From: Desulfuromonas sp. CSMB_57
Lineage (GTDB): Bacteria > Desulfobacterota > Desulfuromonadia > Desulfuromonadales > Syntrophotaleaceae
Length of the DNA: 35,993 nt
NCBI RefSeq assembly: GCF_020194955.2
Contig: NZ_JAFCIY020000058.1
Location: 1-35,993, forward strand
Direction: 5' to 3'
Both the position numbers and the translations under genes were made by a program. Shown in pieces: positions 1 through 35,993 of the stretch. The first letter of the stretch is position 1, and each line of letters opens with the position of its first letter. The notes below the pieces were generated by a model. The model ran no database searches, was not told the origin of the DNA, and was given only the letters and a program-made list of their open reading frames with translations.

Positions 1-2
1 AT

Positions 3-371
3 GTTCACTCCATGGCTCACCAGCTGGGCGGCTTCTACAACCTGCCGCACGGCGTCTGCAACGCCATTCTGCTGCCGGCCGTTTGCGATTTCAACCTGAT
101 CGCCTGCCCGGAGCGTTTCGCCGACATCGCCAAGTTCATGGGCGTGCCGACCGAAGGCCTGAGCGTGACCGAAGCAGCCGCTGCCGGTATCGAAGCCATC
201 CGTGAACTGTCCGCTTCCATCGGCATCCCCGCCGGCCTCAAAGACCTGAACGTCAAGGAAGAAGACTTCAAAGTCATGGCCGAAAACGCCAAGAAGGACG
301 CCTGCCAGTTCACCAACCCGCGTACCGCTACGCTGGATCAGGTTATCGGCATCTTCAAGGCTGCCATGTAA
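3..371 (+). CDS. Iron-containing alcohol dehydrogenase, C-terminal part (5' end outside window)
   Basis: This is the last 122 codons of a group III, iron-dependent NAD(P) alcohol dehydrogenase, which interconverts an alcohol and an aldehyde in the cytoplasm. The reading frame is already open at base 3, so the gene continues off the left edge. The signature [20 protein letters not shown] is the family's metal-binding region, and its histidines (in MAHQLGG and LPHGVCN) are iron ligands. The C-terminal all-helical domain then runs to a TAA at 369-371 and a strong terminator follows, so the gene ends a transcription unit. Its codon use is strongly biased, as in highly expressed genes. An alcohol dehydrogenase fits with the aldehyde oxidoreductase encoded near 25-28 kb, but the two are not in one operon. 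The substrate cannot be told from this fragment. Confidence 0.93.
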
Positions 372-446
372 TTTGCTCCGACAGGGCAGCGAAGCAAAAG
401 CTTCGAATAACGTTCTGTCCTGGACAAGTTGCAATAAGAAGAAATG

Positions 447-479
447 GGACGGCCGGGTTTTACCCGGCCGTCCTTTTTT
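447..479 (+). terminator. Rho-independent terminator after the alcohol dehydrogenase
   Basis: A perfect 12-bp stem (447-458 pairing with 462-473), with a 3-base loop, is followed by six T residues at 474-479. It closes the alcohol dehydrogenase transcript and separates it from folK. Confidence 0.95.
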
Positions 480-535
480 AACTGCCTCAGGGTGGCAGGG
501 ACCTTGGGCGATGCGTTGACTCCTGTGGAGCGCCT

Positions 536-1066
536 GTGTTTAAATGCCGAGTTATGTGTTATGACAAGATCGTAACTGCGTTCCTGGGCCTCGGATCCAA
601 CCTCGGTGACCGATTTGATGCCTTGCGCCAAGCGCGGAGCGCCCTGCAGGGCTTGACCGGGGTGCGGGTGACGGGCTCCTCAGCCCTCTACGAAACCGAA
701 CCCATCGGCGGCCCCCAAGAGCAGCCCTGCTACTATAATGCCGTGGTGCAGATCGCGACGGAGCTTGCGCCAGAACTTCTGCTGGAACGATGCCTTGGCG
801 TGGAAGCAGCCCTGGGGCGGGAGCGGTTGGAACGATGGGGACCCCGCACCATCGATATCGATCTGCTGTTCTACGATTCCACAATCCGTCAGGGCAGGGA
901 TCTGGTCCTGCCCCATCCGCGCCTGCATCTGCGTTCCTTCGTCTTGACTCCACTGCATGATTTGGCCGCCGATTTCGTTCATCCGCTGCTGGGCAAAACG
1001 GTGCGCCAGCTGCTGCGGGATCTGCCGCCGGGCGCCGGTCTTAGAAGACTGGCCAGGGTATGGTGA
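536..1066 (+). CDS. folK: 2-amino-4-hydroxy-6-hydroxymethyldihydropteridine pyrophosphokinase
   Basis: HPPK transfers pyrophosphate from ATP to 6-hydroxymethyl-7,8-dihydropterin in folate synthesis. Family hallmarks are the N-terminal FLGLGSNLGDR strand, SALYETEPIGG, and the catalytic block GPRTIDIDLLFYD followed by LPHPRLHLRSFVL, which is the HPPK signature with the two Mg-binding aspartates. The length (about 170 residues) is normal. The start is either GTG at 536, which has a GGAG at 527-530, or ATG at 554; homologues usually begin only a few residues before the FLGLGSN strand, so 554 is possible. The stop overlaps the next gene's start (1060) by 7 bases, so the two are probably co-translated. 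folK here is not next to folP or folB. Confidence 0.96.
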   Translation: MFKCRVMCYDKIVTAFLGLGSNLGDRFDALRQARSALQGLTGVRVTGSSALYETEPIGGPQEQPCYYNAVVQIATELAPELLLERCLGVEAALGRERLERWGPRTIDIDLLFYDSTIRQGRDLVLPHPRLHLRSFVLTPLHDLAADFVHPLLGKTVRQLLRDLPPGAGLRRLARVW

Positions 1067-1326
1067 CCATGACCGGCCTGCTGCGTCTCATTCTGTTGTT
1101 CTGGGCGTGTTACTATCTTATACGCATCGTGACCCGATGGTTTGCCGCCGGTCGCGGCCCTGACGGACCGCGCCCGGAAAAAACCGTCCAGGGGGAGGAC
1201 ATGGTGCGGGATCCCCAATGTGGCGTCTTTTTGCCCCGCAGCCAGGCCCTGCGCCAGGTGGTGGACGGCGAATTGCACTACTTCTGTTCAGAACAGTGCC
1301 GCCGAGCCTTTCTCGATAAACCGTAA
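1060..1326 (+). CDS. Small membrane-anchored protein with a YHS/TRASH-like cysteine motif
   Basis: An 88-residue protein. Residues 5-22 form one hydrophobic segment (GLLRLILLFWACYYLIRI), and a basic stretch after it suggests a cytoplasmic tail. The tail ends in DPQCGVFLP...YFCSEQCRRAFL, with Cys54, Cys76 and Cys80. This spacing, and the F-C-S-x-x-C-R-x-x-F pattern, resembles YHS/TRASH-type metal-binding knuckles and the small PP0621-like proteins of proteobacteria. It may bind a metal or sit in a membrane assembly, but no function is proven. It overlaps the end of folK by 7 bases, and a second ATG at 1069 is an alternative start. Confidence 0.8.
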   Translation: MVTMTGLLRLILLFWACYYLIRIVTRWFAAGRGPDGPRPEKTVQGEDMVRDPQCGVFLPRSQALRQVVDGELHYFCSEQCRRAFLDKP

Positions 1327-1391
1327 CGCAACCTGCCAGAAGCCGGTAATTTCAACCTGTGCTGCCGGTTGCCCGCCAAGGAGAAGAAAGC

Positions 1392-2039
1392 ATGAAATTT
1401 TTCATCGATACTGCCAATGTGGACGAGATTCGAGCTGCACATGACATGGGCCTGGTGGACGGCGTGACGACCAACCCTTCCCTGGTTGCGAAAACCGGTC
1501 GCAATTTCCATGAGGTGCTGACGGAAATCGCCGCTCTGGTAGACGGACCCATTTCCGCCGAGGTTGTCGCCCTCGACACGGAAGGCATGTTGGCGGAAGC
1601 CCGGGAACTGATCAAGCTTCACCCCAAGAATATCGTCATCAAGGTGCCTATGACTCCCGCCGGCCTCAAGGCCACCCGGCAACTGGCGGATGAGGGCATT
1701 CCGGTCAACATGACCCTGGCTTTTTCGCCCCTGCAGGCGCTGCTGGCGGCCAAGGCCGGGGCGGCTTACATTTCTCCCTTTGTCGGTCGCCTGGATGACG
1801 TTGGACACCTGGGCATGGAAGGTGTCGAGCAGATCCGGACCATTTTCGACAACTATGGATTCACCACGGAAATCATTGTCGCCTCGGTGCGCAGTCCGCT
1901 GCATGTTCTCAACGCCGCCCTCATCGGCGCCGATATCTGCACCATTCCCTACGGCGTGCTGCTGCAACTGGCTAAACATCCTCTGACCGATACGGGCATC
2001 GAGCGTTTTCTGGCCGATTGGCAGAAAAGCCAGGTGTGA
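1392..2039 (+). CDS. tal: Transaldolase, small (TalC/FSA-type) family
   Basis: A 215-residue TIM-barrel enzyme of the non-oxidative pentose phosphate pathway that moves a dihydroxyacetone unit from a ketose to an aldose phosphate. It starts [13 protein letters not shown] and carries the GVTTNPSL signature at residues 24-31. The Schiff-base lysine is Lys84 in [18 protein letters not shown] has Phe130 where E. coli fructose-6-phosphate aldolase has Tyr, which points to true transaldolase activity over aldolase activity. The ATG at 1392 has AAGGAG at 1378-1383; an in-frame start upstream at 1359 lacks family homology. rpe, another pentose-phosphate gene, lies 7 kb downstream. Confidence 0.95.
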
Positions 2040-2078
2040 CGGACGGGGCTGCGGCCCGGCAACTCGGGAGCGTGAAGC

Positions 2079-3236
2079 ATGAAAATTCATGAATACCAGG
2101 CCAAGCAGCTGCTGAGCCGCTTCGGCATTGCCGTGCCGCGCGGACTGGTCGCGAAATGTGCCGCAGAGGCTGTGCAGGCCGCGGACCAACTGGGGGGAGC
2201 CTGTCTTCTCAAGGCCCAGGTGTATGCCGGCGGGCGGGGCAAGGGAGGCGGCATTCGCCGCGCCGGAAGTCCGGCCGAAGCAGGGTCTATTGCTGCATCC
2301 ATGTTGCACCAGCGGTTGGTGACGCCTCAGACCGGGCCGGAAGGCCTGTCCGTTTCCCGCCTGTTGGTGGAAGAGGCGCTGGAGGTCGAGGCCGAGTATT
2401 ATCTGTCCCTGACTCTGGACCGGGAACGGGGCCGTTACGTTCTCATTGCCTGCGCCGTCGGCGGCGTCGACATCGAAGAGACCGCCCGTCGGGCCCCGGA
2501 GCAGATTTTGCGGATCGACATCGATCCGGCCCTGGGCCTCCAGCCGTTTCAGGCCCGCCACATCGCTCTTCATTTGGGGCTGGGGGGTAGTGCTCTGCAA
2601 CCGAGCGCCGGCCTGCTGCTGAACCTATATCGCTGTTTTTGGGAACTGGACGGCAGCCTGGTCGAGATCAATCCCCTGGCAAAAACCCGGGATGGCCGGT
2701 TGCTGGCCCTGGACGCCAAATGCATCTTTGATGACAGCGCCCTGTTTCGTCATGCCGATTGGGCCGAGTTGACGGACCACAGTCAATATGATCCCCTGGA
2801 GGTGCGGGCCGCGCAATCGGATATCGCCTATATCAAGTTGGATGGTCGCATCGGCTGCCTGGTGAATGGTGCCGGTCTGGCCATGGCGACTTTGGACATG
2901 CTTACCGAATGCGGCGGCCGGCCGGCCAACTTCCTCGATGTAGGCGGCGGTGCCGACCACGCCAAGGTGGTGGAAGCGTTTCGCATTCTGCTTACCGATG
3001 CTGCGGTCGAAGGGATTTTCATCAATATTTTCGGCGGTATCATGCGCTGCGATCGGATTGCCGAAGGTCTTTTGGAAGCGGCCGGTGAAACCGGCTGCCG
3101 GCTGCCCATGGTGGTGCGCATGGCCGGTTCCCGGCAGGCGGAGGGCCGTCGCCTGCTGGAGGATTCCGGGCTCAAGGTGACTTGGGCGGACAACCTGGCG
3201 GATGCGGCGGCATGTATCGTCCGGCAGCTGTCTTGA
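2079..3236 (+). CDS. sucC: Succinyl-CoA synthetase, beta subunit
   Basis: The beta subunit binds the nucleotide and forms the succinyl-CoA ligase (ADP-forming) with SucD in the citric acid cycle. It is 385 residues, as in the family. It opens MKIHEYQAKQLLSRFGI, then shows the ATP-grasp lysine and glycine loop (KAQVYAGGRGKGGG), the Mg-site strand LVEINPLAKT, the NFLDVGGGA loop and INIFGGIMRCD. One small oddity is MAGSRQAEGRRLLEDSG near residue 350, where many homologues have EGTNVEEGR or EGNN, so a usually conserved Glu is Ala. The start has a GGGAG about 8 bases upstream. It lies 39 bp after tal and 63 bp before sucD. Confidence 0.96.
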   Translation: MKIHEYQAKQLLSRFGIAVPRGLVAKCAAEAVQAADQLGGACLLKAQVYAGGRGKGGGIRRAGSPAEAGSIAASMLHQRLVTPQTGPEGLSVSRLLVEEALEVEAEYYLSLTLDRERGRYVLIACAVGGVDIEETARRAPEQILRIDIDPALGLQPFQARHIALHLGLGGSALQPSAGLLLNLYRCFWELDGSLVEINPLAKTRDGRLLALDAKCIFDDSALFRHADWAELTDHSQYDPLEVRAAQSDIAYIKLDGRIGCLVNGAGLAMATLDMLTECGGRPANFLDVGGGADHAKVVEAFRILLTDAAVEGIFINIFGGIMRCDRIAEGLLEAAGETGCRLPMVVRMAGSRQAEGRRLLEDSGLKVTWADNLADAAACIVRQLS

Positions 3237-3271
3237 GCAGGATCCGGTTACTGAGCCGTCTTGCAAGGGGG

Positions 3272-3288
3272 CGCCGCCGCGGGCGGCG
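3272..3288 (+). other. GC-rich hairpin between sucC and sucD
   Basis: CGCCGCC (3272-3278) can pair with GGCGGCG (3282-3288) over a 3-base loop, just before the sucD ribosome binding region. There is no T-run, so it is not a terminator. It could protect the mRNA or tune sucD translation. Confidence 0.5.
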
Positions 3289-3299
3289 GGTGAAGGGAT

Positions 3300-4184
3300 A
3301 TGGCGATACTTGTCGATAATAATTCGCGGATTGTGGTCCAGGGGCTGACCGGCAGCGCCGGTCGCCGCCATGCCCTGCTGTGCCGGGAATATGGCAGCCA
3401 GGTGGTGGCCGGGGTGACCCCCGGCAAGGGCGGCACACAGGTCGAGGGGATCCCGGTTTTCGACAGTGTCGAGCAGGCGGTCCGTCAGACCGGGGCCGAT
3501 GTCGGATTGATTTTCGTTCCGCCGCCGGTGGCGGCCGACGCCATTCTCGAGGCGTGTGCTGCACAACTGGATCTGGCGGTCTGCATAACCGAAGGGATTC
3601 CGGTGCGGGACATGGTCCTGGTCAACCGGATGTTGCGGGAAAGCCGAACCCGGCTTATCGGCCCCAACTGTCCGGGTCTGATTACTCCCGGGGCCTGCAA
3701 GGTCGGCATCATGCCGGGAGAAATCCACCGGCCGGGCGCTATCGGGGTGGTCTCCCGCAGCGGCACCCTGACCTATGAAGCCGTTCAGCAGTTGAGCGAT
3801 GCGGGCCTCGGCCAGTCGACCTGCGTCGGTATTGGCGGCGATCCCATCATCGGGACCTCATTTATCGATATCCTGCAGCTGTTCAACGAGGATCCGGCCA
3901 CCGAGGGGGTGTTTCTCATCGGTGAAATCGGCGGCAGTGCCGAAGAGGAGGCGGCTGCCTGGATCGGGCGCCATATGCGCAAGCCGGTGGCGGCCTTCAT
4001 TGCCGGCCGCACGGCGCCGCCGGGCAAGCGCATGGGGCATGCCGGTGCGGTAATCAGCGGCGCCAGCGGGCGGGCTGTGGACAAGATCACCGCTTTGCAG
4101 GCGGCCGGGGTCGAAGTCGCAACCGGTCCGGCGCGACTGGCCGAAGCCATGCAGCAGGCGTTGCGCCGCGGGGCCGGCAGTTGA
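3300..4184 (+). CDS. sucD: Succinyl-CoA synthetase, alpha subunit
   Basis: The alpha subunit (294 residues) binds CoA in an N-terminal Rossmann fold and carries the phosphorylated histidine. VQGLTGSAG (residues 13-21) is the CoA-binding loop. [10 protein letters not shown] and [12 protein letters not shown] are family signatures. The active-site histidine is His247 in [13 protein letters not shown], matching His246 of E. coli. [12 protein letters not shown] and [11 protein letters not shown] are also intact. The SD GGTGAAGGG lies just ahead of the ATG. It forms a heterodimer or heterotetramer with the SucC encoded upstream. Confidence 0.97.
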
Positions 4185-4277
4185 CTTTGATTGCACCCTG
4201 AAATTATCATGAATCTTCAGTGTTTTCGGATTTCCCGAAGATGTGAGGCACGATTTAAGGAAGAGACGAATAACCCT

Positions 4278-4796
4278 ATGGCGATTCTGGCAATAAGACA
4301 CTATCCGGATCCGGTATTACAGCAGCGTGCCGAGCCGGTGACGGAAGTCGACGACAGCATCAGGACTCTGGCGCGGGACATGGCGGAAACCATGTATGCG
4401 GCCCCCGGCGTCGGCCTGGCGGCGCCCCAAGTCGGCGTCGGCACGCGGTTGATCGTCCTGGACTGCGCTCCCAAGGGGAGCCCGGCGGAACTGATTGTGG
4501 CGGTCAATCCGGAAATCCTCGAAGGCCATGGCACCTCCTTCGAGGAGGAAGGCTGCCTGTCGGTGCCCGGGTATTACACCCGCATCCATCGCAGCGCCCA
4601 GGTCCGGGTGCGTTATACCGATCTGGCGGGACAGACCGTCGAACGGGAAGCTGATGGCTTGCTGGCCATCGCTTTTCAACATGAGATCGATCACCTGGAA
4701 GGGTTGTTGTTCGTCGACCACCTTTCGTCCCTGAAAAAGGGCATGTTCCGCAAGAAGTATCAAAAACTGCAGCAACAACAGGAGCAGCAGCTGTGA
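4278..4796 (+). CDS. def: Peptide deformylase
   Basis: It removes the formyl group from the N-terminal methionine of new proteins. All three metal and catalytic motifs are present: GVGLAAPQVG (44-53), EEGCLSVPG with metal ligand Cys93, and QHEIDHLEG with His135, catalytic Glu136 and His139. The 172-residue length is typical. The ATG at 4278 follows AAGGAAGAG and begins MAILAIRHYPDPVL; the frame is open upstream but not homologous. The C-terminus ends in a Gln-rich run (KLQQQQEQQL). The stop overlaps the GTG start of fmt, the usual partner gene that makes formyl-Met-tRNA. Confidence 0.97.
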   Translation: MAILAIRHYPDPVLQQRAEPVTEVDDSIRTLARDMAETMYAAPGVGLAAPQVGVGTRLIVLDCAPKGSPAELIVAVNPEILEGHGTSFEEEGCLSVPGYYTRIHRSAQVRVRYTDLAGQTVEREADGLLAIAFQHEIDHLEGLLFVDHLSSLKKGMFRKKYQKLQQQQEQQL

Positions 4797-5740
4797 TCGA
4801 TGTCCGGACCCTGCGCACCGTGTTCATGGGTACCCCGGAATTCGCCCTGCCGACCCTGGAGGGCCTGCTCGCTGCGGGCGTTGACCTGTGTGCCGTCTAT
4901 ACCCAGCCGGATCGCCCCAGCGGCCGGGGCAAACAGTTGACGGCGCCGCCGGTCAAGGAACTGGCCCTGCGCCATGGCCTGCCGGTCATGCAACCGGTCA
5001 AGCTGCGGGAGCCCGAGGTGGTGGAGGAGTTGCGACGCCTCGCTCCGGATCTCATGGTGGTGGTGGCCTATGGGCAGATTCTGCCCAAGAGCATTCTCGA
5101 CATACCCCGCCACGGCTGCATCAATGTGCACGCCTCCCTGCTGCCACGATACCGGGGCGCGGCCCCCATCAACCAGGCCATTGTCGATGGCGAACAGGTG
5201 ACGGGGGTGACGACCATGCTCATGGACGTGGGTCTCGATACCGGCGACATGCTGGTGCGGCGCGCCACCGAGATCGGTTTCGAGGAAACCGCCGGCCAAT
5301 TGCACGATCGGCTGGCCCTGCTCGGGCGGGAAGCCATGCTTGAGACCCTGCGGCGGCTGTGTGAAGGCACCCTGCGGGCTGAACCTCAGGACGATGCCGA
5401 CAGCAGCTATGCGCCCATGATGAAGAAGGAGCAGGGCCGCATCGACTGGAATCGTGAGGCGTTGCACCTGCACAACCTGGTGCGCGGACTGGATCCCTGG
5501 CCGGGCGCTTATACCTTTTTGAACGGGCAGACGCTCAAAATCGCCGCCACTCTGCCGGAGGAGGGTACCGACGGTGAACCGGGAACCGTGCTGTCCGCCG
5601 GTCCCGAGGGGGTGCGTATCGCCTGCGGACAAGGCATTCTGCTGGTGCGGGAACTGCAGTTGGCCGGCAAGAAACGGCTCAAGGCCGCCGACTTCGTTCG
5701 CGGTACGGCCCTGCGGGCCGGCACCCGGCTGGAGGGCTGA
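4793..5740 (+). CDS. fmt: Methionyl-tRNA formyltransferase
   Basis: It formylates initiator Met-tRNA using 10-formyl-THF. The N-terminal domain starts TVFMGTPEFALPTLEGLL. The catalytic region is CINVHASLLPRYRGAAPINQ with Asn111 and His113, and the catalytic Asp is Asp149 in GLDTGDM. The C-terminal OB-like domain contains LVRGLDPWPGAYT. The length of 315 is standard. The GTG start at 4793 overlaps the def stop by 4 bases, so the pair is translationally coupled. The next gene begins one base after its stop. Confidence 0.97.
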   Translation: MIDVRTLRTVFMGTPEFALPTLEGLLAAGVDLCAVYTQPDRPSGRGKQLTAPPVKELALRHGLPVMQPVKLREPEVVEELRRLAPDLMVVVAYGQILPKSILDIPRHGCINVHASLLPRYRGAAPINQAIVDGEQVTGVTTMLMDVGLDTGDMLVRRATEIGFEETAGQLHDRLALLGREAMLETLRRLCEGTLRAEPQDDADSSYAPMMKKEQGRIDWNREALHLHNLVRGLDPWPGAYTFLNGQTLKIAATLPEEGTDGEPGTVLSAGPEGVRIACGQGILLVRELQLAGKKRLKAADFVRGTALRAGTRLEG

Positions 5741-5741
5741 A

Positions 5742-6560
5742 ATGGTGCATTGTCCGGGAAAAACCGGTGTCGGCACCGGTAAAGGCCCCTTCTTGCTGTT
5801 GCTGGGCGTGGTCGGGACGCTCATTGCCTTGCTGGCCCTGCTGGTTTGGTGGGTGCCCAGTTTCGGTTTGGCCAACATCCACCCGGAACTGCCGCGTTGG
5901 TTTGGACTGGGAGTGCTGGTGGTGGCCGCGGTGCTCCTTGGCGGGCTGGGATTGTTGGCCCTCACTCTGCTCACCGGGCGGGATCTGTTTTTCTTCCCCC
6001 GACTGCGCGGCTTGGCATTCCGCTATCTGCTGCCGGCGATGATCGGCATCGGACGGCTGCTGGGAGCCGATCAGGAGGCTTTGCAGCGGGCCTTCATCGC
6101 TCTCAACAACCAGTTGGTGCGGGCCCGCAAACTGCGGGTGCCGGCGGACAAGGCCATGATTTTGCTGCCCCACTGCCTGCAGTGGTTCGACTGCGCCATC
6201 AAAGTTACCGGCGATATTGAAAAGTGCGCCCGCTGCGGCCGTTGCGACCTTTCCCAACTGGCGGATTTGGCCCGGCAGCGTGGGATCACCACGGCGGTCG
6301 CCACCGGCGGCACCCTGGCGCGCAAACTGTTGGTGGAGAAGCGACCCCGGCTGGTGCTGGCAGTGGCCTGTGAGCGGGATTTGGCGGCCGGCATTCGCGA
6401 TGCCTGGCCCCTGCCCGTGATCGGAGTTTTCAATACCAGGCCGGAGGGCCCCTGCTTCAACACCCGCATCGACCTGACCCTGGTCGAGCAGGCGCTGGAT
6501 GAATTCATTCTTCCCGTGGCCCCGGGCAACGGCGGTCACAACGAGGTGAAAAAACCATGA
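5742..6560 (+). CDS. DUF116 family membrane protein
   Basis: A 272-residue DUF116 protein. Two hydrophobic helices (about 17-40 and 55-79) form an N-terminal membrane anchor. The rest is cytoplasmic, with the cysteine cluster HCLQWFDC...[14 protein letters not shown] (Cys145, Cys151, Cys162, Cys165, Cys168). That cluster suggests an Fe-S or zinc site. The biochemical role of DUF116 is not established to my knowledge. It starts at an ATG one base after fmt, and its stop overlaps htpX by 4 bases (ATGA). The order def-fmt-DUF116-htpX-rsmB is one I associate with Geobacter and relatives, hinting at a shared role in protein maturation or quality control. Confidence 0.88.
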
Positions 6561-7390
6561 ATACCTTGAGAACCGTGCTTCTGATGACCGTTCTGACCCT
6601 GTTGCTGGTTTTCGCCGGCGGTCTGGTCGGCGGTCAGAACGGCGCCCTGATGGCCCTGATCATGGCCGGCGTCATGAACCTGGGCTCCTACTGGTTTTCC
6701 GACAAAATCGTCATTGCCATGTACCGGGGCAAACCGGTCGAAAGCGGGCCTCTGTACGATGTGGTGGCGGAACTCTGCCAACGCAACAATCTGCCCATGC
6801 CGCGGGTCTACATCCTGCCCCAGAACACCCCCAATGCGTTTGCCACCGGGCGCAATCCCCGGCATGCCGCCGTGGCCGCCACGGAAGGCATTCTGCGCAT
6901 CCTGACCCGGGAGGAATTGATGGGCGTCATGGCCCACGAGATGAGCCATGTGGGCAATCGCGACATCCTCATCGGCTCCATAGCCGCCACCCTGGCCGGG
7001 GCCATTGCCTTTCTGTCGCACATGGCGCGCTTTGCGGCCCTCTTCGGCGGACGCGGAAGTCGGGATGACCGCAATCCCCTGGGCTTGATTCTGGTCATGA
7101 TTTTTGCTCCCTTGGCAGCCATGCTGGTGCAGATGGCCATATCCCGTTCGCGGGAATATGCGGCCGATCAGGGGGGCGCGCGGTTGTGCGGCAATCCCTT
7201 CTACCTGGCCAATGCCCTTCGCAAGCTGGAAATGGCCAACCAGCGCTTCCCCATGGAAAAGGTCAACGAAGCGACGGCCCACATGTTTATTGTCAGCCCC
7301 CTCGGCGGCAGCAATCTGCGCGCTCTGTTTTCCACCCATCCGCCGGTGGAGGAGCGTATTCGCCGCCTGGAAAGCATGACCCCGTACTGA
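6557..7390 (+). CDS. htpX: Membrane zinc metalloprotease HtpX
   Basis: An M48B endopeptidase of the inner membrane that clears misfolded membrane proteins. It is 277 residues long. Two N-terminal membrane helices (about 5-25 and 28-46) precede the cytosolic catalytic domain. The zinc motif is HEMSH at 127-131, and the third ligand Glu is in [15 protein letters not shown]. Two more hydrophobic segments (about 136-160 and 175-195) flank the catalytic core as expected. It overlaps DUF116 by 4 bases and ends 35 bases before a terminator. Confidence 0.96.
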
Positions 7391-7424
7391 TGGTGATCGG
7401 GGAGAGCGGCAATTTTTGATCCGG

Positions 7425-7456
7425 CGGGGACAGGCGGTTGCCGTCCCCGTCTTTCA
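7425..7456 (+). terminator. Probable rho-independent terminator after htpX
   Basis: CGGGGAC (7425-7431) pairs with GTCCCCG (7443-7449). A one-base bulge and an inner GGC/GCC extend the stem, and a short T-rich tail (TCTTTC) follows. It would end the def-fmt-DUF116-htpX transcript before rsmB. Confidence 0.7.
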
Positions 7457-7492
7457 CATGAAGGGATGGCTCCCTTCCGGACAGGGACAACG

Positions 7493-8848
7493 ATGGTTTC
7501 CGCCGATGCACGCAGTATTGCCTACGACATTCTGATACGCGTGTCCGAGGGCGCTTTTGCCGATCTGGCACTGGACGGCGAACTGGAAAAACACCCGCAA
7601 TTGGACTCCCGCGATCGGGGCCTGGCCACCGAACTGGTCTATGGCGTGCTGCGCCATCGGCGCCGGTTGGACTTTGTCCTGCAGTCCTTCTGCAGCAAGC
7701 CCCTGGATCGGGTCGATGCCGGGGTTTTGGAACTGCTGCGACTCGGCTGCTACCAGTTGTTGCTGCTGGATCGCATCCCGCAGCGGGCCGCAGTCTACGA
7801 AACGGTGGAGTTGGCGCGTCGCCGCCGCATGCAGCGGGCGACCGGCTTCATCAACGGCATCCTGCGGGCGGTGATTCGGGAAGGGCAGGGGCTGACCTGG
7901 CCCGATGCGGAAACCGAGCCATTGGCCTACCTGGAGACGGTGCTGTCGCTGCCGGACTGGTTGGCTCGGCGCTGGTTGGACGATCTCGGCCCCGAGCAGG
8001 CCCAGGCCCTGGCTACCGCCATGCTGGCACCGGCGCCGGTCTGCCTGCGCGCCAATACATTGCGCACCGACCGCGCCAGGTTGCAGAACGATCTGGCCCG
8101 CCAGGACTGTCTGTCCGAGCCGACCCGTTTTGCCGCCGAGGGTTTGCGCGTGCTGTCCGGCATGTCCCGCCATTTGCCCGGAACCAAGGAGGGATGGTGG
8201 CAGAAGCAGGATGAAGCCAGCATGCTCATCGCGCATCTGCTCAACCCCCAGCCGGGGGAGCGGATTCTCGACGCCTGCGCCGCGCCGGGAGGGAAAACCA
8301 CTCACATGGCGGCACTGACCCATAACCGGGCTGGCATTCTGGCCATGGATCTGCATCCCCAACGCCTGAAACTGGTGGAACAGGGCGCCAAGCGTCTCGG
8401 CTGCCAGGGCATCGAAACCCGGGCCTGGGATCTGACCAGCCCGCCGACCTTTCTGGAGGCGGGCAGTTTCCATCGCATCCTGGTCGATGCCCCCTGCAGC
8501 GGCCTCGGCGTGCTGCGTCGCAATCCGGAGATCCGCTGGCGCCGCCGGCCGGAAGAACTGGCCCAACTGGCCCAACGGCAACTGGCCATCCTGCGCAATG
8601 TCGCCCCTCTGGTGCGGCCGGGCGGCCGCCTGCTCTACTCCCTGTGCACCTTCGGTCGCGAGGAAACGGACGATGTTTGCGACGCCTTTCTGGCCGCCTG
8701 CCCGGAATTCGAACGGGAGGATTTACGGCCCGGGCTGCCGGCCGGCTGGCGACCGTTGTTCGACGAGTCGGGCGCGCTGCGCACCTGGCCGCATCGGCAT
8801 GACGGCATGGACGGATTTTTCGCTGCCGCCTTTCGTCGTCGCGGCTGA
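7493..8848 (+). CDS. rsmB: 16S rRNA (cytosine-967-C5)-methyltransferase RsmB
   Basis: RsmB (Sun/Fmu) methylates C967 of 16S rRNA. The N-terminal NusB-like RNA-binding domain (about 1-140) includes RDRGLATELVYGVLRHRR and FINGILRAV. The C-terminal SAM domain has ILDACAAPGGKTTHMA, VDAPCSGLGVLRRNPEIRW with one catalytic Cys, and LLYSLCTFGREETDDV with the other. From the ATG at 7493 the protein has 451 residues; another ATG at 7466 would add nine non-conserved residues, and an AGGGA lies closer to 7493. It has its own spacing from htpX (a terminator lies between), so it may be separately transcribed. Confidence 0.95.
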   Translation: MVSADARSIAYDILIRVSEGAFADLALDGELEKHPQLDSRDRGLATELVYGVLRHRRRLDFVLQSFCSKPLDRVDAGVLELLRLGCYQLLLLDRIPQRAAVYETVELARRRRMQRATGFINGILRAVIREGQGLTWPDAETEPLAYLETVLSLPDWLARRWLDDLGPEQAQALATAMLAPAPVCLRANTLRTDRARLQNDLARQDCLSEPTRFAAEGLRVLSGMSRHLPGTKEGWWQKQDEASMLIAHLLNPQPGERILDACAAPGGKTTHMAALTHNRAGILAMDLHPQRLKLVEQGAKRLGCQGIETRAWDLTSPPTFLEAGSFHRILVDAPCSGLGVLRRNPEIRWRRRPEELAQLAQRQLAILRNVAPLVRPGGRLLYSLCTFGREETDDVCDAFLAACPEFEREDLRPGLPAGWRPLFDESGALRTWPHRHDGMDGFFAAAFRRRG

Positions 8849-8991
8849 GGAACGTTTGCGGTACTCTTCAGCCGGCGTGGAGAAGGGCCTCGCGCTCCGC
8901 ACTTCGAGGGCCGCATGAACCCATTCTTGGGCGCCCCGACACTCTTTACTGAACAGTTACTCTTTTGTGTTTCTATTCCGGAGCTGAAACC

Positions 8992-9654
8992 ATGATTAAA
9001 ATAGCCCCTTCCATTCTGTCCGCCGACTTTTCCCGCCTGGGCGAGGAAGTCCGCGCCATCGAGGCCGGCGGTGCCGACTATGTGCATATCGACGTCATGG
9101 ACGGCCACTTCGTGCCCAACATCACCATCGGCCCCCTGGTGGTGGAGGCGGTGCGCCGCGTCACGCGTCTGCCCCTGGACGTGCACCTGATGATTGAGGG
9201 GCCGGACCGGTACATTCCCGATTTTGCCGCCGCCGGCGCCGACATCATTACGGTGCATTACGAAGCGGTGCCCCATCTGCACCGTACCGTGCAGCTGATT
9301 CGCAGCCTGGGTAAGAAAGCCGGGGTGTCCCTCAATCCCGCCACCCCGGTCCATTGTCTGGACGTGATCCTGGAAGATCTGGATCTGGTGTTGCTCATGA
9401 CCGTCAATCCCGGCTTTGGCGGCCAGCAGTTCATTCCTTCCGGCCTTTCCAAGATCGAAGCCCTGCGGCGCGCCATCGACGGCCGCGGCCTGACTGTCGA
9501 ACTGGAGGTGGATGGCGGGGTGAAGGGGGACAACATCGGCGCCATCGCCGCTGCCGGCGCCGAGGTGTTCGTGGCCGGCAGTGCCGTGTTCGGCAACCCC
9601 GATTATGCCGCCACCATCGCCGCCCTGCGGGCCGGGGCCGAGGCCCGGCGGTGA
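8992..9654 (+). CDS. rpe: Ribulose-phosphate 3-epimerase
   Basis: It interconverts ribulose-5-phosphate and xylulose-5-phosphate. The 220-residue TIM barrel has the signatures [33 protein letters not shown] (metal-binding His and Asp), [22 protein letters not shown] and VDGG. The ATG at 8992 follows GGAG at 8980-8983. The 143 bases between rsmB and this gene contain no gene that I can see. The stop overlaps the GTG start of the Nudix gene by 4 bases. Confidence 0.97.
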
Positions 9655-10247
9655 ATCTGGACGTCGCCCAGGTGCGGTCGGCTCTGGCCGCCCATCCTGT
9701 CCGTCATCTGGAACGCGGGGTGTTGAAGCCGGCGGCGGTGTTGCTGCTCTACTACTCCAAAGACGGCGTCGATACCCTGCTCTTCACGCGGCGCAGCGAC
9801 CATCTACCCCATCATGCCGGGGAGATTTCCTTTCCCGGCGGCCGAGCCGCGGACAGCGACCCCGATCTTTGTGGCACCGCGCTGCGGGAAACGGAAGAGG
9901 AAATGGGCATCCGCCCGCGGGACGTGACTGTTCTCGGCCGGTTGGATGACTTTATCTCCGTGTACGGTTATCATGTGGTACCCTACGTCGGGACCATTCC
10001 CTCGCCTTATCCGTTTCGCGTCGATCCCCATGAAATCGCCGAAGTAATCGAGGTGCCCCTGGCCCGGTTGTGCGATCCGCGCATCTATCATGTCGAAAGC
10101 TGGCGCCACCGCGGCCGTTTGATGCCGGTCTGTTTCTTCAATATCGACGGCCATCAGATCTGGGGCCTGACCGGTGCCATTCTGCGCCAGTTTCTGCAGC
10201 GGGTGGGCATGTTTCCGAGCGCCGCTTTTCAAGGAGATTCACCATGA
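9651..10247 (+). CDS. Nudix hydrolase, CoA pyrophosphatase (NudL/YeaB) type
   Basis: A 198-residue Nudix hydrolase. The fold signature is [14 protein letters not shown]...[11 protein letters not shown]: the RExxEExGI half of the Nudix box is intact. The first half has the SFPGG pattern with no Glu five residues on, which is typical of the CoA/acyl-CoA diphosphatase subfamily (UPF0035). Such enzymes cut CoA into 3',5'-ADP and phosphopantetheine. The start is GTG at 9651 inside the rpe stop; the frame is open further upstream but only as a shadow of rpe. Its stop overlaps the next gene by 4 bases, so rpe, this gene and the methyltransferase are likely one coupled operon. Confidence 0.9.
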
Positions 10248-12079
10248 AGGATGCGGTGCAGACTTTCCTGGAGCGATTGGCCGCAGGCGTCATTGTCGGC
10301 GACGGTGCCATGGGCACCCTGCTTTACAGCCGCGGCGTGCCTTCGGGAAGCTGCTTCGAAGCTCTCAATCTGCGCCAACCCGAGCTGGTTGCCGGGGTCC
10401 ATCGCGATTATCGGGCCGCCGGCGCCCAGTTGCTGGAAACCAATACCTACGGGGCCAATGCCCTGCGACTGGCCGCCGTCGGCCTGGAGAATCAGGTGCG
10501 GCAGGTGAATCTGGCCGGTGCGGCCCTGGCGCGCCGCAGCGCCGGTCGCGAGGCCCTGGTAGCCGGTGCCGTCGGTCCGCTGCTGTTGCCCCGCGGGCAG
10601 GAATCGGGCCCGACGCCAGAGGAGCAACGCAGCCTGTTTCGCGAGCAGATGAACGCCTTGGGCGAGGGCGGGGTCGATGTTCTGCTCCTGGAGACCTTCG
10701 CCTCCCTCGATGAACTGCTGCTGGCGGTCACCGTGGCGAAGGAAACCGGCTTGCCGGTCATCGCCCAGATGGCCTTTTTCGAGCAGGGGCGCACCCGCGA
10801 CGGGATTGCCGCCGGCGATGCGGCCCGGCGCCTGGCGGCGGCCGGGGCGACCATGGTCGGCGCCAATTGCGGCTCCGGGCCGCGCGAATTGCTGGCCGTG
10901 CTGCAGGCCATGGCCGTCGTCACCGAATTGCCCCTGTCCGGTTTTGCCAACAGCGGCTTTCCCGAATATGTCGATGGCCGCTATCTCTACTTGGCGACCC
11001 CCGAATATTTCGCGGCCCGCGGTCGCGAAATGGTTGCGGCCGGTGCGGCATTGGTGGGCGGTTGCTGCGGCACCACCCCGGCGCATATCGCCGCCCTGGC
11101 CGCCGAATTGCGTCATCTGCAGCCGCCGCCGCGGATTGCGGTGTCGGGTCCCCCGTTGGCGACCGTCGAGCTTGTGCCGCCGCCGGCAACCCGCAGCGGA
11201 TTTCTGGCCCCATGGGGTACGCGGCCGGTGGTCACTGTCGAACTCGATCCGCCCCGGGGCCTGGATTGCACCAAGGTCCTGGCCGGGGCCCGGCGCCTGG
11301 CCGCTGCCGGCGTCGATGCCATCAGTCTGGCGGAAAATCCTCTGGCGCGCATCCGCATGGGGAATATTGCCCTGGCCCGGCTGATCCAGGAACAGGCAGG
11401 TATCGAGACCATCATTCACGTTACCGGCCGCGATCGCAATCTCATCGGCCTGCATTCCGAGCTCATGGGGGCCCATCTGCTCGGCATCCGCAACGTGCTG
11501 GCGGTGACCGGCGATCCCGTCTCCGTGGGCGGCGAGGCGGGTGCCACCAGCGTCTTCGATGTCAACTCCATCGGCCTGCTGGAAATGCTTTCGGCCCTCA
11601 ACGCCGGGCGCACCCTGCTCGGCACCGATATGGGGCTAGCGGCAGGTTTTGTGGCCGGCGCGGCCTTCAATCCCAATGTTGCCGACATGAGCGGCCAGGT
11701 GCGCCGGTTGGAAAAAAAGGTCGCCGCCGGCGCCCGTTTCGTCCAGACCCAGCCGGTGTATGATATAGCGGTGGCACAGGAGATGCTGGAGCGTCTGGCG
11801 TTCCTGGAAGTTCCGGTGCTGGTCGGGATTCTACCCCTGGTGAGCGAGCGCAATGCCGAATTTCTGCATAATGAGGTGCCGGGCATCCGGCTGCCCGAGA
11901 GCGTGCGGCAGCGCATGCGCGGCACCAGCGGGGAACATGGGGTGGCCGAGGGGATGGCCATTGCGTGGGAGTTGGTCGAAGGATTGGTCGGCAGGGCAGG
12001 CGGATTTTATCTCATGCCGCCCTTCGGCAAGGTGGAACTGGCGGTGAAAGTGATGGACTTCATTCGGGCCGCATCCTGA
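10244..12079 (+). CDS. Bifunctional homocysteine S-methyltransferase / 5,10-methylenetetrahydrofolate reductase
   Basis: A 611-residue fusion. Residues 1-290 are a Hcy-binding S-methyltransferase domain: DGAMGTLLY, ETNTYGAN, and zinc cysteines in GANCGSG (Cys209) and GGCCGTTPAHI (Cys274, Cys275). Residues about 320-611 are a MetF-like reductase: VTVELDPPRGLD, HVTGRDRN, LAVTGDPVSVG, VQTQPVYD and the C-terminal MPPFGKVELA. The first domain makes methionine; the second makes 5-methyl-THF. The architecture is that of YitJ of Bacillus and of Geobacter proteins. The ATG at 10244 has AAGGAG at 10231-10236 and overlaps the Nudix stop (ATGA). The cobalamin-binding domain of MetH is absent. Confidence 0.95.
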   Translation: MKDAVQTFLERLAAGVIVGDGAMGTLLYSRGVPSGSCFEALNLRQPELVAGVHRDYRAAGAQLLETNTYGANALRLAAVGLENQVRQVNLAGAALARRSAGREALVAGAVGPLLLPRGQESGPTPEEQRSLFREQMNALGEGGVDVLLLETFASLDELLLAVTVAKETGLPVIAQMAFFEQGRTRDGIAAGDAARRLAAAGATMVGANCGSGPRELLAVLQAMAVVTELPLSGFANSGFPEYVDGRYLYLATPEYFAARGREMVAAGAALVGGCCGTTPAHIAALAAELRHLQPPPRIAVSGPPLATVELVPPPATRSGFLAPWGTRPVVTVELDPPRGLDCTKVLAGARRLAAAGVDAISLAENPLARIRMGNIALARLIQEQAGIETIIHVTGRDRNLIGLHSELMGAHLLGIRNVLAVTGDPVSVGGEAGATSVFDVNSIGLLEMLSALNAGRTLLGTDMGLAAGFVAGAAFNPNVADMSGQVRRLEKKVAAGARFVQTQPVYDIAVAQEMLERLAFLEVPVLVGILPLVSERNAEFLHNEVPGIRLPESVRQRMRGTSGEHGVAEGMAIAWELVEGLVGRAGGFYLMPPFGKVELAVKVMDFIRAAS

Positions 12080-12084
12080 GATGC

Positions 12085-12101
12085 GGGGGCTTTCGGCCCC
12101 C
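12085..12101. terminator. Hairpin between convergent genes, possible bidirectional terminator
   Basis: GGGGGC (12085-12090) pairs with GCCCCC (12096-12101) across TTTCG. It sits between the converging MTHFR fusion and glutaredoxin genes. No long T-run follows on either strand, so termination is likely but not certain. Confidence 0.5.
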
Positions 12102-12122
12102 ATCAAAGCGCTTTGGATGCGT

Positions 12123-12377
12123 TCATTCCTCCAGCATGCGCTCCAGGCTGCCGCGCTGCTCCAAGGTGAAGAGGTTGTCGCAACCGCCGACCAGAGCGTC
12201 GTCGATGAAAATTTCCGGAACCGTCGTCCGGCCGGAACGTTGGCGCATTTCCAGCTCCAGGTCCGGGTTGTCGGTCACGTCGTATTCGATGAAGCGGACT
12301 CCTTTGCGGTGCAGCAACTCCTTGGCACGGCGGCAGTAGGAACAATAGCTTTTGGTGTAGATCTCGACCTTTTTCAT
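12123..12377 (-). CDS. grxC: Glutaredoxin (GrxC type)
   Basis: An 84-residue dithiol glutaredoxin. The active site is KSYCSYC (Cys12 and Cys15), with Ser where the usual motif CPYC has Pro. The cis-proline block TTVPEIFIDD and the glutathione-binding GGCDNL follow, as expected. It reduces disulfides and glutathionylated proteins in the cytoplasm. The ATG at 12377 has an AAGGA upstream; the frame is open further upstream without homology. It is divergent from the lipoprotein gene 46 bp away and convergent with the MTHFR fusion. Confidence 0.95.
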   Translation of the reverse strand: MKKVEIYTKSYCSYCRRAKELLHRKGVRFIEYDVTDNPDLELEMRQRSGRTTVPEIFIDDALVGGCDNLFTLEQRGSLERMLEE

Positions 12378-12422
12378 GACGATCCTTGGCACCTTGGTGG
12401 AAATCGGACGGAGGGGAATACC

Positions 12423-12809
12423 ATGAAGCAAATATACCTGATTCTGCTGCTTTTGCTATCGGCCTGCGCCACGCCCCTGCAGCCGCGGGAAGAGTTCCAG
12501 GACGCCCGCCAGGAATTCGTGTTGCGGCTGGTGTGGAAGGATTATCCCAGTGCCGCGTTCTTTGTCAACGAGGAATTACGAGAGGATTTTCTGAGCAAAT
12601 TCGATCAGGGCAGTGAGCTGCGCATCATCGAGATGCGGCCCGAAAAGGCCGAGTTCCAGGGCGAGAACAACAGCCGGGTAATGACCTGGTCCTCTCTGGA
12701 CTACTATCGTCTGCCGTCAACCCGGATCAAGACCTTTCGCCTGCGCCAGGATTGGGAGCTGACTGCGCAGGGCTGGAAGATTGTCACGCCATTTCCCGAC
12801 CTGCCCTGA
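12423..12809 (+). CDS. Small predicted lipoprotein, function unknown
   Basis: A 128-residue protein. It begins with a short lipoprotein signal peptide, MKQIYLILLLLLSAC, whose lipobox LSAC would be cut before the cysteine. The mature part is 114 residues without membrane segments or recognised motifs. It looks like a small alpha/beta domain: EFVLRLVWKDYPSAAFFV, then SELRIIEMRPEKAEF, then a basic strand region ending WKIVTPFPDLP. I do not recognise the family with confidence; small lipoproteins of this type are common in Geobacter relatives. It is divergent from grxC. Confidence 0.85.
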   Translation: MKQIYLILLLLLSACATPLQPREEFQDARQEFVLRLVWKDYPSAAFFVNEELREDFLSKFDQGSELRIIEMRPEKAEFQGENNSRVMTWSSLDYYRLPSTRIKTFRLRQDWELTAQGWKIVTPFPDLP

Positions 12810-12915
12810 CCATCACCGGGGCTGCTGCTGCAAGACCCTTGGGATTCTGCAGCGGTCAGAAAGAACAAAGGGAAAGTGGTCCTGCCAATTTCGGTATCGT
12901 CATGCACCGGGCGCC

Positions 12916-13263
12916 TCAGACCGACAACCTGGTTTCCATCTGCCGAAGGAACCTGGTGTGGGCGCGCCGGACAGCTCGGAAGCGCTTCAGGAGCCGCACT
13001 CCCTCCTCCGTAAGGCAGGTGCTTCCGCCCCCGCCTTTACCCCCCGAAGTCCTTTTCACCAAGGGTTTATTGGACAACTTGTTCAGATTGTCAATGATAT
13101 GCCATACCTTCGGGTAGCTCATGCCGATTTCCTTGGCGGTGCGAGAAATGGAACCATGAATGGCCACCTGTTCCAGGACATGAAAGTTTTCCATGTCGAT
13201 GGGTCTGGCGTTCTTCAAATGCAGAAAAAGTTTTCCTGAAATGTCGAATTGTTGGTTTTTCAC
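12916..13263 (-). CDS. ModE-like winged-helix DNA-binding protein without molybdate domain
   Basis: A 115-residue protein matching only the N-terminal DNA-binding domain of ModE. The winged helix runs from FHVLEQVAIHGSISRTAKEI through YPKVWHIIDNLNKLS to the wing RTSGGKGGGGSTCLTEEGVRLL; SGGKGGGG is nearly the ModE hallmark. The TOBE/Mop molybdate-binding repeats of full ModE are absent. The GTG at 13263 is my preferred start; the frame is open about 30 codons further upstream. It is the last gene of the minus-strand molybdenum hydroxylase locus, so control of that locus is a fair guess. Confidence 0.88.
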   Translation of the reverse strand: MKNQQFDISGKLFLHLKNARPIDMENFHVLEQVAIHGSISRTAKEIGMSYPKVWHIIDNLNKLSNKPLVKRTSGGKGGGGSTCLTEEGVRLLKRFRAVRRAHTRFLRQMETRLSV

Positions 13264-13343
13264 GAGCTTGTCTCTTGGTTTGAGCCGGGAAGCAGGTCCA
13301 GGGAAAAATGTCTCCGAAGCCGTCGGGCCACGGGGACATGTGT

Positions 13344-13916
13344 TCAGATCCAATGGATTTCAAAAGGCTTGCGCTGGTTGGGGTTGTTTCGATGCTCGGA
13401 GGATACCGCCGGGTGCCCGAGAATCACCGGAGCGACCAGCTGGTAGTGCCGCGGCACGCCCAGCTCGCTTTTTACCTGGGGGTCGGCGAAGATGTTGTGG
13501 CCAAAGCCGATCCAGCAGCAACCCAGGCCCTGGTCCTCCGCCAGCAGGTGAAGGTTGTAGGCGACCATGCTGCAGTCGTAGACATGCCAGTAGGAGTGCG
13601 TGTCGCCGTAGACGATAATCAGGGCCGGCGCATTGTAGAAGATGTTGTAATCCGGATCCTTCAAAAAGGTTTCGTATTGCCGTATGTGAGGTGCCGCGTC
13701 CAGATCCGCCAGCCAGGCGGCCTTGGCAACATCGGAATAGTGCTGCAGGCGATTGCGATCGGTGATGACGACAAAACGCCAGGGCTGGTTGTTGGAGCCG
13801 CTGGGAACCCAGACGGCCGCATGGATAAGATCCTGCAATTGCTGCCGGGAAAGGGTCTGGTCGGAAAAATTCCGGCAGGTGATGCGCCGCTTGATCAGGT
13901 TGGTAAAGGTGTTCAT
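13344..13916 (-). CDS. Nitroreductase-family flavoprotein
   Basis: A 190-residue FMN-dependent nitroreductase-fold protein. The N-terminal FMN-binding motif is IKRRITCRNFSDQTLS, followed by AAVWVPSGSNNQPWRFVVI, a standard family signature. GLGCCWIGFGHN and APVILGHP correspond to the flavin-contacting C-terminal half. Members reduce nitro groups, quinones or flavins; the natural substrate here is unknown. The ATG at 13916 overlaps the stop of the cysteine desulfurase by 4 bases (ATGA), so it belongs to the same operon and may serve as a redox partner in maturation of the hydroxylase. The central region near residues 85-115 is not specially informative. Confidence 0.88.
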   Translation of the reverse strand: MNTFTNLIKRRITCRNFSDQTLSRQQLQDLIHAAVWVPSGSNNQPWRFVVITDRNRLQHYSDVAKAAWLADLDAAPHIRQYETFLKDPDYNIFYNAPALIIVYGDTHSYWHVYDCSMVAYNLHLLAEDQGLGCCWIGFGHNIFADPQVKSELGVPRHYQLVAPVILGHPAVSSEHRNNPNQRKPFEIHWI

Positions 13917-15097
13917 TGCACGTCTCCTTGTTGGGATATGGAAAAATTCGGACCGAGCATGTCTGTCAGTGCGGACAGCAGCCGATCCACGTCCTCCCGG
14001 GTGTTGAACAGGCCGGGGCTGACCCGGATGGTTCCGGACGGCAGGGTGCCGATGGTACCGTGGGCGGCCGGCGCGCAATGCAGGCCGGTGCGGACACAGA
14101 TGCCGTACTGTTCGTCGAGGAGAAAGCCGGTTTCGGCCGGGTCCCGGCCCGCCATGGTGAAGGACACCACGCCGCCATGTTCGGTGGCGGTACCCGGCCC
14201 GTAAATCCGGATTCCGGGGAGTTGGCGCAGCCCGTACAGCAGTGCTTCCAGCAAGCGGGTTTTATGTTCCCGCACCTGCCGGATGCCGATCCGTTGCACA
14301 TACTCGATACCCGCCAGCAGACCTGCCAGGGCCGGAGCATTGAGGGTGCCGCTTTCCAATCGCTCCGGCAGCGCTTCCGGCATTTCCTCGGACATGGAAT
14401 CCCCGCCGGTGCCGCCGAAAATCAGCGGGGTCGGTTGCAGATCCTCACGCAGGTAGAGAAATCCCGTCCCCGGGGGCCCCAACAGGCACTTGTGGCCGGG
14501 GGCCGCCAGCACATCGATGGCCATGCTCTGAACGTCGATGGGCAGCAGGCCGGCGCTCTGGGCGGCATCCACCATGAACAGGATGCCGTGCCGGCGGCAC
14601 CACGGGCCGATTTCCTCGATGGGTTGAACCGTGCCCGTGACGTTGGAACAATGGCATAGCACCACCATGCGTGCCGCTTGCCCGCCGGCCATGGCCGCGG
14701 CCTTCACATCGTCCGGTTGCAGGCGGCCAAATCGGTCGGCGGGAACCTCAGTGACCTGGATGCCCCGGGCCCGCAAGGCATGCAGGGGGCGAGATACGGC
14801 ATTGTGTTCCATACTGGAGGTCACGACCCGATCCCCCGGCTGCAGCAGGCCAAACAGGGCCAGATTGATGGCTTCGGTGGCATTGGACGTGAACACTACC
14901 CGCAATTCGTCGGCGATGTTGAACAACTCCGCCACCGCTTCACGGGTCCGATAGACCAGCCTGCCGGCTTCCAGGACCAGACCGTAGCTGCCGCGACCGG
15001 GATTGACGCCGTACCGGCGCAAGGTCCGATCGGCGGCCTGATAGACCTCTTCCGGCTTGGGAAAGGAGGTTGCGGCATTATCCAGATACAGGATCAT
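13913..15097 (-). CDS. Class V aminotransferase, cysteine desulfurase/selenocysteine lyase type (EF2568 subfamily)
   Basis: A 394-residue PLP enzyme. It starts ILYLDNAATSFPKPEEVYQA. FTSNATEAINLAL and VDAAQSAGLLPIDV are PLP-contact regions, and the Schiff-base lysine is in APGHKCLLGPPGTG. The catalytic cysteine lies in GICVRTGLHCAPAAHGTIGT. The GLHCAP-AH-TIGT pattern is the mark of the EF2568 subfamily, which Haft and co-workers linked by phylogenetic profile to selenium-dependent molybdenum hydroxylases. It probably delivers S or Se for the molybdenum cofactor ligand. The ATG at 15097 has GGGAG six bases upstream, and its first codons overlap the DUF3343 gene by 20 bp. Confidence 0.93.
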   Translation of the reverse strand: MILYLDNAATSFPKPEEVYQAADRTLRRYGVNPGRGSYGLVLEAGRLVYRTREAVAELFNIADELRVVFTSNATEAINLALFGLLQPGDRVVTSSMEHNAVSRPLHALRARGIQVTEVPADRFGRLQPDDVKAAAMAGGQAARMVVLCHCSNVTGTVQPIEEIGPWCRRHGILFMVDAAQSAGLLPIDVQSMAIDVLAAPGHKCLLGPPGTGFLYLREDLQPTPLIFGGTGGDSMSEEMPEALPERLESGTLNAPALAGLLAGIEYVQRIGIRQVREHKTRLLEALLYGLRQLPGIRIYGPGTATEHGGVVSFTMAGRDPAETGFLLDEQYGICVRTGLHCAPAAHGTIGTLPSGTIRVSPGLFNTREDVDRLLSALTDMLGPNFSISQQGDVQ

Positions 15098-15371
15098 GGT
15101 ATTCTCCCTCGGCGCTGGGTGTGACCGGCTGGTACCCCGAGGCGGATTTGCGGTACATGGCCCGCGGCGTCAATTGCAGGCGGTTCAACTCCCGGATCAT
15201 GGTTGAAAGCTGCGCGGCGGGACAGCGCAGGGCCATGGAGCAGCCCGCCGCCACTTCCCGCGGTGCGGGAATCAGGCGGCAATCCAGGGCCGCCTTGCGC
15301 AGCAGACGTTCCGCCTTCATGGCCACCGCAGGTGCCTTGAACAGGGCGATGATGTCGTTTTCCGGAATCAT
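15078..15371 (-). CDS. DUF3343 small protein, putative Se/S carrier
   Basis: A 97-residue protein with the DUF3343 pattern: IALFKAPAVAMKAERLLRKA, then CRLIPAPREVAAGCSMALRC. The conserved glycine-cysteine of AAGCSMALR is the likely carrier residue. The family is called a putative selenium or sulfur carrier because it co-occurs with selenium-using genomes and molybdenum hydroxylase loci; this is association, not proof. The ATG at 15371 is used here, but a GTG at 15377 is better placed behind AAAGGT. It sits between the DUF364-like gene and the cysteine desulfurase, a natural donor. Confidence 0.85.
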   Translation of the reverse strand: MIPENDIIALFKAPAVAMKAERLLRKAALDCRLIPAPREVAAGCSMALRCPAAQLSTMIRELNRLQLTPRAMYRKSASGYQPVTPSAEGEYHDPVSG

Positions 15372-15408
15372 TTCCACGTGGGTGACCTTTGGTTGCGTAA
15401 CGGTATGG

Positions 15409-15657
15409 CTAGGCGCCAAAGGGGCAGACGCGTTGCAGATTGTTCAGTGCCGCCGTGCCGGCAATCGTGTTGCCGAAAAACGCCAGGGGCTTGGAAGCAG
15501 CCTCAAACCGGGCCAGCAGATTGTCCAGGCTGCCATTGACGATGGTCGAGCCGGTGGCCAGCCCGACGTCGCACCAGTCGATGAGGCGTTGGCGAATTAG
15601 CAGCACCAATGACCGAATCGGGAAAGATGCATTTAGCAGCATTATGATTGGTCGCAT
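15409..15657 (-). CDS. Short protein resembling the C-terminal Rossmann part of DUF364
   Basis: An 82-residue protein. The segment WCDVGLATGSTIVNGSLDNLLARFEA, followed by PLAFFGNTIAG, resembles the TGS-x-x-V-N-G-T-x-x-x-LL core of the DUF364 'heavy-metal chelation' family, and the chain ends NLQRVCPFGA. DUF364 proteins are usually about 250 residues, so this would be only a C-terminal piece. It is nonetheless likely translated: the ATG at 15657 has a perfect AAGGAG eight bases upstream, and it overlaps the histidine phosphatase by 16 bp. DUF364 genes can lie near metal uptake and molybdenum genes, which fits. The family link is from memory and uncertain. Confidence 0.7.
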   Translation of the reverse strand: MRPIIMLLNASFPIRSLVLLIRQRLIDWCDVGLATGSTIVNGSLDNLLARFEAASKPLAFFGNTIAGTAALNNLQRVCPFGA

Positions 15658-16307
15658 TCCATTTGCTCCTTGTGTTCGAGAAAAGGGCCGCCGGGGCGGA
15701 AGTTGTGAAGACGTATCCGCATCCGGTCGCCGCGCCGCTCGATGAGGTTGAGGCAGCCGAGTTCCTGAGGGATGCCGAAAATCTCTTCCATGGGCAGGTC
15801 CCACAGCCGTGCCAGCAGGATCCGATTGACCCCGGCATGGGCCACCACCAGTACCCGCCCCTGGTGTTGCCGGAGGATGTCGAGCAATTCCGGCTGGACG
15901 CGGTCCCGCAAATCGTCGAAGCTTTCTCCGCCCGGCGGGCGAAAGCCGCCGGGATCGAGGCCGCGCTGCCGGAATGCTTCAGGATGACGTTGCCGGATGC
16001 TTGCCATGGACCGGCCTTCCCATTCGCCCAGATGGATTTCACGCAAGGCCGGCCGGGTGCGGATGTCGTTTCTGTCCGGTCCGACAATGATTTGGGCGGT
16101 CTGTTGGCAGCGCAGCAGGTCGCTGCAGTAACAGGCGGAAAAAGAACGACCGGCCAGCCTTTCCCGCCAGGTCAGGGCCTGCCTTCGTCCCGCGGCATTG
16201 AGGGGCAGGTCGGTTTGCCCCCAGTAGCGTCGCACCCCGTCCGAGCGGGCATCGCCGTGCCGAAACAGATAGAGCAGGCAGCGGTCCTTGTCAGGAGGTC
16301 TGTTCAT
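15642..16307 (-). CDS. Histidine phosphatase family protein
   Basis: A 221-residue phosphoglycerate mutase-like phosphatase. The phosphohistidine motif is YLFRHGDARSDGVRRYWGQTDLPLN (RHG near residue 16). The second histidine is in VLVVAHAGVNRILLARLW, and REIHLGEWEG with the following Glu is as in CobC/GpmB-type enzymes. Such proteins hydrolyse small phosphoesters; the substrate here could be a cofactor intermediate. It overlaps the NTP transferase-HD gene by 17 bp. A histidine phosphatase occupies the same place in the Desulfovibrio locus that I remember (DVU_1550). Confidence 0.93.
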   Translation of the reverse strand: MNRPPDKDRCLLYLFRHGDARSDGVRRYWGQTDLPLNAAGRRQALTWRERLAGRSFSACYCSDLLRCQQTAQIIVGPDRNDIRTRPALREIHLGEWEGRSMASIRQRHPEAFRQRGLDPGGFRPPGGESFDDLRDRVQPELLDILRQHQGRVLVVAHAGVNRILLARLWDLPMEEIFGIPQELGCLNLIERRGDRMRIRLHNFRPGGPFLEHKEQMECDQS

Positions 16308-17424
16308 GGTCGGTCAGGATCTCCGCGAGCGGCTGCCCGAGGGCCTTTTCCACCCGATGGCGGATGGCTCGGGCACAGGCCAGGCGCCGCTCAAAGCTGT
16401 TGCTCGCCCTCGTCTTCGAGGCCGTCAGGGCCTGTTTCTCGGCAAAGCGCTGCTCAATGCCGACCAGGCGATTGCCCGCCACCAACTTGTCCGCCAGGAA
16501 GACCAACTCGTCGGCGCTGAATTCCGTGGTCTGCGGCGGATCCAGATCCATGTGCCGGCCGACCACCGCGGCGACGTCGGGAAAGCCCAGGTTGCGCAGG
16601 GCTTTTTCTCCGGCCCGGGCGTGATTGCGGGACCGGCGGGCACAGTCATGCAGCAGGGCGGCGGCCAGGACCAGGTCCCGGTTGACCATGAATCCCACGG
16701 CGGTCAGGGCATCCGCCAGTTGTACGGCCACCCGCGCCACGGCCAGGCAGTGGGCAACGATTTCCGCCGGCAGGGCGAATTCATGGTGCAGCAGGTGTCG
16801 GCATTCCCTTTCCGTCGGGAGCATCCGGTTTTCCCAGCGTCGGCACAGCCGCTGATAATCCTCCGGCGTATCCATGTCGAGCAGCATCTGTTCGTCCGGC
16901 AGCTCCAGCAACAAGGTGTCCCCGGTAAAGGAACGCAGCAGCTGCTTCAGCCCGCCTTCACCGTGATAGTCCAGGATCGCCGAGCGATAGCGGGTCGAAA
17001 TCAGAGGCGGATGGCCGTAAATCCCGTTGAAGGCAGGCTGAATGATGCCGGGTTGGCCGGTCAGCCAGGCGTGCAGCAAGGTCTGCACTGTCTGACTGCG
17101 CACCAGGGGCACGTCCACCGGCTGCAGGAAGAAGGCCCGCACCTCGTCGCCCAGGTTTCGCACTCCAGCCTGCACCGAAGTGAACATGCCCTGGCGGAAG
17201 AGCGAATTGGGAATGTGTGTCACTCCCAGTTGCCGCAGCAGGGGTTCCAGTCGCTCGCCGTGATGGCCGCTCACCACCGCTACCTGTCGGATGCCGTTGC
17301 CGTGGAACAGGGCCACGGCATGTTCGAGGGCGGTTTTTTCCCCTACGGACAACAGGGGTTTGAAGTCGCCCATGCGAGAGGAATGACCGGCGGCCAGAAT
17401 GATGGCGGCGAAACCCTCAGTCAT
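16291..17424 (-). CDS. MobA-like nucleotidyltransferase fused to an HD domain (DVU_1551 type)
   Basis: A 377-residue fusion. Residues 1-195 are an NTP transferase with the motif FAAIILAAGHSSRMGDFKPLL and PVDVPLVRSQTV. This half resembles MocA, the CTP:molybdopterin cytidylyltransferase that makes the MCD cofactor used by the hydroxylase family. Residues about 205-360 are an HD domain with LAAALLHDCARRSRNHARAGE, typical of a metal phosphohydrolase. Making and hydrolysing nucleotide bonds in one chain is striking. It overlaps xdhC by 8 bp and the histidine phosphatase by 17 bp. The specific nucleotide (CTP or GTP) is not shown by the sequence. Confidence 0.92.
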   Translation of the reverse strand: MTEGFAAIILAAGHSSRMGDFKPLLSVGEKTALEHAVALFHGNGIRQVAVVSGHHGERLEPLLRQLGVTHIPNSLFRQGMFTSVQAGVRNLGDEVRAFFLQPVDVPLVRSQTVQTLLHAWLTGQPGIIQPAFNGIYGHPPLISTRYRSAILDYHGEGGLKQLLRSFTGDTLLLELPDEQMLLDMDTPEDYQRLCRRWENRMLPTERECRHLLHHEFALPAEIVAHCLAVARVAVQLADALTAVGFMVNRDLVLAAALLHDCARRSRNHARAGEKALRNLGFPDVAAVVGRHMDLDPPQTTEFSADELVFLADKLVAGNRLVGIEQRFAEKQALTASKTRASNSFERRLACARAIRHRVEKALGQPLAEILTDHEQTS

Positions 17425-18460
17425 GACCCAGATTGATGGCGCGGACGCGGATCAGCTCGCCGACGATGCTGACGGCGATTTCTTCCGGGGTATCGGCAAG
17501 AATATCCGTGCCGATGGGGGAATGGACCTGTCCAAGAGCTTCCGGGCTGAAGCCTTCCGCCTGCAGGCGCTGGTAGAGCTTGTCCCGTTTGCCGCGGCTG
17601 CCGATCATGCCGATGTACCCGGCCCTGGTCGTCAGGGCCTGTCGGAGCAGGGATTCATCGTGACGATGGCCGCGGCTGACGATGACCAGATAGCTGTTGC
17701 CGTCGATGTCGAGATCGGCCAGACAGTTGTCAAAGGATTCCACCACGCGGACTTCGGTCGCCTGGGGAAAACGCTCGCGATTGGCGAACTCCGGTCGGTC
17801 ATCCAGAACGACGGTATTGAACCCGACGCCGGTTGCCAGCGCGGCGGTCGGTCGGGACACATGCCCGGCACCGAATAGAAATACGGTGGCGGGCGTGTGG
17901 CAGGGTTCCACCAGCAAGGTGTATTGGTCCAGTTTCACCAGGCCGGGCTGCCGGGCATCCTTGAAGCGCTTCAACAGATCGGCCCGCCATGCATTCGGCA
18001 GTTCGGCGGAGCCAACGGTGTCGGCGTCGGCCTGAATCAGACAGCGCTGTTGCCCCCGGGCGGTATCGGGCGACTTGATGGTGGTCACCAGCAGGCAATC
18101 CCGGCCCGTTTCCAGGGCCTTCCGCCAACGTCGAAAAATTTCGAGGTTGACGGTGCCCGGCGCGACATGGTCGATCAATACCTTGACCTGTCCGCCGCAG
18201 ATCATGTCCATGGTGGCGCCACACATGTCGAAAAGGAACACTTCGGGACGGCCGGTGGCCAGAACCTCTTTGGCCCTTTGCAGCGCCTGGGCTTCGACCA
18301 GTCCGCCGCCAATGGTGCCGAAGAACTCGCCATTTTCCCGGATGACCATTTTCGCCCCCGAGGTGCGCGGCGCCGATCCGCTGTGCGTGACAATGGTAGC
18401 CACGGCCAGCGGTTCTCCGGCTTCGAGATGTTGGCAGAGGTCACGAATCAACTGCTTCAT
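17417..18460 (-). CDS. xdhC: XdhC/CoxI family molybdenum hydroxylase maturation factor
   Basis: A 347-residue XdhC. XdhC binds molybdenum cofactor, protects it during sulfuration and inserts it into the hydroxylase. The N-terminal XdhC_CoxI domain is clear: VATIVTHSGSAPRTSGAKMVI and GTIGGGLVEA. The C-terminal Rossmann half has VFLFGAGHVSRPTAALA, VIVSRGHRHDESLL and GYIGMIGSRGKRD. DMCGATMDMICGGQVKVLI contains the conserved cysteines. AAGGAG precedes the ATG at 18460, 15 bp after the AMP-ligase gene. It is the most direct maturation partner for the Mop-like enzyme in this locus. Confidence 0.96.
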   Translation of the reverse strand: MKQLIRDLCQHLEAGEPLAVATIVTHSGSAPRTSGAKMVIRENGEFFGTIGGGLVEAQALQRAKEVLATGRPEVFLFDMCGATMDMICGGQVKVLIDHVAPGTVNLEIFRRWRKALETGRDCLLVTTIKSPDTARGQQRCLIQADADTVGSAELPNAWRADLLKRFKDARQPGLVKLDQYTLLVEPCHTPATVFLFGAGHVSRPTAALATGVGFNTVVLDDRPEFANRERFPQATEVRVVESFDNCLADLDIDGNSYLVIVSRGHRHDESLLRQALTTRAGYIGMIGSRGKRDKLYQRLQAEGFSPEALGQVHSPIGTDILADTPEEIAVSIVGELIRVRAINLGHD

Positions 18461-18475
18461 CAGGATAAATCTCCT

Positions 18476-19795
18476 TTAGTTGGATTGAACGGATCGTTTG
18501 ACCGTGGCCGAAACGGGCAGGGGGGCGCCGGCCAGCTGCGGCGGCAGCACCTGCAGGCATTTTTGGTCCAGGGCCGCGCGTACCGCCGGTATCTCGGGCA
18601 GCAGGCGCTCCACCGCCCACAGCGTCGAGGGTTCCCGACCCGGTGCCGCTTCCAGGATCAATTGCAGGGTGCAGGTGTTATCCTGACGCGTCAGGCTGGC
18701 GGTATAGTTCCGCAGCCCCGGTACCGGCAGCAGGATTTCGTCCAAGTCAGGCATCTGCAGGCTGAGACCTTTGTCCAGTTCCCGTCTGGCTGCCAGGCGG
18801 CCGTGAATTTTCGCCAATCGCGGCAGGAAACTGCCGCAGGGGCAGATTTCCGGGTGCCAATAGGATAAGTCGCCGGTGCGATAGCGAATCAGGGGCATGC
18901 CGCGCCGATCCAGGGTAGTGAAGACCACCTCGCCCAACTGTCCGGGGGGCAAGGGGCGGCTCGAATCAGGGTCGATCACCTCGAAAAAGAAATCCGCCTC
19001 CCGCAGATGGTAGCCGTCCAGGGCCAGGCATTCTACGCCGCCGCTGAGGGCGAATTCGGTCATGCCGTAATGGTTGAATGCCGGGCAATCCCAGCGCTTG
19101 CGGATTTCGGCCACCAGGGGCTTGGGCACATAGTCGGAGGTCAGAAAAACGCTCTTGATCCGACCCCGGGGAACAAACTGCGCCAAGGGATGGCGCAACA
19201 CCGCGAGAACCTGCCAGGGGATGCCGACTACGCAATCGAAGGGTTCGCGGGCCAGGACATCGGCCCAGCGACCGGCATCCAGCACCAATCCGGCAATCCG
19301 GCTTTCCACCCCCATGGCGGCCAAGGCTCTGGCCAGCAGATCGCCGGCGCTGTCAGGCAGTTCGCCAGGCAGCAGAATCAGCACCCGGTAACCCGGTTGC
19401 AGTACCTGGGACATGCCGCAACGAAAAAATTCCTGGGTTCGGGCCAGGTCCTCGGCGGTAAACCAGAGCCGCTTGGGGGAACCGGTAGTGCCCGAGCTCT
19501 CCAGAGTTACCACCCGCTCAATGGCGGATTGGGACGTGGCCAGCATCTGCATGCCTTGGGAACGCAGTTCCTCGGGGGTGGTAAAGGGCAGCTTTGCCAA
19601 CTCCGACAGGTCGGAAAGGGGTTCTCTGCACCATGGCTGCAGTCGCTCACGGTAAAAGGGGCTCTGGTCGGCAGCCAGGGCCAGGGTGCGGTTGAGCTGC
19701 CGAAGCTGGTAGTTACGCAGACGCTCCAGATTCAACTGCTTTGGCGTTACCTTCAAACGCCTGGCCAGCCAGGGTTGTACGGGGGTACAGAGCAT
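18476..19795 (-). CDS. AMP-dependent (PaaK-like) ligase, DVU_1553 type
   Basis: A 439-residue member of the phenylacetate-CoA ligase branch of the ANL superfamily. The P-loop is TLESSGTTGSPKRLWF. HYGMTEFALSGG is the A5 motif and PLIRYRTGDLSYW the A7/A8 hinge, followed by CPCGSFLPRLAKIHGR, as in PaaK. It activates a carboxylate as an AMP ester; the acceptor is unknown. Here it is co-transcribed with molybdenum hydroxylase maturation genes, not with aromatic catabolism. The ATG at 19795 lies one base after the radical SAM stop. I recall this subfamily being named for DVU_1553 of Desulfovibrio vulgaris. Confidence 0.9.
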   Translation of the reverse strand: MLCTPVQPWLARRLKVTPKQLNLERLRNYQLRQLNRTLALAADQSPFYRERLQPWCREPLSDLSELAKLPFTTPEELRSQGMQMLATSQSAIERVVTLESSGTTGSPKRLWFTAEDLARTQEFFRCGMSQVLQPGYRVLILLPGELPDSAGDLLARALAAMGVESRIAGLVLDAGRWADVLAREPFDCVVGIPWQVLAVLRHPLAQFVPRGRIKSVFLTSDYVPKPLVAEIRKRWDCPAFNHYGMTEFALSGGVECLALDGYHLREADFFFEVIDPDSSRPLPPGQLGEVVFTTLDRRGMPLIRYRTGDLSYWHPEICPCGSFLPRLAKIHGRLAARRELDKGLSLQMPDLDEILLPVPGLRNYTASLTRQDNTCTLQLILEAAPGREPSTLWAVERLLPEIPAVRAALDQKCLQVLPPQLAGAPLPVSATVKRSVQSN

Positions 19796-19796
19796 G

Positions 19797-21173
19797 TTAT
19801 TTCCCACGGTACAGCGGCGCACCGCTGGCGGAAGTGAGATTGTAAAGACAGAATGGGACCAGGCGTCCCTGCGGCGTCACCACATGGATGCAGCAGTTGC
19901 GGGTTCGTTCCAGGTCGATATTCCAGCAGTCCTGGAAGGCCATGGCCGAGACGGCAAAGGTATGGGTTCTGACCCGCTCCAGGAAATCATCCAGGCTGTT
20001 GCCGGCACAGCCGCAGCCGGACGCAGCCGGAGGGCGCGGCAAGGCGGCGGAACTCGGCGCCGCCCATTGGCGGGTAAGAAACGCCGTCGACAAGCGGGCT
20101 CCTTCCTCTGCCGGTTTGGGTTTGCTGCAGCAGACGGAATCGGGCTTGGTCAAAGGTTTCAGGGAGCCGTCGTCCTGAACGAGAAAATTGCCGTGACAGG
20201 AACAGTGACTGTGTTCGCAGCCGGGCGGGGCAAAATGTTCCAAGCGCATCAGGCCGGAAGTTTGTTCTTCGATGGCACGCAACAAGTGCGGCAGGGTAAG
20301 GCGGTGCTCATCGCCGGGGGCTTGGGGAAACCGGCCAAAATAGCTGATGGGCTGGAAATGCACGCCGCGCACATGGGGTGCATGGGCCAGACCCAGCCGC
20401 AGGAGATTGCCGATATCGTCGTCATTGATCCCGGGCACCAGGGTCGGCACCAGGACGATGCCCAGGCCTGCCGCGGCGCAGTTTTCCACGGCGCGAAGTT
20501 TTTCCGCCAGCAGTTCCCGGCCGCGCAGCCGGCGATATATCTCGTCACGGGTACCGTCGAATTGCAAATAAACCCAGGTCAGGCCGGCTTCCCGCAGGGC
20601 TTGGGCGTACTGACCTTCCGCCGCCAGCCGCAGCCCGTTGCTGTTGAGTTGGATGGAGGAAAACCCGCATTCGCGGGCCAGGCGGATGATGTCCGGCAGG
20701 TCGTCGCGCACCGTCGGTTCGCCGCCGGAGAGTTGCAGGACGATGTTTTCTCCGCAGGCCTCGCGCGCCAGGCGCAACAGATGGCCCAGGCTGTCCAGGG
20801 AGGGATCGGACTCCTCTTCAGTGGCGCTGTCGGCGAAGCAGACCGGACAGCGCAGGTTGCAGCGGGAGGTCACTTCGATGAGGGCCGAACAGGAATGCTG
20901 GCCGTGCTCCGGGCAGAGGCCGCAATCAAAGGGACAGCCGCGCTCGCTCTCTCCGAAACAGACCGGCGGTCGGGAAGGGAGCTTGGGGCGGTTCCACCCG
21001 GCCAGATCGGGAGGTCCCTGCCAGAGCAAGGCCCGGAACTCACCGTGCTCCGGACATTCCTTGACCATTTCGACCTTTTCTCCGGTGACTACCCGACGGG
21101 CGGGCAGACGTTGCAGGCAGACGGGGCACAGGCTGGCCGTGTCCCTCGGCAATGGGGGATGCGAATCAGCCAT
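19797..21173 (-). CDS. trsS: Radical SAM protein, TrsS type (Cys form)
   Basis: A 458-residue radical SAM enzyme. An N-terminal zinc-ribbon-like part has LCPVCLQRLP and KECPEHGEF, then GCPFDCGLCPEH, before the radical SAM cluster motif CNLRCPVC (Cys105, Cys109, Cys112). LQLSGGEPTVRDDLP is the SAM-binding GGEP motif. Further cysteine sets follow: HSHCSCHG, VCCSKP, GCGCAG and RNCCIH, which suggest auxiliary clusters. The layout resembles the tetraether/Mmp10-like radical SAM group. From memory, NCBI names the family 'radical SAM (seleno)protein TrsS'; this copy has no in-frame TGA, so it is the Cys form. The reaction is unknown. It overlaps the upstream C_GCAxxG_C_C gene by 8 bp. Confidence 0.9.
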   Translation of the reverse strand: MADSHPPLPRDTASLCPVCLQRLPARRVVTGEKVEMVKECPEHGEFRALLWQGPPDLAGWNRPKLPSRPPVCFGESERGCPFDCGLCPEHGQHSCSALIEVTSRCNLRCPVCFADSATEEESDPSLDSLGHLLRLAREACGENIVLQLSGGEPTVRDDLPDIIRLARECGFSSIQLNSNGLRLAAEGQYAQALREAGLTWVYLQFDGTRDEIYRRLRGRELLAEKLRAVENCAAAGLGIVLVPTLVPGINDDDIGNLLRLGLAHAPHVRGVHFQPISYFGRFPQAPGDEHRLTLPHLLRAIEEQTSGLMRLEHFAPPGCEHSHCSCHGNFLVQDDGSLKPLTKPDSVCCSKPKPAEEGARLSTAFLTRQWAAPSSAALPRPPAASGCGCAGNSLDDFLERVRTHTFAVSAMAFQDCWNIDLERTRNCCIHVVTPQGRLVPFCLYNLTSASGAPLYRGK

Positions 21174-21630
21174 GCGCGACCTCCGACAAAGACAGATTGT
21201 TGCGTAGCAGGAGTTCCCTTACCTTGCTAAAGACGGATGCCACGATCTGGCCGCAGCGCAATTGCTGATTGTCGCCGTCGCCGACGATGGTTTCGCAGTC
21301 GGTGCCGCCATATTGGGAGCCGACCGTATCGCAGAACCACTCGACCAACTCCTGGCGCATGGAAAGGTATTCCTCGTGGGCTTCTTCTTCATCGCTGCCT
21401 TTGGCGGCATAGAAGGCGAGCAGGCAGCAGCCTCCGGTCAGGGCGCCACAGGTCCCTTGCCCGAAGCCGGCACCATGGGACAGCCCGGCCATGGCCCGGA
21501 TGAGATCGGGATTCTCGCGCCCACAGTAGTGCAGACCCAGAGCCAGCAGAATCTGGGCGCAGGAATATCCCTTAAAAGACAGATCCATCATCAGCAACAG
21601 ATCGTCGTCGAAACTCTTGTCATTCAGCAT
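21166..21630 (-). CDS. C_GCAxxG_C_C family protein (DVU_1555 type)
   Basis: A 154-residue small cysteine-rich protein. The family hallmark is GFGQGTCGALTGGCCLLAFY, with Cys61, Cys68 and Cys69. Other conserved cysteines are GYSCAQ (Cys24) and LHYCGRENP (Cys36), and two C-terminal ones, in WFCDTVG and TDCETI. Such proteins probably bind a metal or Fe-S centre, and the family often sits beside molybdenum enzymes and oxidoreductases. An acidic stretch (GSDEEEAHEEY) interrupts the middle. It lies 21 bp after the methyltransferase and 8 bp inside the radical SAM start. Confidence 0.92.
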   Translation of the reverse strand: MLNDKSFDDDLLLMMDLSFKGYSCAQILLALGLHYCGRENPDLIRAMAGLSHGAGFGQGTCGALTGGCCLLAFYAAKGSDEEEAHEEYLSMRQELVEWFCDTVGSQYGGTDCETIVGDGDNQQLRCGQIVASVFSKVRELLLRNNLSLSEVAHG

Positions 21631-21651
21631 TGCATTGCCTTTCTTGATGCT

Positions 21652-22491
21652 TTATCGGGATATCGCATCACTCAAACGGAGCTTTTCGCCATCCCGGCAA
21701 GGGACTTTTTCCGCGATCAGCAGGCAATAACCCGGGCGCATGATTTTCACTGCGGTCATCATCTCCCGTGCCGCCCCGTCCGGCAGGAACTGACGCCAAA
21801 AGGCCGCGAGGGAGCCATGCTGGAAAATCAGTCGACCTGCCAGTTCCGCCAGTAAAAGGGAATGATCCTCCCAAAGCCGCACCCGCCAACCGACGTCCTG
21901 CAGACGCTGAAGTAAAGTGGTTTTGCCTACCGCCCCGGACAGGCAGCTTTGGCCGGGCGGGGCGTCCGATGCAGGTTCGGCACGCCGGTAGATGTCGCTG
22001 AGAATCATCAGTCCGCCAGGCCTGAGAACACGGTAAAACTCCTTCAGGGCTTGGGATGCATCAGGGACCAGGGACAGTACGCATTCGCAGAGCAGACCGT
22101 CCAGGGAGACATCGCCAAACGGCAGGGACTCCGCGCGGCCGCGCAACACGGGCAGGCCGGGGTGGGCCTTTCGGGCTTCCTCCACCAATTTGCGTGAGGG
22201 ATCGATGCCGGTTGCCTGCAGCCCGTGGTGCCTTCGCAGCCAGGCGACGCTGGCACCCGTGCCGCAGCCGACATCCAGAATGCGCGCGCCGGCCTGCCAC
22301 CGCACTTTGTCCAGGGCGTGGTTTAAAAGGGAAAGACCTCCCGGTCGCAGGACCGTACCGGTGGCTTGACGCAAAGCCTGGGTTTCGTAAAGCGGGGGGG
22401 CCGTCAGGGGACAGCCCCCCCCGGTTGCAGGATTACTTGTCTTCAAGGATGCCCTCGACCTCGGCCATTTTCCCCGTGGCCAGTGCTTCAT
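21652..22491 (-). CDS. SAM-dependent methyltransferase, DVU_1556 type (start uncertain)
   Basis: A class I methyltransferase. The SAM motif is ILDVGCGTGASVAWL, followed by ATGIDPS, SLPFGDVSLDGLLCE and the LRPGGLMILSDIY strand. The conserved entry LYETQALRQATGTVLRPGGL matches what I remember of the DVU_1556 family. The start is doubtful: the ATG at 22491 overlaps the previous gene by 59 bp and is not backed by a clear SD, whereas CTG at 22407, just before LYETQ, is preceded by a G-rich run. Its substrate is unknown; a partner of the radical SAM or ligase proteins is possible. It lies 21 bp upstream of the C_GCAxxG_C_C gene. Confidence 0.85.
   Translation of the reverse strand: MKHWPRGKWPRSRASLKTSNPATGGGCPLTAPPLYETQALRQATGTVLRPGGLSLLNHALDKVRWQAGARILDVGCGTGASVAWLRRHHGLQATGIDPSRKLVEEARKAHPGLPVLRGRAESLPFGDVSLDGLLCECVLSLVPDASQALKEFYRVLRPGGLMILSDIYRRAEPASDAPPGQSCLSGAVGKTTLLQRLQDVGWRVRLWEDHSLLLAELAGRLIFQHGSLAAFWRQFLPDGAAREMMTAVKIMRPGYCLLIAEKVPCRDGEKLRLSDAISR
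22393..22423. other. G7/C8 homopolymer hairpin at the methyltransferase start
   Basis: Seven G (22394-22400) and eight C (22415-22422) on the plus strand can fold into a stem with the CTG start candidate in its loop. It covers the junction between the DVU_1557-type gene and the methyltransferase. Such runs are prone to slippage. Confidence 0.6.
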
Positions 22492-22639
22492 TGATAAACA
22501 CCAGTCCACATTCCGGGCAAGCCGGCAAATTGACGTGGAAGCTGCCGTTCAGGTAATAAAACTCCACTTCACGCATCACCAGCGGTTTGCCGCAGGCATC
22601 ACAGGTCCATTGCTGGGCTTCTTCAAGGGTTATCATCAT
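22433..22639 (-). CDS. Small two-CxxC redox protein (DVU_1557 type)
   Basis: A 68-residue protein with two knuckles: WTCDACGKPL (Cys13, Cys16) and PACPECGLVF (Cys41, Cys44), 24 residues apart. This is a rubredoxin-like or zinc-ribbon layout that can bind iron or zinc. The loop between them is VEFYYLNGSFHVNL. The start is ATGATG at 22639, overlapping the stop of the oxidoreductase by 4 bases, so the two are coupled. I recall the family as the 'redox protein' of the DVU_1551-1558 set; it may shuttle electrons for the oxidoreductase. Confidence 0.9.
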   Translation of the reverse strand: MMITLEEAQQWTCDACGKPLVMREVEFYYLNGSFHVNLPACPECGLVFINEALATGKMAEVEGILEDK

Positions 22640-24951
22640 TTCACTCCGGTAATGTTCATGCGATGACTGTAGGCATTGAAGACCTGGAAACCGTCTTCAT
22701 GCGGAGCATATTCGACCCAGAAGGTGATTTTGCCGATGGTGTGGCTGGCCAGGCATCGGCCGTTGTCTTTGTTGACCAAGCGCCGCCCTTGGGTTTCGGA
22801 CTGGGAGATAACCTGGCGGATGTCGTCCAGCAGGATACGGCGCCGGTCGACAGTGCATTGCACTTCCTCGTCGAGATGCAGAATCATTTTCTTATTTGCC
22901 TCCTGCTCGCAGGGTTTTTCGTCCCACAGTTGGCGTCCGAGGGTTTCCTTGACCCGACTGCGGTTTTCGCGACGTTCGGACCAGGACAGCCATCCGCGTT
23001 GCCAGGGGTCCCGGTTGTCGTTCTCACCGAACAGGAGTTCGATGAGATGGGCCACCGGCTTGCCGGCGGCCGCGACCTGATCGCGGCACAGGGCACAGTA
23101 GGCCAGATAGTCGTGGTTGCTGGCTGCAGCCCGACAGCGCAGGGTTTCATCGGTTAAATCCGGATTGGCGTTGAACACCAGCCCGCCGTAGCCGCAACAT
23201 TCGGTCATGCCCCGACTGTGGTCCAGTTCCTCGATGGTCAGGCCCCGTTCGGTAATGGCCCGACGCACCCTGTCCTGGGTTTTTTCATCATGGCGGGCGG
23301 TGCAGGGATCGACGATCGCCACCGTTTTGGCGGGTAGTGTTGCCTTTGGCAGCGCCTTTTTGACGTTCGGTGTTTCGAGAATCTGCCAGAGAGACAAAAG
23401 CGGAATTTCCGGGAGGAACTCCTTGAAAATCTTCTGACAGGAACTGCAGGCGGTGATGATCTGGGGACAGCCCATCTCCTTCCACTGTTGGCGCATCTCG
23501 CCGATGATCTCGCCAAACAACTCTTTGCGCCCGCCCCAGTAGGCCGGCGCGCCGCAGCAGCCCAGCATCAGGCCGACCCCGCCATCAAGATTATTCCGCA
23601 GGAAATGATAGGATTCCATCACTTCCGCGGGGCTGGTGGAACAGAGTTGGCAACTGGGGAAATAGAGGTAGGCACTCTCCTGGAAGCCGGGAGCGTGCCG
23701 GCAGAGGCTGAACGCCTCGCTGCGACTGAATTCCAGATCCTGCAGGGCGAATTCATGGGCCGAGGGCGGCATGAACTCTTCTTCCACCATGGTATGGCGG
23801 GAACCCAGGCACACCTCACCCATGAACAGGTCGTTGGGACAGACGACCTGACACTGACCGCACAGGGTGCAGGAGTTGACGAATTTGTTCTTGGTGTGCG
23901 CGGCGCCGTGCATGACCAACTCGTTGTTGAAAATCTGGCGCACGTAAACCTTTGGATATTTCTTATAGGTTTTCAGATACAAACAGTGCTTGGTGCATTC
24001 CAGGCATTCACACTGAATACAGCGGCCCGCTTCGGCCCGCACGGCGGCTTCGGTAAGTGGTTCCGCCAATTCCCGGAAGTTGGGTGCGATGCCCGCAAGG
24101 TTGGTGTACAGAAGGGTTTCGTAGGGGCCTTCCTTGTCCCGATTGTAATCGATGACCGCGTTCTGCAGGAAGCGTTCGATGGACAGCGCCCCCTTGCGTC
24201 CGGCATAGGCTTCCATGAGAGGGGAATAAGCCCGGCCCGGATCGGGTTCCCCGCCGGCAAAAACGCCCTCCATGGAGGTTGCGCCGGTGACGGCGTTGTT
24301 GACCATGTGCCCGTCGGGGTTCCGTTCCAGGGGCAGAACCAAGTTGGCGCCGGCCTGGACATCGACAAAAACGGCGTCAAAGTTTTCGACCAGGCTCGTA
24401 AAGAAGGCCGTATCGCAGGCGGTGTCAAGTTGGATCTCGGCTCGCAATGCGTCCAGGATCGCCAGTTCGGCATCGATCACGGCCGCAGGCAGAAGCTTTT
24501 CCGGAAAGCCGCGCAGAGCTCCGCCCAGTTGTTGAGCCTGTTCAAAAATGGTGACCCGGAATCCTTTGTTGAGCAGGTCGAGGGCCGCGGTCAGGCCGGC
24601 CATGCCGGAACCAAGCACGGCAACTTGCTTGTTTTTTCGTGGCAGCGGTTTGACCGGGTCCGGGCCGCCGTAGTGTTCCACGCAATAGCGTTCCAGGGCA
24701 CCGATAGCCAGCGCCTCGCCAACTTCTCCGCGTCGACAGGCCGCTTCGCAGGGGTGTTCACAGATGCGACCCAGAATGCCGGGAAAGGGCAGTTTTTTTT
24801 TCAAGGTCTGATAGGCGGCCTTCAGATCCCCGGCGGCCATTTGTGCCATGAACTGGCGGATGTCAATATGCAGTGGACAGCTGGTGCTGCAGGCGGGCGG
24901 CTCCTCCTGTATGCACTTTGCCTCCCAGGCGACGCGTTGATCCTTTTCCAT
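22636..24951 (-). CDS. Multidomain FAD/Fe-S oxidoreductase with CCG domains (DVU_1558 type)
   Basis: A 771-residue electron-transfer protein. Residues 1-95 are a GltD-like Fe-S domain (CSTSCPLHIDIRQF and GRICEHPCEAACRRG). Then comes an FAD/NAD(P) fold starting VAVLGSGMAGLTAAL. CIQCECLECTKHC and NSCTLCGQCQVVCPNDL bind two 4Fe-4S clusters. Then two CCG modules of the heterodisulfide reductase type follow: LGCCGAPAYWGG and ECCGYGG. The last 90 residues (from about 680) form a separate small domain. It likely passes electrons between the hydroxylase and a pyridine nucleotide or thiol partner. It begins 197 bp after the mop stop, behind a terminator. Confidence 0.92.
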   Translation of the reverse strand: MEKDQRVAWEAKCIQEEPPACSTSCPLHIDIRQFMAQMAAGDLKAAYQTLKKKLPFPGILGRICEHPCEAACRRGEVGEALAIGALERYCVEHYGGPDPVKPLPRKNKQVAVLGSGMAGLTAALDLLNKGFRVTIFEQAQQLGGALRGFPEKLLPAAVIDAELAILDALRAEIQLDTACDTAFFTSLVENFDAVFVDVQAGANLVLPLERNPDGHMVNNAVTGATSMEGVFAGGEPDPGRAYSPLMEAYAGRKGALSIERFLQNAVIDYNRDKEGPYETLLYTNLAGIAPNFRELAEPLTEAAVRAEAGRCIQCECLECTKHCLYLKTYKKYPKVYVRQIFNNELVMHGAAHTKNKFVNSCTLCGQCQVVCPNDLFMGEVCLGSRHTMVEEEFMPPSAHEFALQDLEFSRSEAFSLCRHAPGFQESAYLYFPSCQLCSTSPAEVMESYHFLRNNLDGGVGLMLGCCGAPAYWGGRKELFGEIIGEMRQQWKEMGCPQIITACSSCQKIFKEFLPEIPLLSLWQILETPNVKKALPKATLPAKTVAIVDPCTARHDEKTQDRVRRAITERGLTIEELDHSRGMTECCGYGGLVFNANPDLTDETLRCRAAASNHDYLAYCALCRDQVAAAGKPVAHLIELLFGENDNRDPWQRGWLSWSERRENRSRVKETLGRQLWDEKPCEQEANKKMILHLDEEVQCTVDRRRILLDDIRQVISQSETQGRRLVNKDNGRCLASHTIGKITFWVEYAPHEDGFQVFNAYSHRMNITGVK

Positions 24952-25023
24952 CGAATTCCTCTTTCTTCGCGGCTTGATTCGGGTGAATTAACTGTCTGGG
25001 ATTAAATAATATGCGACCAAATC

Positions 25024-25066
25024 AAAAGATGCTGGAGAGCCGCCAGAACAGCGACTCTCCAGCATC
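25024..25066 (-). terminator. Rho-independent terminator after mop
   Basis: A perfect 12-bp stem (25028-25039 with 25055-25066; loop 15 bases) is followed on the minus strand by TTTTGATTTG. It lies between mop and the oxidoreductase gene. Part of the transcription must read through, or an unseen promoter must lie in 24,952-25,023, for the downstream genes to be made. Confidence 0.85.
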
Positions 25067-25148
25067 ACAATCTCCGGTTCAGGCAAGTTACGGCGATACC
25101 CGGAAAAGATCGCCGATTTCACCGGAGAGTTTACGGGCTTGGCTCTGC

Positions 25149-27986
25149 CTATTTACCGGCCAGGGCCTTGATGACGTCCGCCGGCTTGGGCAGCTCGGAA
25201 TCCACCGCGTCGGAGGTGTAGCCAAGAGCGATGGCATCCGCCACGTCGAAGGCCTTCTTCTTGGAGCCGAGGGCCGCCAGGACCTTTTCCGGATAGGCCG
25301 GGAGATGCCGGATACGAACGCCGCAGGCGTCGTCGATGGCGTTGATGACCGCGCAATGCGGAGCGGTCAGCGGCAACTCGCCGACGCCGCCGGCACCAAA
25401 GGCACCGTGCTTGCGAGGTTCGCAGACGTAGATGATTTCCAGATCGTCGGGGATGTCGTTGCAGAACGGGAAGCCCGCGCCGATCATGTTGGAGTGCTTC
25501 TTGATGTGCTCGAAGTCCTCGGTCAGGGCCAGACCGATGCCCTGGGCCAGGCCGCCGTAGATCTGACCGTCGACGGCCAGCTGGTTGGTGATGGTGCCGA
25601 CGTCGGCGACGTGGGTCATCTTCAACACGGTGGTCTTTCCGGTGGTGATGTCCACTTCGACCTCGGCCAGGAACAGACCGTACATGTAAATGCAGAACGG
25701 TTCGCCCTTGCCGGTTTCGACATCGCACTCGGTGCAGGGAGTGGTCCACCTGCCGAGATGCTTGGTTTCGATGCCTTCGGCCTTCATTTCATCGTAGGTG
25801 CGATAGGTGCCGTCGGCCTTCTTCATGGCTTCAAGCAGCATTTCGCAGGCCACGCGGATGGCGTTGCCGGTAACCACATTGTGGCGGCTGCCGCCGGAAG
25901 GACCGGAGTTGGGGGTCAGGGCGGAGTCGTTGAGGCACAGGTTGATCTGCTCCGGCCGCAGGCCCAGGGGCTTGAGGCTTTCGTGGGCGAAGGTGAGGGT
26001 ACCGATGTCGGAACCCTGGCCGTGGTCCTGCCAGCTGTTGCCGATCATCACTTCACCGTTGGGCAGCAGTTCGGCCCAGGCTTCGGAAGTGTCGGGTCCG
26101 TCGAGGCCGCAACCGTAGATGCCGAGGGAGACGCCGACGCCGCGTTTCTTGGTTTCCGTGGAGTTCAGTTCGGCCAGTTGCCTGGCGCGCTCGTACTTGG
26201 GCCGCAGGGCTTCAAACTGTTTCGGGAAGACGAACACTTCCGGAGTTTGCTGGGTCGGGGTGGTGGCGCCTTCGCGATAGCAGTTCAGTTCGCGCAGCTC
26301 GAAGGGGTCCTTGCCCATCTTCTTGGCCAACTCGTCGATGAGCGACTCGGAGGCGAAGAAGGACTGCGGCGAACCGTAGGCGCGGAAGGGAGCGCCCCAG
26401 CAGTGGTTGGTGGCGACGGTATGGCCCTGACCGCGCATGTTGGGGATGTCATAGCCGGAGAAGGCGTACTGCATGCCGCGCGAGGTCAGCAGGTCGCCGA
26501 ACTCGGAGTAGGGGCCGTGATCGACATACCATTCGGTCTCGGTGGCCAGGAACTTGCCGTTTGCATCGGCGGCCAGCTTGGCCTTGAACCAGAAGGGCGA
26601 ACGCTTGCCGGTGTAGAACTGCAGCTGAGCCCAGCTGTACTCGAGATAGCAGGGGACACCGGTGGCCATGGTGGCGGCGGCGACCAGGGCTTCGTTGCTG
26701 GGGCAGAATTTGTAGCCGAAGGAGGAACCGCAGGGATTCTGTACGATGACCAGGTTTTCCGGATCCACCCCGAGGCCCGGGGCGATCATGGCGATATGCA
26801 GCTGCAGGGCGATGGACTTGGAGTGGACGCAGACCTTGCCTTCTTCATTGATGTAGGCGAAGCCGATGTCCGACTCGAGGGGCATCTGCGGCTGGCGGCC
26901 GAGATAGTATTCGCCCTCGACCACGTGGGCGGCTTTTTCCATGATCGGCGCGGTTTCCTCACCCTTCTTCAGGCCCTGGGTGAAGTAGAGGTTGGGGGTG
27001 CCGGGATGGATTTCAATGGCGTCCTCGGCAATGGCGGCCATGGCGTTCATGTAGTGCGGCAGCACTTCCAGGTCGAGTTTGACCGCCTTGGCGGCCGCGT
27101 CGGCCTGGGCCTGGGTCCGGGCGCAGACGATGGCGATGGCGTCGCCGTACTGGAAGACCTTCTTGTCGCACAGGATGGGGCGCTCCCAGCCATCGCCCTT
27201 GTTGGTCGGGAAGGTGATCAGGCCGGTGATGCGGTTCTTGCCCTTGATGTCCTTGGCGGTGACGATTTTCACCACGCCGGGCATCTTTTCGGCCGCGGAG
27301 GTGTCGACGCCGTTGATGTTGGCATGGGCCACGTCGGCGTAGACCAGGGAGCAGAACAGGGTGCCTTCCGGCAGCTGCTCACGCTTGTCGGCGCCGAAAT
27401 CCCACAGGCCGCAGACCTTGGCCACCGAAGTGGGGCGGGGATAGCGGGTGCCGTAGAGGGAGCCGTCGGTAGGCGCTTTGTAATCGAGCAGGGCTTCGTC
27501 CATGTCGCCGCGCAGGACCTTGGCGGCATCCATGGCGGCATCGACCAGAGACATGTAGCCGACACAGCGGCAGGCGTTCTTGTACTTGGTGAACCAGTCG
27601 CGCACGTCCTGGCGAGTCGGGTTGAGGTTCGTGTCCAGCAGGGCCTTGATGGAGACGACGAAGCCCGGGGTGCAGAAACCGCACTGCAGGGCGCCGTGCT
27701 TGATGATGGCCTTCTGGATGGGGTGCAGATTCTGCGGCGTGCCGATACCCTCGACGGTGGTGATTTCCGACCAGTTGTCGATGCGCTTCATGCGGGTGAC
27801 GCAGGAACGCACCAGCTTGCCGTTCACAATCACGTTGCAGGCGCCGCAGGTGCCGGTGCCGCAGCCGACCTTGGTGCCGGTCAGCTGAAACTGTTTGCGG
27901 ATGACATCGGACAGCAGGGCGTCTTGGTCAACGATGACATGGCGCTCAACGCCGTTGACCTTGAGCATTTTTTTAACCAGTCCCAT
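25149..27986 (-). CDS. mop: Molybdenum hydroxylase, Mop-type aldehyde oxidoreductase
   Basis: A 945-residue single-chain molybdenum hydroxylase of the xanthine oxidase family. From memory it aligns end to end with D. gigas Mop. The N-terminal plant-type 2Fe-2S domain has Cys42, Cys47, Cys50 and Cys62; the second 2Fe-2S domain has Cys102, Cys105, Cys139 and Cys141 (QCGFCTPGF, NACRCVGY). The Mo domain carries GKNRITGLITFPTNKGDGW, NPCGSSFGYKF, GPYSEFGDLLT and WQDHGQGSDIG. The catalytic Glu is in GAGGVGELPLTAPH. No FAD domain is present. It oxidises aldehydes to acids using water, with molybdopterin cytosine dinucleotide. AAAGGAGG precedes the ATG, and codon bias is very strong, so it is probably highly expressed. 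A 1016-codon antisense frame on the plus strand is a shadow. Confidence 0.96.
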   Translation of the reverse strand: MGLVKKMLKVNGVERHVIVDQDALLSDVIRKQFQLTGTKVGCGTGTCGACNVIVNGKLVRSCVTRMKRIDNWSEITTVEGIGTPQNLHPIQKAIIKHGALQCGFCTPGFVVSIKALLDTNLNPTRQDVRDWFTKYKNACRCVGYMSLVDAAMDAAKVLRGDMDEALLDYKAPTDGSLYGTRYPRPTSVAKVCGLWDFGADKREQLPEGTLFCSLVYADVAHANINGVDTSAAEKMPGVVKIVTAKDIKGKNRITGLITFPTNKGDGWERPILCDKKVFQYGDAIAIVCARTQAQADAAAKAVKLDLEVLPHYMNAMAAIAEDAIEIHPGTPNLYFTQGLKKGEETAPIMEKAAHVVEGEYYLGRQPQMPLESDIGFAYINEEGKVCVHSKSIALQLHIAMIAPGLGVDPENLVIVQNPCGSSFGYKFCPSNEALVAAATMATGVPCYLEYSWAQLQFYTGKRSPFWFKAKLAADANGKFLATETEWYVDHGPYSEFGDLLTSRGMQYAFSGYDIPNMRGQGHTVATNHCWGAPFRAYGSPQSFFASESLIDELAKKMGKDPFELRELNCYREGATTPTQQTPEVFVFPKQFEALRPKYERARQLAELNSTETKKRGVGVSLGIYGCGLDGPDTSEAWAELLPNGEVMIGNSWQDHGQGSDIGTLTFAHESLKPLGLRPEQINLCLNDSALTPNSGPSGGSRHNVVTGNAIRVACEMLLEAMKKADGTYRTYDEMKAEGIETKHLGRWTTPCTECDVETGKGEPFCIYMYGLFLAEVEVDITTGKTTVLKMTHVADVGTITNQLAVDGQIYGGLAQGIGLALTEDFEHIKKHSNMIGAGFPFCNDIPDDLEIIYVCEPRKHGAFGAGGVGELPLTAPHCAVINAIDDACGVRIRHLPAYPEKVLAALGSKKKAFDVADAIALGYTSDAVDSELPKPADVIKALAGK

Positions 27987-28113
27987 GTTTCTGTTCCTCC
28001 TTTTAGGGTTGTGGGGGAAGGCTGCCGGCCGACCATTCGGCCGGTTTCCTCCATGTATTAACCGGGCAGGCCGGGAACGAGGCCTTCAATCGGCCCCTGC
28101 CTGCAAGATAAAA

Positions 28114-29136
28114 TCATTTTCCGAAGCCGCAATCGGGGTAGTGGCATCGTTCACAACCGGCACAGAGGCCGCCGTGGCCCAGGGCGACGATGTCCTGCCT
28201 GGTAACGGTTTCGCCGGCCAGCAGACGCGGCACCACCAGTTCGAAGATGGTGGCCTTGTGATACATGGCGCACCCCGGCAGGCCGATGAGGGGGATGCCC
28301 TCCAGATCGGCCAGCATGAACATGGCGCCGGGATAGGTCGGGGAGCCGTATACAACCACCTTGGCGCCACTGGCACGGATGGCGGCCGGCGTCAGATCGT
28401 CGGGATCCACCGACATGCCGCCGGTCAGAACCACCATCTGGGCGCCTTCGTTGCGCAACTCGTTGATGGCGGCGACGATGGCCGTCAACTGATCCGGAAC
28501 CACCACCTGGCGCATGACGGTGCTGCCCAGGGCCCGGAATTTTTCCCTGATGACCGGCCCGAACCGATCTTCGATGCGGCCGTGGAAAATTTCGTTACCG
28601 GTGGTCACCAGGCCGATCTGAAGGGATTTGAAAGGGCGTACGCTGACCAGGGGGGGATGGTCCTGGCAGCGCTCGGCCAAACGATTCAGGTTTTCCGTGT
28701 CGGTAAACAGGGGGATGATGCGGGTTCCGGCCACCACCTTGCCGGCTTTCACAGGCTGGTTTGAATGCAGTGTGGCGATGGTGATATCCGGCAGATCGTT
28801 GAGATCCGCCAGCAGTTGGGCATCGATTTTCAGCAGACCGTCCTGTTCGGCCGTCAGTTCCACCTTGCCCTGGTTCGGTTCGCCGAAGCGCACATGGGGG
28901 CCGCAGATGTGTCCGGCAATGCGATCCGCCGCTTCATCTTCGTGAATCAGACCGTCGGGCAGGTTCAGTACATAAATACGATCCTTCCCCAACTGCATGA
29001 GCTTGGGAATATCATCGGCCGTGATGCAGTGCCCCTTTTTGAAGGCTCGGCCCTTGAATTCGCCGGGGACGATACGGGTGATGTCGTGAGAGAGAAAGCG
29101 GCCGACGGCTTCCTGTACGGGGATGACTTCCACCAT
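28114..29136 (-). CDS. Molybdopterin-binding (MoeA/MoCF-like) protein with Cys-rich tail
   Basis: A 340-residue protein with a MoCF_biosynth core: IGLVTTGNEIFHGRI, VVLTGGMSVDPDDLT and IGLPGCAMYHKATIFE. It likely binds molybdopterin and helps insert Mo or hand the cofactor to the hydroxylase. The first 160 residues form a MoeA-like N-terminal region. It ends with CAGCERCHYPDCGFGK, a C-x2-C-x2-C-x4-C set that is unusual for MoeA and could bind Fe-S or zinc. The ATG at 29136 has GAGGAA seven bases upstream. It directly precedes mop (127 bp gap), and its leader carries structured element copy A and a terminator. Confidence 0.92.
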   Translation of the reverse strand: MVEVIPVQEAVGRFLSHDITRIVPGEFKGRAFKKGHCITADDIPKLMQLGKDRIYVLNLPDGLIHEDEAADRIAGHICGPHVRFGEPNQGKVELTAEQDGLLKIDAQLLADLNDLPDITIATLHSNQPVKAGKVVAGTRIIPLFTDTENLNRLAERCQDHPPLVSVRPFKSLQIGLVTTGNEIFHGRIEDRFGPVIREKFRALGSTVMRQVVVPDQLTAIVAAINELRNEGAQMVVLTGGMSVDPDDLTPAAIRASGAKVVVYGSPTYPGAMFMLADLEGIPLIGLPGCAMYHKATIFELVVPRLLAGETVTRQDIVALGHGGLCAGCERCHYPDCGFGK

Positions 29137-29155
29137 GTTGAAATTCCTCAAAATG

Positions 29156-29200
29156 AAAAACCCGCACTTGGGCCAGTTTGCAGACTGGCTTCGGTGCGGG
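29156..29200 (-). terminator. Intrinsic terminator in the leader of the molybdopterin-binding gene (copy A)
   Basis: On the minus strand, CCCGCAC (29200-29194) pairs with GTGCGGG (29167-29161), and an inner 6-bp GCCAGT/ACTGGC stem extends it; TTTTT at 29160-29156 follows. The 5' arm begins immediately after the structured core, and the terminator ends just before the SD of the downstream gene. This is the layout of an expression platform. Confidence 0.85.
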
Positions 29201-29241
29201 TTTCGTTAAGTCTGCCCGGGGGCAGAGGACGAAATGAGCGC
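29197..29241 (-). promoter_or_regulatory. Structured leader element, copy A (candidate riboswitch)
   Basis: The minus-strand RNA has GCGCTCA, then an outer stem ATTTCGT/ACGAAA (29234-29229 with 29206-29201), an inner stem TCTGCC/GGCAGA, and CCCG directly after. It lies between the YezD-like gene and the molybdopterin-binding gene. It shares its core with copies at 29,630 and 31,393. I do not recognise it as a known riboswitch class. Confidence 0.75.
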
Positions 29242-29319
29242 GATGTTGTGGTTTCAGAATGTTCCGCAGGTCCGATAAGGCATGGCTCGCCTTGGTGTCA
29301 TGCTTGCGGAGTCATTCCG

Positions 29320-29547
29320 TTATTTGAGTTGTTCAACCCTTTCAATGTAGCTGACGCCACCTTCTTTGAAGGCAATGACCAGCTTGCCGGAAAAGCTGCG
29401 ATTAACCAGTTTCAGAGCGCGCATGATATCGGCAATGGCCTGTTTGCAGTCCGAGATGGACGCCCCAATGTCCGATTGGACTTTCCTTTTCTGGAAGGCT
29501 TTTCTCTGGAGTTGTGTCTCCAGGAGCAGGATTTCGGGAACCGACAT
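29320..29547 (-). CDS. Small YezD/DUF2292-like protein, copy 1
   Basis: A 75-residue protein. The C-terminal 23 residues, FSGKLVIAFKEGGVSYIERV, closely match the other copy at 31,451 (FSGKLVIAFKEGGISFIEKS). The pattern of a beta strand, GG turn and IE motif resembles the DUF2292/YezD family (GSV-I-HDG-I-QIE). The N-terminal half (MSVPEILLLETQLQRKAFQ) is helical and not conserved between copies. The ATG at 29547 has a strong GGAGG SD; the frame is open upstream to a TTG at 29586. It lies between structured elements B and A. Function unknown; a regulatory or structural role linked to the RNA elements is possible. Confidence 0.8.
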   Translation of the reverse strand: MSVPEILLLETQLQRKAFQKRKVQSDIGASISDCKQAIADIMRALKLVNRSFSGKLVIAFKEGGVSYIERVEQLK

Positions 29548-29584
29548 ACGATTCGCTACCTCCCCTGAGGGACGGAGACGTCCC

Positions 29585-29633
29585 AAGAAAAGAAAACCCT
29601 ACCAATGACCCTTGGGAAAGCAATTGATACGGG
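29585..29633 (-). terminator. Intrinsic terminator in the leader of YezD-like gene 1 (copy B)
   Basis: On the minus strand CCC-G-TATCAAT pairs with ATTGGTA-GGG (one bulged G), about 10 bp, followed by the T-rich run TTTTCTTTTCTT. The stem begins at the conserved CCCG after the core, exactly as in copy A. Confidence 0.75.
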
Positions 29634-29673
29634 TTTCGTGAAGTCTGCCGGAGGCAGAGGACGAAATGGGCGC
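29630..29673 (-). promoter_or_regulatory. Structured leader element, copy B (candidate riboswitch)
   Basis: The same core as copies A and C: GCGCCCA, outer ATTTCGT/ACGAAA stem, inner TCTGCC/GGCAGA with loop TCC, then CCCG. It lies in the leader of YezD-like gene 1, downstream of a promoter at about 29,740-29,768. The 303 bases between 29,548 and 29,850 hold this element, its terminator, the promoter and the end of the NifX-like transcript; I see no gene there. Confidence 0.75.
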
Positions 29674-29738
29674 ATTATTTATTCATGCCCGAAAAAAGGC
29701 TTCACCCTTGAAAAAGCAAACCGTGTTTGGGAGGCTTA

Positions 29739-29768
29739 CTTATAGCAAAGCGAAAATCCAAAATACAA
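29739..29768 (-). promoter_or_regulatory. Predicted sigma-70 promoter for element B / YezD-like gene 1
   Basis: On the minus strand a -35-like TTGTAT (29768-29763) and a -10-like TATAAG (29744-29739) are 18 bases apart in an AT-rich stretch just upstream of copy B. It would start a transcript whose leader carries the element. Confidence 0.5.
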
Positions 29769-29850
29769 GAGAAAAATAACAGGCATAGATATAATTTACT
29801 GTTTACAACTATGGATTACCAAAAATAACTTTTGAAGGATTTTTCCTGGC

Positions 29851-30357
29851 CTAGTGGACCGTATCGCAGGAGGTCTTGCCCTGGCTGCCGCATCCTTCGG
29901 TGCCCTGTAATGCGCAAGAACTGCAATCCGCTTCCTCTTCCTCGTGATCGTGGTCATGATCATGATCACAGGAACCCTCGTCCCCGTCATCACCACAGCG
30001 GCCGGCCTCGTGGCTGTAGCAGGGTGCCAGTTCGATGAGACTGTTGGCCGCCAATTGCTCAAGGGTTTCCTCAAGGGTACCGCCCCGGGTTTCATAGACC
30101 CGGAAGCCGCACAGATTGTTCATGGTCTGCAGGGCGGCATCGCCGATGGCATCGACGATGATGGCGTCCAATTGCTGCAGGTGCAGGGCGGCGTATGGGT
30201 TGCAACCTTGCTGTTCGTTGCGCGGGTCGCAGTTGGCGACGACCATCGTCTCCCTGGTTTCGCTGTCGACAATCAGAAACAGGGGCGCGGAATTGAAGTG
30301 ATTGAACAACTTGCTGTTCAAGCCTTCGTCCCGGGTAATGGGGAAGCAGACTTTCAT
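29851..30357 (-). CDS. NifX/NafY-like FeMo-cofactor-type protein with His/Asp/Cys metal tail
   Basis: A 168-residue protein. Residues 1-110 are a dinitrogenase iron-molybdenum cofactor biosynthesis domain: MKVCFPITRDEGLNSKLFNHF, then LDAIIVDAIGDAALQTMNN. This family binds Fe-S or Mo-containing clusters. The tail (about 115-168) is packed with Cys, His and Asp (CYSHEAGRCGDDGDE; four HD repeats; CSSCALQGTEGCG), as in metal chaperones. The ATG at 30357 has AAGGAG upstream. It is 34 bp from the TylF-like gene, so they are probably one operon. nif genes are absent here, so a role in molybdenum handling for the hydroxylase is the simple guess. Confidence 0.9.
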   Translation of the reverse strand: MKVCFPITRDEGLNSKLFNHFNSAPLFLIVDSETRETMVVANCDPRNEQQGCNPYAALHLQQLDAIIVDAIGDAALQTMNNLCGFRVYETRGGTLEETLEQLAANSLIELAPCYSHEAGRCGDDGDEGSCDHDHDHDHEEEEADCSSCALQGTEGCGSQGKTSCDTVH

Positions 30358-30391
30358 GGCTTTGACTCCTTGTGGATTGGGGGTTGATAGT

Positions 30392-31312
30392 TCAGACAGC
30401 TATGGCTCCCGGGTGCCAGAACAGCGCCTGACCCGTGGGAAGATACAGGGGGCGCTGCTCCTTGCCGGTGAAAAATTCATCCACCGCACGGCGGATGCCG
30501 GGGCAGGACTCGAAACCGTAATCATCCCATAGCAGCATGCCGCCGGGACTCAGGCGGGACGCAAAAAAGGCACAGCAATCCAGCGCCGATCCGTAGACAT
30601 CCACATCTACATGCACCAGGGCAAAGCACTGGTCCCGCAAGGTGTCCGGAACCGTTTCCGGAAAACGCCCGGGATGGATATGGGTGTCTGGAAAGGGGTC
30701 GAGCAGTCGGCGAACCTTTTCGAGGCTGGTATCGTTGAAATCACCTGGACAATGATGGTCCAGATCGGTGTCGGCTTCGGGAATGCCGCTGAAGGTATCG
30801 AACAGGTGCAACGGTTTTCCGGCCCCGGCCAACGCCCGGGCCATGAGCAGGGCGGTGCCGCCGCGGTACACGCCGACTTCGGCAATCGCTCCGGGAATAT
30901 GCCGGGCCATATGCGCCAACTGGAATAAAATAGCCAGGCGATCGTCGCTCAACAGGGTCAGGCCCCGCAGATCTTCAAGTAAATCGGCAAATTCCGGCTG
31001 CAGGGCGGTAAAGTCGGCGGGCTGCGGATCGGCTTGCTGGAAGTGGAGGTGTTCCTTGCGGCCCAGAGCGCGAAGGCGATCTCGGATGTGGACATAATGG
31101 CGTCCGACGGCCACCAGGATGAGATATTCATCGGACGGCACTGTTTTGAGATAGTCCGGGCCATGGATGGGATGGCCCGCAATGGTCTGTCCCTGGCGAG
31201 CGGGATTGCCGTCAATGAAGCAGTGAACCTGCGGGGGACTGGCGAGCAGATTGAGACGTCGCAGCAGGGCGGTGCCCTGACAGCCGGCGCCATAGATGAT
31301 AACGGGTTTCAT
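30392..31312 (-). CDS. TylF/macrocin-O-methyltransferase-like protein with N-terminal Rossmann region
   Basis: A 306-residue two-part protein. Residues 1-100 (PVIIYGAGCQGTALLRRLN, FIDGNPARQGQTIAGHPI) look like a PglD/nucleotide-sugar-binding Rossmann domain, as in some sugar epimerase regulators. Residues 130-306 match TylF-type methyltransferases: GAIAEVGVYRGGTALLMARAL is the SAM-binding region, and FDTFSGIPEAD and VHVDVDVYGSALD are the family hallmarks. The substrate is unknown; TylF enzymes usually methylate sugars in antibiotics or glycans. Here it lies with molybdenum genes, in the leader of which element C lies. The ATG at 31312 has AGGA seven bases upstream. Confidence 0.85.
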   Translation of the reverse strand: MKPVIIYGAGCQGTALLRRLNLLASPPQVHCFIDGNPARQGQTIAGHPIHGPDYLKTVPSDEYLILVAVGRHYVHIRDRLRALGRKEHLHFQQADPQPADFTALQPEFADLLEDLRGLTLLSDDRLAILFQLAHMARHIPGAIAEVGVYRGGTALLMARALAGAGKPLHLFDTFSGIPEADTDLDHHCPGDFNDTSLEKVRRLLDPFPDTHIHPGRFPETVPDTLRDQCFALVHVDVDVYGSALDCCAFFASRLSPGGMLLWDDYGFESCPGIRRAVDEFFTGKEQRPLYLPTGQALFWHPGAIAV

Positions 31313-31319
31313 GGCTGAA

Positions 31320-31345
31320 TCCTGCGTTTTTTGGGCTGACGCAGG
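31320..31345 (-). promoter_or_regulatory. Hairpin covering the ribosome binding site of the TylF-like gene
   Basis: On the minus strand CCTGCG (31345-31340) pairs with CGCAGG (31326-31321), and the AGGA SD overlaps its 3' arm. This would hide the SD of the gene at 31312, so control in copy C may be at translation. Confidence 0.55.
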
Positions 31346-31351
31346 GCATGG

Positions 31352-31398
31352 AACCGCGCCAGCGGTTGATGGCGATATCAACACGGCCAGGGCGGGTT
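31352..31398 (-). other. Long hairpin following element C
   Basis: On the minus strand AACC-CGCC pairs with GGCG-C-GGTT (one bulge), enclosing a perfect 6-bp GTTGAT/ATCAAC stem. It starts at the conserved CCCG after the core, where copies A and B have terminators, but no T-run follows. Confidence 0.6.
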
Positions 31399-31438
31399 TC
31401 GTTGGGTCTGCAGGAATACAGAGGACGAAATGGGCGCG
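31393..31438 (-). promoter_or_regulatory. Structured leader element, copy C (candidate riboswitch)
   Basis: The same core as A and B with the inner stem TCTGTA/TGCAGA. Relative to A and B two pairs change: one C-G becomes A-U and one becomes U-G. The U-G wobble pairs only in minus-strand RNA; the plus strand would have C-A. It lies after YezD-like gene 2 and before the TylF-like gene. Confidence 0.75.
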
Positions 31439-31450
31439 GTGGTTTCAGTG

Positions 31451-31639
31451 TTATTTGAATGTTTCGGATTTTTCTATGAAGCTGATGCCGCCTTCCTTGA
31501 AGGCAATAACCAGTTTTCCGCTGAATTTGTCCGGAATGATGCCCAGTTCGCGCAGCGTGTCGCACACTTTTCGTTTCCAGACGGAATTGGGTACTCTGAT
31601 GTCCGTAACGACCTGTTTGCGTTTTTCGTTATCCGGCAT
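31451..31639 (-). CDS. Small YezD/DUF2292-like protein, copy 2
   Basis: A 62-residue protein: MPDNEKRKQVVTDIRVPN, a basic helical middle, then FSGKLVIAFKEGGISFIEKS near the C-terminus. It is clearly paralogous to the copy at 29,320 in the last 23 residues only. The SD (AGGA) is 11 bases from the ATG at 31639, rather far. A good -35/-10 pair lies 140 bp upstream. Structured element C begins 13 bases after its stop, and element A follows the other copy in the same way. Confidence 0.75.
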   Translation of the reverse strand: MPDNEKRKQVVTDIRVPNSVWKRKVCDTLRELGIIPDKFSGKLVIAFKEGGISFIEKSETFK

Positions 31640-31780
31640 AAATCTAAAAATCCTGTCCGGTGGACGACCATTTTTCTTGGCGGGCGGAAGGAAGTCCGGG
31701 GCGTTCCCAGGCCGGGCAAGCCAAGCGAATGGCGTTCCTTGAGCACCATCGACATTTAAGACAGTGTTTTACGAACTCGC

Positions 31781-31809
31781 TGTATAGCATGTGCTACGAC
31801 GGGTGGCAA
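31781..31809 (-). promoter_or_regulatory. Predicted sigma-70 promoter for YezD-like gene 2
   Basis: On the minus strand TTGCCA (31809-31804) and TATACA (31786-31781) are 17 bases apart, close to consensus. A short inverted repeat TAGCA-CA-TGCTA overlaps the spacer and the -10 box and could be an operator. The leader is about 130 bases long. Confidence 0.6.
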
Positions 31810-31861
31810 GTAAAAACTCAGGAACCACTGCTCTTGATAACGTCTTGAAGCCGGCGCAGTG

Positions 31862-32266
31862 CTATCTTTCGTGATAGCCGAGCACCACCAGCAGGCAGCT
31901 GCCGTCGGCGATGACATTGATTCCGGCGGCCCGGCAGGCCGCCACCGCAGCGGCGCTTTCTGCGCCGGGCTGCATCCAGATGTGGCGGATGCCGTGGGCG
32001 ATGGCCTGGCTGACGATCTTTTCAGTCACCGCCGGCGGCGTGATGATGGACAAGCTGGTGACCTCCGGCGGCAGGTCGGCGACGCCGGCGACGCAGGGGA
32101 TGCCCTCAATGGCTTGTTCCCTGGGATTGACGGGAATGGCGGTTTTGCCGTTCTGCAGGTAACAGCGCAGCACCTTGTTGCCGTATTTGTCACGATTGCT
32201 GGAGGCGCCGGCAACGGCGAAGGCCGGAGCCGACAGAAACTGGGCGATGCGCTCTTCGATGGACAT
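31862..32266 (-). CDS. CoA-binding domain protein (YccU type)
   Basis: A 134-residue single CoA_binding-domain protein. The Rossmann fold shows FAVAGASSNRDKYGNKVLRCY, then AIPVNPREQAIEGIPCVAGVADLP and IWMQPGAESAAAVAACRAAGINVIADGSCLLVVLG. It resembles E. coli YccU and the N-terminal part of acyl-CoA synthetase alpha chains. Its function is not known. The ATG at 32266 has an ideal AGGAGG SD. It heads the minus-strand block but is 222 bp from YezD-like gene 2, with a promoter between, so it is probably a separate unit. Confidence 0.92.
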   Translation of the reverse strand: MSIEERIAQFLSAPAFAVAGASSNRDKYGNKVLRCYLQNGKTAIPVNPREQAIEGIPCVAGVADLPPEVTSLSIITPPAVTEKIVSQAIAHGIRHIWMQPGAESAAAVAACRAAGINVIADGSCLLVVLGYHER

Positions 32267-32315
32267 GGTTCCTCCTGAAGGACAGGTTCGAGGAAGAAAT
32301 TTTTTTGGGGCAAGC

Positions 32316-32340
32316 ATCCATCTGGATACTCCGGATGGAT
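32316..32340. other. Inverted repeat upstream of the CoA-binding gene
   Basis: ATCCATC (32316-32322) pairs with GATGGAT (32334-32340), extended inward by one wobble and GGA/TCC. It has no T-run and lies in the 306-base gap between two divergent genes (32,267-32,572). It could be an operator. Confidence 0.4.
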
Positions 32341-32489
32341 ACAGGGCGGTTTTCAATGTCGGAAGCGAGCCTATCACATCCTGCGATGGTGGCCAAGGCC
32401 TCACGAGGCGGGGGTGTTCCCCGGATTAAACGGGCAGGAATGCTGGAGCCTGGGAACTTTGCGTTTCATTATGGCATGCTGTGGCAATT

Positions 32490-32517
32490 TTGGTTATATT
32501 GACACGGGCTGTTTAAT
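32490..32517 (+). promoter_or_regulatory. Possible promoter for the HEAT-repeat gene
   Basis: TTGGTT (32490-32495) and TTTAAT (32512-32517) are 16 bases apart in an AT-rich patch, about 56 bases ahead of the start at 32573. The match is modest. Confidence 0.35.
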
Positions 32518-32572
32518 ATCCAGGAAAAGGAGTCTCGACAGATAAATTTTACCCTTTCTCCCGGAGCAGAAT

Positions 32573-34771
32573 TTGTCAGATAAAACATCTCCAGAGCTTG
32601 GCAAATCTTCTTTAAATGTAAGATTGGCCAACGAGCTTGTTTATCAGATGAATATCGTTCGCAGGCAGGTGAGCGCATATCCGCAAGGCCATCCGGTGGT
32701 GCGTTCTTCGGCCGATAGAGCGATCAGTACCCTGCAACACCTCCACTCCCACGGGCCGAAGGTGACCATCGGCGTTGCCCGGGACCGACTCTTATTCGAC
32801 GCCACTCCCCTGGATTCAAAAAACCCTGTTTTTCAGGACTACGCGCGAGCATTGTTCGCCCACGGCATCATCGGCCACTGCCTGCAGCAAGGCCTGACCG
32901 CAGAGGAGCTTTGCCTTTTCTACCGATTGCTGGCCTGCAAACCCGAAGAACTGCTCAGCCAGGGCGGAGTTTCGGCGGTAATGGCCAAAGCCGGGCTGCG
33001 GCATTTGACGGTTATGCTGCTCGATCACTCGCTGTTTAAAACGCAGGAAGTGTCCAGCCCTGAAGAACCCGGCCCTTCCAGCCAAGGTTCGGAACAACCC
33101 TGGGACCGTTTGGCGGGCGCTCTTTTCAGGCTCTCGACCAAGACTGCGGCCCGGCCCGATATTTCCCCGGCACCCATCACCATGGAAGAACTGGTGACTG
33201 TGCTCAATATTCAGACCCAGGGGATGACCCCCGGGGAGGCTGGCGGATACGAGCAGGCGGTTGCGGAATTCATAAGGGAGCTGGTTGCCGGTGCTCCCTG
33301 CCAAGGAACCTATGGCGAGGGTCTTCATCAGTTCGCAACCCTGATCGGTCAATTGCAGCCAACAATCCGGCGCCAGCTTTTAGCCAGCGCCCTTTCGGCC
33401 CTTCAGGCCCACCAGCCGCATGCCGGTCCGATCCTTGGCCACTTTTCCAGCGAGGTTCTGGCTGACGCTGTCAAAACGTTGGATGCCCGGCAGGCCATTC
33501 CGCCCTTTATTCTGCAGGTGTTGCAGCAACTCGCCTCCCATGGTTCAGGGACGGAACCGTTAGGGCAGGAAAATCCGTTGTCTCCATCCGATGCCGCGGC
33601 AACGGGGAAACTGGAGGAACTGCTGACCGAACATGGGGCCGATGCCTATGTCCCGCCGGACTATCAAGCGGTCCTTCGAGAACTCCCGGAGCGCAGTCAA
33701 CCGGCCAGGTCCCTGCCCCCGGAGGCGATTCAGGAGATGATGGCAGGTCTCCAGGCTCAATGCCTCGAGGGGCGACTTTGCCGGATTCTGTGCCATCTGC
33801 TGCGCTATCCCACCGATTCTGAACGGGCCTCCAGGCTCATGGAGCCGTTGCAAAGCCTGGTTCACAAGCTCATCGACATGGGCCATTTTGATGTTTTGGT
33901 CGATATCCATCGAGACTTTGCTGCGCCTGTCTCCAATGCCGGGGCGAGCGGCAACAACTTTCTGAACGCCATCTTTTCCGGCCCCAATTTTGTGCGCGGG
34001 ATCATGTCCAAATTGGCGGCATCGTCCGTGGCGCAACGTCAGGATATATTCATTCTCATCGGGCAGGTCGGGGCTCCCTTTATTCCCTTGCTCTTGGACA
34101 GTCTTGCCGAGGAGCAGGATCGATCCGTCCGTTATAAATACTTGGCCCTGCTGCGGGATATGGGGAGCAGCGCACGCGATGAAATCATCAGCCGTCTTCA
34201 GGATCCCCGTTGGCATCTGGTTCGCAATCTGGTCACTCTGTTGCGCGATCTGGGGGATCCCGGGATCGTGGATGTTTTGGAGCCGCTGCTGCACCATGCA
34301 AACGAGCGGGTTCGCCAGGAAGCCTTGAAAACCGGCTTACATTTTCAAGATCCGCGCGCCGAAACCGTTCTGTTGCGTGAGTTGGGGGCGACCGGGGCCG
34401 CGCCGTCATTGTGGAGCATACTCCTGGCTCGGAATTCCCGAGACCCCCGGGTTCTGGCGCGGCTTCTGGCTTTGCTTCGCGAAGGGGGCTTGACCGAAGC
34501 GCGCTGTTCCGTGCGGTTGAAGGTCATCGCAACGCTCGGGGATCTGGGCAATCCGGAGGCCTTGTCCGGGTTGAAGCAGGTACTCTTTGGCGTGAACCTG
34601 CTCCACCCGTTTCGGCACAGGCGCCTGCAGTACCAGATTCTGGACACCCTCAAATCCTTCCCGCCGGAGACGGTGGCCGGCATTCGGCATCGGCTTGTTT
34701 GCAGTCTGCGGCCCGATCTCCGGGGACTGCGGCAGCGGGCCATCCAACTTAAAATCGGGACAGCAACATGA
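32573..34771 (+). CDS. Large HEAT-repeat protein
   Basis: A 732-residue, mostly helical protein without signal peptide or membrane segment. From about residue 500 it has HEAT-like repeats: FIPLLLDSLAEEQDRSVRYKYLALLRDM, then ISRLQDPRWHLVRNLVTLLRDLG and VLEPLLHHANERVRQEALKTG. The first 450 residues have no recognised domain; residues 15-70 include VYQMNIVRRQVSAYPQGHPVV. A TTG start with GGAG seven bases upstream is used. The stop overlaps the HD-GYP gene by 4 bases (ATGA), so the two are co-translated, suggesting a scaffold or regulatory partner of the HD-GYP protein. Confidence 0.85.
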   Translation: MSDKTSPELGKSSLNVRLANELVYQMNIVRRQVSAYPQGHPVVRSSADRAISTLQHLHSHGPKVTIGVARDRLLFDATPLDSKNPVFQDYARALFAHGIIGHCLQQGLTAEELCLFYRLLACKPEELLSQGGVSAVMAKAGLRHLTVMLLDHSLFKTQEVSSPEEPGPSSQGSEQPWDRLAGALFRLSTKTAARPDISPAPITMEELVTVLNIQTQGMTPGEAGGYEQAVAEFIRELVAGAPCQGTYGEGLHQFATLIGQLQPTIRRQLLASALSALQAHQPHAGPILGHFSSEVLADAVKTLDARQAIPPFILQVLQQLASHGSGTEPLGQENPLSPSDAAATGKLEELLTEHGADAYVPPDYQAVLRELPERSQPARSLPPEAIQEMMAGLQAQCLEGRLCRILCHLLRYPTDSERASRLMEPLQSLVHKLIDMGHFDVLVDIHRDFAAPVSNAGASGNNFLNAIFSGPNFVRGIMSKLAASSVAQRQDIFILIGQVGAPFIPLLLDSLAEEQDRSVRYKYLALLRDMGSSARDEIISRLQDPRWHLVRNLVTLLRDLGDPGIVDVLEPLLHHANERVRQEALKTGLHFQDPRAETVLLRELGATGAAPSLWSILLARNSRDPRVLARLLALLREGGLTEARCSVRLKVIATLGDLGNPEALSGLKQVLFGVNLLHPFRHRRLQYQILDTLKSFPPETVAGIRHRLVCSLRPDLRGLRQRAIQLKIGTAT

Positions 34772-35931
34772 GGCCGGAAAACCTTACAGAAATGCAGACG
34801 GCTATCCGTCACCTGATTACCGCCGTGGCCAACGCTAACCTGTATAGCGTCGAGCACCAGCAAATCAAGCGCCTTTGCGAGGCTTCGCAAGGCTGTTTTG
34901 AAAACCTGTTACGGGAGCAAGGGAAGCTTTCCTTGCTGATGGTGGAAGGGGTACTTCTGTTTGACAATATTCCGTTGCCGCCGGGTCTGCATGCACAAAA
35001 ACTGGCCCAGCTCATGGAGCGCCACCGCATTAATCGACTGATCCTTGCACCCGGTTTGGAACCGGAGGAACTGGAGAAACTGGTGGAGTTTTGGACGCAG
35101 CCGGGCAAGTCCCGACAGGGCTTGCCCGAGTGTCCTCATCTCCGCTTCGAGACCCTGGCTGAGTCTGAGGCCTTGCCAAGCCAGGCGACGCTCGATGAAT
35201 CATCGATCTATGACGCCGCTGGTCTGGGGGAGGTGAAAAAAAAGGGTCAGAACCGTCTGGCGGAGATGTTCGAGGATTTTGGTCGGAAGAAAACCATGCA
35301 TGTGGCCGGCCTGAATGAAATCGTCAGCAGCTTCATCGAGGCCTTCAGCCGCGAAGTCCTTTCCCTTCTGGTCCTGTTGCCCATCCGTACCATGGATGAA
35401 TATACCTTTACCCATGGACTCAATGTCTGTCTCCTTAACCTGGCTCAGGCCATGAACCTTGGTATCGAAGGACAATTGCTGCACGATATCGGCCTGGCCG
35501 CCCTGGTGCATGATTTGGGCAAACTCCACATCCCGTTGGAAATTCTGGCAAAGCCGGGCAAGTTGGACGAGCGGGAGTGGGGCATCATGCATCAGCATCC
35601 GGCTCAAGGAGCCGAGTTGTTGCTCGATACTCCCGGCATGCCCCAGTTGGCTGTTATCACTGCTTTTGAACATCATCTGCGCTACGATCTCAAAGGTTAT
35701 CCAGCGGTGTCCGCGCACTGGAACCAGCATCTTTGCAGCCAGATGACCACCATCTCCGACATATATGATGCTTTGCGGACTACGCGACCTTACAAGGCGG
35801 CCAAAACGGCGGAAACCTGCGCCGAAATTTTGCGCGAGGCAGCCGGCAGTGAAATCCACCCACAATTGGCGGGCAATTTTCTTTCCCTTCTTGACCATAG
35901 TGCCCAAAAGTCCGGTTTGCACTGTTTTTAA
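34768..35931 (+). CDS. HD-GYP domain protein, probable c-di-GMP phosphodiesterase
   Basis: A 387-residue protein. Residues 1-190 form an uncharacterised N-terminal region. Residues about 195-375 are an HD-GYP domain with the metal-binding HD in LVHDLGKLHIPLEIL, a histidine in FTHGLNVCL, MHQHPAQGAELL, FEHHLRYDLKGYP and ISDIYDALRTTRPY. The GYP motif reads HHLRYDLKGYP where the classic form is HHExxDGxGYP, so a conserved Glu and Gly are replaced, although the other metal ligands are in place. It may hydrolyse c-di-GMP or have drifted to another role. The stop is TAA at 35929-35931; the remaining 62 bases of the window hold no gene I can see. Confidence 0.9.
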   Translation: MRPENLTEMQTAIRHLITAVANANLYSVEHQQIKRLCEASQGCFENLLREQGKLSLLMVEGVLLFDNIPLPPGLHAQKLAQLMERHRINRLILAPGLEPEELEKLVEFWTQPGKSRQGLPECPHLRFETLAESEALPSQATLDESSIYDAAGLGEVKKKGQNRLAEMFEDFGRKKTMHVAGLNEIVSSFIEAFSREVLSLLVLLPIRTMDEYTFTHGLNVCLLNLAQAMNLGIEGQLLHDIGLAALVHDLGKLHIPLEILAKPGKLDEREWGIMHQHPAQGAELLLDTPGMPQLAVITAFEHHLRYDLKGYPAVSAHWNQHLCSQMTTISDIYDALRTTRPYKAAKTAETCAEILREAAGSEIHPQLAGNFLSLLDHSAQKSGLHCF

Positions 35932-35993
35932 ATCCTTCGGCAGCGTGAAGATCATCCCCCCTCTGTGCCCGCACCATTATCAGAGCCAATCCT

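Follow-up and report, generated by a model that had tools for sequence, protein, structure and literature searches.

In BglG/LicT antitermination, the regulator gene has a conditional terminator on either side, each overlapping a conserved RNA hairpin. Other systems close to the locus described here consist of leader RNAs. The Moco/Tuco riboswitch, RF01055, is found, like Moco-II, at genes of molybdenum and tungsten cofactors, and intrinsic terminators follow some of its copies, according to the available text of Regulski et al. 2008 (PMC2408646). For the crcB and pfl motifs, the available text of Weinberg et al. 2010 (PMC2864571) describes a terminator that overlaps the 3' end of the motif and reads both as ON switches. 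The table of that paper gives the marks y, Y and ? for Moco-II, in columns that we take to stand for RNA, cis-regulatory and riboswitch. It was the only paper found in searches for 'Moco-II' or 'RF01713', and no functional study of Moco-II was found in the PMC papers searched.

The window, i.e. the whole stretch of 35,993 nucleotides from Desulfuromonas sp. CSMB_57 that was analysed, carries a repeated 'element core' that a covariance model matches as Moco-II RNA (Rfam RF01713). Three copies, designated A, B and C, were found, all on the minus strand and all above the gathering cut-off of 35 (Table 1). Although RF01055 shares their gene context, its model of 135 positions is unlike Moco-II and has no match in the window at gathering cut-offs. 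Like crcB and pfl, Moco-II shares its 3' end with a terminator but, unlike them, it is accompanied by a dedicated small protein. Since a gene for one type of this protein (type II) lies between two elements, the arrangement resembles that of bglG. However, the BglG/LicT RNA is unrelated to Moco-II RNA, and the small protein has none of the BglG/LicT domains, as it matches no Pfam or NCBIfam family (for the two small proteins of the window, no Pfam family at E 0.001). The expression platform, the tandem with RF01055 and the protein partner described below are not mentioned for Moco-II in the available text of PMC2864571.

Table 1. Features of the window around the three Moco-II copies.
Feature	Coordinates	Strand	Evidence or remark
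Molybdopterin aldehyde oxidoreductase gene (mop-type)	25149..27986	-	MoCoBD_1, MoCoBD_2, Fer2_2, Ald_Xan_dh_C
MoeA-like molybdopterin-binding protein gene behind copy A	28114..29136	-	PF00994, E 3.8e-26
Terminator, copy A	29156..29200	-	sequence; 5' arm CCCGC 29200-29196 = end of the core
Moco-II RNA core, copy A	29196..29243	-	RF01713, 56.4 bits
5' GCG of copy A, P1 partner of CGC 29198-29196	29239..29241	-	GCG/CGC pairing
Small protein type II, 75 aa from ATG, between copies B and A	29320..29547	-	aligned family of 23; no Pfam at E 0.001
Terminator, copy B	29587..29633	-	sequence; one bulged G in stem, T-rich tail; lenient test only
Moco-II RNA core, copy B	29629..29674	-	RF01713, 58.9 bits
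NifX-like protein gene upstream of copy B	29851..30357	-	PF02579, E 1.2e-12
TylF-like protein gene behind copy C	30392..31312	-	PF05711, E 2.5e-20 (frame from 31384)
Moco-II RNA core, copy C	31392..31438	-	RF01713, 50.5 bits; no 3' arm found
Small protein type I, 62 aa, 12 nt before copy C	31451..31639	-	aligned family of 23; no Pfam at E 0.001

The genome of the window carries five Moco-II copies in total. In the class, Moco-II was found at 73 places in 20 of 277 genomes, by a search whose stricter filters lose weak matches; 70 of the 73 exceed the cut-off. In a sample of the phylum, the only carrier among 395 genomes is that of the window. Other carriers are records labelled Desulfuromonadales, Geobacter and Deltaproteobacteria. 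A pattern scan of genome contigs gave 26 loci, and Moco-II was present in 4 of the 15 that were scanned with Rfam; among viral contigs, the exact pattern was not found.

The terminators behind copies A and B, as proposed in an earlier note made from the letters of the window, are borne out by the sequence. In copy A, the stem joins CCCGCAC (29200-29194) to GTGCGGG (29167-29161) and is followed by five T (29160-29156), so that the limits given in the note, 29156-29200, are exact to the base; the loop is occupied by an inner hairpin, GCCAGT..ACTGGC. As also claimed, this terminator ends just before the Shine-Dalgarno sequence of the molybdopterin-binding gene: GAGG lies at 29149-29146 and the ATG of the MoeA-like gene at 29136. 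The stem described for copy B was recovered as well, with CCC (29633-29631), a bulged G (29630) and TATCAAT (29629-29623) facing ATTGGTAGGG (29606-29597), and with a T-rich tail, TTTTCTTTTC (29596-29587). Both terminators start at the conserved CCCG, where the note had placed their junction with the core. However, core and terminator do not abut but overlap, because CCCGC is itself the end of the Rfam consensus. The proposed control of the MoeA-like gene (PF00994) and of the aldehyde oxidoreductase gene fits copy A, whereas the terminator of copy B precedes the small-protein gene.

Behind copy C, no terminator was found by the strict test, the lenient test or the search for a 3' arm. Downstream of this copy, a hairpin CCTGCGT/ACGCAGG (31321-31345, minus strand) covers, by eye, the likely ribosome-binding site of the TylF-like gene, and copy C may act on translation. 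A general consensus scan for terminators, which allows loops of 3-8 nt only, listed just the inner part of the terminator of copy A and nothing at B; its 6 terminator-like sites are not clearly above the 3.5 found in shuffles (sd 2.2), and a promoter scan gave 1 site against 1.3 expected.

The overlap extends far beyond the window. To pass the strict test, a stem must begin exactly at CCCG with 5 or more contiguous pairs, and 5 or more of the 8 bases that follow it must be T. A terminator sharing bases with the conserved core, as in attenuating riboswitches, was found in 56 of the 73 copies by this test, copy A included, and in 62 by the lenient one, which copy B passes while failing the strict test because of its bulge. 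In 200 rounds of shuffling of the downstream sequence, a mean of 0.47 and never more than 3 of the 73 copies passed the strict test; of the 7104 CCCG sites in the fetched loci, elements included, 117 pass it. When the anchor was slid by up to 60 nt on either side, the count was highest at offset 0; a lower peak (41-43 copies, at -13/-12) is not independent, since it uses the same GGG-T arm. A chance origin of the terminators at CCCG is therefore rejected by the shuffles and the slid anchors. A 3' arm was located in 63 of the 73 copies, which form the set used for covariation; they were thus picked for having this arm, and the shuffles ignore relatedness. With these limits, 12 of the 16 pairs of the terminator stem show two-sided changes, and its covariation score is 0.256 against 0.161 in shuffles, none of 500 reaching 0.256. 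In the same 63 copies, two-sided changes affect 5 of the 6 pairs of the inner stem of the core and 0 of the 6 pairs of its middle stem. On this comparative evidence, an attenuator anatomy across the 73 copies is strongly supported.

The ten copies without the arm are copy C, G001_186813, G001_189530, G009_C109_1138, G192_22933, two in G011_C33, G193_C8_34525, G007_241323 and G154_C104. A tandem-type subset, before methyltransferase or BtuF-like genes, was seen at L077:6814 and 9531, L086:1138, L088:6294 and 6368 and L084:6324; at the position of the 3' arm, most of them run into the first bases of a second, often degenerate Moco-II copy. When the 617,439 bases of the fetched loci were scanned with a matrix that ignored GCGC and CCCGC, all 73 copies were recovered, together with one degenerate copy, and none in shuffled sequence. 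CCCGC is therefore kept even in the ten copies that lack the arm, although the loci had themselves been picked with the full model.

A nearly invariant GCG close to the 5' end of the element can pair with the CGC of CCCGC. The structure given by Rfam for RF01713 leaves these bases unpaired, whereas they are proposed here to form a helix P1 of 3-4 pairs. Each of the three GCG/CGC pairs is standard in 72 of the 73 copies; exchanges are an A-U in one copy (G197_C206) and G-U in two, among which copy B, and GCG is absent from G153_C197. These pairs reflect conservation more than covariation, because shuffling also gives 71-72 of 73. Two-sided changes occur in 2 of the 4 pairs of P1 among the 63 copies. 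Pairs outside GCG/CGC are found in 27 of 73 copies (shuffle mean 21.8, P 0.014), 41 (32.6, P 0.001) and 20 (20.3), which offers weak evidence at most that P1 extends further.

As CCCGC can pair either in P1 or in the terminator, the two helices would be mutually exclusive. When the core is folded alone, CCCGC is predicted to pair with its 5' side in 62 of the 63 copies; when core and hairpin are folded together, at least 4 of its 5 bases go to the terminator in 61 of 63. With both states enforced, the terminator is the more stable in 60 of 61 copies, by a mean of 9.4 kcal/mol. The last two counts score copy B as an exception, with an arm one base short; with its full arm, copy B agrees (-24.3 kcal/mol as terminator, -19.7 with P1). 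In copy A, the corresponding values are -35.8 kcal/mol as terminator and -26.9 with GCG/CGC enforced. The two inner stems of copies A and B stay in both predicted states. When P1 is enforced, the hairpin that remains is set off from the U-tract by 5 or more unpaired bases in only 53 of 61 copies, and by a single one in copy A, which counts against the attenuator reading.

Moco-II and the hairpin behind it are thus probably a conditional transcription attenuator whose effector-bound state is ON, and this polarity is likely. Without effector, the more stable terminator would form and transcription would stop short of the genes for the MoeA-like protein and the aldehyde oxidoreductase. If an effector held the core in the form with P1 closed, CCCGC would be withheld from the terminator, and transcription would continue, as in an ON switch. 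With less certainty, this effector might report the status of the molybdenum versus the tungsten cofactor, either by binding to the RNA itself or via the small protein. The overlapping terminator and the competing helix give Moco-II a concrete, testable mechanism and polarity. The earlier note had read the leaders as transcription-attenuating riboswitches controlled by a ligand: the anatomy of an attenuator holds over the 73 copies, but 'ligand' is too narrow a term, because a co-occurring small protein could be the effector.

The genes behind the copies are consistent in kind. A gene of 18 chosen families, largely of Mo/W-cofactor and sulfur functions, lies within 1 kb on the same strand at 73 of 73 copies, the families having been chosen from these same loci. 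The first gene is MoeA-like (PF00994) in 19 cases, a methyltransferase in 11, DsrC in 6, a NuoE-like formate dehydrogenase subunit in 6, a molybdopterin aldehyde oxidoreductase in 5, a TylF-like protein, a cysteine desulfurase, a small protein of type II or a NifX-like protein in 4 each, a nitroreductase in 3 and a formate dehydrogenase alpha subunit in 2, with five singles; families were assigned from representatives, and G198_C197, with a stray aldehyde oxidoreductase match, was placed in the MoeA-like group. Because every copy has such a co-directional gene and the stems covary, a functionless genome repeat is unlikely.

The small protein found twice in the window belongs to a family of 57-84 aa that falls into two types in the alignment. 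For the type II gene, a longer frame starting from TTG 29586 is also listed. Of the 73 Moco-II copies, 23 have a gene of this family no more than 400 nt upstream; a 24th match was false. The protein was presumed to resemble DUF2292/YezD, but two relatives searched at E up to 1 gave no DUF2292 match, and only a weak match to Flavodoxin_4, below the cut-off of that family. Its structure, predicted with modest confidence, combines a helix and a beta hairpin (pLDDT 70, pTM 0.45). Comparison of the fold was uninformative (best Foldseek E 1.4), and the best match to sequences of solved structures has an E of 0.076.

From its distribution, this protein may be a trans-acting factor for Moco-II. One version of the attenuator reading goes further: the protein would bind Moco-II RNA as an antiterminator, alone or with a Mo/W signal, much like the BglG/LicT proteins at their own RNA sites, to which it is unrelated in family. 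This is a serious possibility, if one that falls short of being probable. It would account for the strong matches (E < 1e-18), which occur in 19 of the 20 genomes with Moco-II and in 0 of the 257 others. The exception, G259, counts against it, as two Moco-II copies coexist there with a weak match only. Weaker matches (4.1e-6 to 7.2e-4) occur in nine genomes without Moco-II and, in the phylum sample, the protein was found at E up to 1e-5 in the genome of the window alone (1 of 345). The antiterminator reading also draws on the concordant presence or absence of protein and element within genera: neither occurs in G004 (g2), G005, G010 and G012 (g3) or G182, G183 and G185 (g66), whose congeners have both. 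However, the absence from G010 is uncertain, since this genome is 67% complete and has a MoeA-like fragment at a contig edge.

A shared operon could yield such co-occurrence without any regulatory role. A control with the MoeA-like protein speaks for the antiterminator: eight genomes without Moco-II (G142, G150, G203, G217, G232, G234, G239 and G243) have an orthologue of it (56-58% identity) and no strong match to the small protein, with a weak one in G150. There, roughly 30-45 nt, free of any element, separate the end of an upstream gene, taken by eye for the NifX-like one, from the MoeA-like gene; a loose core-like match in L168 was discounted, as it falls inside the presumed NifX-like gene. 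Among the 20 Moco-II genomes, 19 have the MoeA-like orthologue, as contig-end fragments in G153 and G259, and G196 has none.

The position of the genes also speaks for an antiterminator. For 27 of 28 strong small-protein genes, the next Moco-II lies 5-1406 nt downstream on the same strand and, in four genomes (G000, G002, G008 and G013), one element precedes the start of the type II gene by 81-101 nt while a further element comes after the gene. Against this reading stand one strong gene of G199 that has no Moco-II behind it, and the lack of any family or fold match for the protein, the model having a pLDDT of 70. The gene in G199 (L173:4389-4607, contig C110) has RF01055 about 1.3 kb upstream and no Moco-II downstream in the stretch.

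The other version of the attenuator reading is that of a true riboswitch, in which Moco-II would bind a molybdenum (or tungsten) cofactor or precursor directly. The sequence-conserved core, the Mo/W gene context and the series with RF01055 favour it, but we regard it as rather doubtful. The core is one 46-nt hairpin, which seems small for such a large ligand, the dedicated small protein would be left unexplained, and 19 of the 20 genomes with Moco-II have RF01055 anyway. As these two readings are versions of the attenuator, the confidence placed in each overlaps with that placed in the attenuator itself. With the small protein, it becomes easy to ask if the Moco-II class is a riboswitch at all.

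Published physiology bears on the question through the genome G001. Of the four RF01055 matches in this genome, two lie next to genes for AFOR-type aldehyde:ferredoxin oxidoreductases, and we take G001 to be Pelobacter carbinolicus because their positions fit Pcar_0456 and Pcar_0665. Moco riboswitches precede these two genes, according to the available text of PMC3543383. The RF01055 match at 319 kb is perhaps that of aorA1 (Pcar_0254), but a presumed moeA and an alcohol dehydrogenase then follow within 6 kb, which does not fit aorA1. The molybdenum aldehyde oxidoreductase of the window has one relative in G001, at 281906-284734, 1.15 kb behind a Moco-II copy, presumably about where Pcar_0220 should lie. 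According to published proteomics in the available text of PMC4275255, expression of Pcar_0220 is seen when molybdate is present and tungstate absent; with tungstate, tungsten enzymes are expressed instead, and the pattern with both metals resembles that with tungstate. Provided that G001 is P. carbinolicus, a Moco-II operon would thus be under Mo/W control in vivo, either by a promoter or by an attenuator.

Such control could operate entirely at promoters, for instance by a tungstate-responsive repressor, with the terminators being constitutive and setting the stoichiometry of the operon. The tungstate effect published for the presumed P. carbinolicus homologue could indeed be promoter-based (PMC4275255, available text). 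This explanation is nevertheless improbable, as a plain terminator needs no conserved core that keeps CCCGC where no terminator follows. A literature search on TunR found nothing relevant. Ribosome-coupled attenuation, in which a ribosome translating the small ORF as far as the stop codon would decide the folding of the core, finds some encouragement in a stop codon 1-3 nt before the element in G008_32013, G001_278681, G009_3393, G154_19749, G011_46892 and G007_3111532, but is very improbable, as only the 23 copies counted above have the ORF within 400 nt upstream, most of these 23 at a greater distance than those six, and the ORF is conserved over its length.

The attenuator proposed for Moco-II is found in some genomes behind the classical Moco riboswitch. 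Of the 277 genomes of the class, 167 have RF01055, and its presence in nearly all Moco-II genomes, as given above, rejects Moco-II as its replacement. Among the 73 Moco-II copies, eight are preceded on the same strand by an RF01055 match, at a distance of 41-129 nt (L091, L100, L104, L105, L110, L117, L123 and L124), in six genomes that all belong to the family f24. Six of the eight RF01055 partners are above the cut-off and two below (G198_C211 and G154_C104), and one series, G193_C13 (L104), has a second RF01055 behind Moco-II. By eye, 7 of the 8 gaps between RF01055 and Moco-II hold a GC-rich hairpin with T-rich sequence. An apparent terminator follows both RNAs in six of the eight series, which appear from their sequences to be two attenuators in series; that of Moco-II is lacking in G193_C8 and G154_C104. 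The available text of a review of tandem riboswitches (PMC9481103) reports Moco doublets and triplets and does not mention a pair of RF01055 and Moco-II.

These series suggest a second input. A bolder proposal, which we consider unlikely as a whole, is that Moco-II RNA is recognised by very small antiterminators of a new family, encoded between Moco-II attenuators or just ahead of them, that sense Mo- versus W-cofactor status and open the terminators of a dispersed regulon, acting in some genomes in series with the Moco riboswitch as a two-input gate. If the antiterminator reading is true, such a gate would choose between molybdenum and tungsten enzymes.

Weak relatives of the small protein were also seen beside other riboswitches. 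In G193, two of them are encoded 125-175 nt behind classical Moco riboswitches (RF01055, plus strand, L176:4232-4350 and L177:4107-4223). Others accompany c-di-GMP-I riboswitches, behind two of them in L175:3926-4249 and before one in each of L174:3809-3887, L152:1136-1214 and L153:1876-1955.
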